DNA of 64,000 nucleotides from NCBI GenBank assembly GCA_013214205.1, contig JABSPQ010000340.1, positions 1-64,000 on the forward strand, written 5' to 3'. A program made the translations under genes and the position numbers. Positions 1 to 64,000 of this stretch are shown in pieces (positions within the stretch are counted from its first letter, which is position 1; every line of letters starts with the position of its first letter). The notes under the pieces were generated by a model. The model saw nothing but the letters and a program-made list of their open reading frames with translations, ran no database searches and was not told the DNA's origin. The DNA is from Flavobacteriales bacterium (GTDB lineage Bacteria > Bacteroidota > Bacteroidia > DT-38).

Positions 1-1
1 C

Positions 2-82
2 AAAAAAGTACTTGACATCATACCCGAGCACAAAGTGAACAAATTAGAGGAGTTGCTACCGCAAAACCTTAAACTGGAATAA
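2..82 (+). pseudogene. C-terminal end of an IS66-family transposase (partial at window edge)
   Basis: The reading frame is open from the first bases of the window to a TAA at 80-82. Its 26 residues end in VNKLEELLPQNLKLE, which resembles the conserved extreme C-terminus of IS66-type transposases (the '...LEELLPHNW' tail). The match is family knowledge recalled from memory, not searched. The rest of the protein lies outside the window, so whether it is intact cannot be told. A likely IS66 right terminal inverted repeat follows 38 bp later, which supports the call. Confidence 0.65.
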
Positions 83-120
83 ATCTACAATTGTAAATTG
101 AAAAGAGATTCCTATATGTA

Positions 121-137
121 GTTGGTAGGATGCTTAC
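121..137. repeat. Candidate right terminal inverted repeat of the IS66-type element
   Basis: Read on the minus strand, the stretch begins GTAAGCATCC and so ends ...GGATGCTTAC on the plus strand. IS66-family elements typically start with GTAA/GTAAGC inverted repeats and duplicate 8 bp of target. The element would then end at 137 and the eight bases 138-145 (ACCTTCTT) would be the target duplication. The left end lies outside the window, so this is inference from position and motif. Confidence 0.5.
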
Positions 138-158
138 ACCTTCTTCCTAAGTTTATAA

Positions 159-187
159 TTTGTGATAGTGCTACTACAAATCACAAA
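159..187. repeat. 8-bp inverted repeat upstream of ruvB
   Basis: TTTGTGAT (159-166) is repeated inverted as ATCACAAA (180-187) around a 13-nt spacer, 23 bp before the ruvB start. It could form a hairpin in the ruvB leader or be an operator. No T-run follows on either strand, so it is not a clear terminator. Confidence 0.3.
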
Positions 188-210
188 AGGATTTAGTTAA
201 CTTTGTTTCG

Positions 211-1245
211 ATGATTGAAGATCTAATGCCCGATAATTCCAGCTTTTCCGAAGAAGAAACAGACTTCGAGAGAGCGTTACGTCCTAAAACATTTGATGAT
301 TTTACAGGACAAGAAGAACTAGTTGATAACCTTAAAGTGTTTGTGAAAGCAGCCACGCTTAGAAATGAATCTCTAGACCACGTTTTACTTCATGGTCCTC
401 CAGGACTTGGTAAAACTACTTTGGCTAACATTATTGCAAATGATTTGGGTGCTGGTATTAAAATTACGTCAGGGCCTGTTTTAGATAAGCCTAGTGATTT
501 AGCTGGTTTGCTTACGAACTTAGAAGAGAATGATGTTTTGTTTATTGATGAAATTCATAGACTAAGTCCGGTAGTAGAGGAGTTTTTGTACTCTGCAATG
601 GAAGATTACCGTATTGACATTATGATTGATACTGGGCCTAATGCGAGAACAGTTCAGATTTCATTAAACCCATTCACATTAATTGGCGCAACAACCCGCT
701 CAGGCTTGTTAACAGCACCTTTAAGAGCTCGTTTTAGTATTAACCTAAGATTGGAGTACTACAACGCCGACCTGCTAAGCACGATTGTAAATCGGTCTGC
801 AAAAATATTAGATGTAGATATTGAATCGCAAGCTGCAAAGGAAATAGCAAGAAGAAGCCGAGGGACTCCTCGAATTGCCAACACGTTATTGAGACGAATT
901 CGTGATTTTGCTCAAGTAAAGGGTAACGGTTCAATTGATTTAGAAATTTCCAATTCGTCTTTGGAGGCACTTAACGTAGATAAGAATGGTTTGGATGAAA
1001 TGGATAATAAGATCCTTGCAACCATAATCGATAAATTTAAAGGTGGACCTGTTGGTATTTCTACAATTGCTACTGCAGTAAGTGAGGATAGTAATACTAT
1101 TGAAGAAGTATACGAACCTTTTTTAATTCAAGAAGGGTATCTAAAAAGAACCCCAAGAGGTAGAGAAACTACAGAATTAGCATACAAGCATCTTGGTAGA
1201 GTTCAAAGTAAGAACGAGCCTGGTTTGTTCGATCAAAGCAACTGA
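211..1245 (+). CDS. ruvB: Holliday junction branch migration ATPase RuvB
   Basis: RuvB is the AAA+ hexameric motor that, with RuvA, drives branch migration of Holliday junctions during recombinational repair. The 344-residue product has the family's usual length. Walker A (GPPGLGKTT, residues 62-70) and Walker B (VLFIDEIHR, about 109-117) are intact, followed by sensor 1 (GATTRSG) and a C-terminal winged-helix region ([15 protein letters not shown]). There is no clear ribosome binding site; a second ATG six codons in is equally possible. ruvA is 5.3 kb downstream rather than adjacent, as is usual in Bacteroidota, and queG follows 11 bp after the stop. The gene sits directly next to an IS66 end, so its native promoter may have been displaced or replaced. 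Confidence 0.97.
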
Positions 1246-1256
1246 CACATAGGCCA

Positions 1257-2183
1257 ATGAATCGTGCTAACGTTACCAAGAAGATCAAGGACGAAATTGC
1301 ACGATTGGGATTTAGTTATTGTGGAATTTCCAAAGCAGGATTTCTAGAAGAAGAAGCTCCCAGACTTGAAAGGTATTTGGAGAACAACATGCATGGCGAA
1401 ATGTCGTACATGGAACGAAACTTCGATAAACGACTCGACCCGACTATTCTAGTTCCGGGTGCTAAGTCTGTTATTTCTGTGATGTACAATTACTTCCCTT
1501 CTCAGAAAAGGAATGATAATGATGATGTGAAAATATCGTCTTATGCATTCGGAGAGGATTACCACAAAGTGATCAAAGATAAATTATACGATGTTTGGCA
1601 GTTTATTCTAGATGAAGTGGGGGAGGTTGACGGAAGAATTTTCGTTGATTCGGCACCTGTACTCGATAAGGCATGGGCAAATAAATCGGGTTTAGGTTGG
1701 GTTGGTAAAAACACAAATTTGATTAATCCGAAAAGTGGTTCGTTCTTTTTTATAGCGGAAATCATCGTTGATTTGGATTTAGATTATGATGCAAATGAAA
1801 TAAAGGATTATTGTGGAACGTGTACCGCATGTATTGATGCATGTCCTACGGATGCAATAGTGGAGCCATATATAGTTGATGGGAGTAAATGCATTTCCTA
1901 TTATACAATAGAATTAAAAGATCAAATTCCGATAGAAGCCAAGGGGAAAATGGACAATTGGGTTTTTGGTTGTGATGTTTGTCAGGATGTGTGCCCATGG
2001 AATCGGTTTTCTACAGCTCATAACGAACCCTTATTTCAACCTAAAAACAATGTACACAACCTGAGTAATAACGATTGGCTAGAAATGACTGAAGAAATAT
2101 TCAAAGAAGTTTTTAGAAATTCGCCTATAAAAAGAACGAAGTTCGAAGGAATCAGACGAAATCTGAAGTTTGTTTTGGATTGA
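1257..2183 (+). CDS. queG: Epoxyqueuosine reductase QueG
   Basis: QueG performs the last step of queuosine synthesis in tRNA, reducing epoxyqueuosine to queuosine with cobalamin and two [4Fe-4S] clusters. The cluster ligands are visible: [12 protein letters not shown] (Cys 186, 189, 192, 196) and CDVCQDVCP (Cys 239, 242, 246), plus C212. The catalytic Asp lies in VDSAPVLDK (about residue 131). At 308 residues it is the short Bacteroidota form without the C-terminal HEAT-like extension of longer homologs. It begins 11 bp after ruvB and is probably co-transcribed with it. Confidence 0.95.
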
Positions 2184-2186
2184 TTA

Positions 2187-2202
2187 ATAGGGAATACCCT
2201 AT
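2187..2202. terminator. Hairpin in the convergent queG/ubiX gap
   Basis: ATAGGG-AATA-CCCTAT forms a perfect 6-bp stem with a 4-nt loop, 4 bp after the queG stop. No T-tract follows on the plus strand, so it is a weak terminator candidate. The same gap holds two copies of TTTAACACTT (2258-2267 and 2273-2282), 15 bp apart, of unknown meaning. Confidence 0.3.
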
Positions 2203-2285
2203 ATCATGCAGAGCCTAGCCCTCAGTATTAAGTACTTTTGTCTTCCATCCCGAAGGGTTTAACACTTAGTATTTTAACACTTGCC

Positions 2286-2849
2286 TTACTCGTTCCAACG
2301 AAAAGTTTTGTGTTCCAAACCAATTAAATCTAAAACCCGGTCAATTACCGTAGCAGCTAACTCTTCAAAAGTTTTTGGTTGACTATAAAAAGAAGGACTT
2401 GCAGGGCAAATAATCCCACCTGCTTCCGTAACCGTTTTCATGTTGTTTATATGAATTAAACTAATAGGCGTATCTCTGGTAATCAGAATCAACTTTCTTC
2501 TTTCCTTCAAAACAACATCGGCAGCACGACTAGTAAGATCGTTGGAAATGCCATTTGCAATTCGGCCTAATGTTCCCATCGAACAAGGGCAAATAATCAT
2601 AGTATCGTACTTTGCCGAACCAGATGCAAATGGGGCATTAAAATCGCCTTTGCCATATATGGTATAAGGAATGTCTTTGTAAGTTTCGTCGCCTATTTCG
2701 AACTTCCAAATCTGCTTTGCATTGTCCGACATTACAATGCCTACATCTTCAATTTGATCAGACAATTGTTGCAGTTTCATCAACAATACTTTCGCATAAA
2801 TTGAGCCACTTGCTCCAGTAATTGCAACGACTATTTTGTGTTTTTTCAT
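2286..2849 (-). CDS. ubiX: UbiX-family flavin prenyltransferase
   Basis: UbiX/Pad1 enzymes attach a dimethylallyl group to FMN, giving the prenyl-FMN cofactor of UbiD-type decarboxylases. The N-terminus MKKHKIVVAITGASGSIYAK is the Rossmann-like FMN-binding signature, and the family region 'ICPCSMGTLGRIANGISNDLTSRAADVVLKE' is complete. I chose the ATG at 2849 (187 aa) instead of the longer frame to 2885, because the longer frame runs inside the preceding gene and the chosen ATG overlaps that gene's stop as TGATG, a translational-coupling arrangement. No UbiD partner is in the window. Confidence 0.92.
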   Translation of the reverse strand: MKKHKIVVAITGASGSIYAKVLLMKLQQLSDQIEDVGIVMSDNAKQIWKFEIGDETYKDIPYTIYGKGDFNAPFASGSAKYDTMIICPCSMGTLGRIANGISNDLTSRAADVVLKERRKLILITRDTPISLIHINNMKTVTEAGGIICPASPSFYSQPKTFEELAATVIDRVLDLIGLEHKTFRWNE

Positions 2850-3463
2850 CAATTGAAATGGAATTTTAAATTGGCCATTAGGCAAGTATTATATTGCCCT
2901 CTATTTAATCTCCAGATCTCACCCGATGGGTGCTTTCTTGCAACGGTTAAGGAATGTGAACCTCTTATTCCGAAAGAAAATCGATCTGATAATCTTTTCG
3001 ATACCCCAACAACAATTCCTGCTTCGTAATTTCTGAAACTTCCTAAGTTTATTAGTATTCCTTGCTCGTCTTCTTCTGCTCCAAGTAATATTCCGATGTA
3101 CGTGCCTATTTCTAAAGTTAACGCCAACGAGTCTGTTGCATATTGAAAAAGTATAGGTACTTCTATATATTGGATCGAGAGTTTATACTCTTCATAAAGA
3201 ATTTCTCCTTTTGCGTTTTTTGCAAACCTTTTACTCCCTTTTGGTGCGTATAATATTCCGAATTCACCTGAGTATGCTCCTCTAAATTGTCGCTTAACAA
3301 ACAAACCAGCCGTGGGGCCAAATTTGTAATATCCACCAGATGCATCGCCCGAGATTTGGCTAGTAATTAGTCCAGCTTGTAAACCTGCCTCAAAACCTTG
3401 CGCCATTGCGCATGAGCTAATCAGGATAGAAAATATTAATACTTGTAAGCTTTTAAGTTTCAT
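2849..3463 (-). CDS. Outer-membrane beta-barrel protein (PorT/OMP_b-brl-like)
   Basis: The 204-residue product starts with a signal peptide (MKLKSLQVLIFSILISSCAMAQ) and continues with alternating short strands such as FEAGLQAGLITSQISGD, FGPTAGLFVKRQF and YSGEFGILYAPKGSK, typical of the small Bacteroidota OMPs of the PF13568 (PorT-like) type. The start at 3463 is preferred over an upstream ATG at 3523 because it puts the signal peptide at the N-terminus and falls 7 bp after the sirtuin stop. It sits between a sirtuin and ubiX with tight spacing, so the three are probably one operon, but no functional link is obvious. Substrate or partner unknown. Confidence 0.75.
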   Translation of the reverse strand: MKLKSLQVLIFSILISSCAMAQGFEAGLQAGLITSQISGDASGGYYKFGPTAGLFVKRQFRGAYSGEFGILYAPKGSKRFAKNAKGEILYEEYKLSIQYIEVPILFQYATDSLALTLEIGTYIGILLGAEEDEQGILINLGSFRNYEAGIVVGVSKRLSDRFSFGIRGSHSLTVARKHPSGEIWRLNRGQYNTCLMANLKFHFN

Positions 3464-3470
3464 GGAAATT

Positions 3471-4163
3471 TTAAGCGTTATCCAAAAGTTCTTTAACCAA
3501 TGTAGGTGTTCCTGTTCCTGCATTTTCCTTAATAATGTTCAAATTATTTACCAAAACAATTTTTTCTGCCTTTGGGTCTATAAAATATTTAGGACATTTT
3601 CTCGGTGCAAAGTTAACGATTCCAGACGCTGGATAAACATTTAAAGAAGTGCCAATAATTATTAAAATGTCTGCCGTTTCACACATTTCATGTGCAATCG
3701 AAATATTTGGCACATTTTCACCAAACCATACAATATGAGGACGCAATTGCGACCCTTTTTCGCATAAATCACCCGGATTAATTTCGGTTCCTTCAATTTC
3801 GTACACCAGATTTTCGTCAATCGTACTTCTAGATTTTGTTATTAATCCATGCAAATGCAAAACACTGCTAGACCCAGCTCTCTCGTGTAAATTGTCGATG
3901 TTTTGCGTGATAATTTGCACATCAAATTCTTTTTCCAACTCAACTAACGCCAAATGTCCAGGGTTGGGGGCAACCTCCAAAGCCTGTTTTCTACGTTCGT
4001 TGTAGAAATTTAAAACCAGTTCGTAATCTCTTGCCCACCCTTCCGGTGTAGCCACTTCCATTACATCATGGTTTTCCCATAAGCCGTCTGAATCTCGGAA
4101 CGTTTTTATTCCGCTTTCTGCACTAATTCCTGCGCCCGTAAAGACGATTATTCTCTTCTTCAT
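3471..4163 (-). CDS. cobB: Sirtuin, NAD-dependent protein deacylase (class III, CobB-like)
   Basis: Sirtuins remove acyl groups from lysines using NAD. The NAD-binding motifs GAGISAESG (10-18) and TQNID (86-90) and the catalytic His in HLHG (H105) are present. Y54-x-x-R57 in FYNERR matches the class III signature linked to desuccinylase/demalonylase activity. The region that carries four zinc-binding cysteines in E. coli CobB retains only one (C134, in GDLCEKGSQLRPHIVWFGE), so the zinc site seems lost; I recall this as common in Bacteroidota. 230 aa, about normal length. First gene of a three-gene minus-strand unit. Confidence 0.92.
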   Translation of the reverse strand: MKKRIIVFTGAGISAESGIKTFRDSDGLWENHDVMEVATPEGWARDYELVLNFYNERRKQALEVAPNPGHLALVELEKEFDVQIITQNIDNLHERAGSSSVLHLHGLITKSRSTIDENLVYEIEGTEINPGDLCEKGSQLRPHIVWFGENVPNISIAHEMCETADILIIIGTSLNVYPASGIVNFAPRKCPKYFIDPKAEKIVLVNNLNIIKENAGTGTPTLVKELLDNA

Positions 4164-4273
4164 AAAAATAATTCAATATATAATGGAAAGCCTTGGTAAA
4201 CAGGCGTTTCGACTAATGTCTGTAAGGCATATTTTAGGGCTATTTTTCATACTTTTATATTGTAGCTAAAATT

Positions 4274-6553
4274 ATGGAAAAATTCAGGAATCAAGACGCT
4301 TTAGATTACCACTCATCGGGAAAACCTGGTAAGATCGAAGTTGTTCCAACCAAGCCTTATAGTTCTCAACGTGATCTCTCATTGGCTTATTCTCCAGGCG
4401 TAGCGGTTCCATGTTTGGCAATTGATAAGAATGTAGACGACGTTTATAAGTATACCGCCAAAGGCAATTTAGTTGGAGTTATCACCAATGGCACGGCTGT
4501 ACTGGGTTTAGGTAATATTGGTCCGGAAGCTTCTAAGCCTGTAATGGAAGGGAAAGGCCTTTTGTTTAAGATTTTTGCCGATATAGATGTTTTCGACATT
4601 GAGCTAAATCTGTATGATGTAGATTCGTTTGTTAACGCCGTAAAGGCTATGGAACCTACGTTTGGCGGGATTAATTTAGAGGATATTAAAGCACCTGAGT
4701 GTTTTGAGATTGAAAAAAGATTAAAGGAAGAACTTAATATTCCTGTAATGCATGATGATCAGCATGGCACGGCTATCATTAGTAGCGCTGCACTTTTAAA
4801 CGCGTTGTTTCTTTCTAAAAAAGACATTAAGGATGTAAAGGTTGTTTTTAATGGGGCTGGTGCTTCTGCTCAAACCTGTGCAAAACTGTATTTATCGTTA
4901 GGGTTGAAAAAGGAAAACCTCGTTGTGTTAGATAGCAAGGGGGTAATTAATGAATCGAGGGAGAACTTAGGCATTCAAAAGCAGTTTTTTATTACCAAGC
5001 GAACCATTACCACACTTGCAGAAGCGATGAAAGATGCCGATGTTTTTGTTGGTCTTTCGGCGGGAAATGTTGTTACGCAAGACATGGTTAAGTCTATGGC
5101 GAAAAATCCAATAGTATTTGCTTTAGCCAATCCCGATCCCGAAATAAGCTACAAAGATGCCAAGGCCTCTAGGCCTGATGTTATTGTGGCAACTGGAAGA
5201 TCAGACAACCCTAATCAGGTAAACAATGTGTTGGGTTTCCCATTTATTTTCAGAGGAGCTTTAGATGTAAAGGCCACTACCATTAACGAAGAGATGAAAT
5301 TGGCTGCGGTTAGAGCCATTGCCGAACTTGCAAAAGAATCTATTCCACAAGAAGTAAATGAGGCTTATGATACAGAAAACCTTGTTTTTGGAGTAGAGAA
5401 TATAATTCCTAAGCCATTAGATCCAAGGTTGATTACAACAGTGGCTCCTGCGGTTGCTAAGGCGGCAATTGAATCGGGTGTTGCTCAGCATATTATTACC
5501 GACTGGGACAAATACATTATCGGTTTAAGAAAAAGGTTGGGCCACGATAATCAGTTGTTAAGGGATGTAATTACTGTGGTTCAGCGAGATCCGCAGAGGG
5601 TTTTGTTTGCCGAAGCAGATAATTATAAAACGTTAAAAGCTGCTCAAGTAATTAAGGAAGAAGGTCTTGGGATTCCTGTGTTGCTGGGAGAATCGGATAT
5701 GATTAGACAAATTATTGAAGAAAATAATTTGCCTTTAGATGATGTCGAAATCATCGATCAACGATCTTCAGAACAAACCAAGTGGGTTGAAGAATTCAGT
5801 AAAGTGCTTTTCGAAAAGAGAAAAAGAAAGGGAATGACCATGTACGAAGCAGGTAGGTGGATGAGAGAAAGAAATTATTTTGGATCGATGATGCTCGAAA
5901 CCGGCGAGGTTGATGCCATGGTTACTGGTCTTACCAAACGTTATCCTTCCGCAATTCGCCCGTCATTGCAAGTTATTGGACGAGCTGAAGGGAATAGAAC
6001 GGTAGCAGGGATGTACATTATTGTTTCTAAAAAAGGAACATATTTCTTTGCCGACACCACGATAAACATCGATCCAACTGTTGAGGATTTAGTTGATATT
6101 ACTGTGATGTGTTCTGATGCCATTAAACAACTAGGCATCAAACCCAAGATTGCAATGCTGAGTTATTCAAATTTTGGTTCGGCTACAGGAGCGGATGCTA
6201 CGAAGATGAAAAAGGCGGTGGAGATTCTGCACCGAGATCATCCGAGTATTACTGTTGATGGAGAAGTTCAGGCCAATTTTGCCATGAATGATGAGATAAT
6301 GAATGAACAATTCCCATTTTCTCAATTAAGTGATAATCCAGCTAATGCATTCATATTTCCAAATTTAGCAGCAGGTAACATTGCTTATAAAATGGTTCAA
6401 GAAATGGTGGATTGTGAGGTTATCGGACCCATTTTACTTGGCATGAACAAATCGGTTCACATCCTGCAACTGGGAAGTTCTATCAGGGAAATAATTAATA
6501 TGTCTATAATTGCGGCCTTTAGAGCCATAAAACAAAAGAAGATTTCTAAATGA
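4274..6553 (+). CDS. maeB: NADP-dependent malic enzyme with C-terminal phosphotransacetylase-like domain
   Basis: This enzyme oxidatively decarboxylates malate to pyruvate and makes NADPH. The 759-residue length fits the MaeB architecture: malic enzyme N-domain (SLAYSPGVAVPCLAI, about 36-50), NAD(P)-binding domain (VVFNGAGASAQTC, about 195) and a C-terminal phosphate acetyl/butyryltransferase-like domain from about 430 (RVLFAEADN...). In the known family the latter is regulatory (acetyl-CoA binding) rather than catalytic. It overlaps ruvA by 4 bp (ATGA). Divergent from the sirtuin gene, with a 110-bp shared promoter region in which I see no clear consensus. Confidence 0.96.
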   Translation: MEKFRNQDALDYHSSGKPGKIEVVPTKPYSSQRDLSLAYSPGVAVPCLAIDKNVDDVYKYTAKGNLVGVITNGTAVLGLGNIGPEASKPVMEGKGLLFKIFADIDVFDIELNLYDVDSFVNAVKAMEPTFGGINLEDIKAPECFEIEKRLKEELNIPVMHDDQHGTAIISSAALLNALFLSKKDIKDVKVVFNGAGASAQTCAKLYLSLGLKKENLVVLDSKGVINESRENLGIQKQFFITKRTITTLAEAMKDADVFVGLSAGNVVTQDMVKSMAKNPIVFALANPDPEISYKDAKASRPDVIVATGRSDNPNQVNNVLGFPFIFRGALDVKATTINEEMKLAAVRAIAELAKESIPQEVNEAYDTENLVFGVENIIPKPLDPRLITTVAPAVAKAAIESGVAQHIITDWDKYIIGLRKRLGHDNQLLRDVITVVQRDPQRVLFAEADNYKTLKAAQVIKEEGLGIPVLLGESDMIRQIIEENNLPLDDVEIIDQRSSEQTKWVEEFSKVLFEKRKRKGMTMYEAGRWMRERNYFGSMMLETGEVDAMVTGLTKRYPSAIRPSLQVIGRAEGNRTVAGMYIIVSKKGTYFFADTTINIDPTVEDLVDITVMCSDAIKQLGIKPKIAMLSYSNFGSATGADATKMKKAVEILHRDHPSITVDGEVQANFAMNDEIMNEQFPFSQLSDNPANAFIFPNLAAGNIAYKMVQEMVDCEVIGPILLGMNKSVHILQLGSSIREIINMSIIAAFRAIKQKKISK

Positions 6554-7134
6554 TTAATCACCTAAAAGGAAAATTAGTAGAAAAAACGCCTACTTACGCT
6601 GTAATCGAATGCAATGGAGTAGGATACTACCTTCATATTTCGCTGAACACATATTCTAAATTGCCTAATGATGAAAACGTAATGCTTTACGCTCATATGG
6701 CTGTAAGAGAGGATGCGCACACTTTGTATGGTTTTATCGATAAGGATGAACGTCAACTTTTTCTTTATTTAATATCGGTTTCGGGAGTTGGATCGTCTAC
6801 GGCTCGAATGATCCTTTCGAGTTTAAATGCAGGCGAAATTCAGCGGGCAATTGTTGAAGGAGATGTTGCTTTATTGAAGAGTGTTAAAGGGATTGGAACG
6901 AAATCGGCAGAGAGAATTATCATAGATTTAAGGGACAAGTTAAAAAAGGAGAATTTTGATAGTGAAATAGGGGTAACAGCAAACAATAGTATCACAGATG
7001 AAGCGTTATCTGCTCTGGTCGCTTTAGGTTTTGCAAAAAATGTAGCTGAAAAAGTTATTGCTAAAACCGCAAAGGGCTTAGAATCAGATGTGAGTGTAGA
7101 AGAATTGATAAAGACAGCGTTAAAAAACCTATAG
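6550..7134 (+). CDS. ruvA: Holliday junction branch migration protein RuvA
   Basis: RuvA binds four-way junctions as a tetramer and loads RuvB. The 194-residue protein shows the N-terminal OB fold (MINHLKGKLVEKTPTYAVIE), tandem helix-hairpin-helix motifs (SVSGVGSSTARMIL and SVKGIGTKSAERII, about 78-125) and the C-terminal RuvB-contacting domain (ITDEALSALVALGFAKNVAEKVI). The start overlaps the maeB stop (ATGA). Genes maeB-ruvA-sprA in this order are a conserved arrangement in flavobacteria, as far as I recall. Confidence 0.96.
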   Translation: MINHLKGKLVEKTPTYAVIECNGVGYYLHISLNTYSKLPNDENVMLYAHMAVREDAHTLYGFIDKDERQLFLYLISVSGVGSSTARMILSSLNAGEIQRAIVEGDVALLKSVKGIGTKSAERIIIDLRDKLKKENFDSEIGVTANNSITDEALSALVALGFAKNVAEKVIAKTAKGLESDVSVEELIKTALKNL

Positions 7135-7171
7135 TTCAAAAATAGATTTCTGAAATGTTACCCTGGGTCTT

Positions 7172-10100
7172 GTGAAGATAAGAGTTAAATATTTATTTAA
7201 GGTTGTTGTAGTTCTGCTCTGCATCTTTGCCTCTAAGGTCGATTCTGCCTCTGCGCAAACGGATCCAGACTCGGGTAAAATAGTATTGCCATTTCCTATA
7301 GAAGACCCGCTGAACGGGGATAGTAGAAAAGAGGGGAACAAGAATCTTCTCTTCAAAAACCCACCTAATACCGAAAGCGAAATTAAATATGATCCTAAAA
7401 CAGGGAAGTATGTATTTAAGGCTAAAGAAGGCTCTATTACGAATAGACCAGCTTCTGAAATGACTTTGGAGGAATTCTTGAAGTATCAGGATGAAAAATC
7501 GAATCAAGCTTATTTTGAAGAGGCCATCAAGGCAGAGAGCTTGAATAGTGATGCAGGTTTTAGACCAAAGCTAAATGTAGGTGGCGAAGTATTTGATAGA
7601 ATTTTTGGTGGTAATTCTGTTGATATCAAGCCGCAAGGGTCGGCAGAACTTATTTTCAACTTTAATGTCAATAGAAACGACGACCCCATATTAACCACCA
7701 AACAAAGGAAGGTTGCCACATTCCAATTTGATGAAAAGATTCAGCTTAACGTTATTGGTAAAATCGGCGACAAGCTCCAGTTAAATACGAATTACAACAC
7801 CGAAGCCAATTTTGATTTTGAGAATCAAATGAAATTGGAGTATACGGGCTACGAAGACGACATAATTAAGCGATTGGAAGTTGGTAACGTTAGTTTGCCA
7901 TTATCAAGCACCTTAATTACTGGTAGTCAAACCCTGTTTGGAATAAAAAGTGAATTACAGTTTGGAAGACTCACCATTACCACCGTTTTATCGCAGGAGA
8001 AAGGGGAAAAATCAGTAATTGAAGTTTCGGGTGGGGCTCAAATAAATGATTTCGAAATTAAAGCAGACAATTACGAAGCGAACAAGCATTACTTTCTATC
8101 GCAATATTTTAGGGATAATTATGATACAGCAATGTCTGCGATTCCTGTTATTACATCGGCTATAAATATTACAAAAGTAGAAGTATGGCTTACCAATTCT
8201 AGAGGGGAGACCCAAAACATCAGAAATATTGTTGCCTTTCAAGATCTTGCAGAAGCTCGGCCATATAGTTCAAACGTTAACTCAAACGGGCTAACAATTA
8301 CCTATCCGCGTAATGATGTTAATTCATTAGACCCATTGGTATTTGCCGGTAATTATCCGGCTGTAAGAGATATAAATACGGTAAATTCTGAAATGATTTC
8401 CGCTGGATTATTATTGGCATCGGATTATGAAAAATTGGGTAATGCTCGGAAATTAAAAGAATCGGAATATGATATACACCCAACTTTAGGGTATATCTCG
8501 TTGAAACAGGCACTATATCCAGATCAGGTATTGGCTGTAGCTTATCAATATTCTCAGGGTAATACTATTCATACTGTTGGTGAGTTTTCATCTGGCGGCA
8601 ACAAAGGACCTGATGGACCGTCTACTTTGATCTTGAAATTATTGAAAAGCACGGTAATCAATACCAAGTTGCCAATGTGGAATTTGCAAATGAAAAACGT
8701 GTATAGTATTGGTTCGTATGGTATTAATGCCGAAGGATTTAAGTTGCAGGTGGTGTATAACAACAGAGAAACAGGTGTGGATATCAATTATATTCCCGAG
8801 GGGGCAATTAAAAATAAATTGTTGATTGATGTAATGGAATTGGACAACCTCAACGTACAAAACGACCGACAATCTGATGGGGTGTTCGATTTCTTGGATG
8901 GTATTACAATTGATAAAAGTACTGGGCGAATCTTTTTTCCTGTTATCGAACCTTTTGGCCAGCAGATAAGGGATAAAATGAACGATGATAAACTAGCTGA
9001 CGATTATGCTTTCGATAGTTTATATACCACCACACAAGGTGATGCGCGTGTTAAATTCCCAGATAAAAACCGGTTTAAAATAATGGGTTCCTATAAATCT
9101 GTTTCGAATTCGGATATTTCGTTAAACACTATAAATGTTCCAAGGGAGTCTGTTACTGTTACAGCTGGCGGGGCTAAGTTAACGGAAGGTGTGGATTATA
9201 CGGTTTCGTACGAAGTAGGGCGATTAACCATCATTAACGACAAATATTTGAACAGCTCGGTGCCAATTAAAATCTCGTTAGAAAGTAATTCTCTTTTCGG
9301 AATTCAGTCTAAAAGGTTAATGGGAACCAATCTTAACTACATTGTTTCCGATAATTTTAATGTTGGTGGTACAATTTTAAATCTGTCGGAAAAGCCTTTA
9401 ACTCCTAAAATTAATATTGGGGACGAACCAATGTCCAACACAATTTGGGGCATGAATGTAGATTACAACAAAGAGCTACCTCTTCTAACAAAATGGGTGG
9501 ATATGCTACCATTGATCGAAACCAAAACGGCATCTAAGTTTACTTTTACTGGAGAATTTGCACACATTATTCCTGGTCATTCAGGAGCCTTGGGAAAGGA
9601 AGGAACTTCTTATATCGATGATTTTGAAGGAAGTCAGAGTGAAATAAATTTAAAGCCATCTTTTGCATGGGTGCTAGCAAGTACGCCACAGGGACAAACT
9701 GATTTGTTTCCAGAGGCAGCAACAAACACTATAGACTATGGTAAAAACAGAGCAAAACTAGCTTGGTACACCATCGACCCATTGTTTCACAACACCAACA
9801 GTAGTACACCAGATAATGTGAAGAAAGATGCCGAAATGCAGTCGAATCATTACATGAGAGCGGTTTTGGAAACAGAAGTATTCCCGAATAAAGATCCTTT
9901 GGCCTTTACACAATTGAATATTCCTGTAATGGATTTAGCCTTTTACCCAGATGAAAGAGGCCCTTATAACTATGATGACGTTGCTGACCCTTCTTTAAAT
10001 ATTGCTGGAATAAAAGCAAACGGAGAGTTGGAAAGTCCGGCTGATAGATGGGGTGGAATAATGAGACAAATAAGTACCAATGATTTTGAAGCTGCAAATG

Positions 10101-13100
10101 TTGAGTTTATTCAATTTTGGATGATGGACCCTTTTGATGATGAAGATGGAAACCCTGATCACAATGGGGGAGACCTCTATTTTAACTTGGGTAATATCTC
10201 TGAAGATATCCTTAAAGATTCTCGAATTAGTTTTGAGAATGGTTTGCCTGTAGATAAAGATAACCTTGATGGAGTGGACGAGGCATTATGGGGAAGGGTG
10301 CCAAACACGCAAGCAATTGTACATGCGTTTGATGCTGAAGAGTCGTCGAGAGAATTTCAAGATGTTGGATTGGATGGATTGCGTGATATAGATGAGGCGA
10401 CAAAATATCAGGCATACTTGGATAACATTGAGGGTATGTACGGAACTGCTTCTCAGGCATACAAAAATGCGGCTGCAGATCCTTCGGGAGATAACTTCGC
10501 ATATTTTAGAGGTAGTAGTGTCGATTCGAAAGCCAATATTTTAGAACGTTACAAAGATTTTAACGGACATGAAGGAAATTCGAGTATTGAGGAGCCAGAT
10601 GGATATCCAATTATTGGAACACGTACACCTGATACAGAAGACAAAAACTCTGACAATACAATTAGCGAGAACGAAAGTTATTTTCAGTATAGAATAAGCC
10701 TTACTCCTGACGTATTGAACGACCCTGTGTTGCGAAAAGAGAATTACATTACAAGTGTTACCGAAGCATCTTTAACAACCAACGATGGAAGGTCGAGAAA
10801 TGTGACATGGTACCAGTTTAGAATCCCGATTAGAACGCCTGATAAAGTGGTTGGGAATATTCCAGATTTCCGATCAATAAGATTTATTAGAATGTTCTTA
10901 AAAGAGTTTGACGAGGCAGTTATACTGAGGTTTGCTAGATTAGAATTAGTTAGAAGTGAGTGGAGAAAATATGGAGAGGCCATTGAAGAGTCGGGTGTTT
11001 ATGTGCCAGACGAATCGCCCTCAACATCATTCGACGTTGCAGCAGTTAACATTGAAGAGCACGCACAGAAAAGCCCAGTGAATTATGTGTTGCCTCCAGG
11101 TTTGTTGCGAGAGGTAGACAACACCACTTCTCAGTTGAGAGAATTGAACGAACAGTCGCTTGCATTATCTGTTTGCGGTTTGGAAGATGGAACATCAAAA
11201 GCAGTTTACAAAAACGTAACGTTTGATGTGCGCTCTTATAAGAAAATAATAATGGATGTGCATTGCGAGGCAAGTGTGGAAGAGCTTTTAAAAGATAAAG
11301 ACCTTAATTTATTTATCCGTTTTGGAACAGATTTTTATGATAATTATTACGAATATGAACTGCCATTGTATGTTACCGAACCAAGGGTATACATAAATAA
11401 AGATAAAGACGACCAGGTTTTGGTTTGGATGGAAGAGAATAAAATTGAACTAGAATTTAGAGAATTACAAACGGCAAAATCTCAAAGAAATTCAAATCCT
11501 GATATCCCTGTTAATACCGTATGGACCAGTCCTGATAACAGTAGAATTAAAATAAAAGGAAATCCGACCTTAAATAATATGAAGATTATTATGATTGGTG
11601 TTCGGAACCCGAAAGATGATGGACTTACCAAATGTGGTGAGATTTGGGTGAACGAATTACGATTGTCGGATTTTGATGAAAAAGGCGGTTGGGCTTCTAT
11701 AGGGAGGGCTTCGCTTAAATTAGCAGATCTTGCAACAGTTAACTTATCGGGTAACATTACCACTTTCGGATTTGGAAGTATCGAGAAAAAAGTAAGCGAG
11801 CGAAGTAGAGAGAACATTAAAGGCTACGATTTGTCGTCGAGTGTTGAGTTGGGTAAACTTTTCCCGGAAGACATGAAAATAAGAGTGCCACTTTATATGA
11901 ACTATTCTGAAAGCTTTACCAACCCGCAGTACGACCCGCTAAGCCCTGATATTCTTACCAAAGATGTGAAGGATGCTACACCGGTTGGAGATTGGGACGA
12001 ATACAAAAAAGCGATTAGAACATATACCATGCGGAAAAGCATGAACCTTACCAACGTAAAGAAAAATAGGCAGCCAGGAAAAGGAAAGGCGCACATCTAT
12101 GACATAGAGAACTTTTCAGCGACCTATGCTTTTAATGAAAACTTAATGACGAACATCAATACTGTTGAGGATAGAAGGAAAACATACAGAGGCGGACTTA
12201 ACTATAATTACAGTACTACACCGAAAAACATAAAGCCATTTGGGAAGTCGAAGTCGAAATTGATGAAGAATAAATACATGAAAATTATCAAAGACATCAA
12301 CTTTAATTATGTGCCTTCTCGGATTTCTGTACGAGCCAATTTGGATAGGTTATACGGTGTTACACAGTATAGAAATACAACAGGAAGCTCTGCAGCAGAA
12401 ATAGTAGACACGTCTAATTATCTACAGAAAAACTTCAATAAAAACTTTACATTCAATCGTGTTTATGATGTAAAATATGATTTATCCAAAGGAATTAAAT
12501 TCACATACTCTGGTACCAATGCAGCAAGGGTAATGGAATCTCCAGGAGAAGTAACCAGCGAGGTTAGAAAAGAAGCATGGAACAGTGTTGCAAATTTAGG
12601 AAAGAATTCAAAATACCATCAAACAACAAAGCTCGATTGGAAATTGCCAATTAATAAAATTCCAATTTTTAATTGGGTTACCATGAGTGTACGGTACACT
12701 GCAAATTACGATTGGACAAGAGCTCCATTTGATGATTTTTCGTTCGATAAACTGGGTAATACAATCGAGAATTCGAATACCAAGCAAATAACAAATCAGT
12801 TTAACCTAACCAATCTTTATAACAAGGTTCCGTATCTCAAAAAAATTAACCAGAAGGCAAGGAAAGCAGAATCTGAAAAGAAAAAAACAGCAAGGAAAAA
12901 GGCTGCTGCGGAAAAAGCAGCTGACGAAGATGACGGTGAGGAGAAAACAGTAGAGGAAATAAAGAAAGAGGAAGAGGAAAAGAAGAAACAAAAAGAGAAG
13001 GAGAAAGAACTGTCGCTTAATCCGATTGAACGAGCATTAAAAATTGTGATGGGTATTAAAAGCGTTTCGCTCAATTATTCTAGCGGACAAGGAGAATTAT

Positions 13101-14389
13101 TACCGGGCTACACGCAAACCTCAACTTTAATTGGTACCGATTTAGGATCTAAAGCACCTGGTTTAAAGTATATTTTTGCGTTGCAAGATCCTGAACATTT
13201 TTCCAATTATGCGGAAAGTCAAGGTTGGCTGATTTCTGATACCCTCTTTAATCAAATCCACAAAATCACATCTACCGAAAACATAAGTGGTAGAATTACT
13301 GTAGAGCCTATTAAAGGATTTAACCTGCAAATTTCTGCCGATAGAAAGTTCTCTCGAAACGTGGAAGAGATTTTTAAACCGATTATAGCAGATTCGACAT
13401 TTGACCACACTTCAAGGATAGAGACAGGGAACTTTAGTATGTCGTACAATTTTTGGAGAACAGCGTTTTCGGGTGGTGGAAAAACTGCATCAGACCCTAC
13501 TTTTGATCGATTTAAAAAATTAAGGCAATCTTATTCGACTGATTATGGTCAAGAAAATAGTAAAAATTCAGAGCTTTTAGACTCTAACCAATTTTATTCA
13601 GGGTATGGGCAAACTTCTCAAGAGGTGTTAATACCAGCATTTATAGAGGCTTATTCTGGTAAAAAAGTAAGAATGTTGGATCTTCCATTTCCAAATATGC
13701 CGCATCCAAATTGGAAAATAACATACAAAGGATTAGCCAAGATAAAAGCATTGAAAAAGCATTTCAAAACAATTAATATTAGCCATTCCTATAAGTCTAC
13801 GATGAACTATAGCTACAAAACAAACCTATTGTATGAGGATAATGACGAAGATGGTTTCGCTGACCTAACAGATGTTAATGAGAACTATTTATCGGTATAT
13901 GAGATAGCGAGTATAACTGCCTCCGAAAAATTTAGTCCGTTAATTAGTGTTGATATGGTTTGGAGAAACAGTATTAAAACTAAAGTAGGTTTTAACAAAG
14001 GGAGAAACCTTACCATGAGTTTTTCTAACAATCAAATGACTGAAATATTGGATTACGATATCTCGGTAGGTTCTGGCTACAGATTAAAAGACATGGCCAT
14101 TAGCATTAAATCTGGTGGGAGTAAAAAATCATTTAAAAGTGACTTGGACTTAAGGGCAGATGTATCGTTTAAATTCAATAAGTCGATCATAAGAGATTTA
14201 GAGGCAAATACAAACATTGTTACTCGTGGTCAACGACAACTGACAATTAAAGTAACTGCTGATTACGTTTTAACTAAAAATTTGAATATTCAATTGTTTT
14301 TTGATAGAACAATGACAAACCCTTTCCTTGCACCACCATATAGAAACGCATATTCTAAAGGTGGGGTAAGTTTACGGTTCACATTATAG
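7172..14389 (+). CDS. sprA: T9SS outer-membrane translocon SprA (cell surface protein SprA)
   Basis: SprA is the giant 36-strand outer-membrane barrel through which type IX secretion substrates leave the cell; it is needed for gliding and for secretion of CTD-bearing proteins. Length 2405 aa is normal for the family. It starts with GTG and a signal peptide (KVVVVLLCIFASKVDSASAQ). Family landmarks include FNFNVNRNDDPILTTKQRK near residue 165, GHSGALGKEGTSYIDDFEGSQ near 800 and a C-terminal strand ending GGVSLRFTL. A Lys/Glu/Ala-rich low-complexity stretch (about residues 1894-1948, nt 12850-13015) interrupts the barrel region and is probably a loop. It lies between ruvA and gcvH. Two T9SS-type C-terminal domains elsewhere in the window (39.8 and 48 kb) are plausible cargo or relics. 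Confidence 0.96.
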   Translation: MKIRVKYLFKVVVVLLCIFASKVDSASAQTDPDSGKIVLPFPIEDPLNGDSRKEGNKNLLFKNPPNTESEIKYDPKTGKYVFKAKEGSITNRPASEMTLEEFLKYQDEKSNQAYFEEAIKAESLNSDAGFRPKLNVGGEVFDRIFGGNSVDIKPQGSAELIFNFNVNRNDDPILTTKQRKVATFQFDEKIQLNVIGKIGDKLQLNTNYNTEANFDFENQMKLEYTGYEDDIIKRLEVGNVSLPLSSTLITGSQTLFGIKSELQFGRLTITTVLSQEKGEKSVIEVSGGAQINDFEIKADNYEANKHYFLSQYFRDNYDTAMSAIPVITSAINITKVEVWLTNSRGETQNIRNIVAFQDLAEARPYSSNVNSNGLTITYPRNDVNSLDPLVFAGNYPAVRDINTVNSEMISAGLLLASDYEKLGNARKLKESEYDIHPTLGYISLKQALYPDQVLAVAYQYSQGNTIHTVGEFSSGGNKGPDGPSTLILKLLKSTVINTKLPMWNLQMKNVYSIGSYGINAEGFKLQVVYNNRETGVDINYIPEGAIKNKLLIDVMELDNLNVQNDRQSDGVFDFLDGITIDKSTGRIFFPVIEPFGQQIRDKMNDDKLADDYAFDSLYTTTQGDARVKFPDKNRFKIMGSYKSVSNSDISLNTINVPRESVTVTAGGAKLTEGVDYTVSYEVGRLTIINDKYLNSSVPIKISLESNSLFGIQSKRLMGTNLNYIVSDNFNVGGTILNLSEKPLTPKINIGDEPMSNTIWGMNVDYNKELPLLTKWVDMLPLIETKTASKFTFTGEFAHIIPGHSGALGKEGTSYIDDFEGSQSEINLKPSFAWVLASTPQGQTDLFPEAATNTIDYGKNRAKLAWYTIDPLFHNTNSSTPDNVKKDAEMQSNHYMRAVLETEVFPNKDPLAFTQLNIPVMDLAFYPDERGPYNYDDVADPSLNIAGIKANGELESPADRWGGIMRQISTNDFEAANVEFIQFWMMDPFDDEDGNPDHNGGDLYFNLGNISEDILKDSRISFENGLPVDKDNLDGVDEALWGRVPNTQAIVHAFDAEESSREFQDVGLDGLRDIDEATKYQAYLDNIEGMYGTASQAYKNAAADPSGDNFAYFRGSSVDSKANILERYKDFNGHEGNSSIEEPDGYPIIGTRTPDTEDKNSDNTISENESYFQYRISLTPDVLNDPVLRKENYITSVTEASLTTNDGRSRNVTWYQFRIPIRTPDKVVGNIPDFRSIRFIRMFLKEFDEAVILRFARLELVRSEWRKYGEAIEESGVYVPDESPSTSFDVAAVNIEEHAQKSPVNYVLPPGLLREVDNTTSQLRELNEQSLALSVCGLEDGTSKAVYKNVTFDVRSYKKIIMDVHCEASVEELLKDKDLNLFIRFGTDFYDNYYEYELPLYVTEPRVYINKDKDDQVLVWMEENKIELEFRELQTAKSQRNSNPDIPVNTVWTSPDNSRIKIKGNPTLNNMKIIMIGVRNPKDDGLTKCGEIWVNELRLSDFDEKGGWASIGRASLKLADLATVNLSGNITTFGFGSIEKKVSERSRENIKGYDLSSSVELGKLFPEDMKIRVPLYMNYSESFTNPQYDPLSPDILTKDVKDATPVGDWDEYKKAIRTYTMRKSMNLTNVKKNRQPGKGKAHIYDIENFSATYAFNENLMTNINTVEDRRKTYRGGLNYNYSTTPKNIKPFGKSKSKLMKNKYMKIIKDINFNYVPSRISVRANLDRLYGVTQYRNTTGSSAAEIVDTSNYLQKNFNKNFTFNRVYDVKYDLSKGIKFTYSGTNAARVMESPGEVTSEVRKEAWNSVANLGKNSKYHQTTKLDWKLPINKIPIFNWVTMSVRYTANYDWTRAPFDDFSFDKLGNTIENSNTKQITNQFNLTNLYNKVPYLKKINQKARKAESEKKKTARKKAAAEKAADEDDGEEKTVEEIKKEEEEKKKQKEKEKELSLNPIERALKIVMGIKSVSLNYSSGQGELLPGYTQTSTLIGTDLGSKAPGLKYIFALQDPEHFSNYAESQGWLISDTLFNQIHKITSTENISGRITVEPIKGFNLQISADRKFSRNVEEIFKPIIADSTFDHTSRIETGNFSMSYNFWRTAFSGGGKTASDPTFDRFKKLRQSYSTDYGQENSKNSELLDSNQFYSGYGQTSQEVLIPAFIEAYSGKKVRMLDLPFPNMPHPNWKITYKGLAKIKALKKHFKTINISHSYKSTMNYSYKTNLLYEDNDEDGFADLTDVNENYLSVYEIASITASEKFSPLISVDMVWRNSIKTKVGFNKGRNLTMSFSNNQMTEILDYDISVGSGYRLKDMAISIKSGGSKKSFKSDLDLRADVSFKFNKSIIRDLEANTNIVTRGQRQLTIKVTADYVLTKNLNIQLFFDRTMTNPFLAPPYRNAYSKGGVSLRFTL

Positions 14390-14408
14390 TAATGTCGGAC
14401 AATAACCA

Positions 14409-14416
14409 TATTTTTG
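14409..14416 (+). promoter_or_regulatory. Candidate -7 element for gcvH
   Basis: TATTTTTG matches the Bacteroidota -7 consensus TANNTTTG, 16 bp before the chosen gcvH start. No TTG/TTTG -33 element is seen at the right distance, and the motif can arise by chance in AT-rich DNA. Confidence 0.3.
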
Positions 14417-14431
14417 AAAAAATTGAATCGC

Positions 14432-14806
14432 ATGGAAACACCAGATAATTTAAAGTATAGTAAAGATCACGAGTGGGTGAAAGTAGAAGGTGATACCGCC
14501 ATTATTGGGATTACTGCCTATGCTCAGGGAGAGTTAGGAGATATTGTATTTGTGGATGTAGACACCGTTGGAGACGACTTGACCGAAGGTGATGTGTTTG
14601 GTACCATTGAAGCAGTTAAAACCGTATCTGATCTGTTTATGCCAATTGATGGTGAAATATTAGAGATAAACGAGGGTATAGATGCAAATCCAGAGATTAT
14701 TAATACCGATCCTTATGGAAAAGGGTGGATTGTTAAGATTTCTATAGCCGATTCTTCTCAATTAGAGGCATTATTAACTGCAGGCCAGTACAAGGACTTA
14801 ACATAG
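14432..14806 (+). CDS. gcvH: Glycine cleavage system H protein
   Basis: GcvH carries the lipoyl arm that shuttles the aminomethyl group between the P, T and L proteins of glycine cleavage. The 124-aa product has the typical start [17 protein letters not shown] and the lipoylation site in [19 protein letters not shown] 18 bp upstream (14414) extends the frame, but it lies in a likely -7 promoter element and family members begin close to the ATG at 14432, so I prefer the latter. gcvP and gcvT are not in the window. Confidence 0.95.
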
Positions 14807-14898
14807 TGTTATTGAGCTAATTAGAATTGTCAATTAAGAAAGGCGAAAGAATTAAATAATTGTTCTTAAATTAGCATTGCAAAAGAGAGAAAATTCAG

Positions 14899-15555
14899 AT
14901 GGAATTAAAGAAAAACCCAGAAGCAAATTTAGAATTACTTAGAAGGTCGTACCTCCTAATAGGTGGGGTTATTTCGTTAGGTCTAGTTTTTATCTTGCTT
15001 GAATGGAGAACTTATGAAGGCGGACCTACAGGATTAGGTACAATAGACGCCGATATGTTTGAAGAGGAAGACATTCCGATTACTCAACCAGAGAAGCCAC
15101 CACCACCACCACCACCAAAGCAACTTGTACTTGTTATTGTTGAGGATGATGAGGAACTTGAAGAAGAACTTGAGATGGAAGATACCGAGTCTGACGAGGA
15201 CATGGAAATCGAAATTATTGAGGAAGAGGTTGTAGAGGAAGAAATCTTTATGGTTGTTGAGAAAATGCCCGAATTTCCAGGCGGAATGGCTGGATTGGGT
15301 AAATATCTTGGGAAAAAGATTAAATATCCTGAATTAGCAAAAGAAGCTGGAATCTCTGGAAAGGTATATGTTACTTTCGTTATTGACAAAAAAGGGAAAG
15401 TAGGTAAAGTTAAAATCCTTAGGGGTATTGGCGGCGGCTGCGACGAAGAAGCACTTAGAGTTGTAAGAGCAATGCCGCCTTGGGCTGCAGGAAAGCAAAG
15501 GGGTAAGGCAGTTAGCGTACAATTTAACTTGCCGATTAATTTCTCTCTTCAATAA
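14899..15555 (+). CDS. TonB-like energy transducer, paralog 1
   Basis: TonB proteins pass proton-motive force from ExbBD to outer-membrane TonB-dependent transporters. Layout of the 218 residues: short cytoplasmic end with LELLRRSY, one membrane span (about 17-35, LIGGVISLGLVFILLEW), a proline run (PPPPPPPK, about 66-75), a very acidic linker (about 80-115, mostly Glu/Asp) and a TonB C-terminal domain (about 120-217: FPGGMAGLGKYLGKKIKYP, GKVYVTFVIDKKGKV, MPPWAAGKQRGKAVSV, ending FNLPINFSL). Two paralogs follow in tandem. The ExbB/ExbD partners are not in the window. Confidence 0.9.
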   Translation: MELKKNPEANLELLRRSYLLIGGVISLGLVFILLEWRTYEGGPTGLGTIDADMFEEEDIPITQPEKPPPPPPPKQLVLVIVEDDEELEEELEMEDTESDEDMEIEIIEEEVVEEEIFMVVEKMPEFPGGMAGLGKYLGKKIKYPELAKEAGISGKVYVTFVIDKKGKVGKVKILRGIGGGCDEEALRVVRAMPPWAAGKQRGKAVSVQFNLPINFSLQ

Positions 15556-15658
15556 ATCACTACATTTTTCATATAGGGCAATATGATTTGTTAGACGTCG
15601 TTTAATAAATCAAACACCTAGCTTATACCCAAAATATCACATTTATAGTCAATAATTT

Positions 15659-15675
15659 AATGAGTCTTACTCATT
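15659..15675. terminator. Hairpin after tonB paralog 1
   Basis: AATGAGT-CTT-ACTCATT is a perfect 7-bp inverted repeat with a 3-nt loop in the 204-bp gap between paralogs 1 and 2, followed on the plus strand by TGGTTTTTG, including a run of five T. It is a plausible weak intrinsic terminator or an operator. Confidence 0.35.
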
Positions 15676-15705
15676 GGTTTTTGAACAATTGATATCACAG
15701 GGATA

Positions 15706-15719
15706 CCCATTTGAATGGG
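15706..15719. promoter_or_regulatory. Hairpin in leader of tonB paralog 2
   Basis: CCCAT-TTGA-ATGGG (5-bp stem, 4-nt loop) ends 41 bp before the paralog 2 start. A stronger hairpin with a related core lies at the matching place before paralog 3, so this may be a shared leader structure copied with the gene, or a terminator. Confidence 0.3.
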
Positions 15720-15759
15720 CAAATACTTAAAGTTTTATTAATCGATAAAATCTTTAATT

Positions 15760-16440
15760 ATGAGAGCAAAAAAATCCCCTAAACATTCTTTAGAAAAAAA
15801 ACGACCAGTCTTCTTTCAAATAGGCTTATTAATATCTTTGTCTTTAACATTTGTTGCATTCGAATGGACAACTGTTGAGATTACAACCAAAGCAATACTT
15901 GGCGAATTAGCCAATATATCTGAAGAGCCGGAGCAAACTCCTATAGTAATCTTGGAGAAAATATTGGTAAAGCAACTTCCCCTCGCTACCGAACAACCTG
16001 TTAATGTAGATCCGTTGCTGGTAGCCGAAATTGTGCCAAATGATACGCCGATGGAAGAAACTTCTGATTTCTCTGATGAAATGCCTGAAATAGACTTTGG
16101 AATTGAAGTTCCGGTTGAGGAGGACGTAATACATATCGTAGTTGAAAGTATGCCTGAATTTCCAGGAGGAATGGCCGGATTGGGTAAGTATCTCGGGATA
16201 AAAATCAAATATCCTGAGATGGCTAAAGAAGCGGGAATCTTAGGAACAGTGTACGTTACTTTTGTTGTAGATAAAAAGGGCAGAATTAGCGATGTAAAGC
16301 TCTTGAGAGGAATAGGTGGCGGTTGCGACGAAGAGGCTATACGGGTTATTAAGTCAATGCCCAGATGGAAAGCTGGAAAGCAAAGAGGGAAGGCGGTTCA
16401 GGTGCAGTTCAATTTACCTGTAAGGTTTGATCTTTATTAA
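15760..16440 (+). CDS. TonB-like energy transducer, paralog 2
   Basis: The 226-residue product repeats the architecture of the gene before it: basic N-terminus (KKSPKHSLEKKR), one membrane span (about 18-36, VFFQIGLLISLSLTFVAFEW), an acidic linker (about 85-125) and a TonB C-terminal domain (about 128-226) nearly identical to paralog 1 (FPGGMAGLGKYLGIKIKYPE, IGGGCDEEA, MPRWKAGKQRGKAVQVQFNLP). The proline run of paralog 1 is absent here. Its N-terminus is closest to the broken paralog 3, suggesting two successive tandem duplications. Probably anchored in the inner membrane with its C-terminus in the periplasm. Confidence 0.88.
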   Translation: MRAKKSPKHSLEKKRPVFFQIGLLISLSLTFVAFEWTTVEITTKAILGELANISEEPEQTPIVILEKILVKQLPLATEQPVNVDPLLVAEIVPNDTPMEETSDFSDEMPEIDFGIEVPVEEDVIHIVVESMPEFPGGMAGLGKYLGIKIKYPEMAKEAGILGTVYVTFVVDKKGRISDVKLLRGIGGGCDEEAIRVIKSMPRWKAGKQRGKAVQVQFNLPVRFDLY

Positions 16441-16467
16441 GATTCAATCTATTTGAATTAGTTCATT

Positions 16468-16494
16468 AGAGATGCCCAATTTCTGGGCATCTCT
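16468..16494. terminator. Strong 11-bp hairpin between tonB paralogs 2 and 3
   Basis: AGAGATGCCCA (16468-16478) pairs perfectly with TGGGCATCTCT (16484-16494) around a 5-nt loop, 28 bp after the paralog 2 stop and 30 bp before the paralog 3 start. No T-run follows, so it may be a rho-independent terminator of a non-classic kind, an RNA-stabilising 3' hairpin or a leader element. It is the strongest hairpin in this region. Confidence 0.5.
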
Positions 16495-16524
16495 CCTCAA
16501 TCACATAACTTTTAAAAATTATCT

Positions 16525-17198
16525 ATGAGAGTGAAAAAATTGCCCCAACTTTCTTTGGAAGGTAGAAGGCCTGTGTTCTTTCAAATAAGCCTCCTTATTT
16601 CTTTGTCGCTGACGTTTGTTGCATTCGAATGGACGACCGTTGAAGTAATCAATACCCCTTTTAATGTTCAAGAAAATTTAATGATGAACCCGATCCAACT
16701 ATTGTGTATGTGCTTAAAGATAAAGTGCCTGAAAAAAAGCTTGAATCCAATAAAAAACTAACCCTCGAAAGCTTGGTGGCGGCGATGGATGTTGTGGATG
16801 ATAACAGTAATGTTGTAGAAGAGTTTGACACAGATGTGTTCGACGATATTGTTTTTGAAGACGAAGCGGCTGATACAACAGAAGCGGACATTCCGATTGT
16901 GCAAGTTAAGCCATGTTTTATTGGCTGTCAGGTTTATCGAACAGAAGCTAAGCGAGAAGAATGCACAGAAAGGAAAATCACGAAATTCGTTCAACGGTAT
17001 TTCGATAACCGTAATGTAACCCGTGTTTCAGGAAAAGCAAAGTTAGAACTAGTAATTAGCCCTAAAGGTCACCTTACAAGTGTTAAGGTTATCAACGAAT
17101 CCAATTACTTATTGGGCGATGAACTTGTTCGCTTGGTAAGATTAATGCCCATATGGAATCTGGGCAGAGTAGGAGGCCACGAAGCAACCGTAAAGTAA
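16525..17198 (+). pseudogene. TonB-like energy transducer, paralog 3, interrupted by a -1 frameshift and truncated
   Basis: The first frame (16525 to a TAA at 16759) gives the same N-terminus and membrane span as paralog 2 (RRPVFFQISLLISLSLTFVA). At about 16680 homology moves to the -1 frame, which reads NDEPDPTIVYVLKDKVPEKK... on to 17198 and contains an acidic linker and a TonB-like C-terminal domain (GKAKLELVISPKGHLTSVKV, MPIWNLGR). The junction is A AAT TTA (16674-16680), a canonical -1 slippery heptamer in correct phase. Against a programmed shift, the domain stops at HEATVK, lacking the final strand (QFNLPINF) of its paralogs. A decayed third copy or a one-base sequence error is more likely; recoding is possible. 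Confidence 0.75.
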
Positions 17199-17220
17199 GA
17201 GTTGTGAGCTACACTGTATA

Positions 17221-18501
17221 TTAGATAATCATTCCAGCTCCAACAGTATTGTTGGTTCCTTCATCAATTATAATAATACTTCCAGTATTTCTGTTCCTTC
17301 TGTATTTGTCGATAAAAAGAGGATGAGTAGTTCTGATCGAAATTCGTGCAATGTCGTTCTTCCCAACTGCTTTATCGTCTTCCATACGATGAAGTGTATT
17401 TACATCTACCTTATATTTAATGGCAACAATCTTACATCTCGCTTCTTTAGAAGTGTGTTTGATTGCATATAGGCCATTAAGAACAAGCGGCTTGTCGTTT
17501 AACCAACATACCATTATCTCTATATCCTGAGTTGCTTCTGGTTGGTTGTCGTCACGAACTATCATATCGCCTCTGCTAACATCAACATCGTCTTCTAACG
17601 TAATTGTTACAGACATTGGAGGGTATGCTTTTTCTAGTTTTTTGTCATACAATTCAATAGTCTTAATTGTAGACGTTAACCCAGAAGGCAATATAGTTAC
17701 CTTGTCGCCAGGTTTAAAAATACCACCTGCAACACGTCCACCATATCCTCTAAAATCATGGAACTTATCAGACATTGGTCTAATAACGTTTTGTACAGGG
17801 AATCTGCAATCCACATAATTTCTATCGCTAGCAATGTGAACATTTTCTAATTGGTACATCAAAGTAGGGCCGTCAAACCAGTCCATATTCTCAGACCGTT
17901 TTACAACATTATCACCTTTTAATGCACTAATAGGAATAAAACGAACATCTGTTACTTCTAACTTAGAAGAGAAGTTTTTGAAATCGGTTTTCACCTTGTC
18001 ATATACCTCTTGGCTGTAATCAACCAAATCCATTTTGTTGATACAAATTATGACGTGAGGAATCTTAAGTAACGAAGCAATAAATGCATGTCTACAAGTT
18101 TGCTCAACTACACCATGTCTAGCATCAACTAAAATAATAGCTAAATTGGCAGTAGATGCTCCAGTAACCATGTTTCTAGTATACTGAATATGGCCAGGAG
18201 TATCAGCAATAATAAATTTCCTTTTAGGAGTTGCAAAATACCTGTAAGCAACGTCTATTGTAATACCTTGCTCAATTTCGTCTTTAAGACCATCAGTTAA
18301 TAAAGCCAGGTTAATGTGTTCTTCACCCTTAGCCTCACTCGACTTCTTGATAGCTTCATACTGATCTTCGAAAATAGATTTACTATCGTAAAGTAACCTA
18401 CCTATTAAAGTGCTTTTTCCATCATCAACACTTCCTGCTGTAGTAAACCTCAGCAGTTCCATATTCATGTACTTCTCGTTGTCAAATTCTTCCTTTTCCA
18501 T
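17221..18501 (-). CDS. cysN: Sulfate adenylyltransferase subunit 1, GTPase (CysN)
   Basis: CysN is the GTP-hydrolysing subunit that drives ATP sulfurylase (CysD), converting sulfate and ATP to adenosine 5'-phosphosulfate (APS). The 426-residue protein has EF-Tu-like GTPase motifs: GSVDDGKST (17-25), DTPGH (about 97-101) and NKMD (about 154-157), followed by two beta-barrel domains. It is last of the minus-strand unit cysC-cysD-cysN, 9 bp after cysD, and converges on the broken tonB copy with only 22 bp between. Confidence 0.96.
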   Translation of the reverse strand: MEKEEFDNEKYMNMELLRFTTAGSVDDGKSTLIGRLLYDSKSIFEDQYEAIKKSSEAKGEEHINLALLTDGLKDEIEQGITIDVAYRYFATPKRKFIIADTPGHIQYTRNMVTGASTANLAIILVDARHGVVEQTCRHAFIASLLKIPHVIICINKMDLVDYSQEVYDKVKTDFKNFSSKLEVTDVRFIPISALKGDNVVKRSENMDWFDGPTLMYQLENVHIASDRNYVDCRFPVQNVIRPMSDKFHDFRGYGGRVAGGIFKPGDKVTILPSGLTSTIKTIELYDKKLEKAYPPMSVTITLEDDVDVSRGDMIVRDDNQPEATQDIEIMVCWLNDKPLVLNGLYAIKHTSKEARCKIVAIKYKVDVNTLHRMEDDKAVGKNDIARISIRTTHPLFIDKYRRNRNTGSIIIIDEGTNNTVGAGMII

Positions 18502-18510
18502 CTTATTCTC

Positions 18511-19416
18511 TTAAAAATATCCTTTTTTCTTACGATCTTCCATTGAAGTTTCAGATCTCTTATCATCAGCCCTACCACCTCTTTCAGTGGTTCTAGTTGA
18601 AGCAACTTCTTGTATAATATCTTCAAGTGTTGCTGCTTCAGATTCTACTGCTCCAGTAGAAGTAATATCTCCAATAGTTCTGAACCTAACAGTCATTTCT
18701 TTCACTACTTCAGAATCTCTTAATTGAATGTGTTCTGATTTAGCCAATAACATACCATCTCTTTCAAAAACTTCTCTTTGATGAGAGAAATAAAGATTTG
18801 GCAACTTGATGTCTTCCATTTGAATATACTGCCAAACATCCAACTCAGTCCAGTTACTAATAGGGAACACTCTAAAATGCTCTCCCATATTTTTCTTTGT
18901 ATTAAAGATGTTCCATAACTCAGGACGTTGGTTTTTAGGATCCCATTGTCCGAAATCATCCCGGTGAGAAAAGAAACGTTCTTTTGCTCTCGCTTTTTCT
19001 TCATCACGTCTCGCTCCACCTAAAGCAGCATCAAATCTGTGTTCATCTAAAGCTTCAAGCAAAGTGGTGGTTTGTAAAGTAATTCTACTTGCGTTTATAC
19101 CAGTTTCTTCAGCAACCTTACCTTCATCAATTGATTTTTGAACCGAACCAATAATTAAGTTAGCGCCAATCTCTTTAATCATAGCATCTCTAAATCGAAT
19201 GGTTTCATCGAAGTTGTGGCCCGTATCAACGTGCAACAACGGGAAAGGAATTTTTGCAGGATAGAAAGCCTTCATTGCTAAATGCGTCATAATAATGGAA
19301 TCTTTTCCACCACTAAACATTAGTACGGGCTTTTGGCACTCCGCAGCTACTTCTCTAATCACGAAAATCGCTTCCGCTTCGAGTTCTTTTAAATGATTGA
19401 TATTGTTTGTAGACAT
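18511..19416 (-). CDS. cysD: Sulfate adenylyltransferase subunit 2 (CysD)
   Basis: CysD is the catalytic ATP sulfurylase subunit of the PP-loop (N-type ATP pyrophosphatase) superfamily. The 301-aa length is standard. The PP-loop SGGKDSI lies at about residues 35-41, followed by FPLLHVDTGHNF and the conserved GGARRDEEKARAKER. It is 2 bp from cysC and 9 bp from cysN, clearly one operon. Confidence 0.96.
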   Translation of the reverse strand: MSTNNINHLKELEAEAIFVIREVAAECQKPVLMFSGGKDSIIMTHLAMKAFYPAKIPFPLLHVDTGHNFDETIRFRDAMIKEIGANLIIGSVQKSIDEGKVAEETGINASRITLQTTTLLEALDEHRFDAALGGARRDEEKARAKERFFSHRDDFGQWDPKNQRPELWNIFNTKKNMGEHFRVFPISNWTELDVWQYIQMEDIKLPNLYFSHQREVFERDGMLLAKSEHIQLRDSEVVKEMTVRFRTIGDITSTGAVESEAATLEDIIQEVASTRTTERGGRADDKRSETSMEDRKKKGYF

Positions 19417-19418
19417 TC

Positions 19419-20024
19419 TTACTTCTTTAATTCAATTTTCTTCATTAACTCTACCATGATCTTATCTACGGATTCCTCCACAGTTAAATCATCAGTCTTT
19501 ATTTCTATTCCAGGATTTTCAGGCGCTTCAAATGGAGCATCTATTCCTGTAAAGTCTTTTATTTCGCCTGCTCTCGCCTTTTTGTACAAGCCTTTTACAT
19601 CTCTTGCTTCACAAACTTCTAATGATGCATTAATAAATACCTCTATAAAATCTGATTCACCAATAATCTGTTTGGCTTGATCTCTAATTTCTTTAGTAGG
19701 ACTAACAAACGAGTTGATCGTAATCACACCGCCGTCAACAAAAAGTTTAGAAATTTCTGAAATCCTTCTAATGTTCTCTTTACGATCTTCATCGCTGAAC
19801 CCTAAATTGTTGTTTATGCCTGCTCTTATATTGTCTCCGTCTAACACCTTCGAAAAATAACCTTCGTTGTGCAATCTTCTTTCTAAGGCAATGGCAATGG
19901 TAGATTTACCTGACCCAGATAAGCCAGTCATCCACAGAACTAGCGCCTTTTGATTTAAAGCAGCCTCTTTATCTTCTCTTTGTAAGAGGCGGTCAAAAAC
20001 AGGATGTATATTGTTATCAGCCAA
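19419..20024 (-). CDS. cysC: Adenylylsulfate kinase (APS kinase)
   Basis: CysC phosphorylates APS to 3'-phosphoadenosine-5'-phosphosulfate (PAPS), the sulfate donor for sulfotransferases or for PAPS reductase. 201 aa, standard length. Walker A GLSGSGKST (34-42), DGDNIR and the lid region GLYKKARAGEIKDFTGIDAPFE are all present. First gene of cysC-cysD-cysN. No sulfite or PAPS reductase gene is in the window, while surface-polysaccharide genes lie nearby, which favours use of PAPS for glycan sulfation; that is inference. Confidence 0.96.
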   Translation of the reverse strand: MADNNIHPVFDRLLQREDKEAALNQKALVLWMTGLSGSGKSTIAIALERRLHNEGYFSKVLDGDNIRAGINNNLGFSDEDRKENIRRISEISKLFVDGGVITINSFVSPTKEIRDQAKQIIGESDFIEVFINASLEVCEARDVKGLYKKARAGEIKDFTGIDAPFEAPENPGIEIKTDDLTVEESVDKIMVELMKKIELKK

Positions 20025-20067
20025 GTTAGCGTTGTTTTTATTCGATTTTTTGATTAAAAAACGAGTG

Positions 20068-20075
20068 CAAAGTTA
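20068..20075 (-). promoter_or_regulatory. Candidate -7 element for cysCDN
   Basis: On the minus strand this reads TAACTTTG, a perfect match to TANNTTTG, 43 bp upstream of the cysC start. No TTTG is seen at the -33 position, so strength is uncertain. Confidence 0.4.
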
Positions 20076-20179
20076 ATAATATTCCCGTTATGAATGAGGA
20101 TTAATAGCGATCGATTTAGAGATTATGGAAAAAGGGCAACGTGTAGCGAAATATTCCAGAACTTAGTAAAACAATCCAA

Positions 20180-20211
20180 TTTGTATAGAAAGGAAAAAGG
20201 CTTTACTTTTG
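20180..20211 (+). promoter_or_regulatory. Bacteroidota-type promoter for the his leader and operon
   Basis: TTTG (20180-20183) and TACTTTTG (20204-20211), separated by 20 bp, fit the Bacteroidota -33/-7 promoter pattern (TTTG or TTG, then TANNTTTG, with spacing of about 17-23). Transcription would start near 20216-20220, leaving a leader of about 170 nt before hisG that contains a small His-containing reading frame and hairpins. Confidence 0.6.
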
Positions 20212-20228
20212 TGGTCAAGATGGAAAGA

Positions 20229-20297
20229 ATGATACAAATATCCGAATCACAAAGTGCGTCATGCTCATGTATGCATCAATTTCATCATGCCTCATAA
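20229..20297 (+). CDS. Candidate histidine leader peptide (his operon attenuator)
   Basis: This 22-codon frame (or 25 codons from the ATG at 20220) begins just after the predicted transcription start and ends CMHQFHHAS-stop, with three His codons in the last eight. It lies 93 bp upstream of hisG and is followed by a GC-rich hairpin. Such a layout fits ribosome-mediated attenuation, as in the enterobacterial hisL. I infer the role from position and composition; the His run is shorter than in enterobacteria and the downstream hairpin lacks a T-run. The frame is also open further upstream, but the promoter lies inside that part. Confidence 0.5.
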   Translation: MIQISESQSASCSCMHQFHHAS

Positions 20298-20298
20298 T

Positions 20299-20336
20299 CG
20301 GGGAGTTAACTACACATTTAATATAAATTATCCCCG
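20299..20336 (+). promoter_or_regulatory. Hairpin in the his leader
   Basis: CGGGGA (20299-20304) pairs with TCCCCG (20331-20336) around a 26-nt AT-rich loop, beginning 1 bp after the leader peptide stop. It could be the anti-terminator or terminator arm of an attenuator. A second weak hairpin, CGTA/TACG, follows at about 20342-20354. No uridine tract follows either stem, so the mechanism is unproven. Confidence 0.4.
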
Positions 20337-20390
20337 TGTTGCGTAAAAACTACGTTAGCGAAATTATTATGTAAATATTTTATTTGAACC

Positions 20391-21251
20391 ATGGAACAAA
20401 AATTAAGAATCGCAATTCAAAAGTCAGGTAGGTTAAGCGAAAAGTCGCTTGAGCTACTAAAAGAGTGCGCAATAGGATTTAATAGTAGTTATTTACAACT
20501 AAAAGCACAATCGAGCGAGTTTCCTGCTGAGTTACTTTACTTAAGAGACGACGATATTCCTGGATATGTTGAAAAAGGCATAGCAGACATAGGTATTGTA
20601 GGCCTTAATGTTGTTGAGGAGCACGAAGTAGATATTGAAATTATTGAACGTCTTGGTTTTGCAAAGTGTAAATTGTGCATCGCTGTGCCTAAAGAAGTTG
20701 ACTTTAAAGGTCCTCAAGATTTGAATGGTCAAACCATCGCCACTTCTTATCCTGTTATTTTGGGTAAATATTTAAAGGAGCAGAATATTTCCGCCGACAT
20801 CCATTTAATCAATGGTTCTGTTGAGATAGCTCCAGCAATCAATTTGGCTCAAGCAATTTTTGATATTGTAAGTACAGGCAGCACCCTTATGAGCAATGGT
20901 CTTAAAAAGGTAGAAGATGTTACTAGTTCTGAAGCGGTTTTAATTGGTGGTAAGAACATGCCAGCCGATAAAAAAGCAATTCTAAATCAATTGATGATTA
21001 GGATTAGAGCAGTATTGGCAGCGAAAGGAAAGAAATATGTGTTGATGAATGTACCAACAGATAAAATTGAAGAGATAAAGCAATTGTTGCCAGGAGAAAA
21101 AAGCCCAACGATTATGAATTTGGCTCAAGAAGGTTGGAGTTCGCTACATACTGTGGTTGAAGAAACGAAATTTTGGGATATTCTAGAACAATTGAAAGGC
21201 GCAGGAGCGGAGAACATACTAGTTTCTCCGATAGAAAAAATAATATTATAG
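20391..21251 (+). CDS. hisG: ATP phosphoribosyltransferase, long form
   Basis: HisG commits ATP and PRPP to histidine synthesis. The 286-residue length marks the long form (HisG_L), which has a C-terminal ACT-like regulatory domain (about 210-286) for feedback inhibition by histidine and needs no HisZ. The N-terminal part reads LRIAIQKSGRLSEKSLELL, and the PRPP-binding loop (about 158-174) reads DIVSTGSTLMSNGL. It is the first structural gene of a compact nine-activity his operon behind a candidate leader peptide. Confidence 0.97.
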   Translation: MEQKLRIAIQKSGRLSEKSLELLKECAIGFNSSYLQLKAQSSEFPAELLYLRDDDIPGYVEKGIADIGIVGLNVVEEHEVDIEIIERLGFAKCKLCIAVPKEVDFKGPQDLNGQTIATSYPVILGKYLKEQNISADIHLINGSVEIAPAINLAQAIFDIVSTGSTLMSNGLKKVEDVTSSEAVLIGGKNMPADKKAILNQLMIRIRAVLAAKGKKYVLMNVPTDKIEEIKQLLPGEKSPTIMNLAQEGWSSLHTVVEETKFWDILEQLKGAGAENILVSPIEKIIL

Positions 21252-21266
21252 TAAGATTACAATCCG

Positions 21267-22547
21267 ATGAAAAAGGCATTATTCCCAAATAAAGATCAAT
21301 GGGCAGAAATTTGTGCAAGGCCCGTTGCCGATCATTCTTCAATTCAGGAAACTGTTTGGGAGATTATCGATAATGTAGGGATGAAAAAAGACCCTGCTTT
21401 ATTTGAGTATGCCTTAAAGTTTGAAGGTGCCGAGTTAACCACTTTAAAGGTTTCTAGGGATGAGTTTGAAGCTGCTTCGAAGTCTATTTCTCAAGAATTG
21501 AAAGACGCCATTATTGTCGCTCAAAAAAACATTGAGAAATTTCATGTAGCTCAACTTAAGGACGAAGCCGTTATTGAAACCATGGAAGGTGTTACTTGCT
21601 GGCGAAAAGATGTGGCCATCCAAACAGTTGGCTTGTATATTCCTGGCGGTACTGCGCCATTGTTTTCTACTGTTTTAATGTTGGGAATTCCTGCTAAAAT
21701 TGCAGGTTGTAAACGCGTTATTTTATGCACGCCTGCCAATAAAAACGGAGAGGTTAATGCAGGTGTTTTGTTTGCTGCTCAGTTAGTAGGAATCGACAAT
21801 GTATACAAAGCAGGTGGCGCACAGGCCATTGCGGCTATGGCAATAGGTACGCAATCGGTGCCGAGAGTTAATAAAATCTTTGGACCAGGAAATCAATATG
21901 TGACCATGGCGAAACAGATGGTTTCTCAAATGGGTGTTGCAATCGATATGCCTGCCGGTCCAAGTGAAGTGCTCGTGTTGGCAGATTCAAATAGCAACGC
22001 TGAGTTTGTTGCAGCCGATTTATTAGCACAAGCAGAACACGGATCAGATAGTCAGGTTATTTTGGTATCGAATTCAGAAGAAAAATTAACAGAGGTAGAG
22101 GCGGCAATTGAAAGTCAGTTAAAAGAGCTTCCACGAAAAGATATTGCTGCTAAAGCAATGGAAAATAGTTGGGGAGTTATCCTGGACGACAAAGATGAAG
22201 TGGTTGACTTTGTGAATGAATATGCTCCAGAGCATTTGATATTGTGTGCAGATCAATCGGAATACTTTGTAGATAATGTAATAAATGCTGGTTCGGTTTT
22301 TATTGGAGAGTATACGCCCGAGTCTGCTGGCGATTATGCATCAGGAACCAATCATACGTTGCCTACCAACGGCTTTGCTAAGGCATACAGTGGTGTTTCT
22401 GTTGATAGTTTTGTGAAGAAAATCACCTATCAAAAAATCACCAAAGAAGGATTAAAGAAATTAGGGCCAATTATAGAAGTAATGGCCGAAGCAGAAGAAT
22501 TAATGGGTCACAAAAATGCGGTTACAGTTCGGTTAAAAACATTATAA
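21267..22547 (+). CDS. hisD: Histidinol dehydrogenase
   Basis: HisD carries out the last two oxidations, L-histidinol to L-histidine, with NAD and a zinc ion. At 426 aa the length is usual. Signature residues are in place: FGPGNQYV (about 208), the zinc/catalytic region AEHGSDSQ (about 257-264), EYAPEHL (about 320) and SAGDYASGTNHTLPT with catalytic His. It starts 15 bp after hisG and overlaps hisC by one base (TAATG). Confidence 0.97.
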   Translation: MKKALFPNKDQWAEICARPVADHSSIQETVWEIIDNVGMKKDPALFEYALKFEGAELTTLKVSRDEFEAASKSISQELKDAIIVAQKNIEKFHVAQLKDEAVIETMEGVTCWRKDVAIQTVGLYIPGGTAPLFSTVLMLGIPAKIAGCKRVILCTPANKNGEVNAGVLFAAQLVGIDNVYKAGGAQAIAAMAIGTQSVPRVNKIFGPGNQYVTMAKQMVSQMGVAIDMPAGPSEVLVLADSNSNAEFVAADLLAQAEHGSDSQVILVSNSEEKLTEVEAAIESQLKELPRKDIAAKAMENSWGVILDDKDEVVDFVNEYAPEHLILCADQSEYFVDNVINAGSVFIGEYTPESAGDYASGTNHTLPTNGFAKAYSGVSVDSFVKKITYQKITKEGLKKLGPIIEVMAEAEELMGHKNAVTVRLKTL

Positions 22548-23599
22548 TGTTCGATTTAGATAAAATAGTTAGACCAAATATCAAGGCAGTTACTGCTTAT
22601 TCGTCAGCAAGGGATGAATTTAGCGGAGAGGCTAAGATTTGGCTAGATGCTAATGAAAATTCAATGGGATCGGCCACCGAAAAAAACTACAACCGCTATC
22701 CCGATCCACTTCAATTGGATATTAAACAAAGGTTAAAGGAGATCAAAGGCGTTGGCGTCAACAATACTTTTTTAGGCAATGGCAGCGACGAGGCAATAGA
22801 TCTTTTAATAAGAGCCTTTTGCGAACCAGGGCAAGACAACATGATTATTTTGCCACCTACTTATGGCATGTATACCGTGTCGGCTGCTATAAATAATGTT
22901 GAAGTTAAAGAAGTGCCGTTAATGGATGCATTTCAATTAAATACCGAGGCCATCATCAACTCTATTGATACCAAAACCAAACTTATTTTTGTTTGCTCAC
23001 CCAACAATCCAACAGGCAATTGTATAGAATCCGATTCTATTACAACATTGCTTAATGAATTTAGTGGTTTGGTGATTATAGATGAAGCATACATCGATTT
23101 TGAAGAGAGTAAAAGTTGGTTGAAAAGCTTAGATGCTTATCCAAACTTGGTGATCATGCAAACATTTTCTAAGGCATGGGGGTTAGCAGGCATCAGATTG
23201 GGAATGGCGTTTGCAAGTGAGGAAATAATAGGAATTTTAAACAGAATTAAACCACCTTATAATATAAACCAAATTACGCAAGATGTAGCTTTAGACGCAC
23301 TAAGTAAAGCGAATGTTGCCGTAAAAAACGAAATGGTGTTTGTATTAAACGTCGAAAAAAACATCTTGACAACGCAGCTTTCAGAGTTGAGTATGGTTCA
23401 AGAAATTTATCCATCCGATGCTAATTTTTTATTGGTAAAAATGGACAACGCAAAATCGATTTACGATCAGTTGGTTGTAAATCAAATTGTGGTGAGAGAC
23501 AGATCGAAAGTTTTGCTATGCGACAACTGTTTAAGAATAACAATTGGAACTGAAGAGGAAAATAAAGCGCTGATAAACGCATTAAAAAATATTAATTAA
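22547..23599 (+). CDS. hisC: Histidinol-phosphate aminotransferase
   Basis: HisC is the PLP-dependent class I/II aminotransferase making histidinol phosphate from imidazole acetol phosphate. 350 aa. The PLP lysine is K209 in [13 protein letters not shown]. Other landmarks are ANENSMG near the N-terminus, SPNNPTGN (151-158) and IIDEAYIDF (177-185). The start codon overlaps the hisD stop and hisB follows after one base. Confidence 0.96.
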
Positions 23600-23600
23600 T

Positions 23601-24686
23601 ATGAAGAAAGTATTATTCATAGATCGTGACGGAACGATTATTTTGGAGCCAGCCGACGAGCAAATTGACGCTTTCGAAAAGCTACAGTTCTATCCTAAAG
23701 TGCTGAGAAACTTGTCGCTTATTGCCAGTAATTTAGATTGCGAATTGGTGATGGTAAGTAATCAGGATGGTTTAGGAACGGATTCTTTTCCGGAAGATAC
23801 TTTTTGGCCAACACACAATTTAATGTTGGATATCCTAAAAGGTGAAGGGATTGAGTTTTCTGAAATATTAATCGACAAATCTTTACCAGCTGATAATGCA
23901 CCAACGCGGAAACCTAGAACGGGCATGATGACAGCCTACATGGAGGGTGATTACGATTTAGAAAACTCTTTTGTTATTGGCGACAGATCTACAGATGTGG
24001 AACTGGCCAAAAATATGGGAACAGGTTCAATCTTTATCGGTGATGAGGATCCTGAGGCTTCTTTTTCTACAAAGGATTGGGACGACATTTATCAGTTTTT
24101 GAAAAAATCGTTGAGAAAAACGACGGTAAAAAGAAAAACGAACGAAACCGATATCAGTATTGAATTGGTTTTAGATGGCTCTGGAACTTCCAAGATGGAT
24201 ACAGGAATCGATTTCTTTGATCACATGTTGGAGCAAATTTCTAAGCACGCCAATTTAGATTTAAGTGTAATCGTTAAAGGCGATTTACAGGTGGATGAAC
24301 ACCACACCATTGAAGATACTGCCATTGCCTTAGGCGAAGCGTTTGCGAAAGCTTTAGGTAATAAAATGGGCATTCAGCGATATGGTTATTGCTTGCCTAT
24401 GGATGATTGTTTGGCTCAAGTTGCCATCGATTTTGGTGGACGCAACTGGTTGGAATGGGATGTTGAGTTTAAGCGGGAAATGATTGGAAAAATGCCAACA
24501 GAAATGTTTTTCCACTTCTTCAAGTCGTTTTCTGACGGAGCTAAGTGCAACCTCAATATAAAAGCAGAAGGCAGCAACGAACACCACAAAATTGAAGCGA
24601 TCTTTAAAGCGTTGGCAAAATCTATAGGAATGGCGATTGCTCAAACAGGAAAAGATTTAATTCCGAGTACAAAAGGAGTATTGTAA
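23601..24686 (+). CDS. hisB: Bifunctional histidinol-phosphatase / imidazoleglycerol-phosphate dehydratase
   Basis: Two enzymes are fused. The N-terminal HAD-type histidinol phosphatase (about 1-165) shows LFIDRDGT (D7, D9), [10 protein letters not shown] and [10 protein letters not shown]. The C-terminal IGP dehydratase (about 175-361) shows [31 protein letters not shown] and the second metal-binding repeat [16 protein letters not shown]. The fusion is the same type as in Enterobacteria. 361 aa; one base separates it from hisH. Confidence 0.97.
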
Positions 24687-24687
24687 A

Positions 24688-25272
24688 ATGGATATAGCGA
24701 TTATTAAATATAATGCAGGCAATGTACAGTCGGTTAAAAACGCCATGGATAGAATTGGTGTTGACGCGATTGTAACGGACGACATTAAGATTATTGAGAG
24801 TGCCGATAAAGTTATTTTCCCAGGAGTGGGAGAGGCTGCCACTGCTATGTCTTATTTAAAGGAGCGTGGATTAGACGACACTTTAAGAAACTTAAAGCAA
24901 CCTGTATTGGGGATTTGCTTGGGTTTGCAATTAATGTGCAAACGGAGTGATGAGGGCGATACGGATTGTATGGGCATTTTTGATATCGATGTAAAGTTGT
25001 TTCCTCCAAAAGACAAAGTACCGCACATGGGTTGGAACACAATTACCAATTTAAAAGGCGATTTGTTCAAGGGGATCAAGGAAGAGACCTATGTTTATTT
25101 TGTACACAGCTTTTATGCAGAGGCGTCTGAATTTGCAGTTTCTGAAACGGATTTTATATTGCCTTACAGTTCCAGCTTACAAAAAGATAATTTTTACGCG
25201 ACTCAATTTCACCTCGAAAAAAGCGGTGTAATAGGCGAGCAAGTATTGAAGAACTTCATTGATATTAAATAA
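24688..25272 (+). CDS. hisH: Imidazole glycerol phosphate synthase, glutaminase subunit
   Basis: HisH is the class I glutamine amidotransferase that feeds ammonia to HisF. The triad is visible: C77 in LGICLGLQLM, H175 and E177 in QFHLEKSG. The oxyanion region PGVGEA is at 45-50. 194 aa, slightly short but within family range. The start follows the hisB stop by one base, and its TAA is directly followed by the hisA ATG. Confidence 0.96.
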   Translation: MDIAIIKYNAGNVQSVKNAMDRIGVDAIVTDDIKIIESADKVIFPGVGEAATAMSYLKERGLDDTLRNLKQPVLGICLGLQLMCKRSDEGDTDCMGIFDIDVKLFPPKDKVPHMGWNTITNLKGDLFKGIKEETYVYFVHSFYAEASEFAVSETDFILPYSSSLQKDNFYATQFHLEKSGVIGEQVLKNFIDIK

Positions 25273-25986
25273 ATGAGAATAATTCCAGCAATAGATTTAA
25301 TAAATGGTAAGTGCGTTCGGTTAACGCAAGGCGATTACAATCAGAAGAAAATTTACAACGAAAACCCGTTGGAAGTTGCTAAAGAGTTTGAAGCAGCCGG
25401 CATAGAATATCTTCACTTGGTAGATTTAGATGGTGCTAAAGCTGGTCATGTTGTTAACTACGATGTAATTGAAAGTATTTGCAACAATACCAACTTAAAA
25501 GTTGATTTTGGTGGTGGGATTCAAAGTAACGAGGACATCGAAAAGGTTTTCAATAGCGGCGTTCAGCAAATTACTGGCGGAAGTATCGCCATCAGAAATC
25601 AAGAAATGTTTATTGGCTGGATTGAAAAATATGGTTCAGAAAAAATCATTTTAGGAGCAGATGTTATCGGAACAAAAATTGCAATTTCAGGTTGGCAAGA
25701 AGAGACGGCAACGGAATTGGTAGATTTCTTGTCTTTCTATATAGAAAAGGGAATTCAATATGTTATTTGCACAGATGTGGCAAAAGACGGCTTGTTGGCA
25801 GGTACATCAATTGATTTGTACACAGAGTTAATGTTGAAGTTTCCAACATTAAAATTAATTGCCAGTGGTGGTGTTACTGAAATTGGCGAATTAGACGGAT
25901 TAAAAGATATAAATGTAGACGGCGCCATCATCGGGAAAGCCATTTATGAAGGACGAATAAATATTGAAGAACTCGCAAAAGTGTAA
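25273..25986 (+). CDS. hisA: ProFAR isomerase
   Basis: HisA is the TIM-barrel isomerase converting ProFAR to PRFAR. Catalytic Asp is D8 in [20 protein letters not shown]; the second lies in the central barrel (ILGADVIG, about 128). Phosphate-binding motifs are [10 protein letters not shown] and [11 protein letters not shown]. 237 aa. The ATG abuts the hisH stop; hisF follows 2 bp after the stop. Confidence 0.96.
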
Positions 25987-25988
25987 TT

Positions 25989-26744
25989 ATGTTAACGAAG
26001 AGGATTATACCTTGTTTAGATATTAAAAACGGCAGAACTGTTAAAGGCATTAACTTTATGGAACTTCGCGATGCAGGCGATCCTGTTGAACTAGGACGCA
26101 TTTACGCAGAACAAGGAGCCGACGAACTAACGTTTTTAGATATTACTGCTACTATCGAAGGCCGTTCAACCTTTGTTGAATTGGTTAAAAGAATTTCTAA
26201 GGAAGTAAATATTCCATTTACCGTTGGGGGAGGCGTATCAAGTATCGCAGACGTAGGTGCTTTATTGAATTCGGGTGCTGATAAAATCACAATTAATTCT
26301 GCTGCGGTTAAAACCCCTGAGTTAATTACAGAATTGGCGAAAGAATTTGGGAGTCAATGTATAGTTGTGGCTATCGATACTAAATTGTATGGTGATAAAT
26401 GGATGGTTCATACGCACGGCGGAAGAATTCCAACCGAGCGCGAAACCATTACTTGGGCAAAGGAAATAGAATCGTTGGGTGGAGGCGAAATCTTGTTAAC
26501 ATCAATGAACAACGACGGAACTAAGGCGGGTTTTGCTACCGACATCACTAAAGGAGTATCGGAAGCAATCAACATTCCGGTAATTGCTTCGGGAGGTGCA
26601 GGAACTGTCGAACATTTTTTAGATGTATTTACAAATGCCAAAGCAGATGCCGCATTAGCAGCTAGTATTTTTCATTTTAAGGAAATAGAAATCCAAAAAC
26701 TAAAGCAATATTTGCAAGACAATAAGGTCCCAATGAGGATGTAG
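25989..26744 (+). CDS. hisF: Imidazole glycerol phosphate synthase, cyclase subunit
   Basis: HisF uses ammonia from HisH to turn PRFAR into imidazole glycerol phosphate and AICAR. The catalytic Asp residues are D11 in [16 protein letters not shown] and the one in VAIDTKLYG (about 130). Phosphate-binding loops are [12 protein letters not shown] and [11 protein letters not shown]. 251 aa, standard. It belongs to the same tight operon. Confidence 0.97.
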
Positions 26745-26749
26745 AGATT

Positions 26750-27346
26750 ATGGAAATAGATTTTAAAAAAGGAGATGGGCTTGTCCCTGTAATAATTCAG
26801 GATGCAAACACGGCCGTAGTGTTGATGTTGGGTTATATGAACGAGGAAGCTTTAACCAAAACAAAGGCAGAGGATAAAGTAACGTTCTTTAGCAGGTCTA
26901 AGCAACGTCTATGGACAAAAGGCGAGGAGTCTGGCAACTTTTTAGCCGTTAAAGACATTCTAATTGATTGCGACAACGATACGATTTTAATCAAAGCAAT
27001 TCCAGCAGGCCCAACATGCCACAAAGGCGACGATACTTGCTTTAAAGAAGTGAATGAAAATAACGATGCCTTTCTTTCTCATTTAGAAAGTGTAATTAAG
27101 GATCGAAAAGAGAATCCATCAGGTTCATCTTACACCAATTCTTTGTTCCAAAAAGGAATGAACAAAGTGGCTCAAAAGGTTGGTGAAGAAGCGGTAGAAT
27201 TGGTGATTGAAGCCATGATAGAAAACAACGAAACAGATTTTAATAATGAAGCAGCCGATTTAATGTTTCACTACCTCGTTCTTTTAAGAGCAAGAGGAGT
27301 GGATCTTTCTGAAATTGTTTCGGTGTTGAGAGAACGCCACAAGTAA
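26750..27346 (+). CDS. hisI: Bifunctional PRA-AMP cyclohydrolase / PRA-ATP pyrophosphatase
   Basis: HisIE catalyses steps 2 and 3 of histidine synthesis. The HisI half (1 to about 105) shows VTFFSRSKQRLWTKGEESGN, the metal site DCDND and GPTCHKGDDTCF. The HisE half (about 110-198) shows VAQKVGEEAVELVIEAM and NEAADLMFHYLVLL. 198 aa, usual for the fusion. The SLC13 permease gene begins only 7 bp after the stop, so the his transcript probably runs on into it. Confidence 0.97.
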   Translation: MEIDFKKGDGLVPVIIQDANTAVVLMLGYMNEEALTKTKAEDKVTFFSRSKQRLWTKGEESGNFLAVKDILIDCDNDTILIKAIPAGPTCHKGDDTCFKEVNENNDAFLSHLESVIKDRKENPSGSSYTNSLFQKGMNKVAQKVGEEAVELVIEAMIENNETDFNNEAADLMFHYLVLLRARGVDLSEIVSVLRERHK

Positions 27347-27353
27347 AAAGGAC

Positions 27354-29123
27354 ATGACCCTCCAGATAGCAATTGTATTAGCAGTAATCGTCTTTTTGAT
27401 AGTATTCCTCTTTAAGGAGTACTTAAGGCCTGCACTTACATTTGTTATTGCAATCACGGTTTTAATTTTAACTGGTATCCTTTCTCCAGAACAAGCCTTA
27501 TCAGGCTTTGCCAACGAGCAACTTGTCACAATAATGCTTTTACTTACCATTGGCAACGTAATTCAAAAAACATCCTTTAACGAATTTCTTTTTAAGCAAG
27601 TGTTTAGTGGGGTAAAAACCAAGAGAGGATTTCTTGCAAGAATGATGTTTTCTGTAGCAGGTATTTCGGCATTTTTCAGCAACACACCATTGGTTGCATT
27701 GATGATGCCAAACGTATATAACTGGTGTAAAAAGAACAATGTTTCGCCTTCAAAAATGTTAATTCCGCTTTCTTATGCTGCGATTTTGGGGGGATGTGCA
27801 ACATTAATTGGTACTTCTACCAATATGGTAGTAAATAGTATCGCAGTAAAACGTGGCTTACCATCATTAGAGATTTTTGATTTCTTCACAGTTGGTTTTC
27901 CTATGATGATTATCGGAATTATATTTCTGCTGATCTTTGGAGATAAACTACTCCCAGATAATGATGTAGTAAGCGAGGGGTTCGAAAAAAGTTCAAGAGA
28001 ATACTTGATAGAAACGTTGGTTTCTCCACGATCTGTTTTAATTGGAAAAACAATTGAAGAAGCCAAGCTGAGAAAGTTAGAAGACCTCTTTTTGGTGGAG
28101 ATTGTGAGGGGCGAACAGAAAATGTCGCCAGTTTCACCAGATGAAAGAATACAGAGCGATGACAGATTAATATTTACTGGAAAAACGGAAGCAGTAGCCG
28201 ATTTCGTGAGGCCAATTGAAGGATTGGAATTACCTCAAGCTGCCGAATTAGGAGATCAGGGAAACATGGATGTTGCTGAAGTAATCATCTCTCAAAACTC
28301 TAGTTTGGCTGGTAAAAAAATTAAAAACACCGACTTTAGAGCAATATACAATGGTTCCATTATTGCGGTTCACCGAAATGGTGTGAAGTTGTCGGGTAAA
28401 ATAGGTGACATCTTTTTAAAACCTGGTGATATCCTGTTGGTGCTCTCTGGTTCCGACTTTATAAAACGAGCCAGTGTTGGCCAAGCTTTTTACTTTATAG
28501 ATAAAATAAGAGAGTACAACACTGTTGATGTTAGAAAAGTAGGAATTTTAATTACTGGATTAATCTTGGCAGTTGGTCTAGAGGCGTTTGGTGTTATGGA
28601 TTTGTTTTCATCATTGGTAATCCTATTAATTCTGATTGTTACGCTGAAAATTTCTGATTTCCCAACCATCAAAAATAGCATCGATTTTAACTTGTTGTTC
28701 ATCATTGGTCTGGGATTAGCACTTGGAGAAGCCATGAGAGTTACTGAAGCCGATAAATTAATTGGCACAGGATTTAGCATTGTTACCGAACCGATGGGGG
28801 TTTATGGACTTTTTATGAGCCTGTTTTTGGTAAACAATATTTTATCTTCTTTAATAACAGGAAAAGCTGCTGTAATGGTCATGTTCCCAGTAGGGCTTCC
28901 CATCATTACAGCTCTTGGGATTGACCATGTTCCTTTCGTACTACTTATGGCATTTTCGGCTTCGGCCAACTTTTTAACCCCAATCGGCTATCAAACAAAC
29001 TTAATGGTTTATGGTCCGGGAGGATATTCGTTCGGAGACTTTTTCAGAATAGGATTGCCGCTAACATTACTATATATGTTCGTGTGTGTGGTAATCCTTA
29101 TGTATACTTTTAACCTATTATAA
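27354..29123 (+). CDS. SLC13/DASS-family permease with two RCK_C (TrkA-C) domains, probable sulfate transporter
   Basis: An inner-membrane anion symporter of 589 aa. Membrane helices occupy about residues 1-195 and 390-589; between them lie two RCK_C-like soluble domains (about 205-290 and 298-380, with ...IGKTIEEAKLRKLEDLFLVEIVRG and ...LAGKKIKNTDFRAIYNGSIIAVHR). Hallmarks FSNTPLVALMMPNV and LIGTSTNMVVN fit SLC13 substrate and Na-binding motifs. This architecture occurs in sulfate permeases, and its neighbours cysQ and cysCDN point to sulfate; dicarboxylate transport is the alternative. It is 7 bp after hisI and 4 bp before cysQ. Confidence 0.85.
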   Translation: MTLQIAIVLAVIVFLIVFLFKEYLRPALTFVIAITVLILTGILSPEQALSGFANEQLVTIMLLLTIGNVIQKTSFNEFLFKQVFSGVKTKRGFLARMMFSVAGISAFFSNTPLVALMMPNVYNWCKKNNVSPSKMLIPLSYAAILGGCATLIGTSTNMVVNSIAVKRGLPSLEIFDFFTVGFPMMIIGIIFLLIFGDKLLPDNDVVSEGFEKSSREYLIETLVSPRSVLIGKTIEEAKLRKLEDLFLVEIVRGEQKMSPVSPDERIQSDDRLIFTGKTEAVADFVRPIEGLELPQAAELGDQGNMDVAEVIISQNSSLAGKKIKNTDFRAIYNGSIIAVHRNGVKLSGKIGDIFLKPGDILLVLSGSDFIKRASVGQAFYFIDKIREYNTVDVRKVGILITGLILAVGLEAFGVMDLFSSLVILLILIVTLKISDFPTIKNSIDFNLLFIIGLGLALGEAMRVTEADKLIGTGFSIVTEPMGVYGLFMSLFLVNNILSSLITGKAAVMVMFPVGLPIITALGIDHVPFVLLMAFSASANFLTPIGYQTNLMVYGPGGYSFGDFFRIGLPLTLLYMFVCVVILMYTFNLL

Positions 29124-29127
29124 TAAA

Positions 29128-29931
29128 ATGGCAGATTTTAGAAACTTGCTTTTCGAAGCAGTTAAGGCCAGCATCGAAGCTGGAAAAGAGATAATGGATG
29201 TATATGAATCCGGTGATTTTGGTGTTGAGATCAAAGACGACAATTCGCCGCTTACCAAAGCCGACAAAAGGGGCAACGACAAGATTATGGAAATGCTTGA
29301 AGGTTGTAATCTTCCTACGTTGAGCGAGGAAGGCAGAAGCATTGATTATACAGAAAGAAAAGATTGGGATTTGTTTTGGATGGTTGATCCATTAGATGGT
29401 ACAAAAGAATTTGTGAAACGAAATGGGGAGTTCACCGTTAACATTGCTCTAATCCAAAATCAAATTCCAGTAATGGGAGTAATTTATGTACCAGTTAAAA
29501 AAGAGTTGTATTTCTCTTGTGAAGGTTTAGGTGCGTACAAATTATATGACGTTGAAAGTTCTGAAGGATTTGATTTAGATGAGTTAATCAGCAAGGCGAA
29601 TAAACTACCAATGGATAGTAACGGAAGAAAGTTTACCGTAGTTGGTAGTAGATCTCATAAATCTGTTGAAACAGAAGAATTTATTGCAAAATTATCCGAG
29701 AAACATGGCGATATCGAAATGCTTTCAATAGGCAGTTCGCTTAAATTGTGCATGGTTGCAGAGGGCAAAGCAGATGTATATCCACGTTATGCTCCAACTA
29801 TGGAATGGGACACAGCAGCTGGTCATGCAATTGCATTAGGAGCAAATAAAAATGTGTTAGATTACACCACGGATGCGCCAATGCTGTACAACAAAGAAAA
29901 TTTATTAAATAATTGGTTTGTTGTGCAATAG
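29128..29931 (+). CDS. cysQ: 3'(2'),5'-bisphosphate nucleotidase CysQ
   Basis: CysQ hydrolyses PAP (and PAPS), the by-product of sulfotransfer, to AMP. It belongs to the inositol monophosphatase superfamily: SEEGR (metal Glu, about 69-73), DPLDGTKEFVKRNGEF (about 87-102) and the C-terminal WDTAAGHAI metal Asp. 267 aa, standard. Beside the SLC13 permease and not far from cysCDN, it completes a sulfate uptake/activation/PAP recycling set. Confidence 0.94.
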   Translation: MADFRNLLFEAVKASIEAGKEIMDVYESGDFGVEIKDDNSPLTKADKRGNDKIMEMLEGCNLPTLSEEGRSIDYTERKDWDLFWMVDPLDGTKEFVKRNGEFTVNIALIQNQIPVMGVIYVPVKKELYFSCEGLGAYKLYDVESSEGFDLDELISKANKLPMDSNGRKFTVVGSRSHKSVETEEFIAKLSEKHGDIEMLSIGSSLKLCMVAEGKADVYPRYAPTMEWDTAAGHAIALGANKNVLDYTTDAPMLYNKENLLNNWFVVQ

Positions 29932-29973
29932 AAGCCAATTAAAACTGATAATTTCATGACATTATAAGAATGT

Positions 29974-31062
29974 ATGGGTAAGAAAGCATTAATCACGGGA
30001 ATTACAGGACAGGACGGGGCTTATTTGGCTGAACTGCTTCTTGAAAAAGGGTACGAAGTGCACGGAATTAAGAGAAGAAGTTCTTCTTTTAACACCACGC
30101 GAATAGATCATTTGTATAAAGATCCGTTAGAAAGCAAAGTGAATTTTTATTTGCACTATGGCGATTTAACAGATTCTACCAACTTAATTAGAATTGTTCA
30201 GGACGTTCAACCAGATGAAATTTATAACCTTGCAACACAATCGCATGTTAAGGTTTCTTTCGAAACACCTGAGTATACTGCAAATGCAGATGCTTTAGGA
30301 ACTTTACGTTTGTTGGAGGCAATAAGGATTTTGGGTCTCGAAAAGAAAACAAGGTTCTATCAAGCGTCTACATCCGAAATGTATGGCTTGGTTCAGGAAG
30401 TACCTCAAAGCGAAACCACACCTTTTTATCCAAGAAGCCCTTACGGTGTTGCAAAGCTGTACTCGTATTGGATAGTGAGAAACTATAGGGAAGCCTACGG
30501 AATCTATGCATGTAATGGCATCTTATTCAATCATGAAAGTCCTATTAGAGGCGAAACATTTGTAACCAGAAAGATTACTAGAGCTGTAGTAAGGATTAAG
30601 TTAGGTTTGCAGAAAAAGATTTTCCTCGGAAACTTAAATGCGGAAAGAGATTGGGGGCATGCTAAAGATTATGTTGAAGGCATGTGGAGAATGATGCAGC
30701 ACAGTGAAGCCGATGATTTTGTATTAGCAACTGGTGTTAACGTTAGCGTTAGAGATTTCGTTGAATTGGCTTTAAAAGAAGTTGACATCAAGGTGAAATG
30801 GGAAGGTGAAGGCGAGGATGAAAAAGGTATTAATGTAGCTAACGGCGAGGTAATTATTGAGGTTGATCCGAAGTATTACAGACCAACCGAAGTAGAAATT
30901 TTGCTTGGTGATGCAACCAAGGCCAAAAATATTTTGGGCTGGGAGCCAACGCATACATTAGAAAATTTAGTAAGAGATATGGTTGCTGGTGATATGAACG
31001 ATGTAAATCGCGATAAATATTTACTAGAAGGTGGTCATAAAGTAATGGACTTTAACGAATAA
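29974..31062 (+). CDS. gmd: GDP-mannose 4,6-dehydratase
   Basis: Gmd converts GDP-D-mannose to GDP-4-keto-6-deoxy-D-mannose, the branch point to GDP-L-fucose, GDP-colitose, rhamnose and perosamine. An extended SDR of 362 aa: NADP-binding [21 protein letters not shown] (G11-x-x-G14), [13 protein letters not shown], catalytic STSEMYG and [10 protein letters not shown] (YxxxK). A GDP-fucose synthase follows 4 bp later, so both lie in one operon. It may also feed the colitose-type genes at 50.8-53.0 kb. Confidence 0.97.
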
Positions 31063-31066
31063 TAAA

Positions 31067-32002
31067 TTGGATTCAAACGACAAAATATTTGTTGCAGGGC
31101 ATAAGGGGATGGTGGGAAGCGCCATCGTTAGGAAATTAGTAGCCGAAGGGCACACTAAAATTGTTACTGTTTCTTCTAAAGATTTAGACCTGACTAAACA
31201 GCAGGAGGTCAGTGATTTTTTTACAGACGAACGGCCGGATTATGTATTTCTTGCTGCTGCTAAAGTTGGCGGCATTCATGCAAATAATTCTTTTGGTGCG
31301 GAGTTTATCTACAATAACTTGATGATTCAAACTAACGTTATTCATCAGGCTCATTTAACCAATGTTAAGAAACTGGTTTTTATGGGTTCTTCTTGTATTT
31401 ATCCTCGCATGGCACCACAGCCACTTAACGAAAGCAGCCTGTTAACAGGGCCACTAGAGCCAACAAACGAATCATATGCAATCGCAAAGATTGCAGGGAT
31501 AAAAACCTGTCAGGCCTACAATGCGCAATACGGAAGCAATTTTATTTCTGTTATGCCAACCAATTTATATGGTCCAAACGATAACTACGATTTAGAAAAC
31601 TCGCATGTGTTGCCAGCGCTTCTTAAGAAGATTTACATGGCAAAAATTGATGAGTTGGAAAGTGTTGATATTTGGGGATCGGGCAAGCCCAAACGTGAGT
31701 TTTTACACGTTGACGATTTGGCTGAGGCTACCTATTTTCTGATGCAGAACTATAACGATCCGAGCTTGATAAACATCGGCACAGGAGAGGATTTAAGTAT
31801 TAAGGAATTAGCCGAGTTAATCTGTGGTATTGTTGGATTTAAAGGTGAATTATTATTCGATACTTCAATGCCAGATGGCACACCAAGAAAACTTTTGGAT
31901 GTTTCTAAACTCCGAGATCTTGGTTGGAAACACAAAACAAAGTTGAAAGATGGAATCGCTGATGTTTATGAGAGCATCGCAACTGCTGGTATATTTGCGT
32001 AA
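31067..32002 (+). CDS. fcl: GDP-L-fucose synthase
   Basis: Fcl (WcaG) epimerises and reduces GDP-4-keto-6-deoxy-mannose to GDP-L-fucose. 311 aa from a TTG start ([20 protein letters not shown]). It shows the SDR glycine motif [17 protein letters not shown] with the active-site Ser/Cys, and YAIAKIAG (YxxxK). It lies directly behind gmd (4 bp), the classic pairing. A paralog at 50824-51762 may serve a different product. Confidence 0.94.
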
Positions 32003-32023
32003 ATAGCCACCTAACAAGCCAAT

Positions 32024-33610
32024 TTGAGAGAGCCAATAATAATCTTATTGCTAGTTATTGTATTCAGCCTTAAAGCTGAGGCGCAGGAGAATTATTATCA
32101 TCTAAATCACAATTATTCCATTGGTTATGGCCAAGCACTAAACAGTTTAGATACAATTGTTCATACTGGTGTAAAGCCGTTAAACCCTCGCTGGACAAAC
32201 AAGGCGCTAAATGTTGGAGCTACCGATACCTCCACCCGAAAGTGGTTTTACCGAAAATTTAAGCAAGATCACCTCATTCATATCAAAGGAAAAGATTTTG
32301 ATTTAACCATCGATCCCCTTTTTAATTTCAGTTACGGTATCGATATAGCCGACACCACTCTAAGAGCTGATGAAGTAAATTTTATTAATAATACACGTGG
32401 GGCAATGCTTACTGGCAGAATTGGTGAGGCCATTACATTTAGTACCACATTTTACGAGAATCAAACTTACTTTAGAGAGTACATTGATAATCATGTTCGC
32501 TCTAAGGAGGTTCGAGATAGTTATAGCAGATTAACGGGAATTGTACCCGGGCAAGGGCGTGTAAAAAACTTCAAAACTTATGGTTTTGATTACGCCATGG
32601 CTTCTGGAAGTGTTACGCTTACCCCCAACGACAAATTAAGTTTTAGCTTAGGCAATGGTAAACATTTTATTGGTGATGGATATCGTTCTTTGTTTCTATC
32701 CGACAACTCGTCTAACTACCCTTATTTTAGTGCTACCGCCAACTTAGGTAAGATTCAATACACCACCATTTATTCGGTGTTGCAAAACTATTATCGAATT
32801 CCTGGTTTCCCTACCGGCGATGCTTTGTTTCAACGGAAAAAGGCCAGTTTTAGTTATTTAAGTTGGAATGTTACCAAGAGAATTCAGCTTGGATTTTTTG
32901 AGGGGATTATTTGGGAATCCCTTGATTCTTCAATGACGTCAGACTTTAACTACAACTTCTTAAATCCTCTTATTTATACCAGAACATTGCAATATTCATT
33001 AAGCAATCAAATTAACACTTTGATTGGTTTAAGTGCTAAGGTAGAGTTGTTTAATAGGGCGGAGCTGTATAGTCAGTTAATGTTGGATGGGTTTAAAGAA
33101 CATGACAAAGTAGGTTATCAAATTGGCTACAAAGGATACAACTTTGGGCACATCAAAAATTTATTTGTTCAGCTAGAGTACAACAGCACAAGTGCGTTTA
33201 GCTATGCGCATGCAGATTCTTCTCAAAATTACGCTCATATGTACGAGCCGTTAGCTCATCCAATGGGAGCGAATTTTTCTGAATTGGTTTCCATTGTAAA
33301 CTACGAGATCAAGAGTTTTAGACTAGCTATGAAGTATAATTATGCGAAATCAACCAAAGATTCTGTCAATACAAACGTTGGCAATAATATTTTTGCTTCC
33401 GAAGACAACGGAAAAGCAGAAAATGGTGTCTCTAATAGTATAAGCTATTTAGATTTAAGCCTTTCGTACCTGCTTAACCCTAAAACCAATATGAGGTTAA
33501 CAGCAGGGGTTTCAGGTAGAATTAATGATAATGTGATGGGAAAAGAAATCAGTAAGTTTTTTTATATAGCTTTTAGAACTTCGTTAACAAACAGTTACTA
33601 TGATTTTTAA
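32024..33610 (+). CDS. RemB/Wzi-like outer-membrane beta-barrel protein, copy 1
   Basis: 528 aa from a TTG start, with a signal peptide (IIILLLVIVFSLKAEAQ). The body is rich in alternating beta strands and aromatic residues as in outer-membrane barrels. Conserved blocks shared with the second copy at 34748 are FIGDGYRSLFLSD, SYLSWNVTKRIQLGFFEG and YEPLAHPMGANF. I associate these blocks with proteins annotated as gliding-motility protein RemB in flavobacteria, and more loosely with Wzi-type capsule proteins; that is memory, not search. Its place between gmd-fcl and a WecA-like transferase suggests a role in surface polysaccharide export or attachment. Confidence 0.6.
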   Translation: MREPIIILLLVIVFSLKAEAQENYYHLNHNYSIGYGQALNSLDTIVHTGVKPLNPRWTNKALNVGATDTSTRKWFYRKFKQDHLIHIKGKDFDLTIDPLFNFSYGIDIADTTLRADEVNFINNTRGAMLTGRIGEAITFSTTFYENQTYFREYIDNHVRSKEVRDSYSRLTGIVPGQGRVKNFKTYGFDYAMASGSVTLTPNDKLSFSLGNGKHFIGDGYRSLFLSDNSSNYPYFSATANLGKIQYTTIYSVLQNYYRIPGFPTGDALFQRKKASFSYLSWNVTKRIQLGFFEGIIWESLDSSMTSDFNYNFLNPLIYTRTLQYSLSNQINTLIGLSAKVELFNRAELYSQLMLDGFKEHDKVGYQIGYKGYNFGHIKNLFVQLEYNSTSAFSYAHADSSQNYAHMYEPLAHPMGANFSELVSIVNYEIKSFRLAMKYNYAKSTKDSVNTNVGNNIFASEDNGKAENGVSNSISYLDLSLSYLLNPKTNMRLTAGVSGRINDNVMGKEISKFFYIAFRTSLTNSYYDF

Positions 33611-33682
33611 TTGGATAAATATGTCATCCTCCAATAACAAGCATTTGATTATTCGTAAATTCGCACCAACAAACAAAGTTGC

Positions 33683-34732
33683 ATGGGAATTGGAAGTTTA
33701 GTTTTAGGTTTTTTAACCTCATTTGTTGTGGTGCTTTTTATTGTGCCATCGCTAATAAAGGTTGCCGAATTAAAAAATCTTATTGATGAGCCTGGAGATG
33801 GAAGAAAGCTCCATAAGAAAGGGATTCCTTCAATTGGTGGCATCATTATTTTTGCAGCAACACTATTTTCCTATTCGCTTTGGTACCCCGATAACGATAT
33901 TGGAAAGTTCAAATACATCATATCTTCTCTTTTAATTCTGTTTTTTGTAGGCGCAAAGGATGACATTATTGGAACCGCACCTGTTAAAAAAATGTTGGCC
34001 AATATAATTGTTGCCTTAATGCTTGTTTTGATGGCAAAGATCAAAATAACAAGTCTTCATGGGATTTTTGGCGTGTTAGAAATTCCTGAATACGCAAGTA
34101 TATTTCTGTCGTTGTTCACGTATGTAGTAATAATAAATGCGCTCAACTTGGTAGACGGTGTTGATGGCTTAGCAAGTGGTGTCGGCATTATTGCCACCTG
34201 TTGCTTTGGCACGTGGTTTTATTTGGCTCATGAAGACCTACTAATGGCCAGCTTGGCCTTCTCGTTAGCAGGTGCATTGGTTGCCTTTATGTTTTTCAAC
34301 TTCTCGCCAGCGCGAATTTTCATGGGCGACTCAGGTTCATTAACCATCGGCTTAATCATTGCAATTTTGGCTATGGAGTTAATAGAGTTTGATAAAGCAG
34401 ACTTGCCTGATATATTACAGGGCATCTCTAAACCAGTATTCGCAATTGCCGTTCTTATATACCCATTATTGGATGTATTAAGAATTTTTCTTTACAGAAC
34501 AATTAAAGGTGTATCTCCTTTTTCGCCCGATAAAAAGCACATTCATCACAGATTAATAAGTGTTGGCCTTAACCACAAGCAAACTGCTATAACCATTTAT
34601 TTGTTTAACATTAGCATAGTTGCTTTGTGCCTTGCTACCAAAGGGCTCGATCCAAGTGTGGCATTGTTCATTGTATTAGGAACGGCCATATTGCTTGTTC
34701 AGATCCCATTTTTTCTGAAGAAGAAAGAATAA
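33683..34732 (+). CDS. WecA/TagO-like undecaprenyl-phosphate sugar-1-phosphate transferase
   Basis: A polytopic inner-membrane enzyme (349 aa, about 10 helices) of the MraY/WecA family (PF00953) that starts lipid-linked glycan synthesis by moving a HexNAc-1-phosphate onto undecaprenyl phosphate. Motifs: GAKDD (D93-D94), NALNLVDGVDGLASG (about 152-166, with the catalytic/metal Asp residues), FMGDSGSL and the cytoplasmic loop KKHIHHRLI typical of WecA rather than MraY. The two RemB-like genes on either side suggest a polysaccharide locus. Sugar specificity cannot be read from sequence. Confidence 0.88.
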   Translation: MGIGSLVLGFLTSFVVVLFIVPSLIKVAELKNLIDEPGDGRKLHKKGIPSIGGIIIFAATLFSYSLWYPDNDIGKFKYIISSLLILFFVGAKDDIIGTAPVKKMLANIIVALMLVLMAKIKITSLHGIFGVLEIPEYASIFLSLFTYVVIINALNLVDGVDGLASGVGIIATCCFGTWFYLAHEDLLMASLAFSLAGALVAFMFFNFSPARIFMGDSGSLTIGLIIAILAMELIEFDKADLPDILQGISKPVFAIAVLIYPLLDVLRIFLYRTIKGVSPFSPDKKHIHHRLISVGLNHKQTAITIYLFNISIVALCLATKGLDPSVALFIVLGTAILLVQIPFFLKKKE

Positions 34733-34747
34733 TCAAACGCTAACAAC

Positions 34748-36331
34748 GTGCGGATTCTTACTGTAGTTTTATTATCAATAATTGCCATCTTAACGCAAGA
34801 TCGCATCGCTATTGGTCAACAAAACACTTTGCCACTTACTAGAGCTATTTCAGGACGCTCTGGAGTACTTCTTAACGACACAGGGGTATATTTTCATACT
34901 TCCATTAAACCATACGTAAAGGCAGATCTATATAAGGCTATTGATACCAAAGTTATTATTGATCCATTATTGGGAACCCATGGTAAAAGCGCTTTTATGG
35001 ATGCGCTATTGGGCAATTTACTATACAAGAAAACGGATAAGATCCAGTTTTCACTCGATCCTATTTTAACTGCGCAGATTGGTTATGGAAATAGTATTTT
35101 ATCTTCTTTTCAAGCTGGGGCAGGTTTTAATCTAGACCTAGGAAAAAAATGGAGCATCGATTCTAAGTTTTACGCTTCTGTCGATAAATTCCCTAATCAC
35201 ATAAAGAGTTTTGCCTATCAGAACAGAGTTGTTCCGGGCCGCGGATTTGCTTCGGAGTTGGCGGGTCATTCCCATGTTGGTTTTGGTAGTCGGTACTTCG
35301 AAACACACGTTAATTACGCTCCATCAAAACATTTTCACATTCAGGCTGGGCACGGAAAGAATTTTATTGGCGATGGATACAGGTCGTTGCTGCTCTCAGA
35401 TTACTCGAATAGTTACCCGTATGTAAGAGTAAATACGAAAATTTGGAAGGTGAATTATGTGAATTTATTCATGAACTTAAAGGACATAAGCAACTCATCT
35501 CGGTATTTCGATTCTAAAAATAAATACGTTTCAATTCATTATTTAAGTTGGAACATTACCAAAAGAATTAACCTCGGAATTTTTGAAGGGGTAGTTTTCG
35601 AATCTAGAGACAGCAGTAAGTCAATGGGTTTTGATTTCAATTACGTCAATCCAATTATTTTCTTTAGACCAGTTGAATATGCTCAAGGCTCTGCCGACAA
35701 TGTAATTTTGGGTTGGAGCATGAAATTTAAACTGTTTAAGAAACAACAGCTTTATTTTCAAATGGTGTTAGATGAGTTTTTGAAGGATAGCATAGTTGCT
35801 CGAACAGGCTGGTGGGCCAATAAATACGGTTTTCAATTAGGCTTTAAAAGTTTTGATGTGTTCAAAATTGATGGCTTAAAAATTCAGGGTGAATTTAACA
35901 TTGTTCGACCCTATACTTATTCTCATAATCAGGTATCACAGAATTATGGTCATTACAATCAGCCATTGGCGCATCCTATGGGGGCTAATTTTGTTGAAGC
36001 CATCGGAATTGCTAGATATTACAGGAAGCGATGGGGCTTTCAGGGGAAGGTAGTTTATGCCGAATATGGCCTTAACGATTCGCTTAATTATGGGAAAGAC
36101 ATATTTGTAGCCAATACTTCCAGACCCTACCAAACGGGTGTTACCATCGGACAGGGTGTTAATGAGAAATTATTGGTATCCGAGTTAGGTGTATCTTATT
36201 TGTTAAATCGGCTTTCTAATTTAACGATAGAGCTTAACTTTGCAAACAGAACAACAAGCAGAAACGGTTCCTATAACTTTGTAATGTTCGGCATTCGAAC
36301 AAATATATTAAATCGGTATTACGATATTTAA
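34748..36331 (+). CDS. RemB/Wzi-like outer-membrane beta-barrel protein, copy 2
   Basis: 527 aa from a GTG start (MRILTVVLLSIIAILTQ), with a signal peptide ending near IAIGQQ. It shares with copy 1 the blocks FIGDGYRSLLLSD, HYLSWNITKRINLGIFEGV and NQPLAHPMGANF, plus FDFNYVNPIIFFRPVEYAQG and WWANKYGFQLG, which I recall from RemB-annotated proteins. It starts 15 bp after the WecA-like gene and is followed 12 bp later by the SCO gene. The two copies are diverged in the N-terminal 150 residues, so they probably do not do the same thing. Confidence 0.6.
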   Translation: MRILTVVLLSIIAILTQDRIAIGQQNTLPLTRAISGRSGVLLNDTGVYFHTSIKPYVKADLYKAIDTKVIIDPLLGTHGKSAFMDALLGNLLYKKTDKIQFSLDPILTAQIGYGNSILSSFQAGAGFNLDLGKKWSIDSKFYASVDKFPNHIKSFAYQNRVVPGRGFASELAGHSHVGFGSRYFETHVNYAPSKHFHIQAGHGKNFIGDGYRSLLLSDYSNSYPYVRVNTKIWKVNYVNLFMNLKDISNSSRYFDSKNKYVSIHYLSWNITKRINLGIFEGVVFESRDSSKSMGFDFNYVNPIIFFRPVEYAQGSADNVILGWSMKFKLFKKQQLYFQMVLDEFLKDSIVARTGWWANKYGFQLGFKSFDVFKIDGLKIQGEFNIVRPYTYSHNQVSQNYGHYNQPLAHPMGANFVEAIGIARYYRKRWGFQGKVVYAEYGLNDSLNYGKDIFVANTSRPYQTGVTIGQGVNEKLLVSELGVSYLLNRLSNLTIELNFANRTTSRNGSYNFVMFGIRTNILNRYYDI

Positions 36332-36343
36332 AGCCATTGAAGA

Positions 36344-36976
36344 GTGAGTAATTTAAGAATATTCTTGTGTGTGTGTGTGGCCATTGCATTGGCATCTTGC
36401 GGAGAAGGGACTAAAAATCGTGATTTAAGCATTTGGGGACCCAAGGGCCTAGACGAAGCAGGAGATACTGTTTACCACTCAGTAGGCGACTTTAAATTCA
36501 TCAATCATAAGGGGGAAAGTATTGTTCGCAACGATTTTAACAATCAAGTTTATGTGGCCAACTTCTTTTTTGCAACCTGTCCAGAGATTTGCCCTAAAAT
36601 GCAAAATCAAATGCGTAGGGTTCAGGAAGCCTATAAAAACACCGATAAATTAAGATTGATCTCACACACCGTGAACCCAGTGCAAGATACTGTAGAGGCT
36701 TTGGCTGCTTATGCCGAAGAGCTTGATATATACGATCGCTGGGATTTGGTGACCGGTGATAAAAAAGAAATTTATGATTTGGCTAGGCAGGGTTACTTTG
36801 TAACTACTTTGGATGGCGACGGTGGTAAAAGCGATTTTATCCATAGCGACAAACTGGTTTTGGTAGATGCACAAGGTAGGATTAGAGGTTATTACATTGG
36901 CTTGGATAGTGTGGCAGTTGATCAGTTAATTGTGGATATTTGGAAACTGATTCAGCCCGAAAAAAGAAAAATATGA
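36344..36976 (+). CDS. SCO1/SenC/PrrC-family copper chaperone lipoprotein
   Basis: SCO proteins deliver copper to the CuA site of cytochrome c oxidase or act as thiol reductants. The 210-aa protein (GTG start) has a lipobox ending at C19 (ALASC), a thioredoxin-like fold and the copper ligands C79-x3-C83 (FFATCPEICPKM) and H167 (FIHSDKLVL). Its TGA overlaps the ATG of a DUF420 membrane protein (ATGA), a partner also tied to oxidase assembly. Confidence 0.92.
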   Translation: MSNLRIFLCVCVAIALASCGEGTKNRDLSIWGPKGLDEAGDTVYHSVGDFKFINHKGESIVRNDFNNQVYVANFFFATCPEICPKMQNQMRRVQEAYKNTDKLRLISHTVNPVQDTVEALAAYAEELDIYDRWDLVTGDKKEIYDLARQGYFVTTLDGDGGKSDFIHSDKLVLVDAQGRIRGYYIGLDSVAVDQLIVDIWKLIQPEKRKI

Positions 36977-37530
36977 CAAACGAGGAAGGGAAAAGTGTAG
37001 ACAGTACAATTTGGAAAGCAGTTTTAGGGCTTTCTATTGTGGTTTTTTTAGTGGTAGTAGCACTTTATAATTTACCAGAAGCAGATTCAATACCACCTTT
37101 TGTAACCATGTTGCCTAAAATCAATGCATTCATCAATGGAACGTGTTCTATTCTTTTAATAACCTCTGTTTATTTTATTAAACAAGGTAAAGTGCCTATC
37201 CATAAGTTTTTGAACATCACTACCTTCTTGCTGTCATCGTTATTTTTAATCTCTTACATTACGTACCATGCTTTCGGTATTGAGACTAAATATCCAGCCG
37301 ATTCTCCTTTGAGAATGCTTTATTTTTTTATTCTGATAACCCACATTATACTAGCGGCAGGAGTGTTGCCATTAGTGCTTATGTCGTTTTACTTTGGTTT
37401 GTTAGGCAAGATAGAACAGCATCGGAAAATTGTAAGATTTAGTTTCCCTATTTGGCTATATGTTACGGTAACAGGTGTTATCGTGTATCTAATGATTTCT
37501 CCATATTACAATTTTGAGGCAATTCAATAA
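36973..37530 (+). CDS. DUF420 membrane protein (CtaM/YozB-like)
   Basis: 185 aa with about five hydrophobic helices (AVLGLSIVVFLVVVALYNL, SILLITSVYFI, FLLSSLFLISYITYHAFG, ILITHIILAAGVLPLVLMSF, IWLYVTVTGVIVYLM). Conserved His residues in YITYHAFG, THIILA and EQHRKI fit the DUF420 family, whose Staphylococcus member CtaM is needed for haem-copper oxidase function. The start is the ATG overlapping the SCO stop; a longer frame starting at 36940 lies inside that gene. The coupling with SCO supports oxidase assembly. Confidence 0.85.
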   Translation: MTNEEGKSVDSTIWKAVLGLSIVVFLVVVALYNLPEADSIPPFVTMLPKINAFINGTCSILLITSVYFIKQGKVPIHKFLNITTFLLSSLFLISYITYHAFGIETKYPADSPLRMLYFFILITHIILAAGVLPLVLMSFYFGLLGKIEQHRKIVRFSFPIWLYVTVTGVIVYLMISPYYNFEAIQ

Positions 37531-37538
37531 ATATTAGT

Positions 37539-38969
37539 GTGGTAAGAATAATTACAATATTTCAAATTATTTGTTTGCTGGTAATTGGGCAGCCTTCCTT
37601 TGCTCAATCGGCATGGACACTAGATTCCTGTATTAGTTACGCGCTAAAAAATAACATTCAAATTAAGCAAAGTGAACTAAGTATTAGAAATGCTGAGAAC
37701 ACCTTGCTTCAATCCAAAGCCAATTTACTCCCAAATCTCAATGGTGCTGCTTCCAACAGTTACAATATTGGTAAAAGAATAGATCCGTTTACCAACACTT
37801 TTGCATCAGAGTCAATTCGGTCTAATAACTTCTCTTTGAGTTCGGGCGTTAATTTGTTCGATGGCTTTGCCAATTACAATACAATTAAAAGAAGCAAACA
37901 CGACTTATTGTCGAGTGAGTACAACACCGAAGTAATTAAAAACGACATCTCGCTTAGGATTGCGGCTAATTTTCTTCAAATCGTTCTCAATATAGAGCTG
38001 GTTAAAGTTGCCGAAAACCAAGCCTTGCAAACGCAAAAGCAATTGGAACGAGTTTCTAAATTGGTAAAGGCAGGTGTCTCTACCGATTCGGAATTATTGA
38101 GTTTAGAATCTCAATTTGCACTAGAAGAATTGAGTATAATAAACGCTGCAAACAACTTAGATCTTTCTTATTTAGATCTCGCTCAGTTGTTAGACTTAAA
38201 CGGAACTGAAAAATTTGAGATCATCAAACCTATTATTCCAGAGGCGACAACGGATGTTTTGGCGTCTACACCCGAATTGATTTACACCAAGGCATTAGGG
38301 AGCTACCCTTCTATAAAAGCTTCGGAAGAAAGCTTGCTGAGCAACGAGCTGTCGTTAAAAATTGCCAAAGCTGGTTATATCCCTTCCATATCATTTAACG
38401 CATCGGTAGGGACAGGGTATTCGGGTGCAGATGTGGAATTAGTTGGTCTTGAAGAAGGAACCATCTCGGTAATTGGTGTTACCGAAACAACATTCGAAAA
38501 CGTTTACGAACTGTATGCTACTCCAATTGGAATCTATGAGGATAAATCGTTTGGTACGCAGTTTAAAGACAACGTTTATGAGTACATAGGGTTGTCTGTT
38601 TCCATTCCGATATTTAATAGGCTTATGGTGCGTACATCAGTTAAAAACGCCAGCCTTACATTACAGAATGCCCAATATGCTTTAGCATTAGAAAAAAACA
38701 ACTTAAGAAAAACGATTGCTTCTGCTTATGCTAATGCTCAAGCGGCTTTAAAGATGTACAACGCTTCGAAAAAAGCGCATGAATCCCTTTCAGAATCGTT
38801 TAAGAATATAACCAAAAAGTTTGATCAAAATGTAATTGAGTTTGTTGAGTACAGCAATGCCAAAACAAATTTGAACAAGACGGAATCGGATTTACTACAA
38901 GCCCGATACGATTATATTTTCAAGTTGAAAGTGTTGGATTTCTATCAAGGCCGACCTCTTAAATTTTAG
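37539..38969 (+). CDS. TolC-family outer-membrane efflux/secretion channel protein
   Basis: 476 aa, GTG start, signal peptide (IFQIICLLVIGQPSFAQ). After it comes WTLDSCISYALKNNIQIKQSELSIRNAENTLLQSKANLLP, the standard opening of TolC/OEP proteins, then two long helical hairpins with barrel strands (NLFDGFANYNTIKRSK; VSIPIFNRLMVRTSVKNASL). It would form a trimeric periplasm-spanning channel. No membrane-fusion protein or pump lies beside it, so its partner must be elsewhere. It is followed after one base by tsaB. Confidence 0.9.
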   Translation: MVRIITIFQIICLLVIGQPSFAQSAWTLDSCISYALKNNIQIKQSELSIRNAENTLLQSKANLLPNLNGAASNSYNIGKRIDPFTNTFASESIRSNNFSLSSGVNLFDGFANYNTIKRSKHDLLSSEYNTEVIKNDISLRIAANFLQIVLNIELVKVAENQALQTQKQLERVSKLVKAGVSTDSELLSLESQFALEELSIINAANNLDLSYLDLAQLLDLNGTEKFEIIKPIIPEATTDVLASTPELIYTKALGSYPSIKASEESLLSNELSLKIAKAGYIPSISFNASVGTGYSGADVELVGLEEGTISVIGVTETTFENVYELYATPIGIYEDKSFGTQFKDNVYEYIGLSVSIPIFNRLMVRTSVKNASLTLQNAQYALALEKNNLRKTIASAYANAQAALKMYNASKKAHESLSESFKNITKKFDQNVIEFVEYSNAKTNLNKTESDLLQARYDYIFKLKVLDFYQGRPLKF

Positions 38970-38970
38970 T

Positions 38971-39657
38971 TTGGCAATCATTTTAAATATCGAAACATCA
39001 ACGGAGATGTGCTCTGTGAGTATCTCGATAGATGGAGAGGTGGTGAAGTTTAAAGAACTAAACGATGGCTATTCCCACGCTGAAAATCTGAATTTATTCA
39101 TTCAAGAAATTTGTGAAAAGGCCAACTTAACCCTTGCCGAACTAGATGCCGTTGCAATAAGCAAAGGTCCTGGATCGTACACAGGTTTAAGAATAGGGGT
39201 GAGCACAGTAAAGGGGATTTGTTTCGCGCTAGATCTTCCGTTGATATCTATTAGTACTTTAGAAGCTATGGCTAGCGACGCTATTGAAATGAAACTGTGT
39301 AACGATAACGATTTCCTTTGCCCAATGTTAGATGCGCGCCGTATGGAGGTGTACGCAGCTATTTACGATCAAAATTTGAATGTAATAAAAGAGATTTCGG
39401 CCGATATAATTGACGACGAATCATATCAAAATGTATTGGAAAAAAACAAAGTTGTTTTCTTTGGTCCGGGTGCGGCTAAATGCGAATCGACTTTGTCGGC
39501 CAATAGTAATGCGCTTTTTACTGAGAATATTTTTCCTTCATCACGCTCAATGGCAAAATTATCTGACGAAAAATTCAAACAAGGTGATTTTGAAGATGTG
39601 GCCTACTTCGAGCCTTTCTATTTAAAAGATTTTGTAGCTACCGTTTCTAAGAAGTAG
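38971..39657 (+). CDS. tsaB: tRNA threonylcarbamoyladenosine synthesis protein TsaB
   Basis: TsaB, an inactive ASKHA-fold partner of TsaD, is needed for the t6A37 modification of ANN-decoding tRNAs. 228 aa, TTG start. Signatures: AIILNIETSTEMCSVSIS at the N-terminus and AISKGPGSYTGLRIGVSTVKGICFALDLPL (about 62-91). One base separates it from the TolC-like gene. tsaD, tsaC and tsaE are not in the window. Confidence 0.94.
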   Translation: MAIILNIETSTEMCSVSISIDGEVVKFKELNDGYSHAENLNLFIQEICEKANLTLAELDAVAISKGPGSYTGLRIGVSTVKGICFALDLPLISISTLEAMASDAIEMKLCNDNDFLCPMLDARRMEVYAAIYDQNLNVIKEISADIIDDESYQNVLEKNKVVFFGPGAAKCESTLSANSNALFTENIFPSSRSMAKLSDEKFKQGDFEDVAYFEPFYLKDFVATVSKK

Positions 39658-39793
39658 CATGTCGAAATAGATAGATTCTGAATTTATCGAGTTATTGACG
39701 TGAATTATCATACGGTTTGCATCGAAAGCTATCAATATGATAAAATGAAAAATCCTGTGGTAAGCTCAATACCTACCTGCTAATAAAATATTT

Positions 39794-40000
39794 GTGGTTT
39801 TTTTGTTGACAAATGAAGACCGTTGCAAAAGCCTAACAAATGAATTGTATAGCCTAACAGGCGAAAAAGTGCGGGAAGATTTTAATTTAACCGATTCTAA
39901 ATTGGTGATTGATAGAAGGAACTTGGTATCAGGAATCTGCTTTTACCAAATAAAAGTGGGCAATAAAATAATCAAGTCGGGAAAGCTGGTGATAGATTAG
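39794..40000 (+). pseudogene. Orphan T9SS type A C-terminal sorting domain (gene remnant)
   Basis: The last 50 or so residues read LYSLTGEKVREDFNLT...LVIDRRNLVSGICFYQI...IIKSGKLVID, which fits the type A Por-secretion C-terminal domain (pattern 'LYDLTGKKV...FxIxRxNLxSGxYFxxI...xxGKLxV'). There is no signal peptide and no cargo in front; the 136 bp back to tsaB hold no matching frame. It is probably the tail of a deleted T9SS substrate gene, unlikely to be expressed. Homology seems to begin near 39840. Confidence 0.65.
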
Positions 40001-40006
40001 CCTTTG

Positions 40007-40984
40007 TTATCTGTAAATTTTTGTGGCAATCGTATCTGAAAAGTCGTAAGGTTTTTCCTCTTCTATAAAAGGAAAAAACAAGTTGTTTTGGTGGTATTTA
40101 AACTCATAACGAGTAATATAAATAATGTCTTTTTCGTCGTCTTTGTATACCCTAGAGCTTAGCTGGTGAGTGTTTTCACTAAAAACGAAATTCTGAAATT
40201 CTCCGTCGTTATCCGAATAAATTTCCTCCGATAGGTTGTTGTTATCATCGTATTTTAATTCAAGTTTTTTGGTTTCCTTGTGCAGTTTAACAACCTTGCT
40301 CACTAATAAACCTTGATCGTTGTACTTGTATTTGGTAGAGGAAACCATACCGCCAATAGTTCTTCGTTTGATTTCTCGCGTGATGTTTCCTTGCTCGTTA
40401 TAGATATAAAACACGGTCATGTACACACGACGTACATCGTTAATAAATTCCTTTTTGTAAATCCTATTATCGTCGTGGTAATAGAATTTATAAGCACTAA
40501 CACTAATCTCTTCCGTTTTTGTTGTAGCCAAGGAATATGGGTCGTTATAAGGTCTTTCTTTTAAGTAAGTTCGTTTAATTAAATTTCCATTTTTGTCGTT
40601 TTTGTAATTGTAAATCAACTTTATATTAAAGATTTCCGTTTGCTCTGTTACTAATTGATTGTTCTTGTAAATATAATTAATCGTAACAGTGTCAATTCTT
40701 TGAAATCTGTTCATGTAGGTTGTTATCTTCGAGAGTTTGTCGCCATTTACATTAAATGTATACGTTCTTGTTACCCCTTTAAAAATCATTGGTTTCCCGG
40801 GTGCTTTTTCAAAAACTTCACATTTAATCTCTTGTATTCTGTGCCTAGCAATGGCCTCATTATCAAACACCAAATTGTTTTTGTGAAAAGAGGAGTTCTC
40901 TGCATCAAGTAATTGAGCATGAGTTGGCATAGAAAATAGAATGCCTAGAGCTATAAAAGCGGATATGTTCAGAATTAATTTCAT
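40007..40984 (-). CDS. Secreted protein with YD-repeat-like tyrosine-rich repeats, function unknown
   Basis: 325 aa with a signal peptide (LILNISAFIALGILFSMPTHAQ). From about residue 95 a loose repeat of about 20-25 residues recurs: YIYKNNQLVTE, YNYKNDKNGNLIKR, FYYHDDNRIYKK, FYIYNEQGNITRE, YKYNDQGLLVSK, LKYDDNNNLSEE, FKYHQNNLF. This resembles the YxYDxxGxL pattern of RHS/YD-like beta repeats found in many Bacteroidota secreted proteins. The start overlaps the preceding gene's stop (TAATG), so it is translated with the YyaL-like protein. I do not recognise a function. Confidence 0.75.
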   Translation of the reverse strand: MKLILNISAFIALGILFSMPTHAQLLDAENSSFHKNNLVFDNEAIARHRIQEIKCEVFEKAPGKPMIFKGVTRTYTFNVNGDKLSKITTYMNRFQRIDTVTINYIYKNNQLVTEQTEIFNIKLIYNYKNDKNGNLIKRTYLKERPYNDPYSLATTKTEEISVSAYKFYYHDDNRIYKKEFINDVRRVYMTVFYIYNEQGNITREIKRRTIGGMVSSTKYKYNDQGLLVSKVVKLHKETKKLELKYDDNNNLSEEIYSDNDGEFQNFVFSENTHQLSSRVYKDDEKDIIYITRYEFKYHQNNLFFPFIEEEKPYDFSDTIATKIYR

Positions 40985-43092
40985 TATTTCATCAAGCTAA
41001 ATGCCTTATTAACTTCTTCTGTAGGCATTTTACAGGTTTTGTTTAGGCACACATAAATCATGGTGCTTCCTTTTTGATATTTGTTTACCAACAGCGGTAA
41101 ATTACTTTCTCTCTTCGATCCCATCAATATTTTATTTGGAATGTATTGCTGATTGATTTCCTTTCGTTTATCGTTGAAATCGTTGCCTACAATGGTAATT
41201 TCGTAAAACGGTAGAATTCTGTTAATCATCAATATTCCCCAATTAGAATAACCAGAAACATATCTCGGCATGTCTTTTTTAATATTGTTAAGCATCTGAG
41301 TGCTTTTATCTAAGTAGTCGTTTTTATCGAGTAGTAAGCCTAATAAATAAAGCGACTTAGCCATGCTAGAGCAGGAAGCAGGAATAACATTATCATTTAC
41401 TTCCATCTTTCTTGCAATTAACTTCTTGTCCAAATCGGATGTAAAGAAGAACATGCCACTGTTGCTGTCGAAGAAATGAGTTACTGCGTGATCCATTAAT
41501 AGTTGAGCGTGTTCCAACCATTTTTCATCAAAAGTGGCTTCGTATAAAGCAATAAACGCCTCAATTGTAAACGAATAATCTTCTAAATAGCCATTAATTG
41601 TAGACCTGCCAGCCTTAAAGCTATGGTTGATGGAGCCATTTTTCTGAATCTGATTTTTGATGATGTAGTCGGCATTTTTAATGGCAGCTTCTAAATAATC
41701 TTCATCGCCCAATGCTGTATAAGCATCTACATAACCTCTAAGCATAAGAGAATTCCATGATGTTAAACATTTATCGTCTAAGCCTGGGTGAATTCTTTTC
41801 TCTCTTATTTCCAGTAATTCATCGTTCTTTTTCCTGATGAAAGATTGGAGTTCTTCTAATTCAATTTTTTCCTTTTTTGCAAATTCTTCGTCAATAACAT
41901 CGCGCAATAAAATGTTGTTGCCATGCTCCCAAAGTGCTTTGCCTTGTATGTTGTAATACTTCGCAAACAAATTGTAATCATCTCCTAAAATGGACTTCAG
42001 TTCATCTTTTTTCCACACGTAATACTTGCCCTCTTCGCCTTCGCTATCTGCATCAAGAGCCGAATAAAAAGCCCCTTCAGGAGAAGTCATCTCTCTTTCA
42101 ATAAACTCTAGCGTACCTGTAATTACCTCTTTGTAAAGAGGATTCTTAGTAAGCACATACGCTTCACTGTATAGTGAAACCAACTGAGCATTGTCGTAAA
42201 GCATTTTTTCGAAGTGAGGTGCTTTCCATATTATATCTGTCGAATAGCGTGCAAAACCGCCACCAACCTGATCGTAAATACCACCCAAAGCCATTTTGGT
42301 AAGCGATAGGTTTACATGTTTTAAAATAGATTCGTCTTTTGTTAAATGGTAATACCTTAACAGGAATTGATAGTTGTTTGGCATCGGAAACTTAGGTGCG
42401 CGATTGTTGCCGCCTTCTACAAGGTCGAATTGTTGTGCCCATCCATTTACAGCTGTTTCAAGGTATTGTTTTTCGAAAATGGGTTCCGATTGGTCGATTG
42501 TAATCAGCTCCGATTGGTTGATTCCATTGGTTAATTTATTGGCGTATTCAACAACCTCATCGTGCCTATTTACATACGCGCTCGATACATCTTTTAGGGC
42601 TTTTAGCCATTGATCTTTTCGGAAATAAGTACCACAGAAAAAAGGTTTTCCGTTGGGTAAAGCAATACAGTTTAACGGCCAACCGCCACTTTGTTTAACC
42701 AATTGAATGGCGTTCATGTATATCTGGTCTATATCAGGGCGCTCTTCCCGATCTATTTTAATCGGAATAAAATTTTCGTTCATCATCTTAGCCACCTCAG
42801 GATCTTCAAAAGATTCGTGCTCCATTACATGGCACCAATGGCAAGCAGAGTAGCCTATGCTTATAATAATCGGCTTGTTTTCATCTACGGCTCGTTGCAA
42901 CGTTTCGTCGTTCCAAGCATTCCAATTTACTGGATTGTGGGCATGTTGAAGCAAGTACGGGCTTGTTTCATCGATCAAGTTATTGGTGTACTGATGTGTT
43001 TTATCCTCCAATGTATGATTGGTTACTTCCTGGGTACTACAAGAATTAATAATAAAAAATGAGGCTATAATGAAGCCTACGAATGCTTTCAT
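40984..43092 (-). CDS. YyaL/DUF255 thioredoxin-domain lipoprotein (SPATA20-like)
   Basis: 702 aa. A thioredoxin-like DUF255 domain comes first (about 35-200: [38 protein letters not shown] with [20 protein letters not shown]), then an (alpha/alpha)6 N-acylglucosamine-epimerase-like domain (about 220-600: [41 protein letters not shown]). Its N-terminus has a lipobox (IINSC), so it is probably membrane-anchored, unlike many cytoplasmic homologs. The family's biochemical role is poorly defined. A perfect -7 motif lies 17 bp before the start. Confidence 0.88.
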
Positions 43093-43108
43093 AACAATGT
43101 TAAGTCAA

Positions 43109-43116
43109 CAAAGTTA
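43109..43116 (-). promoter_or_regulatory. Candidate -7 element for the YyaL-like gene
   Basis: On the minus strand this reads TAACTTTG (TANNTTTG), 16 bp upstream of the ATG. No TTG is seen at -33. It would give a very short 5' leader. Confidence 0.35.
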
Positions 43117-43181
43117 ATCGATTTAAAGCGTTGCCTGTAGGGCGCCATGAAAAGATATTGACGAACGAACGTTAATAAACG

Positions 43182-43649
43182 CTACATGGCATGAGAAAAC
43201 TCGATGGGGAATTTCTTTGTAATGCCCATGGTTCTCACCTTTACTTCTCCCTTAAAAGTAAATTCTTTTTTGCCACCAAACATGTTCATCGCAGCGGCAA
43301 ATGCCCCAGCAATGCCATTAAATTTAGCAGTGATTTTAAAGGTATGGAGGTCTTCAGATTTTTTTGGAATCACTATATTATTAGTTACTTCGGCGGTTCC
43401 TATTTTAGAATTGCCGCTTATAACATCCATTTTACAGCTGGTAATTGTAAACTTTATATTGTTTTCATTTTTTATTCTTACACCAACATCAATGCTCCCA
43501 CCGGAAGCACTCATGTTGTTAATCTGAAAAGATTCTACGCCCACAACTTCGGGTGGGATAATTTCATTGCAGGCTACAACGCCTAGTGAAGCAATAACGA
43601 CAAGCGTTATAAAAGTTGTAATTTGGAATTTTGTCAATTTAAATTTCAA
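43182..43649 (-). CDS. LEA_2-like lipoprotein
   Basis: 155 aa with an N-terminal membrane signal and a lipobox-like VVAC (C27). The rest (VVGVESFQINNMSASGGSIDVGVRIKNEN...TSCKMDVISGNSKIGTAEV...) fits the Late Embryogenesis Abundant group 2 beta-sandwich family, common as small lipoproteins in Bacteroidota and without a firm function. It starts 8 bp after the M20 dipeptidase stop and is probably co-transcribed with it. Confidence 0.7.
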   Translation of the reverse strand: MKFKLTKFQITTFITLVVIASLGVVACNEIIPPEVVGVESFQINNMSASGGSIDVGVRIKNENNIKFTITSCKMDVISGNSKIGTAEVTNNIVIPKKSEDLHTFKITAKFNGIAGAFAAAMNMFGGKKEFTFKGEVKVRTMGITKKFPIEFSHAM

Positions 43650-43657
43650 TTTTCGAG

Positions 43658-45031
43658 CTATTGTTTCAACTCTCTGTAATACTTATAAAATAAAGGAATT
43701 GTTTCTATTCCTTTATAAAAATTAAATAGTCCGTAGTGCTCGTTAGGCGAATGTATAGCATCAGAATTCAGGCCAAACCCATACAGTACCGTTTTTAAAC
43801 CTAAAACGCTATCAAACAAAGCCACAATTGGAATGCTGGCACCTTCTCTTGTACAAATTGGTTTAACACCAAAAGATTCTTCCATTGCCTTGTTTGCTGC
43901 TTCTATCTCAACAGAATCTGTAGGACATATAGCAGGTTCGCCTCCATGGAAATCGGTAACTTTTACCTTAACAGATGCCGGAGCAATGTTTTTAATGTGA
44001 TCGGTAAAAAGTTGTGCAATCTTTTTCGAATCTTGGTTTGCTACCAAACGCATAGAAATTTTAGCGGTTGCTTTAGACGCAATTACAGTTTTTGCTCCTT
44101 CGCCCATGTAGCCACCCCAAATCCCGTTTACATCCAAGCATGGTCTTATGGTGTTTCTTTCTATGGTTGTATAGCCTGCTTCACCTTTCAAAGCATCAAC
44201 ATTTAATCCTTTTTTATATTTCTCTTCATCATAAGGAATTTTCAACATCTCAGCCCGTTCTTCGTCACTTGTAGTTTGCACATCGTCGTAAAACCCAGGA
44301 ATGGTAATTGTTCCATTCTCGTCTTTCAAAGAAGCGATCATTTCACAAAGGATATCGATAGGGTTGCCTACTGTACCACCATAAACACCTGAATGTAAAT
44401 CTACATTGGGGCCTGTTAATTCAACTTCTAAATAGCTAATTCCTCTTAAAGCCACCGTAATAGAAGGTACATCGTTGGCCAACATAGACGTATCGGAGAT
44501 GATTACCATATCCGCCTTAAGTTTTTCTTTTTCCTTAGTAATGAAATTTTCTAAATTTTCACTTCCAGATTCTTCTTCTCCTTCAATTAAAAATTTGAGG
44601 TTGCAATTAAGCGTATCTGTTGCAATCATGGCTTCTAGCGCCTTAATATGCATAAACATTTGCCCTTTATCATCGCAAGTACCACGACCATAAATTTTGC
44701 CATCTTTAACAACGGGCTCAAAAGGAGGGGAGTCCCAAAGGTCTAAAGGTTCTGCTGGTTGCACATCATAATGGCCGTAAACCAACACCGTAGGAAGCGA
44801 TTGGTCGAATATTTTGTCGCCATACACAATCGGATGACCATCCGTTTCGCATAATTCAACATTATCGGCACCAGCTTGCTTTAAATTTTCGAGCACCAAT
44901 TTGGCTGCTTTTCGCACATCTCCAGCATATTGAGGGTCTGTACTTATAGATGGGATTTTTAAAATCTCTATTAACTCCTCAACAAAACGGTCCTTATTTT
45001 GATCTATGTATTTAAGAATTAGGTCTTTCAT
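43658..45031 (-). CDS. M20-family dipeptidase (carboxypeptidase-like)
   Basis: 457 aa, a di-zinc peptidase of the M20A/C type. Metal and catalytic motifs: VLVYGHYDVQPAEPLDLW (His and Asp ligands), YGRGTCDDKGQM (bridging Asp), LIEGEEESGSEN (catalytic Glu pair), VIISDTSML (Asp), and a C-terminal HSPNEHY His ligand. A dimerisation/lid domain lies at about 200-340. It has no signal peptide and so probably works in the cytoplasm on dipeptides. Divergent from the PKD/T9SS gene. Confidence 0.9.
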   Translation of the reverse strand: MKDLILKYIDQNKDRFVEELIEILKIPSISTDPQYAGDVRKAAKLVLENLKQAGADNVELCETDGHPIVYGDKIFDQSLPTVLVYGHYDVQPAEPLDLWDSPPFEPVVKDGKIYGRGTCDDKGQMFMHIKALEAMIATDTLNCNLKFLIEGEEESGSENLENFITKEKEKLKADMVIISDTSMLANDVPSITVALRGISYLEVELTGPNVDLHSGVYGGTVGNPIDILCEMIASLKDENGTITIPGFYDDVQTTSDEERAEMLKIPYDEEKYKKGLNVDALKGEAGYTTIERNTIRPCLDVNGIWGGYMGEGAKTVIASKATAKISMRLVANQDSKKIAQLFTDHIKNIAPASVKVKVTDFHGGEPAICPTDSVEIEAANKAMEESFGVKPICTREGASIPIVALFDSVLGLKTVLYGFGLNSDAIHSPNEHYGLFNFYKGIETIPLFYKYYRELKQ

Positions 45032-45054
45032 ATTATTTTTTTGTAATTTCTTTA

Positions 45055-45081
45055 TTGCTTTACATCAATTCGTTACCTTTA
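45055..45081 (+). promoter_or_regulatory. Possible promoter of the PKD/T9SS protein gene
   Basis: TTG (45055-45057), 16 bp, then TACCTTTA (45074-45081), one mismatch from TANNTTTG. It lies 64 bp before the GTG start. Weak call. Confidence 0.3.
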
Positions 45082-45145
45082 TATAGTAAACTAAAGTGAG
45101 CAATTCGAGACAACCATTCGACGTTTTATACGTCTTATACAGTGA

Positions 45146-48100
45146 GTGAATAAAAGTATTGATATTTTGATCAAGAAATTAGTGTTATGTATGTTTTTTG
45201 GAGTGCTAGTAATGGTGGCTTCAAAAACTCGTGCGACCCACATTATTGGCGGGGAGTTAACTTACACTTGCGGTGGCGATAACATGTATACCGTAAATCT
45301 TGTTATATACAGAAATTGCGCTCCTGACAATGCTGAATTTGACGATCCTGGATATTTTTTCGTTTATGATTTACAGGATAATTACATTGCAAAAATCACA
45401 TCTTACCCCGTTAGTATTGTAAATGTAGATCACTACGTAAACAATCCGTGTTTAGATTTTCCAACAGACCTTTGTGTTGAAAGGGCTATCTATACAGAAC
45501 AAATTAGGCTTACTCCTAATAGGGGCACTTTCCAAATTGTTTATCAGAGATGTTGCAGAACAACGGAAATTACAAATGTTGTGGACCCTGGAGATATTGG
45601 CTCTACTTACATAATTAATATACCTACAGATGGGGAAAAAGCGTGTAATAATAGTTCTGTTTTTAATAATTACCCACCTGTAGCTGTTTGCCTTAACGAC
45701 TTTTTAACTTTCGACCATTCTGCAAGGGATCCTGATGGTGATTCGTTGGTCTATGAAATTTGTCATCCCAATACTTTTGTATATCTAGACGAGTGCTATC
45801 AACCCGGACATTTAATTGGTTGTGATTATGCGGAAATGCCACCGGGATTAATTGAATATACGGCTGGCTACAGTTATCAAAAACCTTTGGATGCCGACCC
45901 TGCATTTGTTATCGATCCTGTAACCGGAATATTAACTGGTACTCCAACTCAGATGGGGATTTTTGTGGTAGGTATTTGTGTAAGCGAATACCGGAACGGA
46001 ATTTTAACAGGCGTTAATAAACGAGATTTTCAGTTCAACGTAGTTTATTGCGATGTGGCAACCACTTCTTCTATTCCCGAGGGCGATCACAGTTGTGATG
46101 GGCTTACTGTGGAATTTGCAAACTCTAGCAACAATGCTACTTTTTATTCATGGGATTTTGGTGTTGCTGGCATATCAAGCGACATCTCTGATGAGTATGA
46201 ACCAACTTATACGTTTCCTGATACAGGATCGTATTTGGTTACTTTAATTACTAATCCTGGGTATGGTTGTGCAGATACGGCGTTTGCGTTAATTGAACTG
46301 GAAGATGTATTGGACTTAGGAATGGTGTTTGAGGATGGTTGTGAAAATACTGATATTGAGTTTTTCGATGTTTCTACGACCATTTTTGGTAGTATTTCTA
46401 AAAGGCTTTGGGAATTCGTAGGTGTGGACAAAACAGCAGAACAAAACCCTGCTCAAAAATTTGATGAGGCCGGAACGTATGAGATTAAATTAACTGTTAC
46501 AATGGATATTGGCTGCGAAAGTACCATGTACGAAACAATAGAAATATTTCCTGCTCCAGCTCCTTCTGCACTTCATACAAAAAGCTGTTTCGGCGATTTA
46601 ACTTATTTTACCAATACATCTACCATAAACTCAGGAACAATAGATAGCTACGTTTGGCAATTTGGCGATGGTGATTTGGATACGGCTAAAACGCCCAGCC
46701 ACACTTATAAAGAGGACGGAATATTTACATTGTGGTTGGTTGCAACGTCAGATCATGAATGTGCTGGCTACAGGGATTATGAAATTGAGATTTTTCCAGC
46801 AGGGATCTCTACTGCAGGGGAAGACATCTTCTTTTGTTCGGCATCAACAAATACAATTGGTGCTGAAAAATTGGAAGACGTTTGGTATTACTGGAGTCCG
46901 AGTATAGGGATGGAACATTCTAATATTGCGAACCCTACAATTAGTTTAGAAAATAAGACGGTGGATATAGAATACTATGAGTACGTTTTGCATACAACGG
47001 ATTTAAATGGATGTAAGGCGAAAGATACAGTATTGGTAACCGTTACGCCGAAAGAGTACATTGAAGTTAGTCATACGCCAGGGTATTGCTTGATGGACAA
47101 CAGTTTCTCGTTCGAATTTGTAGATGGACCCTTAAGCTCCGATTTTGGTTTCGAATACTCTTATGACTGGGATTTTGGCCCTAATGCTCTTCCCGACACA
47201 TCTACACAGGAAGCACCCGTTGATATTGCTTTTAATGGCTTAGGAGATTTTAACGTTGTTTTAACATTAACTAACGAAACTACTGGTTGCACATCAGAAG
47301 GTGTGGATGTTGCACATGTTTATCCATATTCGCGTGCAGATTATGAAATGGATGTAACCAATGGGTGTGTAGAGTTTCATGCTAAATTCAAAACTACTTC
47401 CATAGGTGGTACCGATTTACAGTATTATTGGAAATTTGGTGATGGGTCGCACTTAGATGGTAGAGGCTATGGACCAGACGATAATGTTGAAGGGCTGCCA
47501 GGAGTAACTTATGGAACATACGAAAACCCGATTCATGTGTATAAAGAGGCGGGAGATTATGATGTTTTCTTAAAAGTAGAGGCCGATTCGGGTTGCATTA
47601 GCCAAGATACTGTGCTTATTGAAGGAATTTGCCATGTAGACCCCCGACCTACTATGATGATGATTTCTAAAGACGACATAATAACTACCCTTAATTCCAC
47701 AAACGAATTTATTGATCTATCTATTAACAATGATTCTTGTTGGGTTTACTTTGGAGATGGTGAGTCGGCAGGTGTATGCAATGTTTTTCATACTTATCTA
47801 GAACATGGCACCTACGAGGTAATCCAGGTTGGAAACAATGAATATGGCTGCTTAGATACCTTTTTGTTGGATGTAATTGTGGAAGACGCTTTTATATATT
47901 ACGTTCCCAATGCTTTTACTCCTAACAACGATGGAATAAACGATGTATTTATTGGTAAGGGGTCGGGCGTTTATTCGTTTAAGATGCTAATTTTTGATCG
48001 CTGGGGTAATTTAATCTTCGAATCGAACGACGAAAACGAAGGTTGGGACGGCAGAGGAGCAAAAAAGGGTAAAACGGTGCAACAAGATGTTTATGTTTAT

Positions 48101-48190
48101 CTGATAACGCTAAAAGACGAAGAGGGCAAACCTCATAAACTTCAGGGGTCAGTTACGGTTGTGTCGTTAAAGGATCCCAGGGATCTTTAG
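45146..48190 (+). CDS. Large secreted PKD-repeat protein with T9SS type B (gliding motility-associated) C-terminal domain
   Basis: 1014 aa from a GTG start, with a signal peptide (LVLCMFFGVLVMVASKTRA). Mature start THIIGGELTYTCGGDNMY matches the N-terminal module of many flavobacterial adhesin-like proteins. Several PKD domains follow, marked by YSWDFG (about 335), YVWQFGDGD (about 505), YDWDFG (about 675) and YYWKFGDGS (about 765). The C-terminus (about 915-1010: VPNAFTPNNDGINDVF, IFDRWGNLIFES, GWDGRGA, DVYVYLI) is the type B sorting domain, so it is exported through SprA and probably held on the surface. Ligand unknown. Cysteine-rich in the first 300 residues. Confidence 0.9.
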   Translation: MNKSIDILIKKLVLCMFFGVLVMVASKTRATHIIGGELTYTCGGDNMYTVNLVIYRNCAPDNAEFDDPGYFFVYDLQDNYIAKITSYPVSIVNVDHYVNNPCLDFPTDLCVERAIYTEQIRLTPNRGTFQIVYQRCCRTTEITNVVDPGDIGSTYIINIPTDGEKACNNSSVFNNYPPVAVCLNDFLTFDHSARDPDGDSLVYEICHPNTFVYLDECYQPGHLIGCDYAEMPPGLIEYTAGYSYQKPLDADPAFVIDPVTGILTGTPTQMGIFVVGICVSEYRNGILTGVNKRDFQFNVVYCDVATTSSIPEGDHSCDGLTVEFANSSNNATFYSWDFGVAGISSDISDEYEPTYTFPDTGSYLVTLITNPGYGCADTAFALIELEDVLDLGMVFEDGCENTDIEFFDVSTTIFGSISKRLWEFVGVDKTAEQNPAQKFDEAGTYEIKLTVTMDIGCESTMYETIEIFPAPAPSALHTKSCFGDLTYFTNTSTINSGTIDSYVWQFGDGDLDTAKTPSHTYKEDGIFTLWLVATSDHECAGYRDYEIEIFPAGISTAGEDIFFCSASTNTIGAEKLEDVWYYWSPSIGMEHSNIANPTISLENKTVDIEYYEYVLHTTDLNGCKAKDTVLVTVTPKEYIEVSHTPGYCLMDNSFSFEFVDGPLSSDFGFEYSYDWDFGPNALPDTSTQEAPVDIAFNGLGDFNVVLTLTNETTGCTSEGVDVAHVYPYSRADYEMDVTNGCVEFHAKFKTTSIGGTDLQYYWKFGDGSHLDGRGYGPDDNVEGLPGVTYGTYENPIHVYKEAGDYDVFLKVEADSGCISQDTVLIEGICHVDPRPTMMMISKDDIITTLNSTNEFIDLSINNDSCWVYFGDGESAGVCNVFHTYLEHGTYEVIQVGNNEYGCLDTFLLDVIVEDAFIYYVPNAFTPNNDGINDVFIGKGSGVYSFKMLIFDRWGNLIFESNDENEGWDGRGAKKGKTVQQDVYVYLITLKDEEGKPHKLQGSVTVVSLKDPRDL
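48170..48188. terminator. Hairpin over the end of the PKD/T9SS gene
   Basis: AAGGATCC-CAG-GGATCTTT can pair over 8 bp (one G-T) around a 3-nt loop and overlaps the last codons and the stop. No T-run follows. It is a weak terminator candidate in the convergent gap with gpmI. Confidence 0.3.
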
Positions 48191-48226
48191 GAAAAACCTT
48201 TGCAATCAACATCAATAGAACCCTAA

Positions 48227-49750
48227 TTACAGTTTATCGATTATCACATTGCCAGTCATTTCTTCGGGAATTTCTAAACCCATTATTGTTAAGATAGAAG
48301 GTGCAAGATCTGCCAATTTACCATCGCTAATTTGGGTGTAATCATCGTCTATTAAAAATACAGGCACTAAGTTAACTGTGTGGGCTGTGTTTGGCGATCC
48401 ATCTGCATTAATGGAGAACTCTGCATTGCCATGATCTGCAATTATTACAAACGAATATCCTTTTGCTCGGCCAGCTTCAACTACTTGGCTAACGGCATCG
48501 TCTGTAGCCTCGCATGCTTTAATAATTGCCGGCTGATTGCCTGTATGGCCTACCATGTCTGGGTTAGCGAAGTTTAAGCAGATAAAATCTGGCGCTGTAT
48601 CATTAATTTCTTTTACAGCCATAGCAGTAACTTCATGAATACTCATTTCTGGTTGTTCATCGTATGAAGCCACTTTGGGTGACGGAGCAACCCTTCTAAT
48701 CTCTCCTTCAAATTCAAGTTCTCTACCACCCGAAAAGAAAAAGGTAACATGTGGATATTTTTCAGTTTCGGCGATTCTAAGTTGAGTTTTACCTTGAATA
48801 GAAATAGCTTCCCCAAGCGTCATTTTTATATTGTCCTTGTCGAAAATCAGGTGAATGTTTTTGAACTTACTATTGTAATTTGTCATTGTTACATAATGCA
48901 AATCAATCGTTTTCATATTGTGGTCAGGGAAATCTTCCTGTGTAAGCGCTTGGGTAATTTGTCGGCACCTATCCGTTCTAAAATTGAAACAGATTACCAC
49001 ATCGCCAGCCGAAATTGTTGCGATAGGCTCTCCCGATTCATCAACGCCAACAACTGGTTTAATAAACTCATCGGTAATATTGTTGTCGTACGATTGCTGA
49101 ACAGCACCTACGAAATCTGTAATTTTTTCTCCAACACCATTAACCAATAATTCATATCCTAGGCTAATTCTTTCCCATCTATTGTCTCTATCCATGGCGT
49201 AATACCTGCCAACCAAACTGGCCAACTTCGCATTTTTTCCATCAATAAACTCAACCAGGTTTTCAATATATCCTTTTCCCATAGTAGGGTTGGTATCTCT
49301 ACCATCTGTAAAAGCGTGAACGAAAAGGTTTTTAATTCCGTTGTTTTCGGCAAGTCCAAGCAGGTGGTGTAGGTGATCTTGTTTTGAGTGAATTCCACCG
49401 TTAGAAACTAATCCCATTACATGCACAGGCTTATTTTCTTTCTTAGCGTAATCGAATGCAGCTAGCAAAGTTTCGTTTTCTGCCAATGTACCATCTTCAA
49501 TTGCCTTGTTAATCTTAGCTAAATCTTGGTAAACAATTCGACCTGCACCAATGTTGAGGTGACCAACTTCCGAATTTCCCATTTGTCCATCTGGCAACCC
49601 CACATGAGCTCCAAAAGTTTTTAGTGTAGCATTCGGGTTGTTTTTATATAAAGAATCAATAAAAGGGGTATTGGCTCTGTCAACCGTGTCTGATTCACTT
49701 CCATCTCCAATTCCCCAACCATCCATAATGATCAACGCTGCCTTCTTCAT
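48227..49750 (-). CDS. gpmI: 2,3-bisphosphoglycerate-independent phosphoglycerate mutase
   Basis: GpmI interconverts 3- and 2-phosphoglycerate in glycolysis using two Mn ions and a phosphoserine. 507 aa, standard. D10 (IIMDGWG) and nucleophile S60 (GQMGNSEVGH) are in place; other metal motifs are VHAFTDGRDTNP, FANPDMVGHTG and IIADHGNAE. It lies 6 bp downstream of the histidine kinase gene on the same strand and may share its transcript. Confidence 0.97.
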   Translation of the reverse strand: MKKAALIIMDGWGIGDGSESDTVDRANTPFIDSLYKNNPNATLKTFGAHVGLPDGQMGNSEVGHLNIGAGRIVYQDLAKINKAIEDGTLAENETLLAAFDYAKKENKPVHVMGLVSNGGIHSKQDHLHHLLGLAENNGIKNLFVHAFTDGRDTNPTMGKGYIENLVEFIDGKNAKLASLVGRYYAMDRDNRWERISLGYELLVNGVGEKITDFVGAVQQSYDNNITDEFIKPVVGVDESGEPIATISAGDVVICFNFRTDRCRQITQALTQEDFPDHNMKTIDLHYVTMTNYNSKFKNIHLIFDKDNIKMTLGEAISIQGKTQLRIAETEKYPHVTFFFSGGRELEFEGEIRRVAPSPKVASYDEQPEMSIHEVTAMAVKEINDTAPDFICLNFANPDMVGHTGNQPAIIKACEATDDAVSQVVEAGRAKGYSFVIIADHGNAEFSINADGSPNTAHTVNLVPVFLIDDDYTQISDGKLADLAPSILTIMGLEIPEEMTGNVIIDKL

Positions 49751-49756
49751 AATCCC

Positions 49757-50674
49757 TTAATTCTTGTTAAATGTAACTTCAAAAATACTGCCTTTTGGAC
49801 TGTTATCTTTTATTAAAATTGATCCATTGTGCTTGCTTACCAAGTATTTCACAATGTATAAACCAAGGCCTGTGCCTTTTGTTTTTCTTCTTAGTTCGTC
49901 GTTACCACGGTAAAACTTGTCGAAAACCTTCGATTTATCTTCATCGGAAATTCCCGATCCTTCATCTTTTACCACCAATACAATTCCTTCGCTTTTTAAT
50001 CCAAGTGCCACCAAAATATTTGAGTTTTGATCGGAATATTTTAAAGCATTTTCAATCAGGTTAATCACAATACTAGAGAAAGCCATACTATCAATTGGCA
50101 AAATTAGTTCCGTTTCTTTAGATGAAAATTCAATGTTGAAATTGGAGGCAGATTTAGAAAACTTGCCAACCAATTCGGATATGATTGGAACAATGTTTTG
50201 ATTTTGTTTATCTAAAACAAAACTCTCGTCGTTAATTTGAGATGCAAGTAAAACGTTATCCACTAAGTCGTTAAGCCGGTTGGCATCCAATAGAACCTTA
50301 GAGAAAATTTCGTTTTGTTGCTTGGTTTCTAAATCGTGTTTAATAAGGGTTTCTATCTGCAATTTAATAGATGCCAAAGGCGATTTTAATTCGTGGGTGA
50401 TAGATAGCAAGAAATTGTTTTGTTGTTGAGCCAAGCTAATTTCCTTCTTAAAAGTCTTTCTAATTTGCAAAGCACCTACAATTAGCAGAATGAGGAAGAT
50501 GCTTCCCTCTCCCAAAATCATCAAGAATTTGGTGTCAATATCTCCATCTTCCCGTAGAATGTAGAGCTCTTGATTGAGCGACATGATTAAATAAGTCCAC
50601 CAAAAAAATTGAGCCAAAATGTAAGCCACCAAAAGGTAGAAAATTAAAAAAGCCGTATTTCCTTGCTTACTCAT
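49757..50674 (-). CDS. Membrane sensor histidine kinase (orphan)
   Basis: 305 aa. Two membrane helices (about 9-30 and 52-70) enclose a short periplasmic loop of about 20 residues (NQELYILREDGDIDTKF), too small for a classical ligand domain. The transmitter has the H-box SITHELKSPLASIK (H94), N-box INLIENALKYS, G1 DEGSGISDED, F-box FDKFYRG and G2 GTGLGLYI. No response regulator lies beside it, which is unusual; instead gpmI follows after 6 bp. The signal sensed cannot be inferred. Confidence 0.92.
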   Translation of the reverse strand: MSKQGNTAFLIFYLLVAYILAQFFWWTYLIMSLNQELYILREDGDIDTKFLMILGEGSIFLILLIVGALQIRKTFKKEISLAQQQNNFLLSITHELKSPLASIKLQIETLIKHDLETKQQNEIFSKVLLDANRLNDLVDNVLLASQINDESFVLDKQNQNIVPIISELVGKFSKSASNFNIEFSSKETELILPIDSMAFSSIVINLIENALKYSDQNSNILVALGLKSEGIVLVVKDEGSGISDEDKSKVFDKFYRGNDELRRKTKGTGLGLYIVKYLVSKHNGSILIKDNSPKGSIFEVTFNKN

Positions 50675-50690
50675 ACTTAGTATCCAACTA

Positions 50691-50698
50691 CAAAAGTA
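50691..50698 (-). promoter_or_regulatory. Candidate -7 element for the histidine kinase gene
   Basis: Minus-strand TACTTTTG matches TANNTTTG, 16 bp upstream of the ATG. No -33 TTG at the expected distance. Confidence 0.35.
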
Positions 50699-50748
50699 TT
50701 ACATACAATCATATAAAGAGTAGAAATTAACAGCGGCACAACATAATG

Positions 50749-50777
50749 TTTGCTAAAATTGAAATTGTTTATTTTTG
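50749..50777 (+). promoter_or_regulatory. Bacteroidota-type promoter for the 50.8-53.0 kb sugar-nucleotide genes
   Basis: TTTG (50749-50752), 17-bp spacer, then TATTTTTG (50770-50777), matching the -33/-7 consensus. Transcription would start about 40 bp before the ATG at 50824. It faces away from the histidine kinase promoter in a 149-bp divergent region. Confidence 0.5.
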
Positions 50778-50823
50778 TTGCATCATTTCAAATTTGCATT
50801 TTACATCATAATTTTAGTATAAA

Positions 50824-51762
50824 ATGAATAAAGACGACAAGATTTTTATCGCCGGACACAACGGTATGGTTGGCTCTTCGATATTAAAAAATCTTCAAGA
50901 TCGTAATTATCCCAATTTAATTGTTGCTGATAAAGGGAGGATTGATTTAAGAAATAGAGAGTTGGTAGATGAGTTTTTTGCAGAGCACAAACCCAATCAG
51001 GTAATTTTGGCGGCGGCGAAAGTTGGTGGCATTAATGCCAATATGAAATTCCCGGCAGATTTTATTTTTGATAACCTTGCCATTCAAAACAGCATTTTTA
51101 GTGCTGCTGAAAAGAATGGAACTGAGAAGATTGTTTTTTTAGGCAGTTCGTGTCTCTATCCAAAGGAATGCAAGCAACCTATGAAAGAAGAGTACATGAT
51201 GACTGGCCCTTTGGAGCCTACCAATGAAGGTTATGCAATTGCCAAACTGGCCGGAGTTAGCATGGCAAAAGCTTATTACGAGCAACACGGAATTAAATAT
51301 GTTTCTCTTATTCCCTGCAATTTATATGGTCCCAACGATAGTTTCGATTTGGAACACAGCCATGTGCTTTCTGCTTTGGTTAGAAAGTTTTCTGACGCTA
51401 AAAAAAATGGCGATTCCGATGTTTCTGTGTGGGGAACAGGTATTGCAAAAAGAGAGTTTTTACATGTACAAGATATGGCCGAAGCTGTTGTGTTTTTGAT
51501 GGAAAATGATGTTGAGGACGATATGATTAACATCGGCTGGGGAGAAGAAATCTCAATTAAAGAATTGGCCGAAATGATTCGCGATAAAGTAGGTTTCGAA
51601 GGTGAGTTAAAATGGGATACATCTAAGCCTGATGGCATGTTGAGGAAATGTATGGACGTTGAGAAAATGAAGGCGTACGGCTTTTCGCCAAAGGTAAGTT
51701 TATCGGAAGGTGTAGATGAAATGATAGAGATTTATGCTGGCATGCAGACAGCTAACCAGTAA
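50824..51762 (+). CDS. GDP-4-keto-6-deoxy-sugar epimerase/reductase: GDP-L-colitose synthase-like or second GDP-L-fucose synthase
   Basis: 312 aa, extended SDR, paralog of the Fcl at 31067. Motifs: [32 protein letters not shown] and YAIAKLAG (YxxxK). By sequence alone it would be called GDP-L-fucose synthase. The next gene encodes a ColD-like dehydratase, though, and ColC (GDP-L-colitose synthase) is an Fcl homolog that uses the ColD product. A complete gmd-fcl pair already exists 20 kb away, so a ColC role would explain the second copy. Assignment is by context; simple redundancy is the alternative. Confidence 0.65.
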   Translation: MNKDDKIFIAGHNGMVGSSILKNLQDRNYPNLIVADKGRIDLRNRELVDEFFAEHKPNQVILAAAKVGGINANMKFPADFIFDNLAIQNSIFSAAEKNGTEKIVFLGSSCLYPKECKQPMKEEYMMTGPLEPTNEGYAIAKLAGVSMAKAYYEQHGIKYVSLIPCNLYGPNDSFDLEHSHVLSALVRKFSDAKKNGDSDVSVWGTGIAKREFLHVQDMAEAVVFLMENDVEDDMINIGWGEEISIKELAEMIRDKVGFEGELKWDTSKPDGMLRKCMDVEKMKAYGFSPKVSLSEGVDEMIEIYAGMQTANQ

Positions 51763-51785
51763 CTACTAACTTTTAAAAGTTGTAG
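51763..51785. repeat. Inverted repeat between the epimerase and ColD-like genes
   Basis: CTAC-T-AACTTTTAAAAGTT-GTAG can fold with 4 bp plus 5 bp, a bulged T and a TTAA loop, directly after the stop codon. It may attenuate or process the transcript between the two genes. Low confidence because it is AT-rich. Confidence 0.25.
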
Positions 51786-51826
51786 TATTGTTGATTAAGT
51801 GTACATGAATATCCAAAAAGCAGAGT

Positions 51827-53008
51827 ATGATACCATTAATGAAAAATACGTTTCTTAACGAACAAGTAACTAAAGAAGCACTCGCACGCTTTATTCTTAC
51901 TTCTAATAGGTTAAGTATGGGTGATAATTGCGCCGATTTCGAACAAGCATTTGCACAATATCAAGGCAGTGCCGATGCCGTTTTGTTTAATAGTGGTGGT
52001 AGCGCCAACTTGGCTATGTTGCAAGCACTTTTAAACCGGGGGAAAGTTAAAACTGGTGCTAAAGTGGGCTTTTCGGCTTTAACGTGGTCTACCAATGTAA
52101 TGCCCATCCTTCAATTAGGTATGATTCCGGTGGCGATAGATTGTAGTATTGATACAATTAATGTGATGTCTGCCAACATTATTGAAACACTAAAAACTGA
52201 AAAAATAGAAGTTTTCTTTTCTACCAATGTACTTGGTTTGGCAGGCGATTTACAAACGATTAAAGAATTGTGCGAGGCCGAAGGCATTATCTACATCGAG
52301 GATAATTGCGAATCTTTAGGAACAGAATTAGAAGGAGGCAAAACAGGAACTTTTGGCTTGGCATCAAGCTTCTCGTTCTTTGTAGCTCATCACATGTCTA
52401 CTATAGAAGGGGGAATGGTTTGCACCGACGATGAGGAATTTGCAGAGATGTTAAGGATTGTTAGGGCAAATGGATGGGACAGAAACTTAAAACCCGAACA
52501 ACAAATTAAGTGGCGCCGACAAAACGGAATTAAGAGTGAATTCGATGCCAAATACAGTTTTTATGATTTGGGTTACAACCTTAGACCAACTGAAATAACT
52601 GGTTTTTTAGGCTTGGAACAATTAAAATATTTGGAAGACAACATCAATCAAAGAGAAAAGAATTTTGCTGAAATTGACGCAGTTGCCTCTAAAAATAGTG
52701 ATTTGATAAAAATTAAAACCGATCATATTCTAAAGGTTTCTTCTTTTTCTATGCCGTTTATTTGTAAGTCGAAAGAGCTTAGAGACCAATATGTTTACCA
52801 GTTTTCGGGAGCAGGGATAGAAATAAGACCTATCATATCGGGTAACATGCAAAATCAGCCTTTCTATAAAAAGTATGTTAAAAACATGCAAAACGTAGAT
52901 AGCTCTGAGACCATTTATCAGAATGGTTTTTACTGCGGTAATTACCCTGAGCTAACCAAAAGCGACTTGGCTACTATTGCAGTTTGTGTAAGCCCGCAAG
53001 AGGATTAG
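51827..53008 (+). CDS. PLP/PMP-dependent sugar 3-dehydratase of the DegT fold, ColD-like
   Basis: 393 aa, DegT/DnrJ/EryC1/StrS family (fold type I). In the place where aminotransferases have the PLP lysine, this protein has His: FSFFVAHHMSTIEGGMV (H188). That replacement marks the PMP-dependent dehydratases ColD and E1/RfbH, which remove the C3 hydroxyl of 4-keto-6-deoxy sugars. The following TDDEEFAEMLRIVRANGWDRNL and YNLRPTEITGFLGLEQLK resemble E. coli ColD closely as I remember it. No E1-type [2Fe-2S] reductase is needed by ColD. Likely substrate: GDP-4-keto-6-deoxymannose from Gmd. A CDP-sugar E1-like role is the alternative. Confidence 0.7.
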   Translation: MIPLMKNTFLNEQVTKEALARFILTSNRLSMGDNCADFEQAFAQYQGSADAVLFNSGGSANLAMLQALLNRGKVKTGAKVGFSALTWSTNVMPILQLGMIPVAIDCSIDTINVMSANIIETLKTEKIEVFFSTNVLGLAGDLQTIKELCEAEGIIYIEDNCESLGTELEGGKTGTFGLASSFSFFVAHHMSTIEGGMVCTDDEEFAEMLRIVRANGWDRNLKPEQQIKWRRQNGIKSEFDAKYSFYDLGYNLRPTEITGFLGLEQLKYLEDNINQREKNFAEIDAVASKNSDLIKIKTDHILKVSSFSMPFICKSKELRDQYVYQFSGAGIEIRPIISGNMQNQPFYKKYVKNMQNVDSSETIYQNGFYCGNYPELTKSDLATIAVCVSPQED

Positions 53009-53068
53009 GTTTCTTTACAAATAACATAATTGATCTTCCTTAACTCAAGACAAATATGCCTGAAAACG

Positions 53069-53102
53069 AAAAAAGTGTGAGTTTCTTGTCGAAACTCACA
53101 CT
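53069..53102 (-). terminator. Intrinsic terminator of tRNA-Phe
   Basis: Read on the minus strand, AGTGTGAGTTTC pairs perfectly over 12 bp with GAAACTCACACT around a 5-nt loop (GACAA) and is followed by a run of T (plus-strand A at 53069-53074). It begins 11 bp after the tRNA 3' end. It is the most convincing terminator in the window. Confidence 0.85.
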
Positions 53103-53112
53103 CAAATCTGTT

Positions 53113-53188
53113 TGGTGGTGCCTCCCGGAATCGAACCGGGGACACATGGATTTTCAGTCCATTGCTCTACCAACTGAGCTAAGGCACC
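53113..53188 (-). tRNA. tRNA-Phe (GAA), CCA encoded
   Basis: 76 nt on the minus strand. Acceptor stem GGTGCCT/AGGCACC, D-arm GCTCAGTTGGTAGAGC, anticodon loop CTGAAAA with anticodon GAA (complement of 53153-53155), T-loop GGTTCGATTCC, discriminator A and a genome-encoded CCA (53113-53115). It stands alone with its own promoter upstream and a strong terminator downstream. It lies between the ColD-like gene and coaX, both on the other strand. Confidence 0.97.
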
Positions 53189-53203
53189 ATCCTTTAAGGA
53201 TGG

Positions 53204-53233
53204 CAAATGTATAAAAATTTTCTACTCCCAAAA
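53204..53233 (-). promoter_or_regulatory. Promoter of tRNA-Phe
   Basis: On the minus strand TTTTG (53229-53233) and TACATTTG (53204-53211) are 17 bp apart, a full match to the Bacteroidota -33/-7 pattern, placing the start about 8-10 bp before the tRNA. A palindrome CATCCTT-T-AAGGATG (53188-53202) fills the leader. Confidence 0.65.
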
Positions 53234-53267
53234 CCTTCTATAATGAAATCTTGAATTAATATTAGTT

Positions 53268-53275
53268 TAAATTTG
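53268..53275 (+). promoter_or_regulatory. Candidate -7 element for coaX
   Basis: TAAATTTG matches TANNTTTG, 20 bp before the chosen ATG at 53296. A TTG lies 14 bp upstream, a little too close. The element covers the alternative GTG start at 53275, which argues against that start. Confidence 0.4.
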
Positions 53276-53295
53276 TGCTAACCACCAAAGGGAAC

Positions 53296-54018
53296 ATGAA
53301 TCTTACCATAGATTGCGGAAATAGTAGAACCAAATTGGCCATTTTTAATGATGGAAAACTGATTACAAATACGGTATTTGATGATCTAAACGTCAATCGT
53401 TTGCAAGAGTTTGTTGGAAGTAAAAATGAAATAGAAAACGCCATTTACGCTATAGATTCTGGTCTTGATAGCGAGGTAGAGGAATTTTTGAATAAAAATT
53501 TTAAAATAATTCGTTTTTCGGCCGAAACTCCCATTCCAATAGCTAATAATTACGAATCTACGCGTACTTTGGGCATCGATAGGTTGGCAACTGCCGTGGG
53601 TGCAAAAGCAGGTTTTCCGAATAATCACCTGTTAATAATCGACGCTGGAACGGCAATTACTTACGATTTTGTGGACAAAAACGAGGGCTTTATGGGGGGA
53701 AGTATCAGTCCTGGGTTAAAAATGAGGTTTAAAGCGTTGAATACTTTCACTCAAAATCTACCGTTAGTTGAAAAGCAAAATAAAAGTGAATTAACAGGAA
53801 ACACCACCGAAAGTGCTATTATATCTGGTGTTCAAAATGGTATTGTGATAGAAATGGATGGTGTAATAGATAGATATAGAAGTAAATATGAAGATTTACA
53901 AATAATAGTAACAGGTGGAGACCTTAATTTCTTTAATAACAAATTAAAAAGTCACATCTTTGCGGATTCATTTTTATTATTAAAAGGTCTCAATAGAGTT
54001 TTGGAGCATAATGCTTAA
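53296..54018 (+). CDS. coaX: Type III pantothenate kinase
   Basis: CoaX phosphorylates pantothenate, the first step of coenzyme A synthesis; the type III form is an ASKHA-fold kinase not inhibited by CoA. 240 aa from the ATG at 53296 (MNLTIDCGNSRTKLAIF, phosphate motif DCGNSRTK). Other motifs: LGIDRLATAVGA, LLIIDAGTAITYDFVD, GGSISPGLKMRFKAL. A GTG 21 bp upstream is rejected as start because family members begin next to the phosphate motif. The stop overlaps the next start by 8 bp. Confidence 0.95.
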   Translation: MNLTIDCGNSRTKLAIFNDGKLITNTVFDDLNVNRLQEFVGSKNEIENAIYAIDSGLDSEVEEFLNKNFKIIRFSAETPIPIANNYESTRTLGIDRLATAVGAKAGFPNNHLLIIDAGTAITYDFVDKNEGFMGGSISPGLKMRFKALNTFTQNLPLVEKQNKSELTGNTTESAIISGVQNGIVIEMDGVIDRYRSKYEDLQIIVTGGDLNFFNNKLKSHIFADSFLLLKGLNRVLEHNA

Positions 54019-55309
54019 GCAGTTATCAACTATATTTTTACTTTCCGCAATTATAATTTGCGGACGTACAGAAAGTGCCAATGCACAGGGTAAGTTAAAT
54101 TCACCATATAGCTATCTTGGAATAGGAGAGGTGAACAACAATGGCAACGTAAGTACGCTTGGTCTTTCGGGCTTGGGTGCTGGAATTCAAAATAAAAGTG
54201 AGATCAATTATGTAAATCCGGCATCAATCACTTCTCTTGCTAGAACTACGTATGAGGCTGGTTTAGGAGCTAAATTCTTAAATGTAACCGATGGCGATAG
54301 CTCAAACTCTAGTGGCCATGGCGCATTACATTATGTATCAATCGCTTTTCCTATGAAAAGTATAGGAGGAGCTACTTGTATTGGAATTAGAAGACATAGT
54401 AATGTTGGTTACGGCATTATTGATTATTCTATGCAGGATAGTTTGGGTTTGATGCAGAATATATCGCAAGGCGAAGGGGGCATCAATCGACTAAATGTAA
54501 CTCAGGCATTCACGTTCAAAAATATCTCGATAGGAGTCAATTTGAATTACTTGTTTGGAAAAATAAGCCATGATGAAACATTAAATTTTATTGATAGTAA
54601 TAGTGTTCCTTCTACAGTATATTTAAGAACAGCGTATGTAAAGGATGTTAATTTTGATTTCGGACTTCAGTATAAGCATACAATCGATTTGGATACTACT
54701 GATCGAGATAAAAGAATAGATATTATAGTTGGTGGTACGTTTGCGCCAGCCTCAAAGTTGTCTTCTGATCTTTTAAGCTTTAGATATGTAGTTGTAGATA
54801 ACAATTCGATTGATACAATCTCAGAAGCTTCTGATGAAATCGAAATACCTATGACGTTTTCCGCTGGGTTTACAGCCGAATGGAACGGTAAACTCAAAAT
54901 AGGTTTTGATTATAGAAGTGAGAATTGGAGCTCGTTTAAAAACCCATTGCTTGCTGGTAACGGAATCTACCAACTTGCCAATAGCAATAAAATGATTTTT
55001 GGAGTTCAGTATACGCCAACTCCAATTTACAAATCGTCTACAAAAATCTGGAATAGAACGCATTACAGGATGGGTTTAAGCAATGGGAAATCAAAAATTG
55101 TTAACGATGGTACCCAATTAGTGAATTATGGCATAAGTTTTGGTTTAGCAGTGTCGTTAAAGAACTTTATTAATGTGGTTGGGTTGTCATATGAATACAA
55201 TAAGCTTAGTGCAGGAGGCAATTCAGAGCTTATCGAAGAACAATATCACAAGATGACCTTGAGCGTTACCTTTAACGAAACATGGTTTATAAAACGTAAG
55301 TACAATTAA
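54011..55309 (+). CDS. Outer-membrane barrel protein of unknown function (coaX-lptC cluster)
   Basis: 432 aa with a signal peptide (LSTIFLLSAIIICGRTESANAQ). The start NSPYSYLGIGEVNNNGNVSTLGLSGLGAGIQNKSEINYVNPAS resembles the N-plug of Bacteroidota FadL/PorV-like OMPs, and the body is strand-rich, ending in LSVTFNETWFIKRKYN. In flavobacteria such a gene regularly follows coaX and precedes TPR and lptC genes, as far as I recall. The context suggests a role in envelope assembly, but none is established. Overlaps coaX by 8 bp, so translation is probably coupled. Confidence 0.7.
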   Translation: MLKQLSTIFLLSAIIICGRTESANAQGKLNSPYSYLGIGEVNNNGNVSTLGLSGLGAGIQNKSEINYVNPASITSLARTTYEAGLGAKFLNVTDGDSSNSSGHGALHYVSIAFPMKSIGGATCIGIRRHSNVGYGIIDYSMQDSLGLMQNISQGEGGINRLNVTQAFTFKNISIGVNLNYLFGKISHDETLNFIDSNSVPSTVYLRTAYVKDVNFDFGLQYKHTIDLDTTDRDKRIDIIVGGTFAPASKLSSDLLSFRYVVVDNNSIDTISEASDEIEIPMTFSAGFTAEWNGKLKIGFDYRSENWSSFKNPLLAGNGIYQLANSNKMIFGVQYTPTPIYKSSTKIWNRTHYRMGLSNGKSKIVNDGTQLVNYGISFGLAVSLKNFINVVGLSYEYNKLSAGGNSELIEEQYHKMTLSVTFNETWFIKRKYN

Positions 55310-55310
55310 G

Positions 55311-56630
55311 ATGAAAACAGTAATTAAAAAAAGAATTTTGTTGTTAAGCACTTTGCTTATTTGTTTAACAGCTGCGGTACATGGCCAAAATGGTAAGCAT
55401 GGTGCTCCCGAAGACAGTGTTCAATGCCTTGAGTCGTTAAACTTATTTGGCGATGACATAAAGGCTAAAAACTATAAGTCGGCTGTTATTCATTGGAGAA
55501 CGGCGGTTACTATATGTCCTAAAGCGAGTAAAAACCTTTATATCAATGGAGCAAAAATGCTTAAATCATTGATAAAAGAAGAAGCGGATGAGGCAAAAAA
55601 GACAATTCTGATAGATTCATTGTTTTGGTTGTATGCTGAAAGAATCAAGAACTTTGGTCAAGAAGGATATGTGAAAGGCAGATGGGCTGGAGATGTATAT
55701 AAATACAAGAAAGATATTAATGGTGCATATGATCTTGCAGCAAACTCTTATGAGTTAGAGCAAAACAAAACGGATGCGAATACTGTAAATATTTATTTTA
55801 GAACAGCTTTTAGTAAATACAAAAAAAAGGAACTAGAAAAAGAATTTATTATGGAGCTCTATTTAAAATTGAGCGACGTTGTTAGTGCCAACTTAGGAGA
55901 TGCTAGAAAAGTACCTAGTTATAAGATAGTTCAAGAAGGCATGGATAAGAAATTCGCTGACCTTGCCAATTGCGAAGATTTAATTGGTGTATTTCAACCT
56001 AGGTTTGATGCTACACCAGAGGATATAGGTATGTTAAAAACAATTACAAAGTTGTTGGATAAGGTAGATTGTACTGACTCTGAATTGTTTTATGGAGCCT
56101 CGGTTAAATTAGACGCCTTAGATCCATCAGAAACGTCTAAATACAACCTAGGTAAAATGTCGATGGGTAAAAAGAAATACAGCGCGGCATTAGATTATTT
56201 TAAAGCGGCAGTTGAATTGGCATCAGATGGCGAAAAGAAAGGGAAATACTTGTTTAAAGCGGCAGAAGCGTACAAAGCGTTAGGTCAGAAACCGACTGCA
56301 AGAACATATGCTAAAAAAGCTATTGCAGCCCGACCAGGTTGGGGGATTCCATATATATTAATTGGAGATTTATATGCAATTAGCGGAAAAGAATGTGGAG
56401 AAGAAGGCAAGGATGTGAAAAAGGGTTCAGTGCAATGGGCGGCGTACGACATGTACAAAAAAGCCAAATCTGTTGACTCAGGTGTTGCAGGTGTTGCAAA
56501 TAAAAAAATGGAGCAAGCTAAATCAAGGTTTCCTGATACTGAAAAGTTATTCTTTGAAGGAGTTGAAGTTGGTGCTGCCTTTACAGTTGAGTGCTGGATT
56601 AATGAAACCACAATCGTTAGGGCAAGATAG
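55311..56630 (+). CDS. Secreted tetratricopeptide-repeat protein
   Basis: 439 aa with a signal peptide (KRILLLSTLLICLTAAVHGQ). Helical repeats fit TPRs, most clearly the N-terminal pair (FGDDIKAKNYKSAVIHWRTAVTICP) and the C-terminal block (LGKMSMGKKKYSAALDYFKAAVELA, KGKYLFKAAEAYKALGQKPTARTYAKKAIAARPGWGIPYILIGDLYA, about 283-350). Probably a periplasmic scaffold. It follows the OMP gene after one base and precedes lptC by 18 bp. Confidence 0.8.
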   Translation: MKTVIKKRILLLSTLLICLTAAVHGQNGKHGAPEDSVQCLESLNLFGDDIKAKNYKSAVIHWRTAVTICPKASKNLYINGAKMLKSLIKEEADEAKKTILIDSLFWLYAERIKNFGQEGYVKGRWAGDVYKYKKDINGAYDLAANSYELEQNKTDANTVNIYFRTAFSKYKKKELEKEFIMELYLKLSDVVSANLGDARKVPSYKIVQEGMDKKFADLANCEDLIGVFQPRFDATPEDIGMLKTITKLLDKVDCTDSELFYGASVKLDALDPSETSKYNLGKMSMGKKKYSAALDYFKAAVELASDGEKKGKYLFKAAEAYKALGQKPTARTYAKKAIAARPGWGIPYILIGDLYAISGKECGEEGKDVKKGSVQWAAYDMYKKAKSVDSGVAGVANKKMEQAKSRFPDTEKLFFEGVEVGAAFTVECWINETTIVRAR

Positions 56631-56648
56631 GTTCTAATTCGTTTATGA

Positions 56649-57191
56649 ATGGCTAAATTCGGAGTCGGATATTTACTTTCAATACTTATTCTCTTTAGTT
56701 CGTGCGAGAGCGATGTAGACGTGTTTAAATTCGTAATGGACGATGAGGAAGCACCCGTTATAACTTCCTTCGATCTTTACATCACACAAAGCGACTCGGG
56801 AAAAATTCAATACAAAATATTTTGTCCGAGGTTAGGCCTTTTTGAAGGCGAGGAACCTTACAAAGACCTGCCAAAAGGGTTTAATGCCGAAATATTTGAT
56901 GATAACGCAAAGCCGGAATCGTTTATTAGTGCCAATAAAGGCAAGCTGTTTAACAACAATACCTTAATGGATGCCCGTGATAATGTGGTAGTAATAAATG
57001 TGGAAGGCGATACATTGTATACTGAACATTTAATTTGGGATGGTGAAAAAGAGATTATTTTTACAGACGATCCTGTAGAGATCAGGACGAAGGATGATAT
57101 TATTTTCGGAGATGGTTTAGAAGCCAACCAAAGTTTTACAAAATATACTATTAAAAATCCGCGAGGAGAAAGTAACTTGGACGATGATTAA
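56649..57191 (+). CDS. lptC: LPS export protein LptC-like lipoprotein
   Basis: LptC receives LPS from the LptBFG transporter and passes it to LptA. 180 aa. A lipobox at FSSC (C19) suggests a lipoprotein rather than the TM-anchored E. coli form, common in Bacteroidota. The beta-jellyroll is recognisable in NVVVINVEGDTLYTEHLIWDGEKEIIFTDDPVEIRTKDDIIFGDGLEANQSFTKY. Its stop overlaps the start of the next small gene by 8 bp. Other lpt genes are not in the window. Confidence 0.85.
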   Translation: MAKFGVGYLLSILILFSSCESDVDVFKFVMDDEEAPVITSFDLYITQSDSGKIQYKIFCPRLGLFEGEEPYKDLPKGFNAEIFDDNAKPESFISANKGKLFNNNTLMDARDNVVVINVEGDTLYTEHLIWDGEKEIIFTDDPVEIRTKDDIIFGDGLEANQSFTKYTIKNPRGESNLDDD

Positions 57192-57375
57192 AATATTTAA
57201 GATATTTGAAATAGTTTGGTTGCTAATAGCAATCATGGGAGCTGTTATGTCGGTATATAAGATAAGTACTGTGGGAATCGATGAGGCATATATGTTTATT
57301 GCAATGATGGTTGCAGGTGGGATTTCTTACGTATTACGTAGACGACGACGAATCTCGTATGAGAAAGAGGGGTAA
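57184..57375 (+). CDS. Small conserved membrane protein, unknown function
   Basis: 63 aa. Two hydrophobic stretches (FEIVWLLIAIMGAVMSVY, about 8-25; EAYMFIAMMVAGGISYVL, about 34-51) are followed by a strongly basic tail (RRRRRISYEKEG), predicting both ends in the cytoplasm. The start overlaps the lptC stop by 8 bp, which supports a real, translationally coupled gene. It lies between lptC and a CorC-like gene, where I recall similar small proteins in other Bacteroidota. No function is known to me. Confidence 0.65.
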   Translation: MIKIFKIFEIVWLLIAIMGAVMSVYKISTVGIDEAYMFIAMMVAGGISYVLRRRRRISYEKEG

Positions 57376-57396
57376 GAGAAACTTTTCATATTCAAC

Positions 57397-58650
57397 ATGA
57401 GTATTCCATTAACAATTCTACTTTCACTTCTTAGTTCCTTCTTTTTTTCGGGAATGGAAATGGCGTTTGTTTCGGCTAACCGACTTAAAATTGAGTTGGA
57501 AAACAAACAGGGCAAATTTTCGGCTCAAATTCTTTCAAAATTCATTAAAAAACCAGCCTGGTTCATAGGTGCTCTATTGGTAGGCAACAATGTGTCGCTG
57601 GTAATTTACGGTATGGCCATGGCTCACTTAATTGAGCCGTTTGTACAGCAAGTCGTTCAGTCAGATACTATCGTATTGGTCGTTCAAATTGTTATTTCGA
57701 CATTGGTAGTTTTGTTTTGGGCCGAGTTTCTCCCTAAAACCATGTTTAGAATTGATCCAAATCGAATCTTAAACATGTTTGCCGTTCCAGCTTGGATCAT
57801 CTATTATTTGCTGTGGGTTTTTGTTTGGATCGTAATTGGTCTTTCCGATTTTATTTTGAAAAAGGCACTTAAGGTTTCCATTACAGATGGTGAAGACATC
57901 GTTTTCGGAAGGTTAGATCTCGATGACTATTTAAAGGAGGCTAGTGAAGGAGCCAAAGAGGAAATTGATCAGGAAATTCAGATAATTCAAAATGTATTGG
58001 ATCTTTCTAAAATTAAAATTAGAGAATGTATGGTGCCGCGTACAGAGATTGTGGCGCTACCAATAGATGCGTCAAAAGAGGACTTACGAAAGAAGTTTAT
58101 AGAAACGTGGCATTCAAAAATCCTGATTTACAAAGATTCTTTGGACGATATTATTGGCTACGTTCATGTTTATGATGTGTTTAAGAACATAGAGAGTGTA
58201 AAATCATCAATGCGACCCATTATTTGGATTGCAGAAGCAATGCCAGCAAACGAGTTATTGGGGCAGTTTATTCAGCAACGAAAAAGTTTGGCTGTAGTAC
58301 TCGACGAATTTGGTGGTACTTCGGGAATGGTTACTATAGAAGATGTTGTAGAGGAGATTTTTGGGGAGATTGAAGATGAGCATGATGTGGATAAGCAGAT
58401 TGAAAAACAAATTGAAAAAAATAAGTATGTTTTCTCTGCTAGGCTTGAGATTGACTACTTAAACGATGAGTTTAAATTAGGCATTCCCGAGTCGGAAGAT
58501 TACGAAACATTGGGTGGTTATATCGTCAATCACCTTCAGAATATCCCCAAATTAAACGACCGATTTGAAATGGATAATTTCCGATTTACCATTACATCTG
58601 TAGAAAAAACCCATATAGACAAAGTTTACATGGAAGTTTTGGGTAAATAG
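57397..58650 (+). CDS. CNNM/CorC-HlyC family membrane protein (hemolysin-like)
   Basis: 417 aa. A DUF21/CNNM membrane domain (about 1-180; SSFFFSGMEMAFVSANRLKIE is the family start), two CBS domains (about 195-315; RECMVPRTEIVALPID, LAVVLDEFGGTSGMVTIEDVVEEIFGEIEDE) and a CorC_HlyC domain (about 335-417; GGYIVNHLQNIPKLNDRFE). The family includes Mg/Co efflux proteins and, in Flavobacterium, the gliding protein GldE. Which one this is cannot be told. It sits in the lptC-ppiD envelope cluster. Confidence 0.88.
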   Translation: MSIPLTILLSLLSSFFFSGMEMAFVSANRLKIELENKQGKFSAQILSKFIKKPAWFIGALLVGNNVSLVIYGMAMAHLIEPFVQQVVQSDTIVLVVQIVISTLVVLFWAEFLPKTMFRIDPNRILNMFAVPAWIIYYLLWVFVWIVIGLSDFILKKALKVSITDGEDIVFGRLDLDDYLKEASEGAKEEIDQEIQIIQNVLDLSKIKIRECMVPRTEIVALPIDASKEDLRKKFIETWHSKILIYKDSLDDIIGYVHVYDVFKNIESVKSSMRPIIWIAEAMPANELLGQFIQQRKSLAVVLDEFGGTSGMVTIEDVVEEIFGEIEDEHDVDKQIEKQIEKNKYVFSARLEIDYLNDEFKLGIPESEDYETLGGYIVNHLQNIPKLNDRFEMDNFRFTITSVEKTHIDKVYMEVLGK

Positions 58651-58716
58651 GTTGTTAAAAGGCCATTTAAATCGAATAAACCATCGTATCTTCACGGCTC
58701 TAAAAAAAATGAACCA

Positions 58717-60834
58717 ATGGCAGAATTAGAAAGTATCAGGAAAAGAACCACCTTGTTGATGATTATTATCGGATCAGCAGTGCTCTTGTTTGTAATAGGA
58801 ACTGACTTTACAGGACAAAGTTTAGCTCCTCGAAGTACTGAAATAGCAGTAATTAATGGCGAAGATGTTACTCCTCGCGATTGGGATGCTAGAATTCAAA
58901 CTCAAATAGATGATTTTAAACAACGTTCTGGTCAGCCAACTCTTGATGATAGAACTATGGACTTTATTAGAACCCAAGTTTGGAATCAGTTAAAAGAGGA
59001 AATTGTTCTTGGAATCGAATTTGACAAACTGGGTATTTCTGTTAGTGCTGATGAGTTAGAAAACATGACTACGGGACGAAACCCGCATCCACAAGTTGCT
59101 CAAGTGCCAGTTTTTAGAGACGCAAGTGGCCGATTTAACCCCGCTTTGGTTATGCAGTATATGCAAAACATGGATAATGATGTAACAGGACAGCAAAAGG
59201 CAGATTGGCTTTCATTAGAAAAAGGAATTGAAGCCGAAAGAATTCGTTCTAAGTATACTTCTATGGTTAAGCAGGGAATGTATGTTACCAACGAAGAAGT
59301 TCAAGCAAATTTAGTAGGTAACAGTAAATTGGCATCTATCAAATATCTTGTAAAAGATTACAGATCTATTGCTGATGATGCAGTTGAAGTGACCGATGCA
59401 GATATTAAAAGCTACTATAATAGTCATGTTGATGATTACACGCAAGAGGCTTCAAGAACTGTTAAATGTGTTGTGTTTAATGTTGATCCATCGGATGATG
59501 ATAAGCAAAAAGTGTCTGATTGGATTAATGAAATCAAGGTTGAATTCGCTGCAAGTACAGACGACAGCCTTTATGTAAACATCAATGCAGACTCTAGATA
59601 TTTTGGAATTTACAATACAAAAGGGGAGTTACCATTAAGTATTGATTCTATTATGTTTGAGTCGGAAGTGGGATACGTATCTGATGTGTTTATTGAAGGA
59701 CGAGCTTACAATGTGGCAAAATTGATCAATAAGAAATTTGCACCAGATTCTGCAAACGCAAGATACATTTACATTGGTTCTAACGATAACGAGGGTACTA
59801 GATCTAAAGAAGAGGCTAAAGTGTTTGCCGATAGTATTTTGCAGCTGATTAATGTAGTAGGAGTTGACTTTACTGAAATGGCAGTAGCTAACTCAGATGA
59901 TCAGAATAAGGAACAAGGTGGTGAGATTGGTTGGTTTCGTGAAGGCATGCAGCCCAAGATAATTAGCGATTTCTGTTTCGATATGGAATCTGAAACGGGA
60001 AAACCTGCTATTGTTGAAATTGATGCTGGATATCTTATTATAGAACTTACGGATAGAACAGAACCTGTAAACAAAGTGCAAGTTGGAATTATTGATAGAG
60101 AACTCGGGCCGAGTAACGCTACATTCCAAGCACTTTTTACTAAAAGTAGTGAGTTTGCCGGAAAAAATAAAAAAGCGGAAGATTTCCTTACAGCTATCGA
60201 GTCTGAGGATTTAGCTCCTCTTGCAAAAACGTTAGAGAACATTAAGAAAGGCGATAGAAGTTTGGGAGGAATTGAAGGTTCTAGAGAGGTTGTTAAATGG
60301 ATTAATGCGGCAGAAGAAGGAGATGTATCAACAGCTATAGAAATAGGAGAATCTTATTTAGTGGTTCTTTTAGAAGATATATATGAAGATGGTAATACGC
60401 CTTTAGAAAAAATTAAAACAGAAGTTGAGTCGGCTGCCAGAAAAGAGAAGAAGGCCGAGATGCTAATTGAAGAATTAACAGCAGCTTTATCCGAATCGGG
60501 TACAGTTGATGGCGCTGCTACTAAGTTGAGTGTGGATGTGAAAACTGCTACAGGCGTAACGTTTGCTTCTAACAGTATACCAACTGTAGGAAACGAACCA
60601 GCATTAGTAGGAACTATATTTGGATTGTCTGATGGGCAAACTTCTAAACCAATTAAAGGTGAGAATGGCGTTTACATCGTAATGTTAGAAGCAATTCAAG
60701 AACTAGTACTGGGAAATCCGAATACATCAAAATCTATTCTTAGCAGTGGTGCAAAATCAAAAGCAGATTACTTGTTAATCAAAGCGATTTTGGACAACGC
60801 CGAAGTAACGGATAACCGTTCTGAGTTCTATTAG
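58717..60834 (+). CDS. PpiD/SurA-like periplasmic peptidyl-prolyl isomerase
   Basis: 705 aa. One N-terminal membrane anchor (about 12-28, TLLMIIIGSAVLLFVIG) followed by a SurA/PpiD N-terminal chaperone domain (EIAVINGEDVTPRDWDARI..., about 45-185) and a parvulin-like domain (about 345-450; EEAKVFADSILQLINVVGVDFTEMA, GEIGWFREGMQPKIISDFCF). A second degenerate parvulin region may follow (GSREVVKWINAAEEGDVSTAIEIGESYLVVLLE). It helps outer-membrane and periplasmic proteins fold. Last gene of the coaX to ppiD run, converging on rodA. Confidence 0.92.
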   Translation: MAELESIRKRTTLLMIIIGSAVLLFVIGTDFTGQSLAPRSTEIAVINGEDVTPRDWDARIQTQIDDFKQRSGQPTLDDRTMDFIRTQVWNQLKEEIVLGIEFDKLGISVSADELENMTTGRNPHPQVAQVPVFRDASGRFNPALVMQYMQNMDNDVTGQQKADWLSLEKGIEAERIRSKYTSMVKQGMYVTNEEVQANLVGNSKLASIKYLVKDYRSIADDAVEVTDADIKSYYNSHVDDYTQEASRTVKCVVFNVDPSDDDKQKVSDWINEIKVEFAASTDDSLYVNINADSRYFGIYNTKGELPLSIDSIMFESEVGYVSDVFIEGRAYNVAKLINKKFAPDSANARYIYIGSNDNEGTRSKEEAKVFADSILQLINVVGVDFTEMAVANSDDQNKEQGGEIGWFREGMQPKIISDFCFDMESETGKPAIVEIDAGYLIIELTDRTEPVNKVQVGIIDRELGPSNATFQALFTKSSEFAGKNKKAEDFLTAIESEDLAPLAKTLENIKKGDRSLGGIEGSREVVKWINAAEEGDVSTAIEIGESYLVVLLEDIYEDGNTPLEKIKTEVESAARKEKKAEMLIEELTAALSESGTVDGAATKLSVDVKTATGVTFASNSIPTVGNEPALVGTIFGLSDGQTSKPIKGENGVYIVMLEAIQELVLGNPNTSKSILSSGAKSKADYLLIKAILDNAEVTDNRSEFY

Positions 60835-60838
60835 TAGA

Positions 60839-62104
60839 TTACCTGCCCAATACATCTTGTCTTTGTGAATCCTGGTTGATTAGGATAAACAAAAGAATTG
60901 TAAACGACCACAACGAAGATCCTCCGTAACTTAGGAAAGGGAGAGGAATACCAATTATGGGTGCAAGACCAATGGTCATGCCGATGTTGATTGCAAAGTG
61001 GAAGAAAAAGATAGACGCAACACCATATCCATACAGTTTAGAGAACATTAATTTCTGTCTTTCGGCCATTTCTATAATTCTAATAAACAGAAATACAAAT
61101 AGCCCTACGATCACCAAGCTCCCTAGAAAGCCCCATTCTTCCCCTATGGTACAAAAAATGAAATCGGTACTCTGTTCAGGAACGAAGTCGAACTTGGTTT
61201 GTGTGCCCTTTAAATAGCCTTTACCGGTAAATCCACCAGACCCTATGGCTATTTTAGATTGATTGATGTTGTAGCCTGCTCCATGTATATCTGCTTGGAT
61301 TCCTAACAAAACTTCTATTCTTTGTTTTTGATGAGGCTCAAGTATGTTTTCAAAAACGTAATCCACGCTCAAAGTAAATGAAACAGCAATGGTCATTACT
61401 CCAAGTACAATTGCTCTGTCGAACTTTTTTTGACGGACCAACCAAAATCCAATTCCGCTTAAAACAATAATACAAGAGGTTAATATAATTTGATTTATCA
61501 GTAATGCCAGTACAAACAACACAAGCATGGTTGCACCAAATAGCAATACGTATCCAGGCAAGCCCATTCTGTACAACACGAAAATTAATGAGAAGAATAC
61601 CAAGGTAGAGCCAGTATCATTCTGAAGTAAAATAAGCACAGCTGGAAACAGAATAATGGATACTATAATTAGTTTGGTTTTTAGCTCTTTATAGCTTAAC
61701 CTGTCCATGCTCATGTATTTAGCCAGTGCTAAGCAGGTTGCGAACTTTGCGAATTCGGAGGGTTGAATCTTAAAACTTCCGATGTTGATCCACGATTTTG
61801 AACCCGCAATTTCATCACCAACAATCAATACAAGAATCAAAACGAACATCATTATCCCATAAATGAGAAATGCCATTTTATTAAACAGATCGTAATTTGT
61901 TACCAATATCATAAAGGCCAGTACTATCGAAGTGCCTATCCAAAGAAGTTGTTTCCCATAATTTTGTGATAGGTCGAAAATACTTGGATGAGCTTCATTG
62001 TAAGAAGCCGAAAAAATATTCATCCACCCAAATAGTAGGAAGCATAAGTAGGTGAGTACCACCACCCAGTCAATTCGTTCGAAGAAGCTCTCTTGTATTC
62101 TCAA
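60839..62104 (-). CDS. rodA: Rod-shape determining glycosyltransferase RodA
   Basis: RodA is the SEDS-family peptidoglycan polymerase of the elongasome, working with PBP2. 421 aa, about 10 helices. Landmarks: SWINIGSFKIQPSEFAKFATCLALAKY (with the SEDS 'QPSEF/KF' motif), NDTGSTLVF (catalytic Asp region) and IIGIPLPFLSYGGSSL near the C-terminus. Start is TTG, overlapping the mrdA stop as TTGA, so translation is coupled to mrdA; the premature stop in mrdA may therefore also reduce RodA. Confidence 0.96.
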   Translation of the reverse strand: MRIQESFFERIDWVVVLTYLCFLLFGWMNIFSASYNEAHPSIFDLSQNYGKQLLWIGTSIVLAFMILVTNYDLFNKMAFLIYGIMMFVLILVLIVGDEIAGSKSWINIGSFKIQPSEFAKFATCLALAKYMSMDRLSYKELKTKLIIVSIILFPAVLILLQNDTGSTLVFFSLIFVLYRMGLPGYVLLFGATMLVLFVLALLINQIILTSCIIVLSGIGFWLVRQKKFDRAIVLGVMTIAVSFTLSVDYVFENILEPHQKQRIEVLLGIQADIHGAGYNINQSKIAIGSGGFTGKGYLKGTQTKFDFVPEQSTDFIFCTIGEEWGFLGSLVIVGLFVFLFIRIIEMAERQKLMFSKLYGYGVASIFFFHFAINIGMTIGLAPIIGIPLPFLSYGGSSLWSFTILLFILINQDSQRQDVLGR

Positions 62105-63906
62105 TATCTAAAAGTGCTATCAGGATAATAAATACGGTCTGCCATCCTTTGTCGAGTGATGGTATCCGTTAAATACTTTTCAATCATTAAACTCGCAATA
62201 GGTGCAGCCATTGTAGAGCCATACCCTGCGTTTTCTATATAAGCTGCAATAGCAATTTTAGGATTATCCATTGGGGCGAACGATATAAAAATAGAATGGT
62301 CGTCGCCATGAGGATTTTGCGCGGTGCCTGTTTTTCCACAAACTTTAATGCCCTTTATTCTTGCTTTGCCACCAGTGCCACCCTGTTTTTCAATAACATC
62401 ATACATGCCTTCCCTTATTAAATCGTAATGTTTTTTATCAATGGAAGTTGTCATTTTAGGGTATAAGCTATCTTCTTGGGAAGGGGTTGGTATAACAATG
62501 TGAGGCTTGTAATAATAACCTTTGTTCGCAAAAATGGCTGTCATGTTTGCCATCTGTAAGGGGGTTACGCTCATTTCTCCCTGACCAATTGCCAATGACA
62601 CTACAGTTAACGACTTCCATCTCCCAGAACCATGCTGTCGGTCGTATGTATCTACGGTAGGTACAAGACCCGAAATTTCGTTGGGAATATCGATGTCTAA
62701 TTTTGTACCCAATCCAAATGATGTAACATGGCCTCTCCATTTTAGAAACCCTTTTTCGGCCGGACTGTATTTATCAATTATGTCGCGGAAAACGTGGCAA
62801 TAATAAGCGTTACACGATGTTCGGATGGAGTATTTTAAGTTTATCGGCGATTGATGCGAATGACAACCTACATGTAATCTACCAGCATCGTAACCTCTTT
62901 TACAGCTGTAATACGTCGCACTGTCTACCACATCTTCCTGCATGCCTACTAATGCATTAACCAATTTAAAGGTAGAGCCAGGAGGGTATTGAGCCATTAT
63001 AGCACGATTAAATAGAGGTTTAAGGGTGTCTTTGGTAAGTTTAAGATAATTTTTAGCTCGCGATCTGCCAACTAAAGTATTGGGATCGTAAAACGGACTT
63101 GAAATTAATGCTAATATTTCACCAGTTGCGGGATCAATTGCTACTACGCTTCCACTTTTTCCTTTGAGTAAGGATTCTCCAAAAAGTTGGAGCTCCAAAT
63201 CAATCGTTAAGGTGATGTCTGTTCCTGTTATTGCTTTAACATCGTGCTCGCCATCTTTAAATTTTCCTTGCAATCTACCAAAAACATCCACCATCATCAC
63301 CGATTTTCCATTGGTGCCTCTTAGTAAGTACTCGTAAGATTTTTCTATTCCATTTATTCATGTGTAATCTCCCGCTTTATACGTGCTGTCTTTTTCAATT
63401 AGTCTTCGGCCTACTTCGCCAATATTACCAAAAATATGACATGCCATGTTGTGGGCATATTTTCGCGTGGTTCGGGGCTGACCATAAAATCCGCTGTAAC
63501 CGTGCATTCTTTCTTGGAAGGCAGCGTAGGTTTCAGCCGATACTTGTTTGAGGAAAATGGATGGTTTTCTCCAGGAGTATGATTTTACTTTTTCTATTTT
63601 CTTAATACAAGTTTCTTTACTGATGGCAAGGGTTTCGCACATTCCTAAAGTGTCAAATTCTGACATTTGACGAGGGATTAACATAATATCGTACGAGGCT
63701 TGATTGTAAACTAGTAGCTTGTGATTACGATCATATATTAATCCGCGGGCAGGATATTCTGTAATATGCCGGGTAACATTATTGTCGGCAGATAGTTTCC
63801 ACGAATCATCTACAATTTGTAAGAAAAAAAGTCGGATTAAGTATATGAAAGCAAGCCCACAAATGATTAAAATGAAAATTATTTTTTTCTCTTCTGCCGC
63901 TGTCAT
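62101..63906 (-). pseudogene. mrdA: Penicillin-binding protein 2 (MrdA), interrupted by an in-frame TGA
   Basis: PBP2 is the elongasome transpeptidase partnered with RodA. Codons from 63906 to 62101 form one frame of about 600 residues, the right length, broken only by TGA at 63358-63360 (codon 183). The sequence around it reads KAGDYT-stop-INGIEKSYE; PBP2s normally have Gly there (GINGIEKSYE), and GGA to TGA is one base change. The transpeptidase motifs are intact downstream: STFK (about 311), SCN and KTG (CGKTGTAQNP). The N-terminus has the membrane anchor (IIFILIICGLAFIYLIRLF). It may be a real nonsense mutation, readthrough or a sequence error; the gene family is normally essential. Confidence 0.85.
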
Positions 63907-64000
63907 TTGCTCTTTCTATAGGTGAGGTATTGGTGTATCACCATTAACAGCACGGTAAATATTGTGCTATATATACAACGTAATAAAGTTGAAAAGAATG
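63903..64000 (-). CDS. mreD: Rod-shape determining protein MreD, C-terminal end (partial)
   Basis: On the minus strand, 32 codons run into the window edge and end at TGA (63903-63905), overlapping the mrdA ATG (ATGA). The residues FFSTLLRCIYSTIFTVLLMVIHQYL contain a membrane helix with a short basic tail, as expected for the end of MreD, and mreD is the usual gene before mrdA-rodA. The call rests mainly on this gene order. Confidence 0.7.
   Translation of the reverse strand, partial: FFSTLLRCIYSTIFTVLLMVIHQYLTYRKSK

Follow-up and report, generated by a model that had tools for sequence, protein, structure and literature searches.

The gene pair and its annotation

The window, by which we mean the whole stretch of 64,000 nucleotides that was analysed, carries two genes of the GDP-L-fucose synthase (Fcl) family, the second of which is followed, after a gap of 64 bases, by a gene for a DegT-fold protein with a histidine (His188) in place of the PLP-binding lysine. 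Both reading frames are exactly as described in the earlier sequence-only reading of this DNA, which had also noted a gmd gene at 30 kb; that gene was found there, with the first Fcl gene (fcl1) starting 5 bases past its end. The features are as follows:

29974-31062, + strand: gmd, GDP-mannose 4,6-dehydratase, supply of the common precursor; TIGR01472 585.9 bits (cut-off 415), 65% identity to E. coli Gmd
31067-32002, + strand: fcl1, ordinary GDP-L-fucose synthase with Thr/Pro/Thr, competing for the same precursor
50824-51762, + strand: fcl2, 312 aa, Fcl-fold C5-epimerase/C4-reductase; proposed GDP-L-colitose synthase of ColC-like function, in a clade of its own
51316-51318, 51445-51447 and 51637-51639, + strand: codons of Cys165, Ala208 and Met272, the ColC-type signature of fcl2
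51827-53008, + strand: colD-like gene, 393 aa, contains SFFVAHHMSTIEGG; proposed PMP-dependent GDP-4-keto-6-deoxymannose 3-dehydratase, in its own clade beside ColD
52388-52390, + strand: codon of His188, aligned with His188 of ColD; proposed catalytic base replacing the cofactor lysine

None of the NCBIfam models reaches its cut-off for either Fcl2 or the DegT-fold protein, and Pfam assigns to the pair DegT/DnrJ/EryC1/StrS and Epimerase, and nothing else. Against NF047922 (GDP-L-fucose synthase, cut-off 500) Fcl2 scores 419.9 bits; this cut-off is a strict one, since fcl1, which is taken as an ordinary Fcl (54% identical to that of E. coli), also falls just below it with 497.6 bits. Even ColC and ColD of E. 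coli O55 are themselves annotated as 'GDP-L-fucose synthase family protein' and 'DegT/DnrJ/EryC1/StrS family aminotransferase', so automatic annotation would miss such a pair, as had been predicted. Taken at face value, the generic Pfam families, together with the fact that perosamine synthase has the same fold, would be compatible with an ordinary pair composed of a GDP-fucose synthase and a perosamine-type sugar aminotransferase.

The DegT-fold protein is related to ColD

Proteins of the DegT family (ORFs of 300-520 aa) were collected and aligned, and at the position of the cofactor lysine 162 of the 176 rows have His and 14 have Lys, the latter including seven proteins, all of full length, that were fetched from the genome to which the window belongs (another five matches there are weak and partial). 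His188 aligns with His188 of ColD and is kept in 78/78 members of the window's clade among the matches listed, so it is not a chance substitution. A tree of 81 non-redundant rows out of the 176 comprises the Lys-type aminotransferases (13 rows, 100/100), E1 (10 rows, 99/93), ColD (22 rows, 100/99) and the window's clade (28 rows, 100/100). The last two and eight unassigned rows cluster together to the exclusion of E1 and the aminotransferases (100/97), and within this cluster the window's protein lies outside the clade of E. coli ColD. An ordinary aminotransferase was rejected in view of His188, which is fixed in the clade in place of the catalytic lysine, and of the separation of that clade from the Lys-type proteins (100/100). 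The ordinary pair is further contradicted by Fcl2, which lacks the Thr/Pro/Thr of true fucose synthases in a genome that has another, ordinary Fcl, and we regard it as extremely improbable.

The other established family with His for lysine is E1 (RfbH, CDP-4-keto-6-deoxyglucose 3-dehydratase, PDB 3bcx), which has PMP chemistry and the fold in common with the window's protein, but differs by its own cysteine-rich [2Fe-2S] motif, its CDP-sugar substrate and its separate clade. An E1-like enzyme that is paired with a reductase and uses a CDP- or dTDP-sugar as substrate might be considered on account of the common fold and His, and because E1 is the next enzyme after ColD in the structural list. 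Nevertheless, the E1-type [2Fe-2S] cysteine pattern was searched for in the window's DegT-fold protein and is absent; a simple version of it is present in 10 of 13 E1-type rows vs one of 78 window-clade rows, while Trp87/88, Trp217 and Arg219 are found in 78/78 window-clade and 57/57 ColD-type rows vs 0/13 E1-type ones (all among the matches listed). The protein scores 216.4 bits with the E1 model NF011936 (PRK15407), whose cut-off is 423. On the basis of the tree, the cysteine pattern and the NCBIfam cut-off an E1/CDP-sugar enzyme was rejected, and we give the E1-like explanation practically no weight. The phylogeny against ColD, RfbH/E1 and true aminotransferases that had been suggested with the sequence-only reading has therefore come out in its favour, with E1 and the window's clade separate (99/93 and 100/100) and the latter joining the ColD-type proteins (100/97).

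Pairwise identity is undecisive here, because the 36% between the window's protein and ColD is no higher than the 35% between ColD and L005, which is classed as E1-type because it matches 3bcx (E 3e-178); the window's protein and L005 share 28%, and it is the tree that decides. The closest solved structures by sequence are those of ColD (E 1.2e-60), then E1 (1.2e-38). The AlphaFold model has a mean pLDDT of 94.3, with residues 186-191 (the His188 loop) below 50, and in fold comparison it matches the ColD entries best (Z 46.5-47.7), ahead of E1 (44.1 and 43.7) and perosamine synthase (42.3).

ColD (WbdK), the GDP-4-keto-6-deoxy-D-mannose 3-dehydratase of E. coli O55 (PDB 2gms, 2r0t, 3b8x), thus has the same fold, His188, Trp87/88, Trp217 and Arg219 as the window's protein, has no E1-type cysteine motif, and is likewise encoded directly after an Fcl-fold reductase. 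On the other hand, the window's clade is separate (100/100 vs 100/99), has Ala or Gly for Ser187 and, in most loci among the matches listed, a different partner reductase. The best-supported assignment is that the window's protein is a PMP-dependent 3-dehydratase beside ColD, belonging to neither the ColD nor the E1 clade.

Fcl2 and the residue signature of its clade

Fcl2 shares 46% of its residues with E. coli Fcl and 35% with ColC. In a quick tree of 91 Fcl-family rows (ORFs of 270-520 aa, no bootstrap) its clade has 29 members among the matches listed (SH-aLRT 99). For 27 of them the gene immediately precedes that of a window-clade dehydratase, and for the other two (L028, L043) such a gene is present elsewhere in the locus. 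Fcl2 and ColC form separate clades in the free tree, but a joint clade is also compatible with the AU test (p 0.397).

At five alignment positions a residue conserved in Fcl is replaced in most Fcl2 and most ColC rows, and at three of these the new residue is the same in both groups, namely (in E. coli Fcl numbering) T164 to Cys, P207 to Ala and T280 to Met; E. coli ColC itself has Cys/Ser/Met. Among the matches listed, 24 of the 29 Fcl2 rows have Cys/Ala/Met, three Ser/Ala/Met and two Pro/Ala/Met. In the window fcl1 encodes Thr/Pro/Thr and fcl2 Cys/Ala/Met, i.e. the ordinary signature Thr164/Pro207/Thr280 was tested in the window's Fcl2 and is absent. Seven of the eight 'true' Fcl sequences used for comparison have Thr/Pro/Thr; the eighth, L033 with Ser/Ala/Met, belongs to a locus that carries a window-clade dehydratase. 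The signature positions had been chosen on these data, and they were therefore tried on loci fetched by similarity to Fcl. Of 32 newly sampled Fcl proteins, the 30 without a DegT gene in their stretch all have Thr/Pro/Thr, and the two with one have Cys/Ala/Thr (L217) and Thr/Pro/Thr (L199). A viral-contig scan with fcl1 gave three loci only. In eight pair-bearing genomes, the four Fcl proteins without a dehydratase have Thr/Pro/Thr, while the eight beside a dehydratase, which were already in the first set, have Ala/Met at the last two positions.

Considering all distinct rows among the matches listed, Met280 is encoded by 52/66 genes beside a His-type or undetermined-type DegT gene and by 8/53 others, and the eight of the latter group, which have no adjacent DegT gene, all come from loci fetched through a 3-dehydratase match. 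The 14 of 66 without Met280 (among the matches listed) include L040 (Thr/Pro/Thr), L048 (Cys/Pro/Thr), L026 (Thr/Ala/Thr) and several downstream and viral partners, two of the 14 being fully Thr/Pro/Thr; the signature therefore characterises the clades of Fcl2 and ColC, but does not extend to all partners.

The residues that we take to be catalytic, Ser108, Cys110, Tyr137, Lys141 and His180, are kept in 29/29 Fcl2 rows among the matches listed; Cys109 and His179 of E. coli Fcl are presumably the epimerase residues. The model of Fcl2 (pLDDT 94.6) has E. coli GDP-fucose synthetase as its best fold match, and next the C. jejuni heptose reductase 8ewu. Compared with Fcl (WcaG, GDP-L-fucose synthase), Fcl2 thus has the same fold and catalytic residues, but Cys/Ala/Met instead of Thr/Pro/Thr, and among the matches listed its clade is always found in 3-dehydratase loci. 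With ColC, the GDP-L-colitose synthase of E. coli O55, Fcl2 has in common the fold, the checked residues, Met280, Cys164 and the position upstream of a 3-dehydratase, and differs from it in being nearer to Fcl and in its other clade in the free tree, subject to the AU value given above.

Locus organisation and exchange of partners

Loci were taken from the best 80 of 572 confirmed relatives in genome contigs and the best 80 of 213 in viral contigs, so that the counts are valid for this sample alone, a large number of loci being cut off by a contig end. Among the matches listed, 48 of 77 distinct window-clade proteins have an adjacent Fcl-family gene (35 upstream, 13 downstream) and 29 do not; such a gene occurs anywhere in the stretch in 57/77 loci, and gmd within 2.5 kb in 22/77. 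An equally close Fcl or gmd was found for none of the 13 E1-type and none of the 14 Lys-type proteins, many of these loci being short and several E1-type ones only 4 kb, which also speaks against the E1-like explanation. In 16 of the 35 upstream cases among the matches listed the Fcl and dehydratase genes overlap by exactly four bases, as do colC and colD of E. coli, the others ranging from -32 to +132. The order fcl2, dehydratase, GT11, gmd was found in Flavobacterium psychroterrae CCM 8827 (L023), and the same order, about 1 kb before gmd, in Chryseobacterium kimseyorum 09-1422 (L025).

In three loci among the matches listed (L031, L034 and L076, two labelled Elusimicrobia or Elusimicrobiota and one unclassified bacterium) it is a ColC-clade reductase, with as much as 56% identity to E. 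coli ColC, that directly precedes the window-clade dehydratase, and in L035 a ColC-type gene is in the same locus. The occurrence of Fcl2 or ColC in the same place beside the same dehydratase clade suggests that both reductases perform the same step.

Ten neighbours were scanned in loci where the partner is unusual or no Fcl gene is adjacent, and they are mostly glycosyltransferases, with a flippase-like protein and one GDP_Man_Dehyd-family protein; with neighbours so varied, not every member of the clade need make the same sugar. For the window's pair it could be argued that the 3-dehydration is the same, but that Fcl2 yields another GDP-3,6-dideoxyhexose, either without C5 epimerisation or with the other configuration at C4. 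The partners of the clade are indeed diverse, some of them belonging to neither the Fcl2 nor the ColC clade, and several sugars are reported to arise in C. jejuni from one 3-deoxy-4-keto intermediate, depending on the C4-reductase (PMC10440746). Such an outcome is nonetheless unlikely for the window, given the retention of the checked E. coli Fcl residues, Cys109 and His179 included, in all Fcl2 rows among the matches listed, the exchange of Fcl2 for ColC, and the GT10/GT11 neighbours described below, which fit an L-fucose-like donor.

Glycosyltransferases and the genomic context of the window

Relatives of the O55-cluster gene annotated as alpha-1,2-fucosyltransferase, which we take to be WbgN, are found in 26/77 window-clade loci, and GT10 or GT11 relatives in 31/77, immediately downstream in 13, compared to 3/56 of ColD-type loci, largely from viral contigs (all among the matches listed). 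WbgN of E. coli O55 is described as a GT11 enzyme with GDP-colitose as the natural donor and GDP-fucose also accepted (PMC12723683, PMC11987014). In 5/8 checked genomes with the pair there is no Fcl at E<=1e-40 besides the one with the Ala/Met signature. Both observations favour an L-fucose-like donor, i.e. L-colitose.

In the genome of the window itself neither GT10 nor GT11 gave a match, in a search for which 14 control genomes were also empty for both families and 3/4 locus-derived genomes were positive for GT11, with no such control for GT10. The genes flanking the pair encode a histidine kinase and a type III pantothenate kinase, the protein behind the kinase presumably being a phosphoglycerate mutase, and no glycan genes lie alongside. 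In the one same-genus genome compared, the best match of the neighbouring histidine kinase is only 32%. The prediction of a 3,6-dideoxy sugar in the surface glycan of this organism is therefore plausible, but weaker than originally stated. A match to TTTG-N17-TATTTTTG, which we take to be a promoter consensus, 47 bases upstream of fcl2 was considered and rejected, as the window contains 5 matches vs 4.67 expected.

The Fcl-type genes that stand out in this genome are fcl1 and fcl2 only, and it also has a ManC-like gene (34% identity, E 6.5e-59). The presence of this gene, gmd and fcl1 disfavours a further alternative, in which a GDP-6-deoxy-4-keto-heptose would be 3-deoxygenated and reduced to a GDP-3,6-dideoxyheptose, as do the SIS_2 (GmhA family) matches, which are borderline only, one exactly at the 27-bit cut-off and one weaker. 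A precedent exists in the C3-dehydratase of C. jejuni HS:5, a ColD-type enzyme which, like the proposed one, deoxygenates a GDP-4-keto sugar at C3 with PLP and glutamate, but whose substrate is a heptose and which works with a separate C5-epimerase (PMC10440746). It is reported to be 62-67% identical to ColD (PMC10440746), which presumably puts it in the ColD clade. Because this ColD-type enzyme acts on a heptose, and since the C. jejuni heptose reductase 8ewu is the second-best structural match of Fcl2, the alternative is retained, at a low weight that marks it as very unlikely.

The proposed pathway

The reading that we prefer, with a probability of roughly 0.8, is that the pair turns the Gmd product into GDP-L-colitose (GDP-3,6-dideoxy-L-xylo-hexose), as a second lineage of the module beside ColC/ColD. 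It is based on sequence features, namely the gene order, His188, the absence of the cysteine motif, the clade, the residues in common with ColD and ColC, and the exchange with true ColC. The sequence-only reading, in which ColD and an Fcl-like ColC convert the Gmd product, holds as the best-supported one as far as the reaction is concerned, but the pair itself represents a separate lineage and not ColC/ColD proper, with identities of just 35% and 36%, respectively.

In the proposed scheme, Gmd would convert GDP-mannose to GDP-4-keto-6-deoxymannose, with which the DegT-fold enzyme, carrying PMP renewed by glutamate, would form a ketimine at C4. His188 would deprotonate the cofactor, the hydroxyl group at C3 would depart, and hydrolysis would give GDP-4-keto-3,6-dideoxymannose and ammonia, after the example of ColD, for which a His base, hydrolysis of the intermediate, renewal of the cofactor by glutamate and no Fe-S cluster have been reported (PMC8987622). 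Fcl2 would then epimerise C5 (Cys110/His180) and reduce C4 with NADPH (Ser108/Tyr137/Lys141), while Fcl1 would turn the same Gmd product into GDP-L-fucose. To our knowledge, no member of the window's dehydratase clade has been assayed, and in the titles and abstract beginnings of open-licence papers that were searched no assayed enzyme of this clade is described.

Distribution and significance

Searches of related genomes (59 besides this one) and of the phylum sample (394 others) turned up no near relative of the window's clade; there the best matches have 141 and 200 bits and 28-35% identity. In the species collection, relatives 44-64% identical (among the matches listed) are labelled as Bacteroidota, Elusimicrobia, Planctomycetota, several Patescibacteria, archaea and others, though some of the MAG labels may be wrong. 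A 642-kb phage record contains a relative at 60%, others occur in viral contigs, and a Streptomyces plasmid has gmd, dehydratase (47%) and fcl consecutively. The patchy distribution suggests gene exchange, and the second lineage of the probable colitose pair, as judged from these relatives, occurs across numerous groups of bacteria as well as in some archaea and in giant phages.

A bolder proposal, which we put forward tentatively and at somewhat less than even odds, is that the reductase of the second module was recruited from fucose synthase independently of ColC and reached the same Cys/Ala/Met, that the module spread by exchange among Bacteroidota, Patescibacteria, other phyla, archaea, Streptomyces and giant phages, and that colitose is far commoner than one would expect from the O-antigen structures known so far. 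The main reading does not include convergence between ColC and Fcl2, since a joint clade is compatible with the AU test (p 0.397), even though the two are separate in the free tree.

In the reports consulted, the colitose is that of Escherichia, Salmonella, Yersinia, Vibrio, Aeromonas and Pseudoalteromonas, where it forms part of O-antigens or capsules. In a glycan-pathway survey, L-colitose appears as a predicted sugar, given there as absent from the TACK group (PMC7725333), and a verrucomicrobial endosymbiont has been annotated with ColC and ColD (PMC8204192), so the prediction of colitose outside Gammaproteobacteria is not new in itself. If our reading is true, many genes now called 'fucose synthase' and 'aminotransferase' would become parts of a colitose pathway, recognizable by a simple sequence test, Thr/Pro/Thr vs Cys/Ala/Met in the Fcl fold and His vs Lys in the DegT fold. 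Colitose would be expected in glycans of Bacteroidota, Patescibacteria, archaea and huge phages that have so far been unexamined, and there would be new enzymes for the production of GDP-colitose. Finally, the exchange of Fcl2 and ColC reductases would make the origin of sugar-nucleotide specificity testable.

Sequence around the genes in the window

Besides gmd-fcl1 and the pair formed by fcl2 and the ColD-like DegT gene, the window contains the following features:

32024-33610, open reading frame close to gmd-fcl1, about 528 aa long
34748-36331, another open reading frame close to gmd-fcl1, also about 528 aa long
53073-53103, inverted repeat of 13 pairs, directly behind the fcl2-dehydratase pair

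A Pfam search (E<=1e-5) gave no match for either reading frame, and the inverted repeat is terminator-like on the minus strand only.

Related genes in other loci

In a record labelled Nanoarchaeota (L063:8001-10442), a single 814-aa open frame spans both a match to the dehydratases of the window clade and Gmd, and this frame possibly encodes two enzymes for successive steps of the pathway, fused in nature. A Bacteroidota genome (G343; loci L008 and L184) carries gmd followed by a ColC-ColD pair and, within 9 kb, also an E1-type gene, and perhaps makes two kinds of dideoxy sugar. The fcl2-dehydratase pair is also found in the 642-kb phage record LR756502 (L012:11071-24530), which in addition holds a GT11 relative and a DegT gene of the E1 type; with this gene content the giant phage would carry out sugar synthesis of its own.

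Two His-type DegT proteins (L006:1420-2625 and L007:1369-2571) exhibit the motif SHVINCAGNGG in the alignment in place of HH...EGG, and the protein from L007 adjoins the E1 clade in the DegT tree. The His-type proteins from L009, L010, L085, L088, L091, L092, L106, L112 and L123, assigned neither to ColD nor to the window clade, are placed close to both, inside neither. Among the sampled loci, gmd lies at most 2.5 kb away for half (7/14) of the His-type proteins thus unassigned, which are possibly further putative GDP-sugar 3-dehydratases.
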